A DNA stretch of 48,399 nt from Candidatus Peribacteria bacterium (lineage in GTDB: Bacteria; Patescibacteriota; Gracilibacteria; Peribacterales; Peribacteraceae), in assembly GCA_028286915.1 (NCBI GenBank), contig JAQBQQ010000005.1, positions 1 to 48,399 of the forward strand. Direction: 5' to 3'. The position numbers and the translations under genes were made by a program. The notes beneath the pieces are model-generated. The model was not told the origin of the DNA. It worked only from the letters and a program-made list of their open reading frames with translations, and did no database searches. The stretch's first letter is position 1; each line of letters begins with the position of its first letter. Positions 1-48,399 of the stretch are shown in pieces.

Positions 1-3000
1 CCGCAGGGTTATACGGTTGGCTATACGCTGTGTATTGATACCACGTCCTGCCATGGCAATACGCCTGTGTCATCCGATACTGCCCGTGTCTCTGTGCCGG
101 CAAATGGTTATGCCGATCTCTGGTGGCATTTTACGCCTGTCGTTCAGAATGCTGATTTGACTATCTCCAAGACCGGTCCCTCCGTTATTCACCCGGGCGA
201 CCAGGTGCAGTATACGGTGACGGTAACCAATAACGGTCCGGCCACAGTTGGCGACTTTACCGTTACAGATATGCTGCCTGCCGGCTTTACCTACACAAAT
301 TACTACTCCGACTTCTTTGGTTGTCCACAGACATCTTCTACCAGTGTTACATGTACAGGACGGAATCTGGCATCCGGTCAATCTCGTTCATTTAATATTT
401 CGTTGATCGCACCAAATGTTTCCTCGAATAACGATTCATTCTGTACATCTAAAATTGTCAATACGGCGACTGTCAGCAGTGCCAACGATAATAATTCCCA
501 GAATAACTCCACACGGTTTGAATCCCAGGCCAATTGCCCGGTAACAACGACGACTCTTATTCCTACAAAGCTTGCCCCGGCGACGGTAAGGCAGACAGAC
601 GTGCTGGACTATACGTTGCAGATTCGCAATAGCAGTTCAGTTGCCGCTCAGAATGTGGAGGTATCGGATACTTTCCCTTACGGGCTCATCTATATTGCAC
701 AGTCGCAACCCAATGGCTTTACCTGCGATATTACAGCAGGAAAGATTACCTGCCGCGGTGCGAGTATTGCCGCGAACTCGTCGGTTGAATTGCACCTGAA
801 ATTCACGGTACCGGTATCGGTTGGTTGCAACACCAAACTCTTAAATGACTTTAGTGTTCGTGCCGATAACGCCGCTTTGGCTACCAGTCCAAAGGTAGAG
901 ACTGTTGTTCAGTGTGAACAGCAGACCGGTTGTATAGAGGTTTTGAAGGAAACTTTAACTCCACAGAATACGTTTATTACTCCCGTTACACAGTTCACAT
1001 TCAAGTTGGACAATAACCAGTCAACCGTAAATAACAACCAGGGCTATGCCCGTTTCGATGGTGTATCCGTTGGCCAGCATACGGTGTCTGAAGTGTCTGC
1101 CAATGGCTGGGAAAATATTGCCACCACACCACAGAATGGCCTGGTAAATGTCCAGGCTGGAAACCAGTGTGCAGTAGCGAATTTCAAGAATCGTCAGGTT
1201 CTGCCGCAGCAGGGCCAGCCGGCGTTGAAACTGGATAAGAGCGGGCCTTCTACGGCTGCTCAGGGCCAGGAAATTACCTACACTCTTAGCGTATCCAACA
1301 CCGGTACGGCCGCCGCAAACGGTGTTACCGTGACAGATAGCATTCCTAGCGGTCTGGATTACGTGCGCGCTCCGGGTTGTACCAACATGGGTAACCTGAT
1401 CAGCTGTACGGCAAACACACTGGCTCCGTATGGCGGGCATCAGGAATTCAATCTGACATTTAAGGTTAAACAGGACTACGCATGTAACGCATTTATCAAG
1501 AATACGGCAAAGGCTAATATTAATAATTCCAACTATGTGACGAGTCCGGAGGTGACGACTACTGTTCAGTGCCAGCAGCAAGGTCAGCCAAGTCTGACAG
1601 TGGAGAAGTCTGTTGTTCCTTCGTATGTTGCTACTACGCCGGGCAGCGCCCTTGCGTACACGGTAACGGTGCGCAATACCGGTACAGCTGTCGCCAACAA
1701 CGTTGTGGTAACCGATCAATTGGCTGATGGCCTGGAATTCCAGGGCGGTGATTGTACGGCCAATGGCCAGCTGGTTACGTGCCAGGCTGGTTCGCTTGCT
1801 CCAGGCGGATTCAAGTCTTTCACCATTCAGACAAAAGTACGCACTACTAGTGCGTGTACTCCTACTATTCTCAATACTGCCAAAGCATCTGCCAGCGGCG
1901 TGAATGAGGTTTCCAGCACGCAGGTGCCGGCCGCTATAACGTGTCCGCAGGATCAGCCTAGTTTTACCATTACCAAAACGGATAACCGCACCACTGCCCA
2001 GGCAGGTGACGTGCTTACCTACGATATCCGCGTGAAGAATACGTCTAACGTGAATGCACAGAGCGTGACGGTGCAGGATTTCCTGCCAAGTCAGCTGGAG
2101 TTCATTTCCGCATCAGACAGCCCAAACCGTAACGGCAGCAACATTTCCTGGACATTCCCTCTCAACGCCCAGACGGAAAAGCCGCTTAGTATCCAGGCGC
2201 GCGTTATTGGGTACGGTCTGTCCAATGGAACGGTTATTGTTAATACGGCCACTATTACCAACGGTCCGTCCGCCACAGATTCCACGACGGTACAGATTCA
2301 GCAGCAGCAGGGCGGTTTGGCCATTACCAAGAGCGGACCTTCAACGGTAAACCAGAACGGAACCTATGCCTATACTGTTACTGTTCAAAATACGAGCACG
2401 ACGACGGCGGTGAATAATGTGAAAGTGACGGATACCCTGTCACCCAGTCTTACATTCCTCGGCTATGGCAACTCCTGCTACCTGCTGAATGGCGTGGTGA
2501 ACTGTGACATTGGAACGCTGAACCCCGGCGCCACCAGCCAGCCGATTACGATTAACGTACAGGTAAAGAGTGATGCCCCATGTACGCCTATCTTAAATAC
2601 GGCATACGCAAACGGAACGAATGTCAGCCAGGCCACCAGTACGCAGATATCCACCCAATTGCAGTGCCAGCAGAGCGGCCAGAACTTCTCCATTAGTATT
2701 ATTGATTCGCCGGATCCCATCCGTCCTGCCCAGACACTTAACTATACATTGCAGGTGACGAACAATACGGATAGTAACCAGACGGCAACGGTAACGCAGA
2801 TTCTGCCTGGCCGCGTGGACTTTACCTATGCGTCTGATAACGGCCGCAATAACGGCAGCACCATTACATGGGACAATCAGTTTTTCACTCCGCGTCAGAC
2901 AAAGAATTACAACGTGACCGTCTACACGCATTCCGATCTGGTGAATAACGATACGCTCCAGACGACGGCGTACGTCGCCAACGCTCAGGCGCGCGAGACA

Positions 3001-3924
3001 ACCCGCGTTATTGCCGATAACTACAAGGCTAACCGTGACCTTACGCTGAGCATTACAGATACGCCGGACCCGGTACGCCCATGTAATGAACTCACCTATC
3101 GTTTGAGTATTCGCAATAATGGCAATGACGACCGTACGGTAACGGTTCGCGCAAATCTGGACCAGAAAACCCGTTTTGCTTCCGCATCCGACGGTGGTAA
3201 CGACCGCAGTAGCAGCGTTGTGGAATGGAATAATATCCGCGTTTACCGCAATAACACGAAAGATCTGGAACTGCGGGTGAACGTGGATTGCAGCGCACGT
3301 AACGGAGACAGTTTGTATCTCTCTGCCACAGCTGATGAAGCGTCTGATTCCGAGCGCACGCAGGTACAGGACAACTCCACGCCACAGACGAATAATAATA
3401 ACGGCATCCTTACCTTCCAAAAGCGCGCCAATCTTTCAACGGCTCAGCCCGGTGATACGGTTGTCTATACCATTACCATTACCAATGGCACGAATAATAC
3501 GATTACCAATGCCATGGTGAATGACAGTTTCAATTCCAGCCAGATTAACATGCAGAACGTTGGCCTGGGACAGCTAAACGGCAGCCAGCTGACATGGAAC
3601 CTTGGTACGCTGAATGCCGGCGATACGCGCACTCTTACGTACTCCGGACAGCTGGGTAGGAACCTGCGTCATGGTGACGTGGTGATCAATAATGCCGTAC
3701 TCACCTCCAGCCAGGGCGTGCTTAACTCGTCCGCAACGGTACAGATTATTCAGTACCTGCCACAGACGGGAAGCAGTTTCACCAATGATATGAATGACGG
3801 CAGCCAGTTCCTCCAGGCTACCGGTACATCCGCTTCCACCTCTGTTCCGGTGACAGCTACGGCCAGTGTCCTGCTCTCTATGGCAGGTGTAGCCGGTTAC
3901 TTCGGCCGCAGAATCTTCATCTAA
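1..3924 (+). CDS. DUF11-repeat surface protein with LPQTG motif (5' end outside window)
   Basis: The reading frame is open from base 1, so the N-terminus lies outside the window. The visible part is a chain of about nine DUF11-type Ig-like units, recognised by the recurring pattern of TYTVTVTN-like strands followed by VTDxLPxGL (for example near 154, 541, 1219, 1588, 1957, 2320, 2680, 3040 and 3405). One SpaA/prealbumin-like unit (about 925-1194) is inserted among them. Many units carry paired cysteines. The C-terminus has LPQTG (3757-3771), a Thr/Ser-rich linker of roughly 30 residues, a hydrophobic segment (about 3853-3900) and a GRR tail. This is the layout of an exported, wall- or membrane-anchored stalk or adhesin. 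The gap between LPQTG and the membrane segment is longer than in standard sortase substrates, and no sortase is in the window. A rho-independent terminator follows. The fold assignment is firm; the biological role is inferred. Confidence 0.9.
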   Translation, partial: PQGYTVGYTLCIDTTSCHGNTPVSSDTARVSVPANGYADLWWHFTPVVQNADLTISKTGPSVIHPGDQVQYTVTVTNNGPATVGDFTVTDMLPAGFTYTNYYSDFFGCPQTSSTSVTCTGRNLASGQSRSFNISLIAPNVSSNNDSFCTSKIVNTATVSSANDNNSQNNSTRFESQANCPVTTTTLIPTKLAPATVRQTDVLDYTLQIRNSSSVAAQNVEVSDTFPYGLIYIAQSQPNGFTCDITAGKITCRGASIAANSSVELHLKFTVPVSVGCNTKLLNDFSVRADNAALATSPKVETVVQCEQQTGCIEVLKETLTPQNTFITPVTQFTFKLDNNQSTVNNNQGYARFDGVSVGQHTVSEVSANGWENIATTPQNGLVNVQAGNQCAVANFKNRQVLPQQGQPALKLDKSGPSTAAQGQEITYTLSVSNTGTAAANGVTVTDSIPSGLDYVRAPGCTNMGNLISCTANTLAPYGGHQEFNLTFKVKQDYACNAFIKNTAKANINNSNYVTSPEVTTTVQCQQQGQPSLTVEKSVVPSYVATTPGSALAYTVTVRNTGTAVANNVVVTDQLADGLEFQGGDCTANGQLVTCQAGSLAPGGFKSFTIQTKVRTTSACTPTILNTAKASASGVNEVSSTQVPAAITCPQDQPSFTITKTDNRTTAQAGDVLTYDIRVKNTSNVNAQSVTVQDFLPSQLEFISASDSPNRNGSNISWTFPLNAQTEKPLSIQARVIGYGLSNGTVIVNTATITNGPSATDSTTVQIQQQQGGLAITKSGPSTVNQNGTYAYTVTVQNTSTTTAVNNVKVTDTLSPSLTFLGYGNSCYLLNGVVNCDIGTLNPGATSQPITINVQVKSDAPCTPILNTAYANGTNVSQATSTQISTQLQCQQSGQNFSISIIDSPDPIRPAQTLNYTLQVTNNTDSNQTATVTQILPGRVDFTYASDNGRNNGSTITWDNQFFTPRQTKNYNVTVYTHSDLVNNDTLQTTAYVANAQARETTRVIADNYKANRDLTLSITDTPDPVRPCNELTYRLSIRNNGNDDRTVTVRANLDQKTRFASASDGGNDRSSSVVEWNNIRVYRNNTKDLELRVNVDCSARNGDSLYLSATADEASDSERTQVQDNSTPQTNNNNGILTFQKRANLSTAQPGDTVVYTITITNGTNNTITNAMVNDSFNSSQINMQNVGLGQLNGSQLTWNLGTLNAGDTRTLTYSGQLGRNLRHGDVVINNAVLTSSQGVLNSSATVQIIQYLPQTGSSFTNDMNDGSQFLQATGTSASTSVPVTATASVLLSMAGVAGYFGRRIFI

Positions 3925-3945
3925 GTTGTATTCTAAGTTCGTACA

Positions 3946-3971
3946 AAAACCCGGCCAAGGCCGGGTTTTTT
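3946..3971 (+). terminator. Intrinsic terminator after the DUF11 protein
   Basis: Inverted repeat AAAACCCGGCC / GGCCGGGTTTT with a two-base centre, ending in a T-run, 22 bases after the stop. The A-run on the other side means it could also serve the convergent gene at 4004-4372. Confidence 0.9.
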
Positions 3972-4003
3972 GATGGCAGATGTAATGGAAAATAATTGCC
4001 TCT

Positions 4004-4372
4004 TTACTGCTGGCGCTTTGCCCGCCACCGTTCTTCCATTTTGCCGATATGATCATGATCAAACCCGAAATAGTGGGCAACTTCGTGCCAGAGGGTTTCA
4101 CGGACAATATCCGGTATGCGTTCTTCTGTTCCGGCTACCTGTTCAATAGACTGCTGGAACAGCGTGATTTTGTCGGGCAGCTTGCCGTTCATTTCTCCCC
4201 TGCCCCAAGCCGTAAGTGGCACGCCTTCGTACAGGCCTAATAGAATACCCCGTTGCCGCGGTGGCGCTTCCTGCTCTATGACAATAATGACATCATTCAG
4301 TCTGTCGCGGATCTGGTCCGGTAGCGCGCTAATGGCATCCTGAATAATGGTTTCGTAACTGGCATGGTCCAT
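4004..4372 (-). CDS. Zincin-like metallopeptidase family protein (PF06262 type)
   Basis: 122-residue protein with HEVAHYFGFDHDH at residues 96-108. HExxH followed by GxxD is the zinc-binding signature of the small metallopeptidase family PF06262, and the length fits that family. His96, Glu97 and His100 are present, with Asp105 the likely third ligand. No signal peptide is visible, so it is probably cytoplasmic. Substrates of this family are not established. It is convergent with the DUF11 gene and shares its terminator region. The next gene on the same strand (4399-5091) ends 26 bases upstream, so the two may be co-transcribed. Confidence 0.85.
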   Translation of the reverse strand: MDHASYETIIQDAISALPDQIRDRLNDVIIVIEQEAPPRQRGILLGLYEGVPLTAWGRGEMNGKLPDKITLFQQSIEQVAGTEERIPDIVRETLWHEVAHYFGFDHDHIGKMEERWRAKRQQ

Positions 4373-4398
4373 AGTCCGGTGAGTATGACTTTTTTTCG

Positions 4399-5091
4399 TT
4401 ACCGGGCAAAGCGTAGTGATCGGAAAAAGTCCGGTTTTTTGAGGTCCACTATATAATAGGATGTAATCAGTAGTAAGCCGAGCAGTGCCATGCCAAGCTG
4501 GTATTGGAACGGCAGGCTGCCGAAATAGGCGTACATAAAAGCACCCGGCGCCACGCCGAGGGCAGTGACCGCCAAAAATTCCCAGCGCCCGATAGTGGTA
4601 AATATACCAAAGGCATAACTGACAATATCACCGTGGACAATCATGCGGATGAAGAGCGAGTGCAGGAAATTTCCCTGTACCAGATGGGCAATGCTATCCA
4701 GACGACTGCTTTGCATATATTTGCCGATAAGCGGCTTCCCGAAGTATCGTGACGCTTCAAACAGTATTTGTCCGCCCAGCACCCAGGAAAGGAGTGTAAG
4801 AAATGCTGTCGGCAACCAGCCCCAGAGCAAGACAGCAATGGGAATGAATGGCAACAGGCTGCCGAAAGGAATTGCTACTGTGGCAATGCCGAGCAGTACA
4901 TACAGAAACATGCCAAGTGCCGGGGAGCTGCCCTTTAAGAGCGGCTCAAGTGTGGTAAGGTGTGATTGCAGTAAATATGATACGCCAATGAAGATAACGA
5001 ATGCCGGAATGGCGGGCCAGATTTTGCGAAGAATAGGGAGCACGGTTTGAGTATGCATGGAAAACATTAAGGACTCATTAAGGGCTTTCAT
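4399..5091 (-). CDS. VTT/TVP38-TMEM64 (DedA-like) membrane protein
   Basis: 230-residue integral membrane protein with about five or six hydrophobic segments. The central region, with FGSLLPFIPIAVLLWG, a G-rich stretch around GGQILFEASRYFG, and later ALGVAPGAFMYAYFG, matches the VTT domain of TVP38/TMEM64 and DedA proteins, which act in lipid scrambling or membrane homeostasis. The start is uncertain: the first ATG (5091) is immediately preceded by a G-run, with an alternative at the internal methionines about nine to twelve codons later. The family assignment rests on the overall pattern rather than on a single catalytic motif. Confidence 0.75.
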   Translation of the reverse strand: MKALNESLMFSMHTQTVLPILRKIWPAIPAFVIFIGVSYLLQSHLTTLEPLLKGSSPALGMFLYVLLGIATVAIPFGSLLPFIPIAVLLWGWLPTAFLTLLSWVLGGQILFEASRYFGKPLIGKYMQSSRLDSIAHLVQGNFLHSLFIRMIVHGDIVSYAFGIFTTIGRWEFLAVTALGVAPGAFMYAYFGSLPFQYQLGMALLGLLLITSYYIVDLKKPDFFRSLRFAR

Positions 5092-5188
5092 CCCCCCATA
5101 AGATGTACCATGGCGCCTATATAAGACGCGGAATGGAACGGAACGTTACGTTTTTCTTTTCGGGGCAGATATTTGCTATCATGCATAC

Positions 5189-5992
5189 ATGGGCTTTTTT
5201 ATCCGCTCCGTTCAGCGATTCTGCATTGGCATACTCGCCCTTGTTGTATTGTGGTTCATTGTCACACAGATTTATGATCGTCTTGACGAGCAGTTGCCGG
5301 CATATCTGGCTTTACTGCTGACGTATGTTATTTCAGCGTATGTCCTTCTGCCTCAGCTTATTCATGCATCGGTTATTATTTTTCGCAGAGGTCATATTCC
5401 CCGTTGCACCCGTGTTGCCGACGGGCTGCTGGCCGACCCGGTGAATATAGTATTGCTTGGTACAGAACAGCAACTCCGTGCTGCTTTTCACGCCGCCCGC
5501 TGGTTTGAGGCCGATAATCTTACGATCCGAAGCATGTGGGAGATGGCCCGTGCGTTTGTGTGGAATACGGCTTACCCAACGGCTCCGTTTAGTAAGCGCT
5601 ATCTGTTCGGCCGGAAACAGGACATTGGCTTTCAGCTTCCCATAGGACACAGCCCGCGCCAGCGCCATCATATTCGTTTTTGGGCGGCGAATGCGGACGA
5701 GCTTATAGACCCCATGAATGCCCGTTATTGGATAACAAAATATGCAGTTGATCCCTCCACTGCCCTTATGTGGATTGGCGCTGCCAGCAAAGACACCGGC
5801 TTTGGTCTGGCCCGGCTTACGTTCCAGATTACTCATGCCGTCGATCATTATATAGATGATGAGCGCGATTTTATTATCGCTTCCCTGCGCGAAGCGGGAG
5901 TTATCCATAGCGAGCATTCGTTTGCCTCAGGCGAATTCACCATTGGCAAATATGTTTCTGATGGCCATATCGTGGTATCGGAATTGCGCTAG
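5189..5992 (+). CDS. LssY C-terminal-domain-like membrane protein
   Basis: 267 residues: two N-terminal membrane segments (about residues 8-28 and 38-62), then a soluble domain beginning DPVNIVLLGTEQQLRAAFHA, with a later TLTIRSMWE-like stretch and an H-rich core (HSPRQRHHIRFW). This order resembles the LssY C-terminal domain often attached to PAP2 phosphatases. No PAP2 part is present. The -10-like TATCAT at 5177-5182 lies only six bases before the ATG, suggesting a leaderless mRNA. It is divergent from the VTT gene. The domain call is moderately sure; the function is unknown. Confidence 0.65.
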   Translation: MGFFIRSVQRFCIGILALVVLWFIVTQIYDRLDEQLPAYLALLLTYVISAYVLLPQLIHASVIIFRRGHIPRCTRVADGLLADPVNIVLLGTEQQLRAAFHAARWFEADNLTIRSMWEMARAFVWNTAYPTAPFSKRYLFGRKQDIGFQLPIGHSPRQRHHIRFWAANADELIDPMNARYWITKYAVDPSTALMWIGAASKDTGFGLARLTFQITHAVDHYIDDERDFIIASLREAGVIHSEHSFASGEFTIGKYVSDGHIVVSELR

Positions 5993-6015
5993 GTATTTTT
6001 ATGCCAATACGCCTG

Positions 6016-6432
6016 TTATTCTTTTTTTCCGGCAATATTAAACATCCAGTGAATGCCGAATTTGTCCGTTAGCATGCCAAAAGTATCGCCCCAGAATTGC
6101 GGTGCGAGCGGCATGGTCACGGTTCCGCCTGCGCTTAGTTTTGTGAACATGTCATGCAGTTTTTCATTGTCTGTTCCCGCAACGGACATACTTATATTAT
6201 CGCCTGTGGCAACTGTTGTGCCCGGCTGCGTGTCGCTGGCCATGAATGATAATGAATCGTTCTGCAGCATGGCGTGCATAATTTTACCTTTATACTCCTC
6301 CGGAGCATGTACCGGCGCCTCACCGAATGTCTGCATAACCAGCTTTCCGCCCATGCAAGCCGCATAAAATTCCATGACTTCTTTGCAGTTGCCGTTAAAG
6401 GTGATGTACGGGGAGAGGTAGGTAGGTTGCAT
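6016..6432 (-). CDS. VOC-family (PhnB-like glyoxalase fold) protein
   Basis: About 138 residues from the ATG at 6432; a GTG six codons upstream is less likely. The sequence opens with SPYITFNGNCKEVMEFY and contains MHAMLQNDSLSFMASD and PQFWGDTFGMLTDKFGIHW, the typical strands of PhnB-like members of the vicinal oxygen chelate superfamily. These small cytoplasmic proteins usually act as dimers. Their substrates cannot be read from sequence. It is convergent with the LssY-like gene. Confidence 0.88.
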   Translation of the reverse strand: MQPTYLSPYITFNGNCKEVMEFYAACMGGKLVMQTFGEAPVHAPEEYKGKIMHAMLQNDSLSFMASDTQPGTTVATGDNISMSVAGTDNEKLHDMFTKLSAGGTVTMPLAPQFWGDTFGMLTDKFGIHWMFNIAGKKE

Positions 6433-6483
6433 AAGGCCAGTATAGAACACTGTTCCAGTTATTCCAGATTTTTATTTGTACAT

Positions 6484-6705
6484 TTAGTGCCGGCACAGTG
6501 TGTCAAACACAGCGTGCAAAATACGGTCCATCATGGGACGCATTCTTGCCTTTGCCTCACAGGCGTCATCAAAATCCACATAACCGGTTGAAATCATATG
6601 CTTAACAAGCGATTCGCCACGGGGTAACCGCAGTGCTCTGTGCATATCCTCTATAGTCAGATCACTTCTGTTTGCCGGCGGGTTTCTTGTGGGTGAGTTA
6701 GGCAT
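6484..6705 (-). CDS. Small hypothetical protein
   Basis: Start placed at the ATG at 6705 (MPNSPTRNPP), giving about 73 residues; a TTG ten codons upstream would give 83. Not recognised. The N-terminus is proline- and asparagine-rich, and the rest is probably helical (DLTIEDMHRALRLPRGESL, then a Met/Arg-rich helix). It lies just outside the first R2 repeat at the left edge of the accessory island. Confidence 0.5.
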   Translation of the reverse strand: MPNSPTRNPPANRSDLTIEDMHRALRLPRGESLVKHMISTGYVDFDDACEAKARMRPMMDRILHAVFDTLCRH

Positions 6706-6722
6706 ATATGAGAATAGAGAAA

Positions 6723-6777
6723 TTGATTCAGCCAATCTCGGCGTAGCTCCAAGAGGAGTGTAGACGGATGGCAGGGA
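6723..6777. repeat. R2 repeat, copy a
   Basis: Shares with 7225-7282 the blocks TTGATTYAGCCAATCTCGGC and GACGGATGGCNGGGGA. Between the blocks each copy carries a different short hairpin at the same place; here it is CTCC-aaga-GGAG. The outer ends can also pair imperfectly (AGCCA with TGGCT). The pair brackets the small gene at 6925-7110. Confidence 0.7.
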
Positions 6778-6887
6778 TTAGGGGTGGGTGAAAGCGTGAA
6801 TGAGCAGACGAATATAAAATGAAACAGTCGATACTATGATAGTAGAAAATTTATTTGATTAAATTTTATTGTAAGGCAGTAGTAATC

Positions 6888-6914
6888 CATGACGGCGCTT
6901 GAAGCGCCGTCATG
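6888..6914 (-). terminator. Perfect 13-bp hairpin downstream of the small secreted protein
   Basis: CATGACGGCGCTT and AAGCGCCGTCATG form a perfect inverted repeat with a one-base centre, eleven bases after the stop of the minus-strand gene at 6925-7110. No T-run follows on that strand, so it is a transcript-end or RNA-stability structure rather than a textbook terminator. Confidence 0.55.
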
Positions 6915-6924
6915 GGGTTGCGTT

Positions 6925-7110
6925 CTACTCGGTCCAGAGTACTACCCATCCGAGCCTCGCCGAGCCTTCGCAGTAGCAGGCCATAAGCAAGCCCGCGAAT
7001 TGAGATGGACCGTGGATGGACGCTTCGGTGGCAAATGCTACCAAGAAAACAACGGTGCCAACAGCGGTTCCAATGAGACGCCGCATCGGCCGGACACAGA
7101 AGGTTTTCAT
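6925..7110 (-). CDS. Small secreted or membrane-anchored protein (61 aa)
   Basis: Starts MKTFCVRPMRRLIGTAVGTV: a basic N-region, then a hydrophobic core (residues about 12-28) and an ALA-type small-residue region, so a signal peptide or membrane anchor. A second hydrophobic patch contains Cys residues (LLMACYC). A Shine-Dalgarno GAGG lies seven bases before the ATG. It is GC-rich compared with neighbouring intergenic DNA and is the only gene between the two R2 repeats. No homologue is recognised. Confidence 0.6.
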   Translation of the reverse strand: MKTFCVRPMRRLIGTAVGTVVFLVAFATEASIHGPSQFAGLLMACYCEGSARLGWVVLWTE

Positions 7111-7224
7111 ATTCAGCCTCGTCGGATTACGGAACGGAGCGGTTTCAACGCAAGGTAAATAGTATCATACATTACCCAATATAGTTTACTTTCATAGCTG
7201 ACTAATGATACTTGGTATTTTGTT

Positions 7225-7282
7225 TTGATTTAGCCAATCTCGGCGCAGTCCGCCACGGCGGACGAAGACGGATGGCTGGGGA
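7225..7282. repeat. R2 repeat, copy b
   Basis: Second copy of the 6723-6777 element. The variable hairpin is GTCCGCC-ac-GGCGGAC, different in sequence but at the same position as in copy a. That suggests selection for structure rather than sequence. Its right end runs into the tRNA-Gln-like 12-mer at 7273-7284. Confidence 0.7.
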
Positions 7283-7284
7283 GC
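7273..7284 (+). other. Putative attachment-like site: 12-bp copy of the tRNA-Gln 3' end
   Basis: TGGCTGGGGAGC here is identical to 33292-33303, the reverse complement of the last 12 bases of tRNA-Gln including its CCA, in the same orientation. A duplicated tRNA 3' end at the far side of an accessory region is the classical mark of tRNA-targeted integration. The match is short, so this remains an inference. Confidence 0.5.
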
Positions 7285-7303
7285 CTGAATAATTTTTGCA
7301 GGC

Positions 7304-7579
7304 TTAACTATCATTATGATCAGCCAATAAGGCATTTCTTAGTACCTGTCTTAAAGTCACCTTGCCTTTCGTTGTTTTAAAATAATCTTCTCGTCGAATT
7401 GCATCTTCTTTTGATGTATGAGCTTCGAAATATAATAGTTCAAATGGCCTTCTGGGTGCAGTGGATATATTTTCTCCATTCTGATGCTGAAGAAATCGAC
7501 GTCGGACGTTATTTGTGAATCCAATATAAAATTGCTTGTCTTTCAGACTGCGTAAAACGTAAACATACCAAAATTGCAT
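7304..7579 (-). CDS. GIY-YIG nuclease domain protein
   Basis: 91 residues beginning MQFWYVYVLRSLKDKQFYIG, where VYVLRS...YIG is the GIY-YIG core. Then come TNNVRRRFLQHQNG (conserved Arg on the helix), FEAHTSKEDAIRRE (conserved Glu) and a basic C-terminus. This is the single-domain UPF0213/YhbQ-like form, common in Patescibacteria and usually annotated as an excinuclease-like endonuclease. No partner domain is present. It sits just inside the left edge of the island and is followed upstream by a minus-strand terminator. Confidence 0.9.
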   Translation of the reverse strand: MQFWYVYVLRSLKDKQFYIGFTNNVRRRFLQHQNGENISTAPRRPFELLYFEAHTSKEDAIRREDYFKTTKGKVTLRQVLRNALLADHNDS

Positions 7580-7610
7580 AGCAGATAATAATACAGATAT
7601 TTATTTCCAT

Positions 7611-7653
7611 AAAAAAGACCTGAACCACTCAGGCTCTGGCCTTCGGGTTCAGG
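7611..7653 (-). terminator. Minus-strand terminator overlapping a second hairpin
   Basis: On the minus strand CCTGAACC...GGTTCAGG is followed by TCTTTTTT. The adjoining bases 7654-7685 form a second long hairpin, CCATGCACT...AGTGCATGG. The outer CTGAAC of that hairpin (7685-7690) can pair with GTTCAG of the terminator stem, so the two structures are mutually exclusive. No intact gene ends here; the gap 7580-7970 otherwise holds R4 copy a and no coding sequence that I can support. Confidence 0.6.
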
Positions 7654-7743
7654 CCATGCACTCGAGCGAAGCGAGTAGTGCATGGCTGAACAGACGGATC
7701 ATCCCTAAGCTTTTGAGGGGGTGTTTGGAGCTTGTGATGAGGT

Positions 7744-7776
7744 CAAATCAGATGCAGTTAAGGCAAGTGGGTCACG
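7744..7776. repeat. R4 repeat, left copy
   Basis: CAAAT...GTTAAGGCAAGTGGGTCAC. It aligns with 32520-32552 (CAAAT...GTTAGAGCAAGCGGGTCAC) with few differences. A shorter match (GGCAAGCGGGTC) is at 33262-33273, next to tRNA-Gln. The copies sit near the two ends of the accessory island. Confidence 0.5.
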
Positions 7777-7970
7777 CCGTGAAATGAGACAAATGAGACA
7801 GTACTAAGGAGGTATGTTTCATTGAGCAAATAATTTGATCAATAATTTTAAATTTGCTGCAGGATCTCAGTTTTTAAGAGGGAGATTAAATAGGATATTG
7901 GGCATTATGACTTATATTTTCGATATATAGATTATATTAATATATTATGTTATAATTATACATAAAGAAT

Positions 7971-10688
7971 ATGTCATCAGATCGTCATCCCCAATCGGCA
8001 GAATCGGAGTTGCCATTCAAAAAAAACAGATTGAATGGCAATCATGGTCGCTTCCCTGATAAACAGGAAATGTACTCCCGTTTGCATGCCCTTTTTTCAG
8101 GGCGTCTTCCTGACCCTGACCTGTTTGATGAAGCCATGGAGCTCTTTGAAAGTTTGAGTCCTGTTGAATTGAATAAAATCCGTAGAAAGCAGGTGCAGGA
8201 AATGCTTAGGGAGCGATTTTCTGAATTGCATTCATTTCAAGAATTTGTGGCTGGTCAAACTGCAGAGGCTGTTAGTAGAAGGGTGATAGATACCCAATCT
8301 GAAATGAATGAATTTATGGCCACTCTTGGACAAAATCTTGACTGCCTTTTTGATGATGAGCATCTCATACTCCTCACGCAGGACGTATTAACGCATCAAA
8401 ATATTAGCCGCTTCATTCAAGAGCTGGCGTCCAATAATATATCGTATGCGGAAAATATTTCTTATGTAGCCAGGATAAGAGATTGGTCACAAGAAAAATG
8501 CATTCAATTTCTTGGACGTATTATCGTGAAGATGATGCGTGGTCTGATTTCTCATGCCAAGAATGGCCAAGTGCCACTTTCGACTCTCTATAATGCCTGC
8601 AATGAGTGCTTATGGGATCTACAGAAGTATTTCCAATCTGAACAAGGCTATATTCCAACAGGCATTGCACATAAGCTTCGTCTTGAGCAGAGAAGTGAAG
8701 AAACGCCGGATCCCTTTTTATATGCGGAACAAAATAGGGAAGATCGATCGAAAATTGCAGAAGTTTCAATGGCAAATGACCAAGAGCGTTCACGGCTGCT
8801 CATTGCCAATCTCCATAAGGCGACCGATAAAATCCGTACAACAGTTATCCCCGAACTGCTTCAGCAGAATGTTTCTGCTCGTGAAGCATTTTGGGCTATT
8901 CACAGAGCTCATTTCGATGAAAATCCATTTTTAAGCCACATGCATACTTCCTCATTCAACGAAGTACCTGCTTACGCTCGTAACAGTGGTGGCGACGATT
9001 TCTATCAACAGAGCATCGGTCAAACACGCAGAAATTTTGTAAGTTCCGGATGGACCGGGCATTTAGAGTCGCACTATCTGCCGGTATTGGAAGAAAAATT
9101 CTTTTTGCGGCTAGAGGAGGCAATGGGCTATATCACTTCTGAGGAAGAATTTTTAGATCTTGTGACGAAAGTCGACATGTTCATGATTACAGCCCATCTC
9201 CCGTTTGATGGTGCAGGCAGAACATATGAAGACTTCATGGTTTATCTTGGTAAGCGTGCTGGATATCCCCTTACCGTTTCTGTATCCGGCTATCGGAATG
9301 CCTCATCCGCTATGGTGGAAGATCGCATGAAAGCAGATGACGATTACAAGAAAGAAAGAGATGGCATTTGTTTAAGAAATCTGGGAATTATGATTGATCC
9401 GACCGTAAAGCGTTCTGAATGGAAAGCCTATACGCAAGGATTGCTGAAGGAAAAGTATGCTGAAAAATGGGAAGCAATTTCCGCATCAGAGCAGGCACTG
9501 GAAGCGCAACGTATTATCAATGCAGTAGCTTCGCCCGGCGACACGGACAAAATTGCCCAGCAATATCGAAGTTTCCAAGAGCTGCGGCATGTTTGGCAAG
9601 CGGCTCGATCACAATCATATATTATAGCCTCCAGTTCGCACATATCTGCCGAGTGTGATGAATTAATGGCTGAATCAACTGTAAATTATACTTTGGCTAC
9701 GCAAGCAAAGTTTGCGGCGCTCGAACAAAAATATCCGGAAGATCCTCTTGTCCGACAGATAGCTGAACAGCATCTAAGGCCTCGGACGCCACATGATATG
9801 CTGGTGCTGGCTCGACTTTTTCACAGAGAGAAGAAAACTGGTAAAGCAATAGATTTGTATGAGCGGGCGCTCGAAATGGATCCTAAGAATACGGACGCCT
9901 TGAATGAGTTGGGACTTCTGCATGAAGACCAAGGCAAAGACAATGACGCAGAAACTTTCTATAGACGTGCGATAAAGGCTAATGAATTATTTGAACACGC
10001 GTACAACAATCTCGGCTTTCTTCTGATGCAAAGGCCGGATCAACAGGAAGAAGCAGAAGCTCTGTTACTTAAGACTATTACATTAAAGCCGCGCCATACG
10101 GCAGCGCATTACAATCTTGCACTTTTGTATAAGAAGCAGGACAAGACTGAGAAAGCTATTGAGTACTTTCAGAAATTTCTTGAAATCAAACCCAGTTCCA
10201 TCAGTGTGCGTACTGAATTTGCCGACTACTTATTGCAAACGGGAAGAGACGACGCTCTTTTAGAGAAGCAATTTGATGAGATTTTAGAATGGCAGCCTCA
10301 AAACATAATTGCACTGTTCCAGCTGGCACGTTATTACAGGAGAAAAGACAAGCCGAGGAAGGCCCAGTTATATTATGAGGAGCTGCTTAGGATCGATCCC
10401 AGCCATATAAATGCGCGCATGAATCTTGGGATGTTGTTACGAGGAGCACAGCAGTATGAGGCATCTGAAAGTCAGTTTCGAATTATCATCCAGCAAAATG
10501 CTGATTTTGAAGCAGCGTATTTAGGACTGGCGATTACATACCTGAGCAAAAATGACCATGCAGCTTGCCGGCAAGTACTTGAAGAGTATGTGGCGAAAGG
10601 CTTCAGTGTTCTTCGTGGAAGCTTTAGAGATCTCGCTGAGGAAGTCGGCTTTCAATATCCTGAACATAAACAAGATATATGGGACTAG
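7971..10688 (+). CDS. Fic-like domain protein with C-terminal TPR array
   Basis: 905 residues in two parts. Residues 409-421 read HLPFDGAGRTYED inside a helical region, close to the Fic motif HxFx(D/E)GNGRxxR. The catalytic His409, Phe412, Asp413, Gly414, Gly416 and Arg417 are kept; the usual Asn is Ala415 and the final Arg is missing. Fic enzymes transfer AMP or other phosphate-containing groups onto proteins; with these changes activity is uncertain. From about residue 605 to 870 there are at least six tetratricopeptide repeats (for example AIDLYERALEMDPKNTDALN), a protein-binding scaffold. No inhibitory (S/T)xxxE(G/N) motif was found with confidence. A TATAAT box 14 bases before the ATG implies a very short leader. 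The TPR part is certain, the Fic call is moderate. Confidence 0.7.
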   Translation: MSSDRHPQSAESELPFKKNRLNGNHGRFPDKQEMYSRLHALFSGRLPDPDLFDEAMELFESLSPVELNKIRRKQVQEMLRERFSELHSFQEFVAGQTAEAVSRRVIDTQSEMNEFMATLGQNLDCLFDDEHLILLTQDVLTHQNISRFIQELASNNISYAENISYVARIRDWSQEKCIQFLGRIIVKMMRGLISHAKNGQVPLSTLYNACNECLWDLQKYFQSEQGYIPTGIAHKLRLEQRSEETPDPFLYAEQNREDRSKIAEVSMANDQERSRLLIANLHKATDKIRTTVIPELLQQNVSAREAFWAIHRAHFDENPFLSHMHTSSFNEVPAYARNSGGDDFYQQSIGQTRRNFVSSGWTGHLESHYLPVLEEKFFLRLEEAMGYITSEEEFLDLVTKVDMFMITAHLPFDGAGRTYEDFMVYLGKRAGYPLTVSVSGYRNASSAMVEDRMKADDDYKKERDGICLRNLGIMIDPTVKRSEWKAYTQGLLKEKYAEKWEAISASEQALEAQRIINAVASPGDTDKIAQQYRSFQELRHVWQAARSQSYIIASSSHISAECDELMAESTVNYTLATQAKFAALEQKYPEDPLVRQIAEQHLRPRTPHDMLVLARLFHREKKTGKAIDLYERALEMDPKNTDALNELGLLHEDQGKDNDAETFYRRAIKANELFEHAYNNLGFLLMQRPDQQEEAEALLLKTITLKPRHTAAHYNLALLYKKQDKTEKAIEYFQKFLEIKPSSISVRTEFADYLLQTGRDDALLEKQFDEILEWQPQNIIALFQLARYYRRKDKPRKAQLYYEELLRIDPSHINARMNLGMLLRGAQQYEASESQFRIIIQQNADFEAAYLGLAITYLSKNDHAACRQVLEEYVAKGFSVLRGSFRDLAEEVGFQYPEHKQDIWD

Positions 10689-10846
10689 AAGATATATAGG
10701 CAAATATGCTTTTGATCTCCCGGCACGGATTTGAAATATTTTGTCAGCAATTACGTTAATATTGCCTTGAAGCCTCTTTATATTGTAAAATATTACAGTA
10801 GGCCATGTGTTCTTTCCACCCTCATCGACCTTAGGAGACTCAGACC

Positions 10847-11140
10847 ATGCTGAAACTGTATTGGCTGGAACTGGCGGCTGCCGCCACAATTCAAGTCGTT
10901 ATCTGCGGAGTCAGCAAATTCGTCGCCGATACAACACATATTCCGCATTCAGGTGTTCCATTGGCGACTGTCCTTGCTCTTTGCATGTGGTTCGTCTTCA
11001 AAGACGTTAACTCACGGGTGAACGTTGATGAATTGGCAGAGGCACAGGTTTCTCGTGACATGTTAAGCATGAGGCTCACAGGGGTCGGGATGGGCATTAT
11101 TATTTTCGAACTTCTGAAGATTATGGCTGCTGTTCGATGA
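10847..11140 (+). CDS. Small membrane protein (97 aa), single-gene unit
   Basis: Not recognised. Hydrophobic segments at about residues 5-22, 38-52 and 76-95 suggest two or three membrane passes, with a charged loop (KDVNSRVNVDELAEAQVSRD) between the second and third. AGGAG lies nine bases before the ATG, and a strong UUCG-loop terminator begins five bases after the stop, so it is a self-contained transcription unit. GC-rich codon use differs from the AT-rich DNA on either side. Confidence 0.7.
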   Translation: MLKLYWLELAAAATIQVVICGVSKFVADTTHIPHSGVPLATVLALCMWFVFKDVNSRVNVDELAEAQVSRDMLSMRLTGVGMGIIIFELLKIMAAVR

Positions 11141-11144
11141 GCGT

Positions 11145-11174
11145 AAAACCTGCCCTTCGGGGCGGGTTTATTTT
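11145..11174 (+). terminator. Intrinsic terminator with UUCG loop
   Basis: AAACCTGCCC-TTCG-GGGCGGGTTT followed by ATTTT, directly after the gene at 10847-11140. Confidence 0.9.
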
Positions 11175-11271
11175 AAATAATATACATAAACTAATCCAAA
11201 TCTAATGCGTACAGTGAGTGCCTTGCAGTCGTTGTTGATATAATTACATAAAAATATATATTAGCTATATT

Positions 11272-11915
11272 ATGACGGAAGCAGAGCAAACTCTTTGGAG
11301 CACTGCAGGAGATCATCTCTTACGTATTGCCCGCGGCATTCAGGACATGCCGCCGAACGATCCAGATTGCTGGATGCTATTGCCGTTGCGCGTATGCATA
11401 TACAGCGCTGTACTGACGGCCTTTCAGATTCAGTCCCGCTTGTACGTGGTGTGACGCGTATATACCAGAGTACACGGGCAAGCATAGAGGCAGCTCTGCA
11501 TACTACCGGTCATCTTCGAATTCCGGGCAGTCACCGGCTCAGTGGCTCTTATACACTGGAGCAATTACAGCAACATCCAGACTTGCTTTTACAGCTTACA
11601 CTCGTTGAGCTGCAACATCTGTTCCTAAGCGCAGATGCAATGGAAGATGAGCAGAATTCAACACGCGGCTCGTATGATATATTACTGAATATGATGGAAA
11701 TTGCCGAGAACGCCGACCTTTCCAGTCTTGCATCGGATCATCCGGTCCGGAGTTTCCTACAGGAAGGAATGGAGGGGTCATTCGGTATTAGCGCATACGA
11801 ATTGAATACAGTCAGACAGTTCACGCGCAAAAAACGTTTTGAAGAAGACACGAGAGTAGTATTGTCGGAGGATGCCGTGCAGGAGCCATGGATGCTAAAT
11901 AATGATAAGAAGTAG
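11272..11915 (+). pseudogene. Frameshifted hypothetical gene
   Basis: The start MTEAEQTLWSTAGDHLLRI reads well from ATG 11272 up to about 11365 (QDMPPNDP) and then degenerates. The downstream frame (codons in register with 11295) takes over with LLDAIAVARMHIQRCTDGL and continues as a coherent, acidic, helical protein to 11915. One missing base near 11360-11375 would join the two into a protein of about 213 residues. Not recognised as a known family. It could be a true pseudogene, a sequencing error or, less likely, a frameshifting gene. The following minus-strand gene ends two bases further on. Confidence 0.6.
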
Positions 11916-11917
11916 AC

Positions 11918-12334
11918 TTATTTCCGTATCAGCACTAGGTACCCAACGACGAAGAACCCGCTTGCAATTATAAAACGGGCTCCAATAGTTTCATGTAATA
12001 CTATAGCGGCGAGCAGGGCTGTAAAGAGCGGATAAGTTAACGATAGAATAGCTGCGTGTGAGAGTTCTATTTTTTGTAATCCATAACTAAAGAGGATTCC
12101 GCCAATACCAATCCAGAGTATGCCACGTAGCCCGGCCCACATCCATTGCTCTTTTGTCAGGGATGCAATATCTTTGCTATAAAGCAGAAATACGGGAAGA
12201 AGAAATATGGTACCCATAAAAGCGATGAGTGTACTGGCTATTATGGGATTTGTTGTACCTGATAATTTTTTTAAGAATAATGCGCCTATAGCCCAGGCAA
12301 ACTGGGAGCCGAGAATGAGGAGGGTGCCCTGCAT
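11918..12334 (-). CDS. Single-unit EamA/DMT-superfamily transporter
   Basis: 138 residues with five hydrophobic segments; the pattern GSQFAWAIGALFLKKL at the start and SLTYPLFTALLAAIVLHETI near the end is the EamA signature. Full drug/metabolite transporters have two such units. This protein has one, like paired small multidrug-type or single-EamA proteins that dimerise. It is convergent with the frameshifted gene 11272-11915, with almost no spacer. The substrate is unknown. Confidence 0.85.
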   Translation of the reverse strand: MQGTLLILGSQFAWAIGALFLKKLSGTTNPIIASTLIAFMGTIFLLPVFLLYSKDIASLTKEQWMWAGLRGILWIGIGGILFSYGLQKIELSHAAILSLTYPLFTALLAAIVLHETIGARFIIASGFFVVGYLVLIRK

Positions 12335-12458
12335 ATGAAAGTGTCATGTACTTTGACGTAGGAGATAAGACAAATATACATTGCAGCAATTATTGTTATT
12401 TTATAAAAAACTCTTTACCACATATTTGTTCCTTGTCATGTTGCTCCTTTTACAGCCT

Positions 12459-13343
12459 TCAGTCCTCCGGCATCAAATCTACTGTCTCACCAAAGTTAGC
12501 TGATGGCTCATACTGCTTCTCCTGACGGATAGATCGCAGTGCTCCAATGACAGCAAGCCGTTCAAGGGCAGGACGATTTTTATCTTTATTCATCGCTTGA
12601 ATCGTAGATTCTGCCGCAGCCGCATCTCGCCCGAGGAATTCAAAAAGATGAAGGATCGTATGCCTTCCATCGGAATCGGCTCTTGGCAGAGCATCGAGCA
12701 ATTCAGGGACATGTTCTTTCAAGCGTTTGCCCAATCGAAAAAGATGATTGTCGGCGGCACGTGAAACAATTTCGTCTGATCCGATTAATTCTGAGATTAA
12801 TTGCGGAACATCTTCGCGCAACGGCACTTCAATAATTTCAGGCTCCGGCATTTTCTCCCATTCATCCATAATCTGCCCTCCGTAGACAACTAGTTCTGCC
12901 TTTTCTTCATCTCCTGAGGAAAGACTATTCGGAAAAGTTTCTTTCCTGATTTTATAATATTGAAGTGTTTTCAAGAGCACATTACGAATTGATTCTGTTA
13001 ACTCTTCCGGCGTTTCCGCTACCGCATAAAAGCCGGCCAATGCCGGACTATTGGCAGAAAAACTTCCACCGTAATCTTCTTCTATGACAATAAAAGGAAT
13101 ATCGCCTGAACGTTCTATTGTGCGATCACGGTAGAAAAGTGGAATGGAAAAGTCCGGCAAAGGGTATCCCATTTCCTTGCGGGCATTCATGATAGAAAGG
13201 AGTTGGTCTGCAATATTTTTTGTGAGCTGTTTAATGGTTTTCCCGAATGTATTGAGTTCCGGTATAACCGGACTGGTAGCTATATAAAGACTCCGCTCAG
13301 GATCTGTTTCAATGGCAATAAATGCAGTTGTTGGGTGGTCCAT
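12459..13343 (-). CDS. Protein with two tandem HicB-like domains and a HEAT-like tail
   Basis: 294 residues. Residues about 5-55 (FIAIETDPERSLYIATSPVI, then a helix) and about 82-135 (IVIEEDYGGSFSANSPALAG, then AETPEELTESIRNVL) both follow the HicB pattern of strand, D/E-x-G-x(Y/F)xAxSP strand and helix. HicB proteins neutralise HicA RNase toxins. No HicA-like small protein with a conserved His is adjacent. The C-terminal third (about 190-275) is made of short helices resembling HEAT repeats. The duplication plus tail is unusual for an antitoxin; it may be a stand-alone regulator or an adaptor. The domain call is moderate. Confidence 0.6.
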   Translation of the reverse strand: MDHPTTAFIAIETDPERSLYIATSPVIPELNTFGKTIKQLTKNIADQLLSIMNARKEMGYPLPDFSIPLFYRDRTIERSGDIPFIVIEEDYGGSFSANSPALAGFYAVAETPEELTESIRNVLLKTLQYYKIRKETFPNSLSSGDEEKAELVVYGGQIMDEWEKMPEPEIIEVPLREDVPQLISELIGSDEIVSRAADNHLFRLGKRLKEHVPELLDALPRADSDGRHTILHLFEFLGRDAAAAESTIQAMNKDKNRPALERLAVIGALRSIRQEKQYEPSANFGETVDLMPED

Positions 13344-13427
13344 AGTATAAAGTACTGTATACTGCAGTTTTTATCTCGTCAAAAAAGCAGCTATTACTAT
13401 ATGGCTGGGGCCTTTTTAGAGTATCAG

Positions 13428-13619
13428 TCATGCTGGAAAATCATTAAGTGCGAAGCGGGCATATATCTCCTCTTCGATTATATCTTTTGCCATTGAATAC
13501 TTTTGTTTATCCATACACTTGGCACTAATAAGTGTACCAACAATTAAATCACTCATACTAGTAACCCATTCATGAGTCTTGGGGGAGTATTGCATATTGT
13601 ACGGATTATTTTCTTTCAT
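13428..13619 (-). CDS. Small hypothetical protein (63 aa)
   Basis: Not recognised. It begins MKENNPYNMQYSPKTHEWV, followed by a helix DLIVGTLISAKCMDKQKYS and an acidic helix KDIIEEEIYARFALND. AT-rich, with no clear Shine-Dalgarno. It lies between the HicB-like gene and the divergent gene at 13698. The coding call rests on codon pattern only. Confidence 0.5.
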   Translation of the reverse strand: MKENNPYNMQYSPKTHEWVTSMSDLIVGTLISAKCMDKQKYSMAKDIIEEEIYARFALNDFPA

Positions 13620-13697
13620 ATGACTAAAGGAAATTATAGCAAAATATGTTACGGCATTATTCTATCTTAAAGTATTGCATAAGCTACAGTTGTTAGG

Positions 13698-14072
13698 ATG
13701 CGTCATATGATAACTCATGCATTGGCACCTTTGGCTTCGATTGCCTACCAGCGGCGATATATCATTCATGGCGATATAAAGGGGTATATAATTCCATGGG
13801 AATTGCTGGAGGACGCTATAAATGCATTGAATATAACTCTCTCTGATAAAAAGTATCAACAGCGGTATTCATCCGAGGAATTAAGCTGCTTGGCCTCTAT
13901 GCTGGCAACTATTAAAAACTGCCCATATACCCAGGATGTTCCTTTGGAAGAATTGGTGGAACGTCATAAAGGTTGGGCGGCGGTTCGTAGCCAGGCGCAG
14001 GAGTGCTTGCAAATAATGAATTTTGATCTTGTTGCTTGGGAAAAGGAGAATATCGATTTTCCGGATAACTAG
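13698..14072 (+). CDS. Hypothetical protein, intact member of an island family
   Basis: 124 residues, not recognised in known families. Landmarks: ALAPLAS (8-14), YQRRYIIHGDIKGYIIP, ELLEDA, a C-terminal helical part with CLASMLATIKNCP and RSQAQECLQIMNFDLVAWE. The same blocks occur in the broken gene at 26627-26273 on the other strand, which shows this is a real protein family with at least two copies in the island. The last bases are followed immediately by a fragment of a second family (14076-14219). Confidence 0.7.
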   Translation: MRHMITHALAPLASIAYQRRYIIHGDIKGYIIPWELLEDAINALNITLSDKKYQQRYSSEELSCLASMLATIKNCPYTQDVPLEELVERHKGWAAVRSQAQECLQIMNFDLVAWEKENIDFPDN

Positions 14073-14075
14073 AAT

Positions 14076-14219
14076 AAGATTTCTCGTACCATTCTTTGCG
14101 AGGTCGTAGAGACAAGTGGCATGGCATTCAAGCTTACGGATGGTCCACAATACTTCATGCCTTATGCAGAAACGGGAGTATTGTCAAAATTATTTGTATC
14201 AAATATGGAATCGGACTAG
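14076..14219 (+). pseudogene. Truncated relative of the protein at 15004-15618
   Basis: Translating from 14076 gives KISRTILCEVVETSGMAFKL and TDGP, matching ISRSILCEAIEPNGLTFKL and MDGP at the start of the 15004 protein. After about 27 residues the similarity ends, and a stop follows at 14217-14219. There is no ATG at the expected place (the codon is AAG). It is therefore a fragment joined directly to the stop of the preceding gene. Confidence 0.65.
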
Positions 14220-14314
14220 AATATTGTCTTAACAGCTTACGGTATTGGCCGGTCATCTGGTATAATAATTGATATTTTATAATCGATCTAGTGAGCTTCT
14301 TTTCTTAAACAATA

Positions 14315-14905
14315 ATGCGAAACTTTATACTATCGTTTACATTAACTTCGTTGACGGTGTTTGTGTGCCTATTGTTTTTCCTTCGGTCTGCACCTTCCTT
14401 ATGGGATGCTGAAGGCTACATTTTTTTGGGAGCAATTGCCGTAGTTGTCGGATTGATAGCAGGATTATGCGCTATAGTACTTCTGCCACTTGCTCGTTCT
14501 ACAAGAAATGAACGAAAACCTTTAGTAGTTATGGGGATTTTGTCACTCAGTATTCTGACTGTCGGCTTTATGGTGTTATTCAATCGGCAATTATCTGCAG
14601 CATGGCTGCAGTCACTTGCATACAGCTTGCTCATTGCCATTCTCTTGACGGCAAACAGTCTGTACATCACTCAACGACATTTTCGTACTATGCAGTTAGT
14701 GCTCGCTGCACTTGTTGCACCTGTAGTATTATTTATGATGCTTTTTGCATACAGAATATTGGCACTCATTGATGTATCTGCCGGCGGCGCTGCATTCTCC
14801 AATAGTTTCAATTGGATACCATTGGAAATATCAATGATAGCTTTTGTATGGACGTTTTGTGTATGGCTTATGCATAGGAATTTTTCTGTATTTCCAATAG
14901 AATGA
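14315..14905 (+). CDS. Hypothetical membrane protein, about six TM segments
   Basis: 196 residues with hydrophobic stretches near 4-24, 34-58, 70-88, 98-120, 128-150 and 166-188. Charged residues sit only in short loops (ARSTRNERKP, TQRHFRTMQ). No family is recognised. TATAAT at about 14261 precedes the ATG by a leader of some 45 bases. It lies between the fragment 14076-14219 and its full-length relative at 15004. Confidence 0.75.
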   Translation: MRNFILSFTLTSLTVFVCLLFFLRSAPSLWDAEGYIFLGAIAVVVGLIAGLCAIVLLPLARSTRNERKPLVVMGILSLSILTVGFMVLFNRQLSAAWLQSLAYSLLIAILLTANSLYITQRHFRTMQLVLAALVAPVVLFMMLFAYRILALIDVSAGGAAFSNSFNWIPLEISMIAFVWTFCVWLMHRNFSVFPIE

Positions 14906-15003
14906 AAAAATCCGCATGGATTTATCAGTACAGAAATTTGCATGTTAAACAGTTACGTACATAATAAAATCATTGCCTCTGTTAGTTCGGTCGCTATCCA
15001 CAT

Positions 15004-15618
15004 ATGATTTCTCGTTCAATACTTTGTGAAGCTATCGAGCCAAATGGCCTAACATTCAAGCTTATGGACGGCCCATGGTCTATGGAGGTAAGAGGAATAT
15101 GGAATGCGATACTCGCAGACTATTTGGTCTATGCTTTTGGGAACCGATCAATCACCGTTATTACCGGTACGGAACGCTGGTGCATGAACGACCTTCTTCC
15201 AAATGTAAGGATTATCCGTATTGATACACGAATATATTCAATGCTCATGGGTAAAGGAAAATGCGCCGTCTCTGCCTTGCATGGACTATCAGCACAACTG
15301 GCAGAACAAATAAGTGCCAGTGAAGATTTTGAATTAGGAATTTTGCGTTTAACAAATGTTGATCCTGAAAATGTGACAGCAATAAAACATGTCTATTTAT
15401 TACCGATCCTGGGTGTCGAACCAGTTCCTTCGTTTCGTGAGGAATTATGTATTCGATCTGCCGACGGAGATTGGCTAAACTGGTGGAATGCACCAGGTGC
15501 TACAGAGGAGCGTGTATATAAGTTTCAAGAAGTTGTTGAAAAAGCCGGTTGGCAATTCGTATATAATGGCAAGCTCAAAAGCGCGGAGGAGATCACGAAT
15601 AACATCAATCGCCTGTGA
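15004..15618 (+). CDS. Hypothetical protein (204 aa), full-length member of an island family
   Basis: Not recognised. It begins MISRSILCEAIEPNGLTFKL with a beta-rich N-terminal part, contains Trp-rich stretches (TGTERWCMND, DGDWLNWWNAPG) and ends in a helix with KSAEEITNNINRL. No membrane segment or signal. A fragment of a sister gene is at 14076-14219. A terminator hairpin follows. Confidence 0.7.
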   Translation: MISRSILCEAIEPNGLTFKLMDGPWSMEVRGIWNAILADYLVYAFGNRSITVITGTERWCMNDLLPNVRIIRIDTRIYSMLMGKGKCAVSALHGLSAQLAEQISASEDFELGILRLTNVDPENVTAIKHVYLLPILGVEPVPSFREELCIRSADGDWLNWWNAPGATEERVYKFQEVVEKAGWQFVYNGKLKSAEEITNNINRL

Positions 15619-15630
15619 CAAGGCCGACCT

Positions 15631-15660
15631 CACCTGCTCTAATGGGCAGGTGATTTTATT
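15631..15660 (+). terminator. Intrinsic terminator
   Basis: CACCTGC-TCTAATGG-GCAGGTG followed by ATTTTATT, 12 bases after the stop at 15618. It separates two convergent genes. Confidence 0.8.
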
Positions 15661-16024
15661 ATGTAGTTTCAGTTTTCCTGTTATGCAAAATCTGTGCAAT
15701 AAGCGCACCTGCTAAAAAACTGACAGCTATATAGAGACAGTGAGTAAGAAAATGTATTAACCCCCAAGGAAGAACCTCTACGACATCCAGAGATGGCTTG
15801 AAAAGTAAACTTTCAGGATGAACATAGAGAGAAATGCCTGCCCATAACCAGTCCGGTACCAGAGTACAAAAGAGATGGCCATCCTCAAGACAGGTAAAAG
15901 CAAAGCCGTATGCAAAAGCTGCTACGGCCAGCAATAAAATCTGGACTATTACACCAATCACTCCGCCAGCCAGCCATGGCCGTTGCTTCAGGAGTTTCTG
16001 GTGCATAGAACTTATAACTCTCAT
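15659..16024 (-). CDS. Small membrane protein (121 aa)
   Basis: Start set at the ATG at 16024 (MRVISSMHQKLLKQRPW), because the longer frame would overlap the ChaB-like gene. Membrane segments at about 18-42 and 92-113, and possibly 58-70. The loop has a pair of Cys (TCLEDGHLFCT). Not recognised. Probably transcribed with the two minus-strand genes upstream (16080-16289, 16331-16618). Confidence 0.6.
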   Translation of the reverse strand: MRVISSMHQKLLKQRPWLAGGVIGVIVQILLLAVAAFAYGFAFTCLEDGHLFCTLVPDWLWAGISLYVHPESLLFKPSLDVVEVLPWGLIHFLTHCLYIAVSFLAGALIAQILHNRKTETT

Positions 16025-16079
16025 TATTGAGGGGGTTAGATATTTGGTAATATCTGTTCCACGGAGCAGGCGATTTTTA

Positions 16080-16289
16080 CTATGTTTTCCGCATGGCAAG
16101 CAGAGCTTGAATTGCTCTCCGTTCAACTGACTCCGGATATCCATGCTCGTCTGTCTTACTGTTATAGCATATCATTGTATTGTTCCATGCCCGCTCGAAA
16201 GAGTGTTCGTACGCCTTTGCCAAATGTTCCGGCAACACTTCTATTTCTTCCGGAGTGAGTGTCTCACGGAGCGACTCAATGGATGTCAT
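16080..16289 (-). CDS. ChaB-like small protein
   Basis: About 70 residues from ATG 16289 (MTSIESLRETLTPEEIEVLP). The pattern LPEHLAKAYEHSFERAWNNT followed by ESVERRAIQALL resembles ChaB domains, in which LP-x-A-x-I(Y)-x3-F(N)xAW precedes an A-W-x-A-V helix; the second Trp is absent here. ChaB proteins were described as regulators of cation exchange, but most are uncharacterised. No chaA-like transporter is nearby. Confidence 0.5.
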   Translation of the reverse strand: MTSIESLRETLTPEEIEVLPEHLAKAYEHSFERAWNNTMICYNSKTDEHGYPESVERRAIQALLAMRKT

Positions 16290-16330
16290 GAGTATGATGT
16301 AAATAAAATTATAAAGCTTAGTACCGTCTA

Positions 16331-16618
16331 TCAAATTGGCCGTATTTCCTGTAGAATACCTAGGTTTTCTTTTATCAGAAAATTTCCCAAATCATCTATT
16401 TTATCCTGTGGTCCACTGACCATCATAAGTTGAGCAAAATCAAATTCGGTATCCACGGTAATAATGTTATCCAATTTGCCTGCTTCGGTGAGCTGTTTTA
16501 CTTTTTGATAAAAAGAATTTCTCAGTTCATCAAGTTCGATTGCAGTAACATTCATTATTTCAGAAACTCTTTGTATAGGTACCGGTAGATGAAAACGAAC
16601 AGCATACATTTTTTCCAT
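16331..16618 (-). CDS. Hypothetical protein (95 aa), leaderless
   Basis: Not recognised; an alpha/beta protein with NVTAIELDELRNSFYQKVKQ and a C-terminal helix GNFLIKENLG. The start at 16618 (MEKMYAV) rather than 16624 is chosen because a consensus TATAAT (minus strand 16631-16626) ends exactly seven bases before it, leaving no leader. Confidence 0.6.
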   Translation of the reverse strand: MEKMYAVRFHLPVPIQRVSEIMNVTAIELDELRNSFYQKVKQLTEAGKLDNIITVDTEFDFAQLMMVSGPQDKIDDLGNFLIKENLGILQEIRPI

Positions 16619-16625
16619 ATTCATT

Positions 16626-16653
16626 ATTATATTGAAGGGGTCTTTTTTGTCAA
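16626..16653 (-). promoter_or_regulatory. Consensus promoter for the gene at 16331-16618
   Basis: Minus strand: TTGACA (16653-16648), 16-base spacer, TATAAT (16631-16626). Both boxes are perfect sigma-70-type consensus. The expected start of transcription coincides with the ATG at 16618. Confidence 0.8.
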
Positions 16654-16665
16654 AGATTCGGTTAG

Positions 16666-16693
16666 TTGTCTTTATAGTGTATACAAGTATAAT
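16666..16693 (+). promoter_or_regulatory. Promoter for the gene at 16759-17025
   Basis: TTGTCT (16666-16671), 16-base spacer, TATAAT (16688-16693). Divergent from the promoter at 16626-16653. The leader is about 60 bases and contains the Shine-Dalgarno of the gene. Confidence 0.75.
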
Positions 16694-16758
16694 ATATCAC
16701 TGACTTTCGTCAGGATATCGCGTTGCTGTTCAGTCTGTTCTTTCCAAGGAGACCTCCC

Positions 16759-17025
16759 ATGTCTGCGGAAGACCGTCGGCTGGCTACAGCTCGCCCGCTC
16801 GTGGAAATCAGGAAAACAGGTAACCTGATTACATTCCAGGCAGAGAACACTTCAAATTCTACTTCTCTTCTCCTCGTGGCCATCCATAACTGGCTGGAAG
16901 AGCAGAACGCCTCTCGTAATGACTCGGAGCTTGAAGTGGAGTCCTTGACGCCGGTGTACAACGGCGGGGTCACAAACGACCGCTATGAGCTGAAGGCCTT
17001 CGTCCTGTTGACGAGATTGCGTTGA
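16759..17025 (+). CDS. Small hypothetical protein (88 aa), single-gene unit
   Basis: AAGGAG seven bases before the ATG at 16759 fixes the start (MSAEDRRLATARPLVEIRK). Not recognised. The middle is a helix (LLLVAIHNWLEEQ), the C-terminus beta-rich (RYELKAFVLLTRLR). GC-rich codons. It has its own promoter upstream and a strong terminator downstream. Confidence 0.75.
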   Translation: MSAEDRRLATARPLVEIRKTGNLITFQAENTSNSTSLLLVAIHNWLEEQNASRNDSELEVESLTPVYNGGVTNDRYELKAFVLLTRLR

Positions 17026-17056
17026 GTAAATTTCTGCGCTGGAGTGGCGGCAACAC

Positions 17057-17090
17057 AAAAGGGCGACCATCGCGGTCGCCCTGTTTTTGT
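17057..17090 (+). terminator. Intrinsic terminator
   Basis: AAAAGGGCGACC-ATCGC-GGTCGCCC followed by TGTTTTTG, about 35 bases after the stop at 17025. Confidence 0.88.
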
Positions 17091-17172
17091 ACAAATAGCA
17101 ACTTTATAAATTAGGCAGAATTCGTGTTGCTTCTACTAACAAAAAAAACACTGCATCGGCCAGAAAAAGGCA

Positions 17173-17655
17173 TCAATCAAGGATAACGAACGTCGCCATT
17201 CTCTGCGGGCCAATTATGTTACATAAAACTTCTAAGGATTTACCAGCTGCAAGATGCGTGTTGATGGTATGAGCTTCAGCTCGATTCAACATGAATTGTC
17301 CATGTATTTCTACTGGTTCATGTCCGAAATATTGGAGTGCCATTTCCGTATAGCATTGGCCGGTAGTAATTTTTTCTTTCAAAATGACCCGGATGTTCTC
17401 TCTTGTTTCTTCGGCCACTGAAAAAACCATAATACTCTCGTTGGGCTCCAGATCTATTTCGTCTGCAGAGAGGCTGTGAAGAATTTGATGCGGCAGTTTA
17501 CATGATGCATAAACAGTAATGGATTCATTAGAAATATTGTTCAGAATCAATTGGCGATTTTTCCATATAAGCAAGGCCTGATCCGGATCCATCGGGTATT
17601 GACGAATAGGAAGAAATTGAGACATGCCATGGATAGTTGTTTCAGTTTCTTTCAT
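17173..17655 (-). CDS. Hypothetical protein (160 aa)
   Basis: Not recognised. It reads as a mostly beta protein: QALLIWKNRQLILNNISNES, IDLEPNESIMVFSVAEETRE and NIRVILKEKITTGQCY alternate hydrophobic residues. No signal peptide or membrane segment. The first methionine (MKETETTIHG) has no clear Shine-Dalgarno; the internal MSQFLPIRQY is an alternative. Confidence 0.6.
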   Translation of the reverse strand: MKETETTIHGMSQFLPIRQYPMDPDQALLIWKNRQLILNNISNESITVYASCKLPHQILHSLSADEIDLEPNESIMVFSVAEETRENIRVILKEKITTGQCYTEMALQYFGHEPVEIHGQFMLNRAEAHTINTHLAAGKSLEVLCNIIGPQRMATFVILD

Positions 17656-17794
17656 TTAAGAAGATCAAACGGAAAACGATCAATGGGAGTTCTATTGTAT
17701 GTGCCGGGAACCCAGGAGTTGCGCCGTGTATATTCATCATTGTATGGATTGAAGTATTGGTACCGGTTTCATCTATCCTTTTTATGTATAAAAT

Positions 17795-18178
17795 CTAATC
17801 AAACATTGAAGGATCAATCGGTAACTGGTCAATCGGCTGCAACCTGCTTCTAACTCCATCGGGCAGCCTGGATATTTCTTCGCGAAGCTCATATTCCGTG
17901 CGCTCCATAATTTCCACCGGCACTGTTAGAGGAGAATCATCTGATAATACAAGTTCCATAGTTTTCGGGAGCAGTGCGGCAAGTGCATCGCGTGTTGCAT
18001 TTGTCCTCTTTTTAAGTACGGCCAATACTCTGAACTCTCTTCCGGTATAGCGCACTTTTACCAGCTCAACGTCCGGGCTTGAAAGCATGGATGCCGTATC
18101 CGGATATTTGGTAATCTCTTTATTCAGGTAGTCATGCTCGTGCCACACCTGGCCGGAAGTCATTTTATTCGGATTCAT
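17795..18178 (-). CDS. Hypothetical protein (127 aa), coupled to upstream gene
   Basis: Its ATG overlaps the TGA of the gene at 18175-18552 (ATGA), indicating translational coupling. Not recognised: a beta-strand region VELVKVRYTGREFRVLAVLK, then helices (TRDALAALLPKTMELVL; RTEYELREEISRLPDGV). Soluble, no signal. The two probably form one operon. Confidence 0.65.
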   Translation of the reverse strand: MNPNKMTSGQVWHEHDYLNKEITKYPDTASMLSSPDVELVKVRYTGREFRVLAVLKKRTNATRDALAALLPKTMELVLSDDSPLTVPVEIMERTEYELREEISRLPDGVRSRLQPIDQLPIDPSMFD

Positions 18179-18552
18179 AAAAGAGGCTGGTTATTTGCTT
18201 CCATCAACTTCGCATCCAGCTTTATAGCCAACTCACAGCCGGCTGGAAAATTTCCACCCGGGCCGAACCAACTGCCATCCGGTTGTTTGTAGTATGTACC
18301 CCAATCTTCAAGATAGACTGTGGCAATGGCCGTGTCGGCATTGCAGGCAATGACATCCGCTTCCAATGCGCCAATTTGCTTTTCCAAAGACTCATTATCC
18401 GTATCTCCTCTTAGCGCAACAATAGATATTTTATGCCGTTCACGTCGTTGGTCGAGTTCGTGATGGATTGCTCGAATGATACTTTCTTTTTTTGCTTCTA
18501 AGTTTGCGATGTGTTTCTGGGGTATTTCTCTCGGGGATTCAGGTGCACTCAT
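18175..18552 (-). CDS. Hypothetical coiled-coil-type protein (125 aa)
   Basis: Start at ATG 18552 (MSAPESPREIPQKHIANLEA), because the longer frame would run into the divergent gene at 18618. The N-terminal half is charged and helical (AKKESIIRAIHHELDQRRER), and the C-terminal half carries an aromatic/Gly segment (TYYKQPDGSWFGPGGNFPAG). The helix motif IANLEAKKE resembles IAGIEAKKE in the gene at 27927-28406, but overall relatedness is not clear. The stop overlaps the next gene's start. Confidence 0.6.
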   Translation of the reverse strand: MSAPESPREIPQKHIANLEAKKESIIRAIHHELDQRRERHKISIVALRGDTDNESLEKQIGALEADVIACNADTAIATVYLEDWGTYYKQPDGSWFGPGGNFPAGCELAIKLDAKLMEANNQPLL

Positions 18553-18617
18553 AATCAATACTGTAAAAATTAATATATACACTTTACATTTAAAACTTAT
18601 TATGTCAATATTCCACC

Positions 18618-19106
18618 ATGGAAAAAGATGACTTTCTGGAACGGGTAAAAAGGCTGCCTGTTGTCGCGCCTTCTCTCCGCGAATGGATTGCAAGGCAGTT
18701 GAATGATGAATGGGAACAGAAACAGGAATCACTTATCCAATGGCTGGAGGAAACCGAAGCAGCAGTACGAAACGCGCAGCAGAAATATCATGATTCGTTG
18801 CGTGCGATAACCGAAGGCACTTTCGATAGCGGAGAAATACATGAACAGGATCTGGATTTGACCAAATCCATTCCCAAGTGGCAGTGGAATTCTCTCTCGC
18901 TCACTCCGGATCATCTTCACATTCTGTATGCCATACATCAACGGAATGGAATCACTCAGCAGAAACTCTTGGAGTTGTACCCGACTTTACCCGTGGTAGA
19001 CGTTATAAATAGGCTTTTACACAGTGGATTCATTCAGCAAGAAGGTATACATTTCTCTTTAACAAAAGAGGGCGCGCATTTATGGTTGGATAATCCTATG
19101 TTTTAG
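18618..19106 (+). CDS. Hypothetical protein with C-terminal winged-helix-like region
   Basis: 162 residues. The first half is helical and charged (DEWEQKQESLIQWLEETEAA). The second half (about 93-160) reads LTPDHLHILYAIHQRNGITQ, then KLLELYPTLPVVDVINRLLH and FIQQEGIHFSLTKEGAHLW, the helix-helix-helix-wing order of MarR/ArsR-type DNA-binding folds. It is the first of four closely packed genes (gaps of 25, 4 and 17 bases) and divergent from 18175-18552, so it may regulate one of these units. That role is inference. Confidence 0.6.
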   Translation: MEKDDFLERVKRLPVVAPSLREWIARQLNDEWEQKQESLIQWLEETEAAVRNAQQKYHDSLRAITEGTFDSGEIHEQDLDLTKSIPKWQWNSLSLTPDHLHILYAIHQRNGITQQKLLELYPTLPVVDVINRLLHSGFIQQEGIHFSLTKEGAHLWLDNPMF

Positions 19107-19131
19107 TTTTTATATTTCCCTTCTTAATCTG

Positions 19132-19650
19132 ATGCCAGGTTCCTCTCTTCCTAAAAGCGATATTGATGCACTGCGAGCCGATATTGCGGCTGCTAAAGCG
19201 CCCAAAGAGGTGTTGGCTATTCTGGCACAGCCGGAACTTGATTTACTGGACAGACTGGAGCCTGATACTTTACATGAGGAAGACGCAGAGACCATTTTGA
19301 TGCCATTGGTGGACATATTTCGCGCCATGCAAAAGCGTGTTCTGCAAAGCGTACCGTTCCCTGAAGATTACCCCGAAGTTCTTGTGCCAGGTATGGATGA
19401 TATGGAATATGATAAGCATCAGAACAGTATTGGTTTTATTGTAGAGAATGATGGAGATACTGAGCCTATAGAAGAGTGGATTGTAAGCAGACTCGCTGAT
19501 ATGAAGAGGCTGACACGGAAACAAGCGAGTAGCCTTCTTTTATTCCAAAGTCGTTCATACTTTGACGGTCCCGTTTCTGTGGTATTTATACCCAAATCTG
19601 CAATACCGCCCGAGTATTGGGAGGCGTATAATGATCATTCATCACTTTAA
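19132..19650 (+). CDS. Hypothetical protein (172 aa)
   Basis: Not recognised. An acidic, helical N-terminal half (SDIDALRADIAAAKAPKEVL), a Pro-rich centre with FPEDYPEVLVPGMDD, and a C-terminal part with SLLLFQSRSYFDGPVSVVFI. No membrane segment. Second gene of the packed group 18618-20406. Confidence 0.6.
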   Translation: MPGSSLPKSDIDALRADIAAAKAPKEVLAILAQPELDLLDRLEPDTLHEEDAETILMPLVDIFRAMQKRVLQSVPFPEDYPEVLVPGMDDMEYDKHQNSIGFIVENDGDTEPIEEWIVSRLADMKRLTRKQASSLLLFQSRSYFDGPVSVVFIPKSAIPPEYWEAYNDHSSL

Positions 19651-19654
19651 AACT

Positions 19655-19987
19655 ATGTCTTACGAGAGCATTAAAGAAGCTCTAATCCGAGAGAGTAAAG
19701 AAGATGACATCGGACTCTGGTGGATAGTGGGCTCTGTTTCTGGCGAAGTGTGTACTGATTCCGTGCTTCGCGGAGATGAACTTTGTATGGCCACTTTAGG
19801 TATGGTGCGAGATCTCCTTGAAGCCGGCATGGTAGCTGGCTTCCCTGTAAGACCGGATGGAAAATATAGTTTTAAAACATGGAATATAAGTCATGATGAA
19901 ATAATTTCTAAGATTAAAAAAGAATGGCAAGAGCTTGGCCGTGAGCCTACTGTCGGGGAGATTGTTTGGCTTCATTTACCATCATAA
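19655..19987 (+). CDS. Hypothetical protein (110 aa)
   Basis: Start at ATG 19655 (MSYESIKEALIRESKEDDIG), four bases after the previous stop; the longer frame would overlap it. Not recognised. It contains GLWWIVGSVSGEV, a helix ATLGMVRDLLEAGMVAGF, and ends VGEIVWLHLPS. The region MVRDLLEAGMVAGFPVRPDG followed by a C-terminal helix resembles small wing-containing proteins, but I make no assignment. Confidence 0.6.
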   Translation: MSYESIKEALIRESKEDDIGLWWIVGSVSGEVCTDSVLRGDELCMATLGMVRDLLEAGMVAGFPVRPDGKYSFKTWNISHDEIISKIKKEWQELGREPTVGEIVWLHLPS

Positions 19988-20004
19988 ATTTCAGCTGATT
20001 AATT

Positions 20005-20406
20005 ATGGACTCCAAAGATATTCACATCGGCTGTTCGCTTGCCCATGATTTTTTAAATGGAAAAGCTGAGCTTGATACAGTGCGCGATGCAATACGTCAG
20101 CGGTTGGAAAATATCCTGCAAAAGCATGTGGGGTTTGCACCCGCATCATTAACTGAAGGACAGGCGGTGAGCCAGATTATTAATCAGATAGTCTCCGAAT
20201 ATGGTTTGCGTGTAGCATTTCCCCTTACCGATGAGCCTGCACGTCTCGCCTTTAAGAAAGTAGGAAATGCGAAAGATCCTGTTTTTACTATTTTAAAGGA
20301 TGCTAAAACTGCTTCGTACCACGGTAAAACACTGCCTCAATTAAAACTCGTACCAGTGGGAGATCATGGATTGCGACCTCTGGCGTCATCACTTCGGAAG
20401 AAATAA
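20005..20406 (+). CDS. Hypothetical protein (133 aa)
   Basis: Last gene of the packed group. Not recognised: helices DTVRDAIRQRLENILQKH and AVSQIINQIVSEYGL, then a basic C-terminus (GDHGLRPLASSLRKK). The DNA coding for its DHGLRP segment is the first copy of the R3 repeat (20361-20378), so the end of this gene may have been produced or moved by recombination at R3. Confidence 0.55.
   Translation: MDSKDIHIGCSLAHDFLNGKAELDTVRDAIRQRLENILQKHVGFAPASLTEGQAVSQIINQIVSEYGLRVAFPLTDEPARLAFKKVGNAKDPVFTILKDAKTASYHGKTLPQLKLVPVGDHGLRPLASSLRKK
20361..20378. repeat. R3 repeat, copy a
   Basis: AGATCATGGATTGCGACC, identical to 20940-20957, 579 bases apart. The core CATGGATTgCGAcC resembles CATGGATTCGAACC, the T-arm of tRNA-Gln read on the plus strand (33303-33316). 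This copy overlaps the 3' end of the gene 20005-20406. Confidence 0.65.
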
Positions 20407-20417
20407 TTCAGATCAAA

Positions 20418-20459
20418 ACCTCAGCATTAACTATGTAGAACTGGGCTGAGGTATTATTT
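20418..20459 (+). terminator. Weak terminator-like hairpin
   Basis: ACCTCAGC and GCTGAGGT enclose a 19-base loop and are followed by a T-rich stretch (ATTATTTAT), just after the stop of the gene 20005-20406. Confidence 0.45.
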
Positions 20460-20506
20460 ATATAATCTGTCTTTACGCTTGCCGGAGAAACTTACATTGC
20501 CCACAT

Positions 20507-20536
20507 TTGACAGTCTATTTCTACAACGAATATCAT
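20507..20536 (+). promoter_or_regulatory. Promoter of the gene at 20544
   Basis: TTGACA (20507-20512), 18-base spacer, TATCAT (20531-20536). Only seven bases separate the -10 box from the ATG, so the mRNA is predicted to be leaderless. Confidence 0.75.
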
Positions 20537-20543
20537 TTCAATT

Positions 20544-20882
20544 ATGGCAGTCGACATTTTTCCATCCGGCACTTTAAGTAATGAGCACAGTCGCACAGTG
20601 CCGCGTCTGTCATCCGATGTGACGAAGCTTTTATTGCCTGACGATCTCTGCGAGACATTGAATACAATGTCTATTAAGACAGCCGAGGAATTACTGTCGT
20701 GTCTACATATGTGTCCTTATATTCTTGAAGAGCCACTCGGCAGAAACAGTGAACAGGTTGCAGCATTCGGTTTGCTCCTCGGACAATTGCTTACGGAATT
20801 GGTACATGAAGAATTTATACATCCGGGTCCTCCTGTTCGTTTCGCGCACGGTGGACTGTCTGCGCCGGGAGATAGGGTGTGA
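20544..20882 (+). CDS. Hypothetical protein (112 aa) between R3 repeats
   Basis: Not recognised. Largely helical: LLLPDDLCETLNTMS, TAEELLSCLHMCPYILEE and AFGLLLGQLLTELVHEEF. Start fixed by the promoter seven bases upstream. It is the only gene between the two R3 copies and thus a candidate single-gene cassette. Confidence 0.6.
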   Translation: MAVDIFPSGTLSNEHSRTVPRLSSDVTKLLLPDDLCETLNTMSIKTAEELLSCLHMCPYILEEPLGRNSEQVAAFGLLLGQLLTELVHEEFIHPGPPVRFAHGGLSAPGDRV

Positions 20883-20939
20883 AAGTATACATACTGCATG
20901 GGCTTGTTTCAGCATACAAAGTTGGTTGGCAGAAGTTGC

Positions 20940-20957
20940 AGATCATGGATTGCGACC
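20940..20957. repeat. R3 repeat, copy b
   Basis: Exact copy of 20361-20378 in the same orientation. It lies in a non-coding stretch (20883-21142); the frame that reads DHGLRP here ends soon after, so no paralogous gene is evident around it. Confidence 0.65.
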
Positions 20958-21142
20958 CTGGCATCCCGGCATCGTATGATATGATAAGGGGACAGAAAAA
21001 TTTTCATTCGGACTGGCCCTTTTTAATCTATTCGGATTGCCATCATCTGGATCCGCTCTGTACCGGCGGGTAGACTGGATATGTGGTCTTTGGGAATCTG
21101 ACGTTTGGCAGGTAATACGCGTGACGGTACCGGAGGTACACA

Positions 21143-21328
21143 ATGCCTGTTGTCGAGATCAGCGATGTGCGGAAGTACAACAAGGCGGTTGCCGTGCTTG
21201 TCCGTTTGGGCGGTACATTCCGCACAAAGCCGGACCGACTTTTCATTGTCTCCCCCGTGCAGCATCAAGCTCTGGCAGATGCCGGGCTCGTACAATCGGC
21301 GCCGGAGAAACCCAAGAAACGCAGTTAG
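21143..21328 (+). CDS. Small basic protein (61 aa), single-gene unit
   Basis: GGAGG six bases before the ATG at 21143. The sequence MPVVEISDVRKYNKAVAVLV continues to a basic tail (APEKPKKRS). Not recognised; small alpha/beta. GC-rich codons, followed by an intrinsic terminator 24 bases after the stop. Confidence 0.6.
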   Translation: MPVVEISDVRKYNKAVAVLVRLGGTFRTKPDRLFIVSPVQHQALADAGLVQSAPEKPKKRS

Positions 21329-21352
21329 CGATAGATCTTGGAATCTGCCGTT

Positions 21353-21383
21353 CAGACCTCTTCACTCGGAGGAGGTCTGTTTC
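21353..21383 (+). terminator. Intrinsic terminator
   Basis: CAGACCTC...GAGGTCTG with an 11-base loop, followed by TTTC; downstream of the 61-residue gene. Confidence 0.7.
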
Positions 21384-21498
21384 AATGAGACTGTCTTGCT
21401 CTCTTTTTGACAGTGGCCAAGTCTGTACTTTATAGTTTTTTTATGCTATAAAAGATAAGTGATCTTTGGCCTTGATCAGTTCAAAGGAGGACGTACTC

Positions 21499-21822
21499 AT
21501 GTCCGACTCCCCGCCTCCGCAATTGCAGGCCGGTGCCTGGGTGGTCCAGTTGTGGCTCACCACGGGCTACAACTATGACAACGACGATCTGAAAATCGGC
21601 GGCTCACGACGACTCGGGCCGTACATGTGGGTGCTGGAATCCCATATCGGTCCATTCATGGTAAAAATGATTGAACGCTATCGCGAGCACCCGCAAGTTC
21701 TTTGCATTGCCAAGGGTAGTCGGAAGTTCATGCCCATGGATGCATTGCCGAGCTTGGAGGACCAGATTCGCGAGTTCGAAGAGCATCTCGCCCAGCCATC
21801 GAGCTGGCCGAGCCAGAATTAA
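21499..21822 (+). CDS. Hypothetical protein (107 aa), single-gene unit
   Basis: AAGGAGG eight bases before the ATG at 21499 sets the start (MSDSPPPQLQAGAWVVQLWL). Not recognised: N-terminal beta part with Trp and Tyr (TGYNYDNDDLKIGGSRRLGP), then helices ending with a Ser/Pro-rich tail. Marked preference for C-ending codons compared with the AT-rich neighbours. A terminator with a UUCG loop follows. Confidence 0.7.
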   Translation: MSDSPPPQLQAGAWVVQLWLTTGYNYDNDDLKIGGSRRLGPYMWVLESHIGPFMVKMIERYREHPQVLCIAKGSRKFMPMDALPSLEDQIREFEEHLAQPSSWPSQN

Positions 21823-21844
21823 TGCTTGGCCTTTATGGTCAAAT

Positions 21845-21871
21845 GCCCCGGTCTTCGGACTGGGGTTTATT
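21845..21871 (+). terminator. Intrinsic terminator with UUCG loop
   Basis: CCCCGGTC-TTCG-GACTGGGG then TTTATT, 23 bases after the stop at 21822. Confidence 0.85.
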
Positions 21872-21900
21872 AAAAAGACGAACCTGTTGTAGGATAGCTG

Positions 21901-22257
21901 CTACATTGAAAATGGCATATTTTGACGAGTCTCTTTCTCTATCTCGCCAATCGCATCCTTTTTCTGATGCGCTGATAACTGAAGAATGTATGTGGCAATG
22001 GTCAATACTGTCAGAGGGCCATTCTGCGGATTCAATGCTGCGTTGTCCAATGCGCGCCGTATCTGTGACCATTGAATGTATTGGAGAGAAAGACCTTGAG
22101 CTCCTGTCGGCCCGAGCGCATCCAATATGCCAGCGGCTACCTGCATATTTTCTCTTTTTTTATCGATGCATTCCTGATGATAACGATTAAGCCAGTTTTG
22201 AACGGTATCAACAGCCGGCTCAGATACTTCTATGGACGTGCGGAATTCTTTTGTCAT
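21901..22257 (-). CDS. Hypothetical helical protein (118 aa)
   Basis: Not recognised. Mostly helical and soluble: TVQNWLNRYHQECIDKKREN, MQVAAGILDALGPTGAQGL, LTVLTIATYILQLSAHQKKD. The minus-strand TAATAT six bases before the ATG at 22257 suggests a leaderless start. AT-rich compared with its plus-strand neighbours. Confidence 0.6.
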   Translation of the reverse strand: MTKEFRTSIEVSEPAVDTVQNWLNRYHQECIDKKRENMQVAAGILDALGPTGAQGLSLQYIQWSQIRRALDNAALNPQNGPLTVLTIATYILQLSAHQKKDAIGEIEKETRQNMPFSM

Positions 22258-22500
22258 ACATGTATATTACAACTTATCTTTTATAAAGCAAGTATTGGCC
22301 GATGACGGTTGGATGCGGCGGCACAGGAGAAAGAACGGCGTTGGTTACCGTAACTAAAAAAAGGAGACAGGGTTACATCTGCATATATTTCTATAGAATG
22401 ACGTTTCTCTATTGATTTAGTGTCTTACAAAGCATAATTTGCGCTCATGCAAGTTCCACATCGGGGCTGCACTTCTTTCTCATCACCGGAGAACAGTCTC

Positions 22501-23073
22501 ATGCTCTCGAACCCCATGGCAGTAGCGAACTTTGTCGCGGGCTTGGTTACGGGTCTGCTGTGTTTCCCCCTGGTTGTCATCGTGCGACGGTACTACAGCC
22601 GCACACAGCGTCTGGCCCAAGAGGTTGCTGCGAGGTTCGGTGACAATATTCATGATGCCGGCTTCTTCGAGGGCCTCGCCCGCAAGTGGGCGACGCAGGG
22701 CTGGATCAAACGTAACCCGGCGCACATACTCAGGTCACTCCTGGAAGTCCAATCGATTGCAGATGTGCGGCATGCCATCCCGGGTGGAGAGCACTTCTAC
22801 GTGCTCTACATCTGCGCCAAGATAAAGGCAGCGGCGGCTCAAGACAGAATGAAAGGCATCGAGTCGGCTGTCACAGAACTCTGCCTCCAATACAATATGG
22901 AGGCTTGGACAGAGAGGGTGCTGCAGTATGCCAAGCATGGTAAAATGAGTGAAGAGTTGGAATTGGCCATGGAAAAGGACCAGAACATCAGGCAAGTCAT
23001 GGACATTCTCTTCGGTGCCCTGATTACCTGCGTTAGCCAAGCGCGTAAGGCGCACTTTCAGAACAAGCTATAG
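22501..23073 (+). CDS. Membrane-anchored hypothetical protein (190 aa), single-gene unit
   Basis: GGAG nine bases before the ATG at 22501 favours this start (MLSNPMAVANFVAGLVTGLL) over the longer frame from 22447. One N-terminal membrane segment (about 7-28), then a charged cytoplasmic-looking helical domain of about 160 residues (RRYYSRTQRLAQEVAARFGD onward). Not recognised. GC-rich codons; an intrinsic terminator follows. The upstream stretch 22258-22500 holds its leader and no other gene. Confidence 0.7.
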   Translation: MLSNPMAVANFVAGLVTGLLCFPLVVIVRRYYSRTQRLAQEVAARFGDNIHDAGFFEGLARKWATQGWIKRNPAHILRSLLEVQSIADVRHAIPGGEHFYVLYICAKIKAAAAQDRMKGIESAVTELCLQYNMEAWTERVLQYAKHGKMSEELELAMEKDQNIRQVMDILFGALITCVSQARKAHFQNKL

Positions 23074-23087
23074 CAGCAGCTATGGCA

Positions 23088-23121
23088 CAAAAGCATTCGT
23101 TTCAAACGAGTGCTTTTTATA
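23088..23121 (+). terminator. Intrinsic terminator
   Basis: AAAGCA-t-TCGTTT / AACGA-g-TGCTTTTT hairpin about 15 bases after the stop at 23073. Confidence 0.8.
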
Positions 23122-23195
23122 ATTTGCTCCATATCCCCTTCTTTTATCGGTGTTTCCAGATTCTTTTATGCTTCATCATCTGCTACGCTTCAATA

Positions 23196-24056
23196 ATGAA
23201 ATATAGCTTTGCCTGCGCTTCAGTCCTGATTCTTGTTGGCTGTACCAATAGTGCAAGCAATACAAAAACCGGCAATCCCGGAGAGCAAAGCGGCAACTGG
23301 AATTCACTGGCAATCGCATCTCAAATCTCGTTGCCCGATTCAGCCTATAGAGAAGTTTTGCTTGGCTCTGACGGTTCCAAGCCCGACGATACAACTCCCG
23401 TATGGAGTGTAAGTCCTGCAACGCGGGAGCGGGAGAAATCTATCGAACAACATACGAAAGATCTTCTGCTTCCGGCATCCAGGCAGGATTTTGATGCACC
23501 CTATGAAAGCGCGAATTTCAAAAAACACATCGTCCAATACTTTACCTTCGAGAAAGATGTCTACACACTTCGTACCCGCACGCAGAATCCTATTGATCAG
23601 AACTATCAATTCTACAAAAACGATACCCAGATATTTGAAAGCAAAATGTGCTATGCAACTGATCCACCGATTCAGGATGCAGTCATAATCGACGGAGAGA
23701 TCGCCTTAACTTTCCTTCAGGGTGATTGTTCTTCACCAGACCGCAAAGGTGGTGATCATTGGCAGGCTATTTATTACAAGGGCACAACAATCAACGAAAA
23801 AGAACATGTACAGGGAGCCAGTCATCTTTTCTCCTACAAAGGGAAGCTCGGCTTTATAGCCGCCATTGATGGCCAGGATTATGTATACTTCAATGGCAAA
23901 AAGGCTTCGCAGCCGTTTGATATCATACGTACACACTCCTGCTGCATGATTCCACAGCCATATATCCGTCTCTACCAAGACGGAACATTCCTCTTCATTG
24001 GTGACAGAAGTAGTGAGCGATATCTTACGCAAATCAATTTGAATGCTTATTTGTAA
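23196..24056 (+). CDS. Lipoprotein of unknown function
   Basis: Start chosen at ATG 23196 because it gives a perfect lipoprotein signal, MKYSFACASVLILVGC, with lipobox LVGC and the lipidated Cys at residue 16. The upstream extension would begin within the preceding terminator. The mature part (about 270 residues) is polar and rich in beta strands, with repeated aromatic/Gly turns such as IAAIDGQDYVYFNGK and LYQDGTFLFIGDRSS that suggest a propeller- or WG-like fold. Anchored outside the cytoplasmic membrane. No family assigned. Confidence 0.75.
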   Translation: MKYSFACASVLILVGCTNSASNTKTGNPGEQSGNWNSLAIASQISLPDSAYREVLLGSDGSKPDDTTPVWSVSPATREREKSIEQHTKDLLLPASRQDFDAPYESANFKKHIVQYFTFEKDVYTLRTRTQNPIDQNYQFYKNDTQIFESKMCYATDPPIQDAVIIDGEIALTFLQGDCSSPDRKGGDHWQAIYYKGTTINEKEHVQGASHLFSYKGKLGFIAAIDGQDYVYFNGKKASQPFDIIRTHSCCMIPQPYIRLYQDGTFLFIGDRSSERYLTQINLNAYL

Positions 24057-24277
24057 TTGGCTATCGGATTAACCGTTTGTAACATCCTTAGACAAAGCTA
24101 CATCAAAAGTTATAAGATAGTTTGTTTGGTAGGCCTTGTCACAGAGAGAGCGTACGTGGGAACGATTCGGTACTTCGTGGCGGGCACCCGCGACTGGGGC
24201 CGTCATAATGGCAAGCCGTATATAAGTACGGCGACACATATACGCACGTATATCTTTCCTGAGGCGTATATCTAGAA

Positions 24278-24565
24278 GTGGATTCAACTCATCGGCTCGT
24301 GGAAGCTGCCACGCCCGAGGAGGTGCTTGCATTTCTGCAGACAGACTTCAAGCCGTTCCAAATTATCGTTGCCCATACAGACTTGGGCATCGAGGTGCTG
24401 CAGGAGATCCGCAATGCATGCCCTCACAGCCTCATGGTCCTCATGTGGCACTATGAGTCGGAAGCGACTCGGGTCCGACACCTTCGGATGACGCTGGCCG
24501 TGAATGCGCATCCTATCATTCATTGTGATCACTCTCTTACGGCATACCTAGAGATCGCCTACTAG
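24278..24565 (+). CDS. Receiver-like (REC) domain fragment
   Basis: 95 residues from a GTG start. VEAATPEEVLAFLQTDFKPF, then QIIVAHTDLGIEVLQEIRNA and SLMVLMWHYESEA, follow the alpha1 to beta4 order of response-regulator receiver domains. The first strand with its acidic pair is missing, and the phosphoacceptor position is not clearly conserved. The C-terminal part (AHPIIHCDHSLTAYLEIAY) matches the end of such a domain. Probably a non-phosphorylated receiver remnant or an unrelated Rossmann-like fold. Sequence 24057-24277 upstream has no gene. Confidence 0.4.
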   Translation: MDSTHRLVEAATPEEVLAFLQTDFKPFQIIVAHTDLGIEVLQEIRNACPHSLMVLMWHYESEATRVRHLRMTLAVNAHPIIHCDHSLTAYLEIAY

Positions 24566-24778
24566 CTCTTCCTTTGATCGTCAAAGGTCCGCCACCCATT
24601 CTTGCAAGCTGTGAAGCTCATTCGATTTCTCCTTGAGCAATGGTGAAAATGCTATTTTCAAGATATAAAATGCATGTGGTACTGTCAATGACCGAAAAGA
24701 TATACTTGCGGGTAAAGAACCCTGCGTTCGGCACGGGGGTCTTTCATAGATTTTAAATAGAATATAGGTATATTCATC

Positions 24779-25282
24779 ATGATGAATGATATGAGTGCAA
24801 TGAAATTGCATAACACTATATACGGCACTGATTTTTTGAATTTTCCCTTCAATAAGCGGTCGTGGGAGGTTGTACTCCTGCCCTTTGGTATCTGGATGAC
24901 GGAGGAGAATTATTCGGCAATTGCCTCGGCTTCGCAGTACATGGGCGATGAGGAATATTTTATTGTAGACGCCGAAAAGACGGGACTGTTACCCCAGGCT
25001 GCCATCCTTCAATGGCCATATGCTGACTTGGAGAAACTTGAGGCCAAGCATCAACTTGGCCAGGTTATCACTCATTGGTTCGGACGTTCCGCTTCCTGGG
25101 GAGTGGCATGCCACGAAGATCATTTCGCAACCATTGGAGGAGATCCTGATTTTATGGATCGCTTTGTGATGCTTCGCGGGGGCAGAGAGGCATTACGAAG
25201 CACCTTCCTAGAGTATTGGCCTCATGTAATTTTACGGAACGAGGATCGTAAAAAAACGGTTCTCTCTTTTGCAGGCTGGTGA
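24779..25282 (+). CDS. Hypothetical protein (166-167 aa)
   Basis: Not recognised. It contains Trp-rich stretches (KRSWEVVLLPFGIWMTEENY; WFGRSASWGVACHEDHFATI) and ends KKTVLSFAGW. Soluble. Two adjacent ATGs (24779 and 24782); the TATATT at 24769-24774 lies seven bases before the second, favouring a leaderless start there. Ends with TGA. Confidence 0.6.
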   Translation: MMNDMSAMKLHNTIYGTDFLNFPFNKRSWEVVLLPFGIWMTEENYSAIASASQYMGDEEYFIVDAEKTGLLPQAAILQWPYADLEKLEAKHQLGQVITHWFGRSASWGVACHEDHFATIGGDPDFMDRFVMLRGGREALRSTFLEYWPHVILRNEDRKKTVLSFAGW

Positions 25283-25304
25283 GAAGAGAGCCTAGTAAGA
25301 AAAA

Positions 25305-25541
25305 TTAGCAGGCTTCGAAAATAACTGCCAATAGATTTAAAAAGGCCTCTGAGCGGGGCACAGCATCGGCACGTGTAAAGCTCATAACATTTACTCGAAA
25401 AAAATCTCGTTGCCAAGCATGCAGGCAACGAAAGAAATGCAATAAAGCATTCATTTCTTGCTGAGAAAAGAAGTTTGGGTGAAGCATTATTACTTTGTTA
25501 ATTTCTGTTAGGTCGCAGATTTTATCCGACGGACTTCGCAT
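25305..25541 (-). CDS. Small hypothetical protein (78 aa)
   Basis: GGAG eight bases before the ATG at 25541. It reads MRSPSDKICDLTEINKVIML, a helix SQQEMNALLHFFRCLHAW, and a hydrophobic C-terminal helix SEAFLNLLAVIFEAC. Not recognised. Convergent with 24779-25282, 22 bases apart. Confidence 0.5.
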   Translation of the reverse strand: MRSPSDKICDLTEINKVIMLHPNFFSQQEMNALLHFFRCLHAWQRDFFRVNVMSFTRADAVPRSEAFLNLLAVIFEAC

Positions 25542-25667
25542 CCGAACCTACTCCATCGACACATTGAAGTGATCAACATAAGTTAAAACAATCGCCGAAA
25601 GACTTCTGGTAACATGGCAGGCTCATCCGGGTTTTCGTTTATCACAAAGGAGGTTCGGAAATTCCTC

Positions 25668-25697
25668 AAAAAAATGCCCCTTCCATGGAAGGGGCAT
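25668..25697 (-). terminator. Minus-strand intrinsic terminator, perfect palindrome
   Basis: ATGCCCCTTCCA / TGGAAGGGGCAT with a run of seven T on the minus strand. It lies about 30 bases after the stop (25727) of the broken gene described next. Confidence 0.88.
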
Positions 25698-25726
25698 GTC
25701 CGTCACTCGGTTCGGCCGGACAGAGC

Positions 25727-26132
25727 CTAGTTTTTTCGGTCCTCAGTTGGCCCGTCGTAAGAGAAGGTGTGTAGGATCGGCAGGGGGGACCGCAATTGGG
25801 TAGTAGTTTCCTCTTCGTATCCAGACTCGAGGCCGACGAGCGAGCGGTCTTTAGCAGCCAAACCGTGTGACAGCCGGACTCCAGCAGAGCGAAGACCGCG
25901 AGCGGGGTCAGCATCTCCTGCGTGAGCATCAGTGAGCTAACGTGCGGCTCAACGGCGGTTCCACAGGACTTCGGTGCGGCCGGTTGCAGTCGACAGCCGA
26001 GGGCTTTCTCTACGATTGCCTGCCCTGTGCCGTGATGTCGCAGAGGAGGCGGTAGGTGAGGCTGCAAGCCTCCATGGTCAGGGCATGGATGCCGAATGGC
26101 TCCAGGTCCTTCCATTTGCGGATCGTCTTCAT
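25727..26132 (-). pseudogene. Gene broken by two apparent -1 frameshifts
   Basis: GGAG lies six bases before the ATG at 26132 (MKTIRKWKDLEPFGIHALTM). The frame stays coherent to about 26020 (YRLLCDITAQG). A second frame then reads AIVEKALGCRLQPAAPK and LLESGCHTVWLLK. A third frame takes over near 25865 with DRSLVGLESGYEEETTTQL and ends in EDRKN and TAG at 25727, just before a strong terminator. Each switch corresponds to one missing base; the second lies at a run of A (CTAAAG). The rebuilt protein of about 135 residues is not recognised. Regulatory parts are intact, so decay is recent or the reads carry errors. Confidence 0.55.
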
Positions 26133-26272
26133 TGCATTCTCCGATGTTGAAAGGGACGGATAGGGAAGGATGCCAGTAGTAGAATGCGCGCACAAGGGCT
26201 GGTTGAACCTTCCTTGCCTCCTATTGATGGCCTCTCTTTACCTCGACAGCTTGAATATTGAGGATAAGGAGT

Positions 26273-26627
26273 CTAAGAGTCGATATTCATGCGTTCCCAA
26301 GCGGCTAGGTTGAAACTCATCACCGAAAGACACTCCTGTGCCTGAGTGCGAAGGGTCGCCCACCCTTCATGTTCTTCGACCAGAGTCGCAAAAGGGACTT
26401 CCCAGATATCGGGGCAGGCTTTGAGGATTGAGAGTGTGGATGCGAGACAACCCAACTCGGTAGGTAAATAGCGTCGCTGATATCGCTCGTCCGCGAGGAC
26501 CATCTTGAGGTCATCCATGGCGACTTCTAGGAGTTCATATACGGGAGTATGTACCCCTTCACATCGCATGAATAATGTACCGCCGTTGGTAAGGGAGCGA
26601 GGCCAAGGGTGCCAGGGCCTCGCTCAC
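26273..26627 (-). pseudogene. Frameshifted relative of the protein at 13698-14072
   Basis: Frame 1 from GTG 26627 reads SEALAPLASLPYQRRYIIH, matching ALAPLASIAYQRRYIIH of the intact gene. Frame 2 reads DVKGYILPY (intact: DIKGYIIPW). Frame 3 reads ELLEVAMDDLKMVLADERYQ and RTQAQECLSVMSFNLAAWE to the stop at 26273. So at least two indels (near 26570 and 26545) separate three homologous segments. Comparison with the intact copy makes the frameshift reading secure. An inverted repeat (TATTGAGGATAA at 26256-26267; its complement at 26693-26704) flanks the gene. Confidence 0.75.
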
Positions 26628-26814
26628 GAGATGTCGCGGTCATTGCTCGAATAATCCGCCTCATCGAAAAGACGACGGCTAGATTTATCCGTTTATCCTC
26701 AATAATTGACTTATTGATTACCCTCCACCAGTAGGAATACTGCAACCGTCTACGGATGGGCCGGATCAAAATCAGCTCTGACGTTTATGGATTCAAGGAC
26801 CGGCGATAATCGCT

Positions 26815-27282
26815 CTACAGCCCGTCGCTCAGCCAACGATTATGCCACATGTCGGGCTCTCCCGGCCCAGCTCGTTGCAGCCGCTCGTACCAACTCTGCG
26901 CTTCCTGCTTATCCCAGATCCCGGAGTAGTAAGCGTACCAGGCAGCGATCTTCTCCTCCCGAGACGGATCATGGGGATCGATTCCCAATGCGGCTTCTGT
27001 CCGTGACTTTCCAGGCGGACTTTCGCGATCAATATCGGCGATTTGGCCGACTACGCGTACCTCATGTGGAGTATCGATTGCGGCGCGGGAAAGGAGTTCA
27101 TCGACGAGCTTCTTGATCGACTCGCTCTCCACGCAAATGATGATGTCCCCTTGCGGGGAACGGCCCAGGGCAAAGCAATGAGGTGAGACGATCTCGTCAA
27201 TTGAGTCCTCCTGTGACGCGGGATCATCTGCGCCGTGCTTTCCGGAATCCAACATCATTACATGGGTTAATTCACTGCTCAT
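26815..27282 (-). CDS. Hypothetical protein (155 aa)
   Basis: Not recognised. An acidic N-terminal half with CFALGRSPQGDIIICVESES and helix KKLVDELLSRAAID; the C-terminal half with SREEKIAAWYAYYSGIWDKQ and SWYERLQRAGPGEPDMWHNR is aromatic-rich. Soluble. The first ATG lies within a possible -10 box, so the start could instead be the methionines at residues 9-10. GC-rich codons. Confidence 0.6.
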   Translation of the reverse strand: MSSELTHVMMLDSGKHGADDPASQEDSIDEIVSPHCFALGRSPQGDIIICVESESIKKLVDELLSRAAIDTPHEVRVVGQIADIDRESPPGKSRTEAALGIDPHDPSREEKIAAWYAYYSGIWDKQEAQSWYERLQRAGPGEPDMWHNRWLSDGL

Positions 27283-27648
27283 AATAGGCTACCGTCATCA
27301 CTGTGCAAGAGGTTTGTGCGCAAAAGGGGCCGAGCCGTCTCGCTGAAGGCGGTTGCGCGATAGTCGTACGTCGAGATGGTCGGACAATCAAAGTTATCTT
27401 CGCTTCCGATGATGGCTGCGTTCTCGCGGAAGAGGCTGTTGAGGAGCGTCGCACCTGGCCTCGGCTGGTCTTTACAGTTATTTATCAACAGGGGAAAAAG
27501 TTTTGCATCACTTACTTTTTGATGCCCCTTTACTTTCTTCGTGGAACAGTAAAAACTATAATCTTGAAGATCATCGTAAAAAATGAATCCCTGAAAGGGG
27601 TATGATATTTTTACCCGAATATTGAAATATAACTGCTCTATTATGGAA
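27283..27648. other. Stretch with no supported gene
   Basis: A plus-strand frame from a GTG at 27303 reads CAIVVRRDGRTIKVIFASDD in its first half, but has no ATG, no Shine-Dalgarno, and a second half that looks non-coding (AT-rich). Overlapping minus-strand frames are equally unsupported. Possibly a decayed gene end. Confidence 0.3.
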
Positions 27649-27786
27649 TTAAAGGATTGTATGCTGCTGGCAAAACGTTTCTTTTTTTAGGGTACTTCGA
27701 ACGTAGTTAATGAAAACGCCCAAGCTGATTATTCCGGAAATAACAGCAAAAATTGTTTTAAAGTCGATGGTTAGATCGGGAAACAT
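27649..27786 (-). pseudogene. Truncated small membrane protein gene (45 aa)
   Basis: ATG 27786 gives MFPDLTIDFKTIFAVISGII and SLGVFINYVRSTLKKE, a single membrane helix followed by a basic stretch, then an abrupt change to FCQQHTIL and stop. The first 37 residues look like the beginning of a larger multi-pass membrane protein whose remainder is missing. It could also be a genuine 45-residue membrane peptide. It lies on the left side of R1 copy 1. Confidence 0.45.
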
Positions 27787-27863
27787 ATAATCTGTATTGT
27801 ACTTTACATTCCGTTCTTTGTGAAATTGATTGAGCAGCTGGAACTATTAATACCTGTACCGCT

Positions 27864-27902
27864 TGGCTGGGAATCGTGGATAATTTTCGAACGTTTGATT
27901 GG
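27864..27902. repeat. R1 repeat, copy 1
   Basis: 39 bp, starting TGGCTGGGAATCGTGG and ending CGAACGTTTGATTGG; two differences from copy 2. On the minus strand it ends with CCCAGCCA, like a tRNA 3' end with CCA. It is preceded by TACCGCTTGGCT, which also occurs in the D-arm region of tRNA-Gln (33349-33360). Confidence 0.85.
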
Positions 27903-27926
27903 TTAAATTTAAAATCATCTCATGCC

Positions 27927-28406
27927 TTAATCATTAACTCCATTTCCCCAATCCTCAGGACGGTTAGGACTTTCTAATACCTCCATAAGCTTTCTATGCC
28001 ATTGTTCTGGAAGTACAGATAACAGTGTTGTCCCTTTTCCGATAGAAGTATTTAAACTAGGTTCAGAAGAACAGATAGCAAAAATCATTTCTCTCCACTT
28101 ATTATCATAATGAAGGCCACACACATGCTGTGCAACTAATGAGATCCATTCTCCATCTACCGGTACTTGTACAAACCCCTGACTCGCTAGCTCCTCTGTG
28201 TCTGGCCTTAGAGATTCTGGCTCTCTTTCTTCTGCCAATAATTTCATTTCTTCAGCACTTAAGTCTAATACTTTTGAGTATTGAGTTGAATGCCTTTCGG
28301 CTATGTTCCACATTTTCTCCTTTTTTGCTTCAATACCAGCAATTCGTTGCCTTAGATGCTTGCGGATAAAAGGCTCTTCAGGCTCTAGTTCGTTTGGATT
28401 GGTCAT
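27927..28406 (-). CDS. Hypothetical protein (159 aa) in R1 unit A
   Basis: Not recognised. Charged helical N-terminus (RKHLRQRIAGIEAKKEKMWN), then an alpha/beta part with VPVDGEWISLVAQHVCGL and a helix EQWHRKLMEVLESPNRPEDW. No membrane segment. It is the only gene between R1 copies 1 and 2 and has its own promoter; the ATG follows the -10 box by six bases, so a leaderless mRNA is expected. Confidence 0.65.
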   Translation of the reverse strand: MTNPNELEPEEPFIRKHLRQRIAGIEAKKEKMWNIAERHSTQYSKVLDLSAEEMKLLAEEREPESLRPDTEELASQGFVQVPVDGEWISLVAQHVCGLHYDNKWREMIFAICSSEPSLNTSIGKGTTLLSVLPEQWHRKLMEVLESPNRPEDWGNGVND

Positions 28407-28412
28407 ATTTGT

Positions 28413-28440
28413 AATATACTACTAATATTTGTTATGTCAA
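28413..28440 (-). promoter_or_regulatory. Promoter of the gene at 27927-28406
   Basis: Minus strand: TTGACA (28440-28435), 16-base spacer, TATATT (28418-28413), then six bases to the ATG. The -35 box starts three bases from R1 copy 2, so the promoter travels with the unit. Confidence 0.8.
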
Positions 28441-28443
28441 GTA

Positions 28444-28482
28444 TGGCTGGGGATCGTGGATGATTTTCGAACGTTTGATTGG
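28444..28482. repeat. R1 repeat, copy 2
   Basis: 39 bp, starting TGGCTGGGGATCGTGG. Taken as reference copy. The first ten bases equal the first ten bases of tRNA-Gln read on the plus strand, and TTCGAAC of the T-loop region is also shared. Confidence 0.88.
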
Positions 28483-28555
28483 CTTAGATTTTTTCCTAAG
28501 ATTACTTGCTTAATAGAAAAGTTGAAAATACGATATTATATAATAAAATGCAAAT

Positions 28556-29248
28556 ATGCTTTCTTCTAAAGAAATTGCCGGTTCAGCTTACAATGAATTA
28601 AAGGATATAGAACATGTTGCAGTCACTGACATTATTCCATCCTTAGGAGTGGACATGGAAATGGAAACAAAAGTAGATATTTATGATCTCCCTGAGGTAT
28701 TACGGGTTATGAGAGCACTGAAAAGCATGAATATTTCTGATACCGCACTTCGCAGCGAGGAGCATCATTTTTTTGCGCATAATGCAGATGAACATCACGC
28801 ACTTATTTTGGTTCAAGGATCATCGGAAGTATGGATTAAGTCAAAACGCGGACAGATGCCTCTACTTACTCCTTCTGATCGTATTCCGGTACTGCTACGT
28901 CAAGAAAAGAAATTGAGGCCCCAAAGCCCGGAGTATTTTCAGGCTTTTCATTCGGTCGTAAACACTCCGTTTATAGGCTCATTCCAAAAAGATTGTCTCG
29001 ATGTTTCTTTTGTCCATAAAGATTTGGTTTTTACATTAACTCTCTCTTTGGCAGAGACAAAAGATGGAAATCAGCTTTTTCAATTTGAACTAGAATTAGA
29101 TGGGCATTTATCGGAGACACCAATGCCCAATCTGCAACAAATACTTTCTGAATTTGAAAGAGTCGCTCGTCATATTTTACCTGTTGAAGCTGCTCGTTTT
29201 ACAACACATCAAAAAATTGAATGGCTACTTTCAATGCAGGCTTCATGA
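28556..29248 (+). CDS. CYTH-like protein (230 aa) in R1 unit B
   Basis: Residues about 33-40 read DMEMETKVDI, an ExExK pattern typical of the first strand of CYTH/triphosphate tunnel enzymes. Further strands include HALILVQGSSEVWIKSKRG (K-x-K) and a late GNQLFQFELELDG (E-x-E). These could line a tunnel that binds triphosphates, but the spacing is not standard and other motifs are weak, so this is tentative. The stop TGA overlaps the ATG of the following phosphatase-like gene (ATGA), implying coupled translation. TATAAT lies 11 bases before the start. Confidence 0.5.
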   Translation: MLSSKEIAGSAYNELKDIEHVAVTDIIPSLGVDMEMETKVDIYDLPEVLRVMRALKSMNISDTALRSEEHHFFAHNADEHHALILVQGSSEVWIKSKRGQMPLLTPSDRIPVLLRQEKKLRPQSPEYFQAFHSVVNTPFIGSFQKDCLDVSFVHKDLVFTLTLSLAETKDGNQLFQFELELDGHLSETPMPNLQQILSEFERVARHILPVEAARFTTHQKIEWLLSMQAS

Positions 29249-29784
29249 TTGATATTTATTTTTTTGCTCATGGCACAACTCTAGAAAATGAGCAGCATCT
29301 TTTATCTGGCTGGAATGGTACAATTTTGTCAGAATTGGGAAAAATGCAAGCTAAAGAATTGGGAATTCATCTTAATCCTGAAATTTTTCCTATGATATAT
29401 TCTTCCGATTTACCTAGAGCATTACAAACGATTGAACTTGCCTGTGGCACATTGGGTGTCGTACATGTTGACTCACGCCTTAGAGAAGTTAATTTTGGAA
29501 CTTTTACGAGCCAGTCTTCATCCCTTGTAGATAAGAATTGGGAACAATATATTAAAAATCCATTTCCAGAGGGGGAATCATACATGGATGTCGAAAGGCG
29601 TATGTATGCATTTTTACTTGATCTTAAAAAGCAAAATTATAAAAAAATAGCCATTGTTGCTCATGAGGGTCCACAGCTCGCACTTGACGTATTGCTTAAT
29701 AACAAAACATGGCAGCAGGCTATGGATGAAAACTGGAGAAATACAGGTAATTGGAAACCTGGATGGAAATATGTATTGAATTAA
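29245..29784 (+). CDS. Histidine-phosphatase-superfamily protein lacking the RHG arginine
   Basis: 179 residues from ATG 29245, which overlaps the previous stop. The superfamily marks are present: (F)AHGTTLENEQHLLSGW at the start, SSDLPRALQTIELA, LREVNFGTF and a second catalytic-type VAHEGPQLALDVLL. The usual LxRHGxT is FFAHGTT: the phosphate-binding Arg is Ala8, while His9 and Gly10 remain. Members are phosphoglycerate mutases or phosphatases. Loss of this Arg usually weakens phosphate binding, so activity is doubtful. It forms a two-gene operon with the CYTH-like gene. Confidence 0.8.
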   Translation: MIDIYFFAHGTTLENEQHLLSGWNGTILSELGKMQAKELGIHLNPEIFPMIYSSDLPRALQTIELACGTLGVVHVDSRLREVNFGTFTSQSSSLVDKNWEQYIKNPFPEGESYMDVERRMYAFLLDLKKQNYKKIAIVAHEGPQLALDVLLNNKTWQQAMDENWRNTGNWKPGWKYVLN

Positions 29785-29814
29785 TTTGGCTTATATAAGC
29801 CAATACATTTACCA

Positions 29815-29853
29815 TGGCTGGGGATTGTGGATGATTTTCGAACGTTTGATTGG
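29815..29853. repeat. R1 repeat, copy 3
   Basis: 39 bp, one difference from copy 2. It directly follows the end of the two-gene unit 28556-29784. Confidence 0.88.
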
Positions 29854-29945
29854 ACTGAAATTATTCAAGAAACAATGAAGATGTTTATTTTCAAATATGT
29901 GCCAAAATATTTGACTGAATAAATAATATATGTTATTAAATAGAT

Positions 29946-32021
29946 ATGTCTCAGCTGGAAAAACCTGATTATAATGGCCCAATAGATGTAGAAGTTGTAG
30001 CTCATGAGCTAGAAGAAGAGATTCGTCAGAAGCAGAATGCCAGGGAAATTGCCGAAAGAATAAGTAATGGTATTTTCATGACAAGGAAAGACGGTTTCAA
30101 AGTTTTAACGAGAATAAGCTTAGCTTTAGGCGATCAGCCGGAAGTGGTAATGACTCTTCTAGAAAAATGTAGTAACAACTGGCCATTTGCCGATTTGAAT
30201 ATTTCTTATGCCTTGCTTAAAGAAGGTCATAAAGAAATTGGTATTTTGTTATATGAAAAATATTTTTCCAATAAAGATTGTAGAGAATTAGATTCCCGAA
30301 CACTGAGACAAGGAGTTAATCTTGCTGAAATGCTTGGAAAATTGGAAGAAGCTAATCAAATGATTGAAATCCTATTAAGCCGTTCTTCTACCAATGAAAT
30401 TGATCATGATCAACTGCTATCAATTGCTTATGATTATGGTAGGACTGGGCGAAGTGAAGATGCTGAATTCCTTTGGCAAAGAATTTTTAAAACAAGAGAT
30501 TGGGATACTTCATTAGATAAAAAATATCGCGATTATCAAAATAAAATGAAAAAGGAAATTGCTAGACAGGAGCATTTGAATGCTTCCAACGAGGTCGATA
30601 TTTCTAAAGATGCGGATATTTACATTGAAAGGGCTAAAGATACTATTCGAAAAAAGGAATGGTCTAAGCTTTTAGATTTTTGTAAAACAACCTTTGAGAT
30701 AGAAAAAAGCCCTAGAGCTTGCGATGCATGGCGTTGCTTTGCTTTTACTTGTTTCCAAGAAGATGAGATTACAACAGGAATTAAAATTTGGGAGGTGATT
30801 CTTGAATATTTTCCAATGCAGGTATTTGCCTTTATGAAACTTTCGGAAAAATTTCCTTTTAAAGGAAAAGATCCCGAAATAGATGTTTTTATAAAGAAAA
30901 CGGAATCACTGTCGGCAAAACTAGCAAGACATCCAGGCAGAAAAAAGGTATCACCAATTAAGCTTAAGAATGATAACCGGCCCAATCCTGAAGCTCTTGA
31001 ACGCTTAATAGATATTGATGGTATAGTTTATTCAATATCAGAACACCTCATGCAAGCAGGACAGCATGTTTCTTTTGGTGAACATGATAAAGCCATCAGA
31101 ATTTGGACAATAATTTTACAGCATGATCAGGGGGCGATGGCTAGTGTAATACGAGGATTTCTTCGGATGAGCCGGTTAATTTCACCTGAAGAATTTATTG
31201 AAAAATTAAAAATTCGAGAGATTTTGCAAGGTCAACCGGATATTGGGAGATTATTTAGTTCAATTGCTGCAAATTTATTCTTAAGAGATCCGGAAACCGC
31301 AGAAAAGATTTCATACCAGCTTAATAATGTCCAACCTGAAAGGCCAGGCAACACTGTTACCTTGTCGGACATTTTAATTAAAAGACGAAAATTTTCAGCA
31401 GCGTACCATATTTGGTTGCCTTTAAAGGAAAGCCATGCCTACGCCTGTGCGCATTGTGCTTCTAAATTAATGACCGTTGGCCAAGAAATTCTGGCAAACA
31501 AATTATTTAAAGAAGTCGCAAAGATTTCTCCCTTAGCTTCCATTAGACATGGCTATGAATCTTTCCAAGATCCTCAAAAGAGTGATAAAGTTCTTGCTTG
31601 TATACAGCCTTTAATTGTTACCGGCGATGAAGAGAAGCTGGAAGAACATCAATTTTTTGCATTGAAACTTTTCATACGACATAATCGTGACCTAGATCGG
31701 ACAAGGTACATTATTCACAAGCTAGTCGAGTCAGGCGCTATTACGCGTGAACAAGCATATCAACTTGGTATTACTCCTCCAATTTTAAGAGATCAAAACG
31801 TGGATCAAAATGATCGAGATAGACAAATAGAAGAATATTTAGCAAAAAATATGCCCACATTAAGAAAGAGTAATTTTTTCTCTACTCTGGAAGAACGGCA
31901 GCCGATTATAGATCCGGGCAGAAAAACAAGCCGTACAGCGCATTCAGTTTTAAGAAAACCTTATAGATCCCATGCGCCTGATACGCATGATCCAAAGCAC
32001 CGTCCAAAAAGAAAAAATTAG
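29946..32021 (+). CDS. Large helical-repeat (TPR-like) protein (691 aa) in R1 unit C
   Basis: No enzyme domain is seen. The sequence is a long series of helix pairs with TPR/Sel1-like spacing (for example GKLEEANQMIEILLSRS, GRSEDAEFLWQRIFKTR, EHDKAIRIWTIILQHDQGAM), ending in a basic Arg/Lys/His tail. No signal peptide. Probably a protein-interaction scaffold. AT-rich, in contrast to the GC-rich genes of the island. It is the only gene between R1 copies 3 and 4, with a possible leaderless start. Confidence 0.7.
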   Translation: MSQLEKPDYNGPIDVEVVAHELEEEIRQKQNAREIAERISNGIFMTRKDGFKVLTRISLALGDQPEVVMTLLEKCSNNWPFADLNISYALLKEGHKEIGILLYEKYFSNKDCRELDSRTLRQGVNLAEMLGKLEEANQMIEILLSRSSTNEIDHDQLLSIAYDYGRTGRSEDAEFLWQRIFKTRDWDTSLDKKYRDYQNKMKKEIARQEHLNASNEVDISKDADIYIERAKDTIRKKEWSKLLDFCKTTFEIEKSPRACDAWRCFAFTCFQEDEITTGIKIWEVILEYFPMQVFAFMKLSEKFPFKGKDPEIDVFIKKTESLSAKLARHPGRKKVSPIKLKNDNRPNPEALERLIDIDGIVYSISEHLMQAGQHVSFGEHDKAIRIWTIILQHDQGAMASVIRGFLRMSRLISPEEFIEKLKIREILQGQPDIGRLFSSIAANLFLRDPETAEKISYQLNNVQPERPGNTVTLSDILIKRRKFSAAYHIWLPLKESHAYACAHCASKLMTVGQEILANKLFKEVAKISPLASIRHGYESFQDPQKSDKVLACIQPLIVTGDEEKLEEHQFFALKLFIRHNRDLDRTRYIIHKLVESGAITREQAYQLGITPPILRDQNVDQNDRDRQIEEYLAKNMPTLRKSNFFSTLEERQPIIDPGRKTSRTAHSVLRKPYRSHAPDTHDPKHRPKRKN

Positions 32022-32065
32022 AATTGTTGTCAATTTTTAGCTTCCATAAGCTATTATTTCAAGCG

Positions 32066-32104
32066 TGGCTGGGGCTGGTGGATGATTTGCGAAGAGTTGA
32101 TTGG
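32066..32104. repeat. R1 repeat, copy 4
   Basis: 39 bp, the most diverged copy (about six differences from copy 2), but with the same length, the same TGGCTGGGG start and TTGATTGG end. Confidence 0.75.
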
Positions 32105-32164
32105 TCTGTGAGTATTGACATATTTTCGAGTTTGCAAAAGATCCTAAGTCTATATTTATAGAAA

Positions 32165-32195
32165 ACCCCTTCACGCTATGAAGCAATGAAGGGGT
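32165..32195 (-). terminator. Minus-strand intrinsic terminator
   Basis: ACCCCTTCA / TGAAGGGGT with a 13-base loop, followed on the minus strand by TTTTC; downstream of the gene at 32211-32417. Confidence 0.8.
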
Positions 32196-32210
32196 CTGAC
32201 CGTGTTTTCC

Positions 32211-32417
32211 CTATTGAGGGAACTCTCGCCGGACTTGCTCGTACGCTTCGTACGGCGTCAGGCCGTTCTGGATCAATCCGTACCACCGGAGAGCATGGGT
32301 CATGTTGTTGGGGTGCCCGTACATCTCGGTGAACTTCATGGTGATCTTCTCGTCTCGATACTCGTCATCCTGTTCGATGCCGAAAAAATCATTGGTGATC
32401 GGCGCTTGATCTGCCAT
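32211..32417 (-). CDS. Small hypothetical protein (68 aa), single-gene unit
   Basis: GAGG nine bases before the ATG at 32417 (MADQAPITNDFFGIEQDDEY) sets the start. Not recognised; acidic, helical, with NNMTHALRWYGLIQNGLTPY and a final EAYEQVRREFPQ. A minus-strand promoter with TTGACA, 17-base spacer and TATTAT lies at about 32490-32462, giving a leader of about 40 bases. A terminator follows the stop. GC-rich codons. Confidence 0.7.
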   Translation of the reverse strand: MADQAPITNDFFGIEQDDEYRDEKITMKFTEMYGHPNNMTHALRWYGLIQNGLTPYEAYEQVRREFPQ

Positions 32418-32519
32418 GGATCTCGTCCTCAATAGCTGAAGTTTGAAAAAACACTTATTTGCATAATAATACTATAATTATATTATGTCAAGTATTGATT
32501 GAACGGACGGGTTGAGAAC

Positions 32520-32552
32520 CAAATTTTGAAGGCGTTAGAGCAAGCGGGTCAC
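32520..32552. repeat. R4 repeat, right copy
   Basis: CAAATTTTGAAGGCGTTAGA followed by GCAAGCGGGTCAC; counterpart of 7744-7776 in the same orientation. Confidence 0.5.
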
Positions 32553-32553
32553 C

Positions 32554-33216
32554 TCAGTTAATGTTGAACACCAAATATTCTCCTTCTCCAATTGCTTCTA
32601 TTTTTCCATCGATAATTTTCAAAGCCATCTGGTCATCCAGTGCGTATATTGGCCCAAGTAATTCCTTCGCATGCTGCTGGAGCACTGTAGTGTTTACATT
32701 CGGAAAATGGGGAGAGTTGAGGTGGGGCCTGAATGAAAACTCTACAAAACCTAATCCTGTCTCATTCGTATATTTTCCAAGATCCTCGTAGTAGAGCTTC
32801 TCGGACTGGCTAAGTGAAATGCTGTTTCCAGTTACCATGCTTCCCGCGCTGATACCCGCATAGATTCTGGTCTTAAGCAGATCCGGGAGTACGTTTGCTA
32901 AACCCGAACGTTGCAGCCAATACATCAAATGAAAAGTATTACCGCCACCAAAGAAAAGAACATCGGCATTCTCCAGTCGTCGTTTCCATATATCCTCACT
33001 TACTGCAGAGATATCAACAATGTCCACATACTTGTAACCCAGCTTATTTACGTTGTACAAATCAGTGATCAGCCAATTTTTATCTCCCTCTTCGACATTC
33101 GCGGCAGTGGGAATAAAGGCAACCACTGACTCAGCTTTCGGCTTAGCAAGTAATTCTTCCAATGCTTTTGCAATGGTCTGATTTGTGATTCCTCCCGATG
33201 TCAAAAGAAATTTCAT
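32554..33216 (-). CDS. Peptidase S51 (dipeptidase E-like) family protein
   Basis: 220 residues with the S51 marks: FFGGGNTFHLMYWL (about 88-101), the nucleophile elbow GISAGSM at 121-127 with Ser123, and a His in RPHLNSPHFP. The family includes alpha-aspartyl dipeptidase and cyanophycinase, with a Ser-His-Glu triad. Cytoplasmic, no signal. Last gene before tRNA-Gln; it may be part of the island or of the core. The substrate is not predictable. Confidence 0.88.
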   Translation of the reverse strand: MKFLLTSGGITNQTIAKALEELLAKPKAESVVAFIPTAANVEEGDKNWLITDLYNVNKLGYKYVDIVDISAVSEDIWKRRLENADVLFFGGGNTFHLMYWLQRSGLANVLPDLLKTRIYAGISAGSMVTGNSISLSQSEKLYYEDLGKYTNETGLGFVEFSFRPHLNSPHFPNVNTTVLQQHAKELLGPIYALDDQMALKIIDGKIEAIGEGEYLVFNIN

Positions 33217-33291
33217 TGTGGATTATCGTAGCAGATCTAATGATTTCTCTGTAATTATTGAGGCAAGCGGGTCTATAAACATGAATTTATC

Positions 33292-33366
33292 TGGCTGGGG
33301 AGCATGGATTCGAACCATGGAATGGAGGCTTCAAAGGCCCCTGCCTTACCGCTTGGCTACTCCCCA
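33292..33366 (-). tRNA. tRNA-Gln(UUG)
   Basis: 75 bases with encoded CCA. Acceptor TGGGGAG/CTCCCCA with discriminator G; D-arm GCC...GGC; anticodon stem GGGGC/GCCTC around loop CTTTGAA, giving anticodon TTG; T-arm ATGG-TTCGAAT-CCAT. The 3' end faces the accessory island. Its last 12 bases recur at 7273-7284, and R1 and R3 imitate its 3' half, so it is the likely anchor of the island. Confidence 0.96.
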
Positions 33367-33424
33367 CTGTAAACGAATAATAGGTTATAGATGTATGTTC
33401 TACAACATGTGTATGAACGGCCTT

Positions 33425-33985
33425 CTACTGTTTCGGGTTCAGGTTCCCCAGAACGTAGTCTTTCACCATTTCCGGCAATTTGGCATACGCTTCATCCAGT
33501 ACTTTTTGTTCCTCTTCGGGTGGCCGGCTCAGCACCCAGGCTGCCAGGTCGTACGGGCCGTTTCGTTGGCCAAGGCCAAGGCGGATGCGTGGGAAATCTT
33601 CGCCGTAGTGTTCGACGATAGACTTAAGCCCGTTATGCGTGCCGGGGCCGCCTTTTTTGCGGAAGCGCAATTCCCCCAGGTCGATATCTATATCATCAGA
33701 TAAAACCAGCACCTGTTCTTTGGGGTCCAGTTTGTAGAAATCCACCAGTTTTTGTACCGCTTCACCGGACATGTTCATGTACGTGGTTGGTTTTACCAGC
33801 AGAACCGGAAATGTAATCACCCTGGCTTCCTGCACCACGGCCGCGAACTTTTGCCGTTCCGTCCACTCCCCTACTCCGAATGCTGCGGATAATACATCCA
33901 GTGCCTGGTAGCCGGCATTATGTCTGGTCTGGTCGTACGCTTTACCGGGGTTGCCCAGGCCGATAATAAGCAGAGAAGGTTTCAT
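33425..33985 (-). CDS. pth: Peptidyl-tRNA hydrolase
   Basis: 186 residues, full family length. LLIIGLGNPGKAYDQTRHNAG at the start contains the conserved Asn (GLGNPG) and catalytic His20; SDDIDIDLGELRFRKKGG holds the conserved Asp, and THNGLKSI the second Asn region. It releases peptides from prematurely dropped peptidyl-tRNAs, so it is essential for translation. It is the first core gene right of tRNA-Gln. ATG at 33985; the spacer to 34100 contains short AT-rich near-repeats (AATTCCAA) and no gene. Confidence 0.97.
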   Translation of the reverse strand: MKPSLLIIGLGNPGKAYDQTRHNAGYQALDVLSAAFGVGEWTERQKFAAVVQEARVITFPVLLVKPTTYMNMSGEAVQKLVDFYKLDPKEQVLVLSDDIDIDLGELRFRKKGGPGTHNGLKSIVEHYGEDFPRIRLGLGQRNGPYDLAAWVLSRPPEEEQKVLDEAYAKLPEMVKDYVLGNLNPKQ

Positions 33986-34099
33986 AGAGGGATGTAATAA
34001 TAGCAGATAATTCTAGGATGTATTGATCGAGCCAGAGTAAATTTCAAATTCCAATCTCTAAATTCCAAAATGGAATGTGGGATTTGATGCTTGGAATTT

Positions 34100-34501
34100 C
34101 TAATTAAGCGGTACAAACTTTGAGATGGCAGTCTCAAAAGATCTTAGCGCCTTGCGTACTTCATCGTCATTCACACGCATGCCGGGTTCGTGGGCAATGC
34201 GGTTGCGGAGCTTGTGCGCGGCCCACACGTTATCTATGTACGGCAGGTACGAACCGGCTTTCTTAAGCTTGTCACTCACGCTGCCTCTGTAGCCGAGTTC
34301 TCGTAAGAGCTGATCCAGTACTTTATCCGCTTCCAGAATTTTCCGTTGGGGGTCTTCTATATTTTGCACATGCTTCCACTGCCTGCGTATAAGCGTGCTT
34401 GCTTCCATGGATACGCGGTGCTTGCCCCATTTCCACTTAAGAAACAAAAGTCCTGCCACCACCAAAAAGGTGCAGACAATGGCGATAATAGTGATGATCA
34501 T
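34100..34501 (-). CDS. Membrane-anchored HEPN-like protein (133 aa)
   Basis: N-terminal membrane segment (residues about 2-22), then a helical domain: EADKVLDQLLRELGYRG and AAHKLRNRIAHEPG. RNRIAH fits the Rx4-6H motif of HEPN-fold proteins, many of which are RNases, though the charge context here is typical of a structural variant common in Patescibacteria. Its ATG overlaps the stop of the upstream bPH2 gene, so the two are co-translated and may work together in the membrane. Confidence 0.7.
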   Translation of the reverse strand: MIITIIAIVCTFLVVAGLLFLKWKWGKHRVSMEASTLIRRQWKHVQNIEDPQRKILEADKVLDQLLRELGYRGSVSDKLKKAGSYLPYIDNVWAAHKLRNRIAHEPGMRVNDDEVRKALRSFETAISKFVPLN

Positions 34502-35169
34502 GCTTGTTTTCTGGAAAATAATTTTCTGCGGGGCTTCGTCGGTTTTTTGGCTGTTGTCTCCTTATTTGTGTCCGCTACTTCAACCGCCGCTTTCTTCATG
34601 GACTGGGTGTTTAGCTGATCGGCAATAAATGTGGAGAGCAGCTCCTGGACATGTTTGGAATTTTTTAAGTTCCGGGCATGCATGTAGCTTTCCATATTTT
34701 TTAAAATGAGTGCCTCCACTTCCGGTGGCTTTGGAACCTGCGCAAGGGAAATGGCCGCGCCGGTGGATATTTTCTCTATGCTGATGGTTCCGTAGTGCAG
34801 CAACGTACTGGTAAGACCCTGTATTTCGTAGCTCACGCCCTGGATATCGCTGTAAAGCACCCGCGTACTCTGCCGGTGGAACCAGCCGTACCAGGCTAAA
34901 TCAATGACACCTTTATTCGTTATAATCCAGGCGTCCAGGTAGTAATCAAAAAAATTCCGCAAGAGCCAGATGGAACTTCCAGCCGTCCAGACGAGCGCCA
35001 GCATAAGCACCGGCCGCGCGAAGGTAAGGAAAAAAAGGAACCAGGCAATAAAGATGGATACAGTCGGCCACAGAATATATTTGGCGCCCACCAGCCAGTG
35101 GCGGTGCACCACACGCGAAATCAGCTCATCGGATTCCAGGTGACGCTTAAAGAGGGTGTTCTCCAGCAT
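34498..35169 (-). CDS. bPH2 (bacterial PH-like) domain membrane protein
   Basis: 223 residues: two membrane helices (about 28-46 and 49-68), then YLDAWIITNKGVIDLAWYGW, SDIQGVSYEIQGLTSTLLHY and GTISIEKISTGAAISL, the strands of bacterial PH-like domain 2. The C-terminal tail is Lys-rich (TTAKKPTKPRRK). TACAAT on the minus strand (35182-35177) is exactly seven bases from the ATG: a leaderless start. Divergent from lepB; overlaps the HEPN-like gene by ATGA. Confidence 0.8.
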   Translation of the reverse strand: MLENTLFKRHLESDELISRVVHRHWLVGAKYILWPTVSIFIAWFLFFLTFARPVLMLALVWTAGSSIWLLRNFFDYYLDAWIITNKGVIDLAWYGWFHRQSTRVLYSDIQGVSYEIQGLTSTLLHYGTISIEKISTGAAISLAQVPKPPEVEALILKNMESYMHARNLKNSKHVQELLSTFIADQLNTQSMKKAAVEVADTNKETTAKKPTKPRRKLFSRKQA

Positions 35170-35312
35170 GATGGGAATTGTACGACGAAGAATGGGTTCC
35201 TGTACATCTGTTTCATATGTAACTATTTACGTTACGTTGTGTTATCCGGCACCGGATATAAAATTCCTTCCAATCCCTGTACATGTTGGTTCAAAAACGT
35301 ACAATGCCTGCC

Positions 35313-35951
35313 ATGCAAGACGAACGAAAACACGGACCGCTATTCCACATTCTCGATGTCGCTTTCAATATTATCGTCATTGTGACGATTGTGGCCGGTA
35401 TCCGTACGTTTCTTGTGTCGCCTTTCCAGGTGGAAGGCAGTTCCATGGTCAATACGCTGGCCGATAAGGAGTATATTATCATCAATAAGCTTGCCTATCT
35501 TATTGGCATACCCAAGCGCGGCGATGTCGTCGTGTTTCATCCGCCGAATGATCCCAGTAAATATTACGTGAAGCGCGTTATTGGCGAACCGGGTGACGAG
35601 GTGACTATTAAAGACGGTTATGTATTTCTGAAGAAAAAAGGATCCGCCGAAAGTATTCGTCTGGATGAGTCTTCGTATCTTAATGAGAAAAATCTCGGTC
35701 ATACCTACCGCCATCCGCCAAGCAGTGAAGATGCCGCTGCCGTTACCTATAAAGTGCCGGAGGGCGACTACTTCGTACTGGGCGATAACCGCGAAGGCAG
35801 CTATGACTCACGCAGTTTTGCGTTGGATAATAATACAAAGGCTGAACCGTACGTTCCGGTTGCATCCATTAAAGGCCGTGTATGGTTTGTTGCGTTGCCT
35901 ATTACAAAGATTCAGGCTCTGGCGCCGCCGGCATACCTGGAGTTGCGTTAG
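35313..35951 (+). CDS. lepB: Signal peptidase I
   Basis: Start placed at ATG 35313 (MQDERKHGPLFHILDVAFNI), because TACAAT at 35300-35305 lies seven bases upstream; ATG 35283 is an alternative. One membrane helix (about 13-34). Catalytic Ser44 in EGSSMVNTL and catalytic Lys87 in YYVKRVIGEPGDEV, and the box GDNREGSYDSR, are all present. It cleaves signal peptides of exported proteins at the outer face of the membrane, such as the SLH protein in this window. Length (212 residues) is standard. Confidence 0.96.
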   Translation: MQDERKHGPLFHILDVAFNIIVIVTIVAGIRTFLVSPFQVEGSSMVNTLADKEYIIINKLAYLIGIPKRGDVVVFHPPNDPSKYYVKRVIGEPGDEVTIKDGYVFLKKKGSAESIRLDESSYLNEKNLGHTYRHPPSSEDAAAVTYKVPEGDYFVLGDNREGSYDSRSFALDNNTKAEPYVPVASIKGRVWFVALPITKIQALAPPAYLELR

Positions 35952-36095
35952 CAGGCTGCGTCATTCTGAATGTCACTGCTTTCCCGCCTTCCATTGAAAG
36001 CTGTTTCAGCTGCGGACATTCAGTCTGTTTGCATCTGATTTTGTATAAGATGCGCTTTAGTCGCTGTTTGCTGCATTTTGAGGATATAAATGCTC

Positions 36096-36123
36096 TTGCA
36101 TGCGCCATTTCGCCAAGTACAAT
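36096..36123 (+). promoter_or_regulatory. Promoter of secE-nusG
   Basis: TTGCAT (36096-36101), 16-base spacer, TACAAT (36118-36123). The predicted transcription start is about 36130, at the foot of the hairpin described next. Confidence 0.7.
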
Positions 36124-36130
36124 GGGCGTG

Positions 36131-36150
36131 TCCCCTGTTCAGGGGTTTTT
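36131..36150 (+). terminator. Hairpin plus T-run at the very 5' end of the secE leader
   Basis: CCCCTG-TT-CAGGGG followed by TTTTT. It has the form of an intrinsic terminator, but lies between the -10 box at 36118 and secE at 36171. It could end lepB transcripts, act as an attenuator, or cap the secE mRNA. Confidence 0.6.
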
Positions 36151-36170
36151 AGGAGCATAGCCCAAACGCC

Positions 36171-36362
36171 ATGAATGCCATTATCAATTACTTCAACGAG
36201 GCACTGGCCGAACTTCATCAGGTTCGCTGGCCTACCCGTAAGCAGGCCGTTCGATTGTCTGCTATTGTGCTTGGATTTTGTCTTATATCCGCCATATTCT
36301 TTGGTTTTTTCGATTATCTGATGTCCTGGTTCATTAACTTCCTTCTTTCCTTTACAGCCTAA
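36171..36362 (+). CDS. secE: Preprotein translocase subunit SecE
   Basis: 63 residues, the short single-helix form. ALAELHQVRWPTRKQAVRLS is the conserved cytoplasmic region (VxWPxR), followed by one membrane helix (about 27-60). It stabilises SecY in the translocon. AGGAG lies about 15 bases before the ATG, rather far. nusG follows four bases after the stop, the usual secE-nusG order. Confidence 0.95.
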   Translation: MNAIINYFNEALAELHQVRWPTRKQAVRLSAIVLGFCLISAIFFGFFDYLMSWFINFLLSFTA

Positions 36363-36366
36363 CAGT

Positions 36367-36912
36367 ATGGCAAAACAAGATCCGCGGGCCGGTAGAAACT
36401 GGTACGTTCTCCATACATATTCAGGCTATGAAGATAGCGTGAAGCAGGCGCTCAACCAGCGTACGGAATCACTTGGTATGCAGGATTATATTTTTGGCGT
36501 GGAGGTTCCCAAGGAGAAGCAATTGGTATTCAAGAAAGGTGAACCGGTAGAGGAGGAGCGCAAATTGTTCCCCGGCTACGTGCTGGTAGACATGATTGTA
36601 ACGGATGACAGCTGGTATGTGGTACGCAATACGCCGAACGTTACAGGTTTCGTCGGTTCCGGTAATATTCCGGTTCCCGTTACGCCGGAGGAATTTGGTG
36701 TTATTGAGCGCAGAGTTGGCGAGCAGGAAGCCAAGTTCAAGAGCGACTTCCAGATTGGTGATCTTGTCGTCATTGTTGACGGTCCATTCAAGAACTATGA
36801 AGGTTCCGTTGATAGCGTGGATGTGAACAAGGGCAAACTGACGGTGTTGGTTCTGATCTTCGATCGCGAGACGCCGGTTGAGCTCGATTTCACACAGGTG
36901 AAGAAGAAGTAA
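36367..36912 (+). CDS. nusG: Transcription elongation/antitermination factor NusG
   Basis: 181 residues, full length. The NGN domain begins NWYVLHTYSGYEDSVKQALN; LFPGYVLVDM and VRNTPNVTGFVG are conserved; the C-terminal KOW domain reads GDLVVIVDGPFKNYEGSVDS. It couples RNA polymerase to Rho or ribosomes. In most bacteria rplK-rplA follow, but here the next gene is on the opposite strand, so the ribosomal protein block is elsewhere. Confidence 0.97.
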   Translation: MAKQDPRAGRNWYVLHTYSGYEDSVKQALNQRTESLGMQDYIFGVEVPKEKQLVFKKGEPVEEERKLFPGYVLVDMIVTDDSWYVVRNTPNVTGFVGSGNIPVPVTPEEFGVIERRVGEQEAKFKSDFQIGDLVVIVDGPFKNYEGSVDSVDVNKGKLTVLVLIFDRETPVELDFTQVKKK

Positions 36913-36979
36913 TTTTTATGCGGAAGCAGAAGATATAAATGGCTCAGAAGAGTCAAAAGATTCTGTTGGTTCTGCATTA

Positions 36980-37816
36980 TTATTTTCGCAATGCCCCTTG
37001 TGAGTCTTTTGATGCAGTTACCCAGATTTCCGATTGAATACCGCTTCTTAGTACTAGAACCGTGGCTTCCGGTGCGCAATCCTGAGGGCCGGCAGTACCC
37101 GGGTTTGCTAGGGTAAGACCTGTATTTGTGGTACGTATTTCCGAACGATGTGTGTGAGAAAATACTGCCGTTCGCACTGGGGATTGTTCGGTTTTTGCCC
37201 ACTCTCTGGCCAATGTATTCATGAGCCTCATGTGAATTTCCTGCATGGCCCATTGAACCGACGGACAGCGTTTGATGAAGGTGGATACCGCAGATTTATA
37301 ATCATCTGTGGCATTTTTTTTCACGGAAAATTCATTTTTTGCCAAAGCTGGCTTGCTGTAATTTTGCACTTTCTGGGAATGTATAAGGTGACCGGATTTG
37401 TTCCGGACCTGGGTAATCAGTTGGCCCAGGCGATGGCCGTGGGTAATCAATAATCCCAGAGACTTGTCATATAAAATATCTTGAAAAACCATTGGAAATT
37501 CATCCGGTGTATTTCCCTCATCGCAGTTGCCGGAAATGAAGGAGGTTTTTCCTTGATATGTCGTTAGAAAATCTTTGTACGGTCCCCATTGTCTCTCGGC
37601 AGCTTGTATACTTTTCGGATGCAGTGTGTCTGACGGGTATACCCATGCATCAAATGCATCGCCGTTAAAAACCAAGTTTGACGGTTGAATTTTTTGTATC
37701 AGATCCAGGTTATTTCTGGTCGCTTTTTGCGCCAAAGGCTTATCCATTTCATGGAGTCCTAAGTGCATATCTGATAATATGAGCCAATCTTCTGATGCAT
37801 GGTGAGAATTTGACAT
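36980..37816 (-). CDS. Calcineurin-like metallophosphoesterase
   Basis: 278 residues. Metal-binding motifs in order: ILSDMHLG (Asp16, His18), NGDAFDAW (Asp53), SGNCDEGN (Asn97, with Cys where GNHD has His), THGHRLG, and FSHTHRSEI. The organisation resembles UDP-2,3-diacylglucosamine-type or other phosphodiesterases. The His-to-Cys change in the GNHE/D motif touches the residue that usually protonates the leaving group. Cytoplasmic. The minus-strand TATGAT eight bases before the ATG suggests a leaderless start. Convergent with nusG. Confidence 0.85.
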   Translation of the reverse strand: MSNSHHASEDWLILSDMHLGLHEMDKPLAQKATRNNLDLIQKIQPSNLVFNGDAFDAWVYPSDTLHPKSIQAAERQWGPYKDFLTTYQGKTSFISGNCDEGNTPDEFPMVFQDILYDKSLGLLITHGHRLGQLITQVRNKSGHLIHSQKVQNYSKPALAKNEFSVKKNATDDYKSAVSTFIKRCPSVQWAMQEIHMRLMNTLAREWAKTEQSPVRTAVFSHTHRSEIRTTNTGLTLANPGTAGPQDCAPEATVLVLRSGIQSEIWVTASKDSQGALRK

Positions 37817-37916
37817 ACAGTATAATCATACTATTTATAATATTTAAATGCAACGTATGCTATTTTTCCGTCCGTCATTCCTGGCCCTTCCGTCCCCTCT
37901 CCATTATTCTTCCTGC

Positions 37917-38186
37917 ATGCCTTCCCGAGAATTCACTATCACCGGTAAAGTGCAGGGCGTGTACTACCGGGCAATGGCCAAAAAGAAGGCTGACCAGTAC
38001 GGCGTCACCGGCTGGGTAGCCAATAATGCGGACGGGTCTGTCACTGTTCATGCCGAGGGGCCGGACCGGGCTATTAACGATTTAGAGGACTGGTGCCGGG
38101 TAGGGCCGACAGATGCGCATGTGAAAGAGGTGACAGTAAAAGATGCACCGCTGGAATATCCGGAGACGTTTGAGGTTGTGTACTGA
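37917..38186 (+). CDS. acyP: Acylphosphatase
   Basis: 89 residues from ATG 37917 (MPSREFTITGKVQGVYYRAM). The signature is complete: GKVQGVYYR with catalytic Arg18 and GWVANNADGSV with catalytic Asn36. It hydrolyses acyl-phosphates such as acetyl- or 1,3-bisphosphoglycerate. A longer start at 37848 just after TATAAT would add 23 residues that do not belong to the family. Divergent from the metallophosphoesterase. Ends with TGA. Confidence 0.93.
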   Translation: MPSREFTITGKVQGVYYRAMAKKKADQYGVTGWVANNADGSVTVHAEGPDRAINDLEDWCRVGPTDAHVKEVTVKDAPLEYPETFEVVY

Positions 38187-38248
38187 GAAAAAGAAAACGA
38201 GGAGAGGTAATTCCTGGTGCTCTTCTTTTCTGCATCTACCTTATTTTC

Positions 38249-39565
38249 TTACGCACTGTCTCCCATAACCCTTCTCGTCTTCCACGGCTGCATTGCCGCC
38301 AGTCCGACTGTCTGGATAATTTCGCCAATGGTGTAGCCGATGGCAATGGCGTACAGGCCGTATTGACCTATCAAAAGCTGGCTTGCCACAATGGCTGCCA
38401 GGCCTCCAATTACGCCAAAAGTGGCCGGGATGTAGGTATCTTTCATGGCGTAAAATGCGCGGAGTTGTAAGTGGCTCAGGCTTTCAAACGGTATGCTGAT
38501 TGCATAAATGGCAAGACTGATGGCAAAGACATGCACCATCGGCTGGCCGATAAGACGTGCGGCCAGCGGGCTTAGGAACACTAAAATAACAGCTCCCGGA
38601 ATGGTGGTGGCAAGACATAAAGCCGCGCCGTACCGGAAAAGTTTGCGGAAGCGCGTGAGATCTTTTTTGGCTGCCGCCTGGCTGATGGATGAATACACGG
38701 CCTGGGCTACGGCGATTCCCACTACTCCCACCAGCAGCGACTGGAAATCTCTGGCGTTGGCATTTACGGTTAAGGAACCTTTGGGCAAACCGGAGGCCAG
38801 TTTATCCAGGAAAAGCAGCTGCACCTGGAAAGCTCCCAGTGACAGAATGCGCGGGATCATCAGCGTTCCCATGTGTGTTAAGTCCGGGTGCCACAGGGAA
38901 AAATACGGTTTGTAGCCGGAGCGCATTGCCGCCACCAGGCGCAGTGCCACGTATAGAATGGCGCCGAACAGCGTACCGAGTATGGGGCCGTATGCGCCCC
39001 AGATTGGCGTAAGAAAAACAGTTCCGGCAATGGTGCCGACCGTGTAGAGAATGGGTGTAATGCCGTACATCCAGTAGCGCTGGACGGTGATTAAATATTG
39101 ACCGATGGCATTGCCGAAAACGAACAGGAAATTAGTAAGCAGTGCAATGCGGCCGAACTGAATGTAGAGGTGCAGGCGCTCATCCTGGAAATCCACTAAA
39201 TACGGGGCGATGACCGGAAAAAGAATGCCAAGAACCAGCGCCACTGCGCCGAAGACAAGTCCGCCAATGGCCATGGTGCCACTAATGACTTTGTTCATTT
39301 CCTCCTCATTATTGTGTGCTTTGTAGTTGGCCAGTACGGGGACTAAAACAGTTCCCAGTGCCGAGACAATGCACGTCTGGAATAACAGGTCGCTTGGCCG
39401 GAAGCCGGCAAGGTAGGCATCTATCACGCCCGGGTTTCCACTGAAGGTGGTGTTCAAAACACGTACCCGCAGAAAGCCTGCCACAGACGCGCCAAGTTGG
39501 GTGGTAGCCAAAATTGCTGCGCCACTGGCTAAACTGTTTCGGCTCAGCAGAGATCGAATGTTCAT
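38249..39565 (-). CDS. murJ: Lipid II flippase MurJ (MviN family)
   Basis: Start at ATG 39565 (MNIRSLLSRNSLASGAAILA), giving 438 residues; the open frame further upstream has no family match. Multi-pass membrane protein with about twelve or more helices. It begins with the family motif TQLGASVAGFLRVRVLNTTF and contains DAYLAGFRPSDLLFQ and LVGVVGIAVAQAVYSSISQA, typical of MurJ. It moves lipid II across the membrane for peptidoglycan synthesis, matching murC nearby. Somewhat shorter than the usual 500 residues. Confidence 0.93.
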   Translation of the reverse strand: MNIRSLLSRNSLASGAAILATTQLGASVAGFLRVRVLNTTFSGNPGVIDAYLAGFRPSDLLFQTCIVSALGTVLVPVLANYKAHNNEEEMNKVISGTMAIGGLVFGAVALVLGILFPVIAPYLVDFQDERLHLYIQFGRIALLTNFLFVFGNAIGQYLITVQRYWMYGITPILYTVGTIAGTVFLTPIWGAYGPILGTLFGAILYVALRLVAAMRSGYKPYFSLWHPDLTHMGTLMIPRILSLGAFQVQLLFLDKLASGLPKGSLTVNANARDFQSLLVGVVGIAVAQAVYSSISQAAAKKDLTRFRKLFRYGAALCLATTIPGAVILVFLSPLAARLIGQPMVHVFAISLAIYAISIPFESLSHLQLRAFYAMKDTYIPATFGVIGGLAAIVASQLLIGQYGLYAIAIGYTIGEIIQTVGLAAMQPWKTRRVMGDSA

Positions 39566-39686
39566 GGCAGCATGGTAACACACATGAAACGTGTGCAGCA
39601 GAGCGGAATTATGGGTAACGCATGCGTATAGCAATGAGGCACCGTTTAGCTGTCTGGCACTTGCACTTTTAGCTGAATACGTAAAA

Positions 39687-41015
39687 ATGACGGGCATGAC
39701 TTCCCCTCTCTTTAAGGTACAGGCAATTGTACTGTCTACACTTCTATCTGGCTTCCTTGCGGCTCCATCATTCGCGCAGGAAATATCCGGCTCTTCCTCT
39801 TCTGTTGCCGCCGCTTCTTTTTCCGTCTCGCAGACGAGTCCCATTGAGCAGGTGGGAACAGTGACAATTATTGAGCCGGATCAGAAAACAGTTGTGCAGA
39901 CTATCGGGTACTTTACCATGAAGGATCTTCCTGCCGGCCGCTACACGTTACTTATTGCGCCGCCCAAGGGCATGTCCACTGTTGTTACTATTTCGCGCGG
40001 CAGCGAGGCGATCAGTGTTGCCAAAGTGCCCCAGATTACGTTTGAGATTGCCGAAGGTGAATCATTGAGTGTGGATATTCAGTACACGCTTTCATTTTAT
40101 GGAAGCATTGTGGTGACGAGCGACCCTGCTTCCATGCCATTTGAATTGAAAGGGCCGAATAGTATGAGTCGTACCGGTATTACGCCTGCTACATTTGAAA
40201 AAATGCCGATTGGCCAGTACAACGTGACATTCAAGCCCACCGGCTGCAATACGCCGCCGCCGAAATCGTCTCTTGTTTCACAGAACGACCGCGTGAGCGT
40301 GAATATTTCACTCCGCTGCGATACGTTCACGGCAAGTCTGCTGGCACCTTCTCCGGCAGTAAGTGCGTCGTCGGCCAGTGCTTCTGTTTCTACGGATGCC
40401 AAAGAGACAGTGGCTGTTCCGTCTGCCGCTCCTGTTGTGGCAGACCTGACGGCTACGCAATTTGCCGATGTGCATACCACGGATTGGTTTTACCCGTATG
40501 TAAAGCAGATGAATGAGGCGGGAATTCTGACAGGCTACAAAAATGCCGATGGCACAATGTCCGGCGTATTCGGTTCGGCAAATGCGGTAAACCTGGCCGA
40601 GCTGGCAAAAATCGCGCATGTCATGGCGCATATTCCGGAGCCGGCAATGTCGCTGGTTCCCGTGAACTCTTTGGCGCGCAACGCCTGGTACTCCGCGTAC
40701 ATTGCCAGCAGCGAGATCCGTCATTGGTGGTTATATGATGCGCCTTCGGCGGATGTAACACGGCCCGCAACGCGCGGTGAAGTATTGGTAACGCTTTTGC
40801 AGGCAATGGATATTCCCGTTCATTGGGCCAAAGGCGGTGCGTTTGCCGATGTTATGGCTAACACTCCCTACGCCGCCGCTATAGAGACGGCAGCCGAGCG
40901 CGGTTGGGTATCCGGTACGCCGGTTGTGGACGGTCAGCCCATTTTCCAGCCACTGCAGCCTATCAACCGCGCCGCATTATCAAAGATTCTAAGCAAAATG
41001 ATGGAAGTCCGGTAA
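39687..41015 (+). CDS. Secreted PEGA and SLH-domain surface protein
   Basis: Start at ATG 39687 (or 39696); then a signal peptide (AIVLSTLLSGFLAAPSFAQ). N-terminal beta domain, then a PEGA-like domain (SIVVTSDPASMPFELKGPNS, TPATFEKMPIGQYNV) with a Cys pair, a Ser/Ala-rich linker, and a C-terminal region of SLH-type repeats: FADVHTTDWFYPYVKQMNEA, a degenerate middle unit, and FADVMANTPYAAAIETAAER. SLH domains bind the cell wall polymer non-covalently, so this is a surface-layer or envelope protein. TTGCAC and TAAAAAT before the ATG suggest a near-leaderless start. Confidence 0.85.
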   Translation: MTGMTSPLFKVQAIVLSTLLSGFLAAPSFAQEISGSSSSVAAASFSVSQTSPIEQVGTVTIIEPDQKTVVQTIGYFTMKDLPAGRYTLLIAPPKGMSTVVTISRGSEAISVAKVPQITFEIAEGESLSVDIQYTLSFYGSIVVTSDPASMPFELKGPNSMSRTGITPATFEKMPIGQYNVTFKPTGCNTPPPKSSLVSQNDRVSVNISLRCDTFTASLLAPSPAVSASSASASVSTDAKETVAVPSAAPVVADLTATQFADVHTTDWFYPYVKQMNEAGILTGYKNADGTMSGVFGSANAVNLAELAKIAHVMAHIPEPAMSLVPVNSLARNAWYSAYIASSEIRHWWLYDAPSADVTRPATRGEVLVTLLQAMDIPVHWAKGGAFADVMANTPYAAAIETAAERGWVSGTPVVDGQPIFQPLQPINRAALSKILSKMMEVR

Positions 41016-41065
41016 ATTCAGTCCAGCTCCAGGGCTCACCTGCTTCTCTCTTTTTCCTTTTACAT

Positions 41066-41920
41066 TCAACGAACAGCCGAACCCATCAGTTGCGCTCTCG
41101 GATCAGCTGATTTAATAACAATAATTTGTGGCAAAGCGCGGGCATAGGCCTCACTGCCTTTAGGCGCAGACGGAAGGAGAATATTTCCACGGCTCAGCAG
41201 GTACGAAGAACCGCCGCCGTCCAGCATCATAATTTTGTCGGCTGATGCACCGAACTTTTCCAGCATACGCGTGGCATACCGCTGGGTAGTGCCCGGCGAG
41301 CTGTACATATAGACATTCCCTTTTGCATCCGTCGCCATGAATGTCCGGCCTTTGCGTACGGTGGAGGACTTGGATGATGTTGGTGACAGGCCAACCAGAA
41401 TAGTCGGTTCCGGGCGGCTTACCAGTGAGTCCGGGTCATCATTATACGGAACGATATCATTGTGCCGGCCATCGGACACGAACATTAATTTCTGATTCCT
41501 GAATTCATTGTCATCCGCGTAGCCACTAATGACTTTGTCATCCACTTTGACGGAGAATGCCAGCGCCGCTCTGTCGGCATAGGACATGTCGAAAAATTCG
41601 CCGTTGGTAATGGAGAAGGTTGTGGGGTGTTGCGTAGATGCTGTTTTCCACCAGTCGGCAATGGTCTTGCGACTGAGCGTTAAATGCTCTGTCCACTCCA
41701 CAATATCCCCGGCCAACAGCCCGATGGAACCGCCTTCGGATGGCAGAATAACGTGAATGAAATCTTTATGACGCTGATACAAGTGCACGCCCGGGGCACG
41801 CCGTACTTCTTTAAAATCTTTGGGTGTAGATACAGTTTCAACAGTCGTTTTGGCGCTCGCAACCGGAGCAATCAGCATGCAACTTACGGAAACAGCAATA
41901 AGAAGAGAGCGGGGCAGCAT
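41066..41920 (-). CDS. Secreted phosphodiester glycosidase (NAGPA-type) domain protein
   Basis: 284 residues: signal peptide (PRSLLIAVSVSCMLIAPVASA), then the PF09992 fold with FSITNGEFFDMSYADRAALA, RTFMATDAKGNVYM and MLDGGGSSYLLSRG. The DGGGSS motif is diagnostic. The family includes the human uncovering enzyme and bacterial enzymes that remove GlcNAc-phosphodiester groups; it is often linked to envelope polymers. Convergent with the SLH protein. The exact substrate is unknown. Confidence 0.9.
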   Translation of the reverse strand: MLPRSLLIAVSVSCMLIAPVASAKTTVETVSTPKDFKEVRRAPGVHLYQRHKDFIHVILPSEGGSIGLLAGDIVEWTEHLTLSRKTIADWWKTASTQHPTTFSITNGEFFDMSYADRAALAFSVKVDDKVISGYADDNEFRNQKLMFVSDGRHNDIVPYNDDPDSLVSRPEPTILVGLSPTSSKSSTVRKGRTFMATDAKGNVYMYSSPGTTQRYATRMLEKFGASADKIMMLDGGGSSYLLSRGNILLPSAPKGSEAYARALPQIIVIKSADPRAQLMGSAVR

Positions 41921-42047
41921 AGAAAATATAGTGTGGCATTGGTTTGGATATTATCAAAATGAATTCATGTGTCTGTCCTGCAGAGCTTGACGAAGCACAA
42001 ACTATGACTTCGAATTATTCAGCACGACGTTTTTGATCAGATTTCAG

Positions 42048-43355
42048 TCACTCACTCTCTCTCGAAGCCATAGCCGTTCGTATTGCAAACTCTCCGGCCA
42101 GATCCGTAATATCACCGGCACCCATAAAAATAAGTATATCTTCCGGCTGTATAACAGATGTTTCCAATACGTGTTTTGCCGCGGCCAATGTGCCGCCGGT
42201 AAGCGCCGTCATATTGCTGTTTTTGGCAATATCCTCTACAAACTTTGGCATATCCACTGTTTCGGTTTCCGTATCGGATCGTGCGTCGTAGACATTTGTC
42301 ACGAGCACCAGGTCGGCATCGGTAAAAGATTCCGTGAACTGGCTGTACAATTCGATGGTTCTGTTATGCGTGTGCGGTTGGTATACGCACACAATGCGGC
42401 GCTTGGGGTAACGCGAGCGTAAAGCGTTGAGCGTGGCGCGGATTTCTTTGGGATGATGGGCGTAGTCATCAATGACCAGTACGTCATCCCGGTAATAGCC
42501 TTTTTGCTCCATGCGTCGCCATGTGCCGGCAAACGGTGCCAGGGCGGCAATGGCATCCTCCTGGGAAATAGTGAGTTTCTCGGCCAGCGCCAGCGCCAGC
42601 TGTGCATTCTGTTTCATATGCAGGCCCGGCGTTTGTAAATCGATAAGCGGAAATTGATCGGCATCAATAATGTCTCTGTCACTGGCACGCGCCACTTTGT
42701 CGCAGTCCGCATCCTGCAGGTGCGTAATAACCGTACCCGACTGCGGCAGGCGCTTCAGGAAATCCACAAAAGATTCCTGGTACAATTCCAGGCTCTTGTA
42801 GTAGTCGAAGTGATCGCCGTCGCAATTGGTCATGATAATAATCTGCGGGTTGTAGAAGTGAAATGATTTGCGGTACTCGCATGCTTCAATAAGAAACAGG
42901 CTGCTGTCGCCCCTGCGCCAGTTGCGTCCGCCAAGCTCCGTCATTTTGGTGCCCACCACTACCGTCGGGTCGCGCCCGGTTTCTATGAGCAGGCGGGCGG
43001 CCATGGCCGTGGTGGAAGATTTTCCATGTGTGCCGCATACCGCAATAACCGTGTACGAATCCGTCAGCTTGGACAGCGCTTCCGGGTAAGACATTTGTAC
43101 TATGCCAAGTTCCGAGGCACGCAAGCGTTCCGGAGCCGAAATAGGAATGGCTTCCGTGAAAACGAACAGATCACAATCATCCGGAACCTGTGAGCCGTCC
43201 TGGTTGAAGACCACCTGAATACCGTGTGCTTCCAGCTCCTGCGTGAGTGGCGTTTGGTGCCTGTCGCTGCCCAGCACTTCGTTTCCCATTTCTTTCTGGA
43301 GAGAAGCGTAGGCGCTAAGGCCGATTCCACCGATGCCACTGCAGTAAATTTTCAT
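42048..43355 (-). CDS. murC: UDP-N-acetylmuramate--L-alanine ligase
   Basis: 435 residues. The N-terminal Rossmann motif SGIGGIGLSAYA (6-17) binds the UDP-sugar; the ATP P-loop CGTHGKSSTTAM is at 107-118; then TNCDGDHFDYY and DDYAHHPKEI, the latter common to MurC and Mpl. It adds the first amino acid of the peptidoglycan stem. Slightly shorter than E. coli MurC. The Mpl family is an alternative but less likely in this genome type. The upstream gap to 43546 holds an AT-rich tandem AACTAACAACTAACAACT and no gene. Confidence 0.93.
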   Translation of the reverse strand: MKIYCSGIGGIGLSAYASLQKEMGNEVLGSDRHQTPLTQELEAHGIQVVFNQDGSQVPDDCDLFVFTEAIPISAPERLRASELGIVQMSYPEALSKLTDSYTVIAVCGTHGKSSTTAMAARLLIETGRDPTVVVGTKMTELGGRNWRRGDSSLFLIEACEYRKSFHFYNPQIIIMTNCDGDHFDYYKSLELYQESFVDFLKRLPQSGTVITHLQDADCDKVARASDRDIIDADQFPLIDLQTPGLHMKQNAQLALALAEKLTISQEDAIAALAPFAGTWRRMEQKGYYRDDVLVIDDYAHHPKEIRATLNALRSRYPKRRIVCVYQPHTHNRTIELYSQFTESFTDADLVLVTNVYDARSDTETETVDMPKFVEDIAKNSNMTALTGGTLAAAKHVLETSVIQPEDILIFMGAGDITDLAGEFAIRTAMASRESE

Positions 43356-43545
43356 AGGGGGACATTATAGGGGAAATATGGCGCTGGAAAAGGCGTTTCT
43401 GACGCGTAAAAGAGCCAAGGGAGTCAAAAGGTGCAGGGAAGGCAAAGACTGTGAACGGCGAAAATCTCCCATTAGGTTGATCAGCAACTAAAAACTATAA
43501 ACTAACAACTAACAACTCATACCGTTTGCGCTATTCTGTCCCCCG

Positions 43546-43989
43546 ATGGCTTTTTATAATAATCTCGAGCCGGTTTCCAAGCAGCTGACCATTGTGGTGG
43601 GTTTGACCGTAGTCGGTTTCATGGCATTCGGCTTGGCGCTCTCTTTTTACCGAAATGTCTTGTTTGATGAGACGCTCCGCAAAATGAGTAGTGAGAATGA
43701 CCAGCTGGCACAGCATATTCAGGACAGTTATGCTGATTTGCATTATTATCAATCTTCGTTATATAAAGATAAATACGCCAAAGAAAGCCTGAACAAATTA
43801 AATCCCGGCGAGAAAATTCTTATCATTACCAAAGATCCGGAGCCGGTTATCGCAAATGATTCAGTTGGCTTAACAGATCAGCAGCAGGCTGTATACGATG
43901 AATTCCTGCGCGAAACGCCGGTACTGGAACACTGGAATATTTTTCTCTTCCACAAAGATAAGCTGGAAGAGTTAAAACGGAGGCTATAA
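43546..43989 (+). CDS. DivIC/FtsB-like septum protein
   Basis: 147 residues: short cytoplasmic N-terminus, one membrane helix (about 15-36), a coiled coil (ETLRKMSSENDQLAQHIQDS) and then YAKESLNKLNPGEKILIITK, the YAR-x-LG-x-x-x-PGE motif of FtsB/DivIC septum-formation proteins. These join FtsL in the divisome. The C-terminal 45 residues are an extension. TATTCT eight bases before the ATG suggests a leaderless mRNA. Adjacent to murC, in keeping with a wall/division cluster. Confidence 0.75.
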   Translation: MAFYNNLEPVSKQLTIVVGLTVVGFMAFGLALSFYRNVLFDETLRKMSSENDQLAQHIQDSYADLHYYQSSLYKDKYAKESLNKLNPGEKILIITKDPEPVIANDSVGLTDQQQAVYDEFLRETPVLEHWNIFLFHKDKLEELKRRL

Positions 43990-44214
43990 TATTGTTTGTT
44001 GGTTTTTCGTTGGTTCGTTTATGGTTTGCGACCGTAGCCATTTGTTTATGTTTGGGTGATACGAAAGATAGGCGCTGCCTTTAGTGCGGCAGTTTTTGTT
44101 ATGAAAGATACGGAGTATTAAGAGGAATTCCAGGAATACCTGCATAAGTCGCGGCATTTGGTTTCTGTTTTAGGCTTACATTCGTGGCATAGTCAGCCAG
44201 GCTGACAAAGTTGA

Positions 44215-44291
<77 letters not shown>

Positions 44292-44325
44292 GTGGGAAGA
44301 GTGGACAGTGTAGGAATGTTTTCTC

Positions 44326-44353
44326 TTGCGCGCAAGGAAAATATTTGTACAAT
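44326..44353 (+). promoter_or_regulatory. Promoter of rpmA
   Basis: TTGCGC (44326-44331), 16-base spacer, TACAAT (44348-44353); the ATG follows after nine bases, so the leader is at most two or three bases. Confidence 0.75.
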
Positions 44354-44362
44354 CTCCGTACT

Positions 44363-44647
44363 ATGGCACACAAGAAAGCCGGTGGGGCTACCAGTAACGG
44401 CCGAGACAGCGTCGCAAAAAGGCGTGGCGTAAAGCGCTTTGGAGGCGAAACTGTCACAGCTGGCGAAATTCTTATTCGTCAGAAGGGCTTCTGGTACCGT
44501 CCAGGCGAAAATACGTATCTTGGCAAAGACTGGACGATTCATGCAACTGTCCCCGGAACTGTGAAGTTCACTAAAGTTCGCGTGCTTAAATTCAACGGTA
44601 ACAAAGAGCGCGCTACAGTGATTCACATCCAGCCAACCGCTGCGTAA
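44363..44647 (+). CDS. rpmA: Ribosomal protein bL27
   Basis: 94 residues beginning [20 protein letters not shown], the conserved bL27 N-terminus without the cleaved extension seen in Firmicutes; then [20 protein letters not shown]. The protein reaches the peptidyl transferase centre of the 50S subunit. It stands alone, without the usual rplU partner next to it. A promoter immediately upstream and a terminator after the stop make it a single-gene unit. Confidence 0.97.
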
Positions 44648-44667
44648 CTTTCATTATTGATTACTCT

Positions 44668-44696
44668 AAAGAAGTGCTTTATAGCGCTTCTTTTTG
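44668..44696 (+). terminator. Intrinsic terminator of rpmA
   Basis: AAAGAAGTGC-TTTATA-GCGCTTCTTTTT hairpin and T-run, 20 bases after the stop. Confidence 0.88.
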
Positions 44697-44730
44697 TAGA
44701 TATATATTCCCTAAAGCTTCTATTTTGGAA

Positions 44731-44758
44731 TTGATTCCCTTTTCGGTTCCCGTACCAT
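44731..44758 (+). promoter_or_regulatory. Promoter of the gene at 44765
   Basis: TTGATT (44731-44736), 16-base spacer, TACCAT (44753-44758), then six bases to the ATG: a leaderless transcript is expected. Confidence 0.75.
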
Positions 44759-44764
44759 ACTTCC

Positions 44765-45469
44765 ATGTCTGAATTCGGACCAGAATCAGCGGCACCCGGC
44801 GAGGGGGCAACCGGCGCGCCGGAACAGCTAAGCGAGGAAGCCCGCCAGCGGTTCGCAGCTGCCGCAGCGGCCATGCAGGCGCTTAAGCGTGAGGAGAAGA
44901 AAAGCAAGAAGCGTGATGACCGCGTGGCGCGGACTATTATTCAGTTTTTGAGCGACGAAAAGTACACGCATTTGTTCGTGCTCATTTCCCGCCTGGTGGC
45001 CCGTGATTGTCCGTCTATTTTTATTCTGGCCATTTTGTCGCTTATTCATGAGGATTGTCAGCAGGTGGTGCATGAGTATCTGGCCGAAGCCGGCAGCAGT
45101 ATGCCGGCCGATATTATGAACCAGGGAATGAGTCTTATGCAGACAAGCGAGCTTGATGCCGAGGCAAACAGGCTGCTGGTAGAGTGGATCACGCGCATGC
45201 AGATGATATTGTCGTATGAGACGGTTTCTATTCTTACCCGTCTTATGCTGGATGAGCATAATATTGATGGTACCGTCTTGCAGCTGACGACATTCGTATT
45301 GCAGGATTTTTTCCGGTCTGCCCGCGGCGGTGCCAAGGAGATTCCATTCGAAAAGCTGCACCTTCTTACGGCCAGTATTCTGCAATCTATTTTTGAGCCG
45401 TTTTTAAGCGCGATTGATAAGAAGTTATTGCAAAAGCCGGCCGTCAATCAGGACGATACGGATGAGTGA
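44765..45469 (+). CDS. Hypothetical helical protein (234 aa)
   Basis: Not recognised. The N-terminus is low-complexity (Gly/Ala/Pro/Glu), followed by an Ala-rich helix and a Lys/Arg cluster (LKREEKKSKKRDDRVAR). From about residue 58 on it is all-helical with long amphipathic helices (SRLVARDCPSIFILAILSLI; VSILTRLMLDEHNIDGTVLQ). No signal or clear membrane anchor. The leaderless start is supported by its promoter. The last 22 bases overlap the convergent thpR. Confidence 0.65.
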   Translation: MSEFGPESAAPGEGATGAPEQLSEEARQRFAAAAAAMQALKREEKKSKKRDDRVARTIIQFLSDEKYTHLFVLISRLVARDCPSIFILAILSLIHEDCQQVVHEYLAEAGSSMPADIMNQGMSLMQTSELDAEANRLLVEWITRMQMILSYETVSILTRLMLDEHNIDGTVLQLTTFVLQDFFRSARGGAKEIPFEKLHLLTASILQSIFEPFLSAIDKKLLQKPAVNQDDTDE

Positions 45470-46035
45470 AGCATATAATCCTGCAGAGGCGTCTGTTTCC
45501 TGTTATCTACTTCCGCATACAGCCGCAGCCGGTTAGCCGGAATATTGAACGATACATCGGACAGTAATTTCATGATCTTCTTTTTATGAACTGCAAACCG
45601 GTCGGGGTGATGAATGCGCGCAAGCGTACTATGCGGATAAAAAATATGTGTGGGAAGTGAGGCACTGTTGTTTCTGGCGATATTGGGCCACGGACACGAT
45701 TTTTTAAGCCGTGCTAATTCTTCGGAAAAACCGATGGTGAGATACAGAACACGGTCTTGTCCTTTATGGCCAAACACATCGGCACCGGTGACATGAATGG
45801 TAAAAGGCGGTGTGTGATCGGCAATTTTTTGTAGCTGCGCAGTTACCTGATAATACTCAATCTCCATCAATTCTTTCCAGAAGTACAGCGTAAGGTGTGG
45901 TGAGCCGGGGTTTTGCAAACGGAGAAAATCCGCAAAACCAGTGAGAGTATTTTGAATGGCTATGAAAGTACGTAATGCATCTCCTTCAAGTGGAAGAGCT
46001 ACGAAAGCCGAACGAAGTGGGAAAAACAGTTGCAT
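45448..46035 (-). CDS. thpR: RNA 2',3'-cyclic phosphodiesterase (2H family)
   Basis: 195 residues with the two HxT motifs of 2H phosphoesterases: HLTL at His47/Thr49 and HSTL at His135/Thr137. FVALPL near the N-terminus is typical of ThpR/LigT. The enzyme opens 2',3'-cyclic phosphates on RNA ends. Its N-terminus has about eight extra residues relative to most members. Overlaps the end of the convergent gene at 44765; divergent from 46118. Confidence 0.88.
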   Translation of the reverse strand: MQLFFPLRSAFVALPLEGDALRTFIAIQNTLTGFADFLRLQNPGSPHLTLYFWKELMEIEYYQVTAQLQKIADHTPPFTIHVTGADVFGHKGQDRVLYLTIGFSEELARLKKSCPWPNIARNNSASLPTHIFYPHSTLARIHHPDRFAVHKKKIMKLLSDVSFNIPANRLRLYAEVDNRKQTPLQDYMLHSSVSS

Positions 46036-46117
46036 CTATCAATGCTTATTATACCATAATCTTATTGAAGGATATGGCTTCTATCAGGTTTTTCGCTTTT
46101 TTATACTTTGCTCTGCC

Positions 46118-46603
46118 ATGGTTTCTCTGTCTGTACATCATTCTTTAGAACCAAAAATAACTCTTCCGAAACCAGAAGATTTTTCACAATTGAAGGATCG
46201 GCTTCCAAATTTAATAATAGCAATTATTCATAATGAATTTGCCGGCCTGGTGAGTGATACTCTTGTTAAGAAGGATGACATTCAAAAACATTTTGCAGAT
46301 CTCATAGATAACGTTATTGAATTTGCTGATAACCATGAAAGCGGACCGGAAAAATTTATGCCCGTTATACGGAAATGGGCAAAGAATCTGGAACCACGAT
46401 GCACTCCGCAAACAGTTGAAATCTGCATTCTCGGCATCGCCCGTATTTTAGATGATAATTTTATACAATCCCAGCCGAAAGCCGAGCATGACACTGAATT
46501 GAACGATGCTGTACGTCAGCATATGCGTAAGATTACACATGGTAAACCGTATGGAGTTGATCCTCTTTTTGCATATATTCAAAAACTTCTTTCCAGTGAT
46601 TGA
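46118..46603 (+). CDS. Hypothetical protein (161 aa)
   Basis: Start at ATG 46118 (MVSLSVHHSLEPKITLPKPE) because TATACT lies ten bases upstream and the longer frame would overlap thpR. Not recognised: soluble, helical (QLKDRLPNLIIAIIHNEFAG; HFADLIDNVIEFADNHESGP; TVEICILGIARILDDNFIQS). Ends with TGA, 13 bases before the end of the convergent lepA. Confidence 0.65.
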   Translation: MVSLSVHHSLEPKITLPKPEDFSQLKDRLPNLIIAIIHNEFAGLVSDTLVKKDDIQKHFADLIDNVIEFADNHESGPEKFMPVIRKWAKNLEPRCTPQTVEICILGIARILDDNFIQSQPKAEHDTELNDAVRQHMRKITHGKPYGVDPLFAYIQKLLSSD

Positions 46604-46616
46604 ATGTAGCTACCGG

Positions 46617-48399
46617 CTAACGTTTTAATACCGCTAAAAATGCTTCCTGGCTTAAGGTTACTTTGCCCATCTGCTTCATGCGTTTTTTGCCTTTTTTCTG
46701 CTTATCCAGCAGTTTATTTTTACGTGTCACGTCTCCGCCGTATAAATGACTGGTTACATCTTTGCGCAATGCCGACATGGTTTCTCTGGCCACCACTTTG
46801 TTGCCAATGGCTGCCTGTATAGGAATCTGGAACTGGGCTTTGGGCAGTACTTCTTTTAACTGTTTGCAGATGACGGCACCTACATGGTGCGCTTCCGAGC
46901 GGTGGACAATAGTGCTGAGCGCGTCGGCGGGTTCTCCGAGCAGCAGAATAGATAACTTTACTAGATCCCCTGCCCTATAGCCGATTGGCTCATAGCTCAT
47001 GGAGGCATAGCCGGATGTTGAGGATTTCAGGCTGTCAAAAAAATCCAGCACGATTCCCTGGAGTGGTACTTCAAAACGTAACAGTGCGCGGTCGGCATCC
47101 AGATATTCCAATGACTGGTATACACCTCTGCGGTCTTGCACGAGTGTCATGCATGTTCCCACGTCATCTTTACGGCAGACAATTTCCAGCCGCACCCATG
47201 GCTCACGCACTTCTTCTATGAATGTCGGGTCCGGCAGATCAGATGGGTTACTGATACGGCCGACATTCGGCTCGTCTTCTTTGAGCAGGCTTTTTCTGAT
47301 GACTGCGTCAATTTTCGCAGCGGATACTTTTACTTCATACAGCACGCTCGGTGCCGTAATGACCAGATCGCAATCATACTCGCGCTCCAGACGCTCCTGG
47401 ATAATATCCATGTGAAGAAGCCCCAGAAAGCCGCAGCGGAAGCCATTTCCAAGTGCGCTGTTATGCTCCGGTTCCATGCGCAGCGCGGCATCATTCATGG
47501 AAAGTTTTTCCAGCGCTTCGCGCAGGTCTGCATAATTGTCCGCTTCGGACGGGTAGACGCCGGCAAACACCATGGGCTGCACTTCCGTATAGCCTGGCAA
47601 AGATTTGGCTGTCGCCGATGACGCAATGGTGTCACCCACGCGCACCTGACGGACATCTTTAAGGCCGGTCACTATGTAACCGATCTCCCCTTCATTCAGC
47701 GAAGGATCAGAAATATATTTGGGTGCAAAAAAACCGACGTCCAGTACTTCAAATTCCGTTTGCGTTCCAAGCAGGTGTACTTTCTGTCCTTTCTTAAAAC
47801 TGCCTTCGATGACGCGGACATAGGCGACACCGCCGCGATATGTGTCCATGATTGCATCAAAAATAAGTGCCCGTGTTCCGATTTCTGTTTTTTGTAATAC
47901 TGGCCCCGGCACGCGTTCAATAACGGCATCCAGTACTTCCTTCACGCCTTTTCCTTCTTTGGCGGAAATAAGAAGAATGTCTTCTTTTTTGCAGCCGAGC
48001 AATTTCATGACCTCCTCGCTTACGCGGTCCGGGTCTGCGGCCGGCAGATCAATTTTATTGAGTACCGGAATAATCATGAGGTCATGTTCCATGGCCATAT
48101 ACAGCACGGCAAGTGTCTGGGCCTGAATTCCCTGCGATGCATCCACCAGCAATATGGCGCCTTCACAGGCAGCCAATGAACGGCTCACTTCATAGCGGAA
48201 GTCGGTATGACCGGGCGTATCTATAAGGTTCAGCTGGTACCCGGCGTAGTTCATGCGGACCGGTTGGAGTTTGATGGTAATCCCCCGCTCCCGCTCCAGG
48301 TCCATCATATCCAGTGTCTGTTCCTTCATCTCCCGCTTCTGCAATGTGCCGGTACATTCAATCATACGGTCGGACAAGGTGCTCTTGCCGTGGTCAATA
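46617..48399 (-). CDS. lepA: Elongation factor 4 (LepA), N-terminus outside window
   Basis: The frame continues to the window edge and reads DHGKSTLSDRMIECTGTLQK, so the P-loop start (AHIDHGKST) lies just beyond. Present are the switch I region RERGITIK, DTPGHTDF, and NKIDLP of the GTPase; domain II; and the LepA-specific C-terminal domain (SYEPIGYRAGDLVKLSILLL; LYGGDVTRKNKLLDKQKKGK). The ribosomal GTPase EF4 acts on stalled or mis-translocated ribosomes. About 593 residues are visible; the C-terminus is complete. Confidence 0.97.
   Translation of the reverse strand, partial: IDHGKSTLSDRMIECTGTLQKREMKEQTLDMMDLERERGITIKLQPVRMNYAGYQLNLIDTPGHTDFRYEVSRSLAACEGAILLVDASQGIQAQTLAVLYMAMEHDLMIIPVLNKIDLPAADPDRVSEEVMKLLGCKKEDILLISAKEGKGVKEVLDAVIERVPGPVLQKTEIGTRALIFDAIMDTYRGGVAYVRVIEGSFKKGQKVHLLGTQTEFEVLDVGFFAPKYISDPSLNEGEIGYIVTGLKDVRQVRVGDTIASSATAKSLPGYTEVQPMVFAGVYPSEADNYADLREALEKLSMNDAALRMEPEHNSALGNGFRCGFLGLLHMDIIQERLEREYDCDLVITAPSVLYEVKVSAAKIDAVIRKSLLKEDEPNVGRISNPSDLPDPTFIEEVREPWVRLEIVCRKDDVGTCMTLVQDRRGVYQSLEYLDADRALLRFEVPLQGIVLDFFDSLKSSTSGYASMSYEPIGYRAGDLVKLSILLLGEPADALSTIVHRSEAHHVGAVICKQLKEVLPKAQFQIPIQAAIGNKVVARETMSALRKDVTSHLYGGDVTRKNKLLDKQKKGKKRMKQMGKVTLSQEAFLAVLKR

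Follow-up and report, generated by a model that had tools for sequence, protein, structure and literature searches.

The tRNA-Gln locus and its four units

The window, by which we mean the whole 48,399-nucleotide stretch analysed, comes from a Candidatus Peribacteria genome of 1.43 Mb in 48 contigs, rated 100% complete. On its minus strand lies an intact tRNA-Gln(ttg) at 33292–33366 (ARAGORN; Rfam RF00005, 63 bits), followed by four units, each closed by a copy of a 39-bp repeat, R1. Unit 1 (32066–33291, minus strand) carries an S51 peptidase (33216–32554) and a 68-aa ORF (32417–32211); unit 2 (29815–32065) a 691-aa TPR-like protein (29946–32021, plus strand); unit 3 (28444–29814) a 230-aa protein (28556–29248, plus) and a histidine phosphatase (29221–29784, plus); and unit 4 (27864–28443, minus) a 159-aa protein of unknown family (28406–27927, minus). 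The units are compact, their ORFs are intact and gene orientations within the array are mixed. The locus thus has the features of a tRNA-targeting integrative element: the target tRNA is whole, the element lies 3' of it and a co-oriented repeat stands at the far end.

No integrase or integrase fragment was detected in the four units. The unit proteins had no matches to the PADLOC models for defence systems, and those scanned with the PHROGs models had none to phage content (the histidine phosphatase was scanned in PADLOC only). Two of the cargo proteins had no matches in plasmids or phages. The 691-aa protein has a distant relative (32% identity) in one other of the 353 genomes of the class, with neither a tRNA nor R1 beside its gene.

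The R1 copies, found by sequence matching on the same minus strand as the intact tRNA-Gln, are at 27864–27902 (copy 1, the outermost), 28444–28482 (copy 2), 29815–29853 (copy 3) and 32066–32104 (copy 4). A sequence-only reading of this DNA had placed four copies of equal length and a single orientation at these positions; they are as it described them, without a match in the shuffled-sequence control, and the layout of the ORFs between them also agrees. A search of the whole 1.43-Mb genome allowing up to 3 mismatches returned these four copies and no others, so that a scattered intergenic repeat with many copies genome-wide is ruled out. Three of the copies differ from one another by at most 3 mismatches; the copy at 32066 differs from that at 28444 in 6 of 39 bases and is, by sequence, the closest of the window copies to the sites in other genomes. 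The TTCGAA that R1 was said to share with the tRNA is exact in three copies and reads TTCGCA in that at 32066, and the reported insertion of 4–5 bases relative to tRNA-Gln is real, with an exact size of 5 bases in every copy. Only in the window genome does R1 carry CCAATCA at its outer end; conservation across genomes covers the 23 bases inside it and CCCAGCCA.

R1 compared with attP and attB half-sites

Counted outward from the AG of CCCAGCCA, the R1 sites of five genomes agree at positions 1–23, except 4, 7 and 19, and beyond position 23 they diverge freely, as random sequence would. The attP half-site of a serine integrase of the A118 type, that of the LI integrase, is 25 bp long, and positions 16–24 hold its outer zinc-ribbon motif; in the corresponding attB this motif is 5 bp closer to the centre, the inner motif being unmoved (PMC3783163). 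The conservation boundary of R1 agrees with a half-site length of ~25 bp of the attP type, and the 23-base block would be about as long as a single attP half-site of a large serine integrase. We read copy 4 as a putative P-type half-site plus CCCAGCCA.

Comparison of R1 with the tRNA shows both parts of the published pattern, with modest statistics. In the inner block of 12 positions the two are identical at 8–10 without any shift (9–10 of positions 1–12 in the three closest window copies). In the outer block the 9-bp tRNA sequence GATTCGAAC matches the R1 sequence TTTTCGAAC at 7 of 9 bases when shifted by +5 in the three closest window copies, other shifts giving 4 of 9 at best (p = 6e-4 at +5; 0.015 across all shifts 0–10). 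The match at +5 is weaker, 5–6 of 9, in the copy at 32066 and in the other genomes, and in two cases a shift of +3 ties with it. On these alignments the difference between R1 and tRNA-Gln reproduces the published attP-versus-attB pattern, and the "4–5 base insertion" is therefore what one expects when an attB-type half-site is compared with one of the attP type. The imitation of the tRNA end by R1 points to an integrase-binding sequence that the two have in common, combined with the known 5-bp displacement.

Single-gene units parted by one short site resemble integron cassettes, and the window genome has one tyrosine recombinase, XerC/D-like by length and context, so R1 could in principle be an attC- or dif-like site of an integron-like or Xer system. 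We consider this very unlikely. Single-strand folding of R1 is no better than that of shuffles (z about 0) and no R or L box motifs are seen, which leads us to reject an integron attC and upholds the earlier statement that attC features are absent and the system is a non-integron one. Most genomes of the family have 1–2 tyrosine recombinases, and in all 70 the region within about 5 kb of tRNA-Gln is free of them, whereas serine recombinases abut tRNA-Gln in at least 12. A tyrosine-integrase island at the tRNA was likewise rejected on this absence.

R1 sites and serine integrases in the family

Relatives of the locus were found by searching the 70 genomes of the family for tRNA-Gln and then retrieving the DNA downstream. 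R1-type sites follow tRNA-Gln in five of these genomes (G026, G067, G078, G083 and G089), and the cargo is different in each, which the sequence-only reading had named as a point that would support it. The site comes after an S-layer-homology-like protein in G026 and a glyoxalase-like protein in G078 (both named from reading the sequence rather than from a model match), after a 204-aa protein in G067, after an integrase element in G089 and after a gene-less 104-bp stretch in G083. In G070 an R1 lies 109 bp past a tRNA-Ser(gga), yet its end is still tRNA-Gln-like.

Of the 353 genomes searched across the class, 7 have genuine R1 sites, and each of these belongs to Candidatus Peribacteraceae; four further genomes, outside the family, gave matches that do not continue as R1 and whose number is about that estimated by chance. 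A scan of an 84,980-species collection returned five contigs of Peribacteraceae, Peregrinibacteria or Patescibacteria and three unrelated matches, against an estimated two or so expected by chance. Viral contigs were considered as carriers and rejected: a loose pattern gave a few matches without continuation as R1 and a stricter one gave none.

These data bear on the idea that no site-specific recombinase is involved and that R1 is either an intergenic repeat with a regulatory or structural role or a tandem duplication of the tRNA end. Hairpins like terminators occur in some R1 flanks, and in G002 there are 116-bp tandem units that start with exact 20-bp copies of that genome's own tRNA-Gln end. 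Against this, R1 has just four copies, all at one tRNA, its cargo differs in each genome, and it is an inexact copy of the tRNA set off by the 5-bp displacement; we regard the idea as improbable. The sole Rfam match is the tRNA, which also excludes a known Rfam element.

Large serine recombinases (LSRs) are present in 52 of the 70 family genomes. At 12 of 20 sampled loci they are convergent at the 3' ends of tRNAs (Ala, Ile, Met, Leu, Arg, Ser, Glu, Gln and Val), for which the probability by chance is about 4e-7 assuming 0.12 tRNA per locus. Comparison of the family tRNA-Gln and LSR searches showed twelve LSRs whose PF07508 domain lies 655–785 bp from a tRNA-Gln 3' end. In G089 a 6.3-kb element has the order tRNA-Gln, LSR, cargo, R1: the LSR abuts the tRNA and R1 closes the element. 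This LSR of 521 aa has the domains PF00239, PF07508 and PF13408 (Resolvase, Recombinase and zinc-ribbon). Its clade (clade D) occurs in 5 of the 70 family genomes, in every one adjoining a tRNA-Gln 3' end, and R1 is present in four of these five (p = 1.8e-4); in the fifth, G087, whose contig breaks off some 3.8 kb further along, R1 was not found.

Clade D is not represented in the window genome, where the single LSR sits at tRNA-Ile and is, in its details, unrelated to the R1-linked clade. The far end of the element with this LSR was not found with the tRNA-end motif. The window units are thus either relics or dependent on a visiting enzyme.

Proposed stacking of units at the tRNA-Gln end

Several of the right arms (P') lying directly past the tRNA recur across genomes at a fixed distance. 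That of unit 1 (33262–33291, minus strand), in which TTTATAGACCCGCTTG begins 12 bases past the tRNA, was recognised by such recurrence: it also follows tRNA-Gln at 8 other loci, including the second tRNA-Gln of the window genome (p = 5e-5 against random 30-mers of the window). The arm class T[TA]ATAGACCC is found after both tRNA-Gln genes of the window genome, and the arm that follows the outermost R1 (AGCGGTACAGGTATTAATAG..., 27834–27863, minus strand) is of the same class, aligning base for base with the arm past tRNA-Gln in G078 (p = 5e-5). We propose that it is the beginning of an older, outer element. The right arms of units 2–4 could not be matched to that of the LSR clade itself. The integrase element that occupies tRNA-Gln in G008 has TCAGCCA as its end, and next to this comes an arm found directly after the tRNA in G088; elements therefore stack, with the junction in CAGCCA.

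Taken together, R1 copies are probably attP-type half-sites of large serine integrases acting at the 3' end of tRNA-Gln, and the stretch from the tRNA to the outermost R1 a stack of successively inserted units. The tRNA-Gln 3' end would be the chromosomal attB-type half-site for LSRs of the family, and in the window we propose the 3' half of the tRNA-Gln as both this half-site and the anchor of the stack. Each insertion would join at the CCCAGCCA common to the tRNA and the incoming circle, the crossover dinucleotide being assumed to be its AG. The tRNA would remain whole with the right arm of the element next to it, and the left arm (P), that is R1 with its own CCCAGCCA, would come to lie at the far side. 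Later insertions at the tRNA would push older units outward, so giving the series tRNA – P' cargo R1 – P' cargo R1 and on. Units that contain no integrase would have been inserted by an enzyme supplied in trans or would have lost their own.

The second of these possibilities, taken by itself, is that four full-size serine-integrase elements were inserted in turn and lost their integrase and most of their genes, R1 copies being dead scars, as in a CIME. It has the integrase and site in common with the explanation above and differs in how the units came to be without an integrase. We hold it a serious possibility that falls somewhat short of probable; our confidence in the serine-integrase site and stacking covers it as a sub-case, it competes only with a mobile-cassette reading, and these likelihoods do not sum to one. 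The absence of a clade-D integrase from the window genome and the many integrase-bearing elements at tRNA genes in the family are in its favour, and that decayed elements accrete has been well documented (PMC5704250). Against it stand the compactness and intact ORFs of the window units, in which no integrase fragment was detected, and decay alone does not yield what is seen in G083. Here an identical, gene-less 104-bp unit ending in R1 occurs at two loci, once immediately behind tRNA-Gln(ttg) and once, as a later unit, further along from tRNA-Gln(ctg). The two places cease to be identical 9 nt left of the unit (CCCCAGCCA) and 2 nt right of it. We take this duplicated unit as the best evidence that an integrase-less, R1-ended unit may be moved or copied precisely.

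The sequence-only reading had proposed a cassette array whose site copies a tRNA end and which is not an integron. With variable cargo, absence of R1 elsewhere in the genome and the R1-ended unit at two loci in G083, it was essentially right in this and is supported in part, the units being possibly dedicated cassettes and possibly decayed integrative elements; what it lacked was the enzyme system, for which the evidence leads to LSRs. With integron cassette arrays and CALIN the locus has in common small gene units that each have one short closing site, variable cargo and a fixed anchor, but here there is no foldable attC, the one tyrosine recombinase is XerC/D-like by length and context, the anchor is a tRNA and gene orientations are mixed. 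The ccr enzymes of staphylococci are serine recombinases. The best reading of the mechanism, by analogy with SCC composite islands or CIME accretion, would be tandem accretion of integrase-less units at tRNA-Gln. SCC composite islands, including pseudo-SCC without ccr, likewise consist of elements stacked at a single gene's 3' end, with direct repeats between elements and some units without recombinase genes (PMC6243372); the differences here are the target, tRNA-Gln and not orfX/rlmH, units of 0.1–2.3 kb with one or two genes, and an unrelated lineage. An SCC element proper, with ccr genes and the rlmH/orfX target, was rejected, the target being tRNA-Gln and the window units having no LSR. 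In CIME and IME accretion at tRNA genes, site-specific integration likewise builds tandem stacks, at a tRNA 3' end, of integrase-less units that keep their att sites; the tRNA-end elements listed in a review of IMEs are of the tyrosine type, serine types usually being inside genes (PMC5704250), whereas here the integrase would be a serine one. Compared with LSRs of the A118/LI, phiC31 and Bxb1 type, the likeness lies in a conserved block roughly as long as one attP half-site of 25 bp, an outer motif displaced by 5 bp between attB type and attP type (PMC3783163), and the three domains of the R1-associated enzyme; the difference lies in a tRNA 3' end as target, left whole, and in window units without an integrase. 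An earlier report of the tRNA-Gln/R1 arrangement in Patescibacteria was not met in the open-licence literature, which is not proof of absence.

The locus is a natural and readable case of the attB/attP displacement rule, and the 521-aa integrase of G089 and its site pair are specific, directly testable candidates. Our results suggest a possible route of gene gain for very small bacterial genomes, a landing site that is anchored at a tRNA and supplied by serine integrases, and the units are small enough to be called cassettes. Only tentatively do we go further, to a working serine-integrase gene-cassette system in Peribacteraceae, in which minimal units (down to the gene-less 104 bp) bounded by P-type half-sites would be captured in trans at the 3' ends of tRNA-Gln genes and build up stacks there. 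If true, this system does the job of integrons with an unrelated enzyme.

Integrases at tRNA-Gln and tRNA-Ile

In the relative G089, whose 6.3-kb element carries a 521-aa serine integrase, the integrase reading frame finishes inside tRNA-Gln, running antisense to it (locus L117, G089:C62). The stretch that encodes the last residues (DWLGRRDSNPR...) spans the tRNA gene, and the tRNA sequence thus doubles as the integrase C-terminus. At three further loci, L066, L124 and L125, a gene next to the integrase resembles by eye a phage terminase large subunit, which suggests that these may be prophages at tRNA-Gln. The sole large serine recombinase of the window genome (566 aa) lies on the plus strand at 8964-10664 (L111, G000:C24), where its gene and tRNA-Ile(tat) are convergent and overlap at the tRNA 3' end. 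This is a separate integrative element; we take its neighbour gene to be like those of DUF4238 proteins.

Flanking motifs and repeated tRNA-Gln ends

The motif GACCCGCTTGC is present on either side of the S51 peptidase gene of the window, at 33262-33280 and 32540-32560. Related motifs flank the integrase-holding region at L124 and L125. In the related genome G002, the 20-bp end of tRNA-Gln (GAATCCATCCTCCCCAGCCA) recurs in three exact copies at 1637-1888 of L058 (G002:C51), counted in the tRNA orientation. The copies are spaced 116 bp apart with no intervening gene, and represent either a tandem duplication or a minimal array of a different type.

DNA surrounding tRNA-Gln

Window 4400-27800 contains many small ORFs without a family, and its proteins gave no matches, except for one weak one, to the tRNA-Gln loci of relatives. 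The entire stretch may be older accreted DNA. The tRNA-Gln and the pth gene block, ~5 kb apart, have opposite relative orientations in L057 (G029) and in the window, suggesting a possible inversion around the tRNA. Contigs of several relatives (G004:C3, G077:C60, G062:C7, G085:C35 and G065:C22) terminate 0-2 bases from the 3' end of tRNA-Gln. Such breaks would be expected if the DNA past this gene differed between copies or among members of the population sampled.
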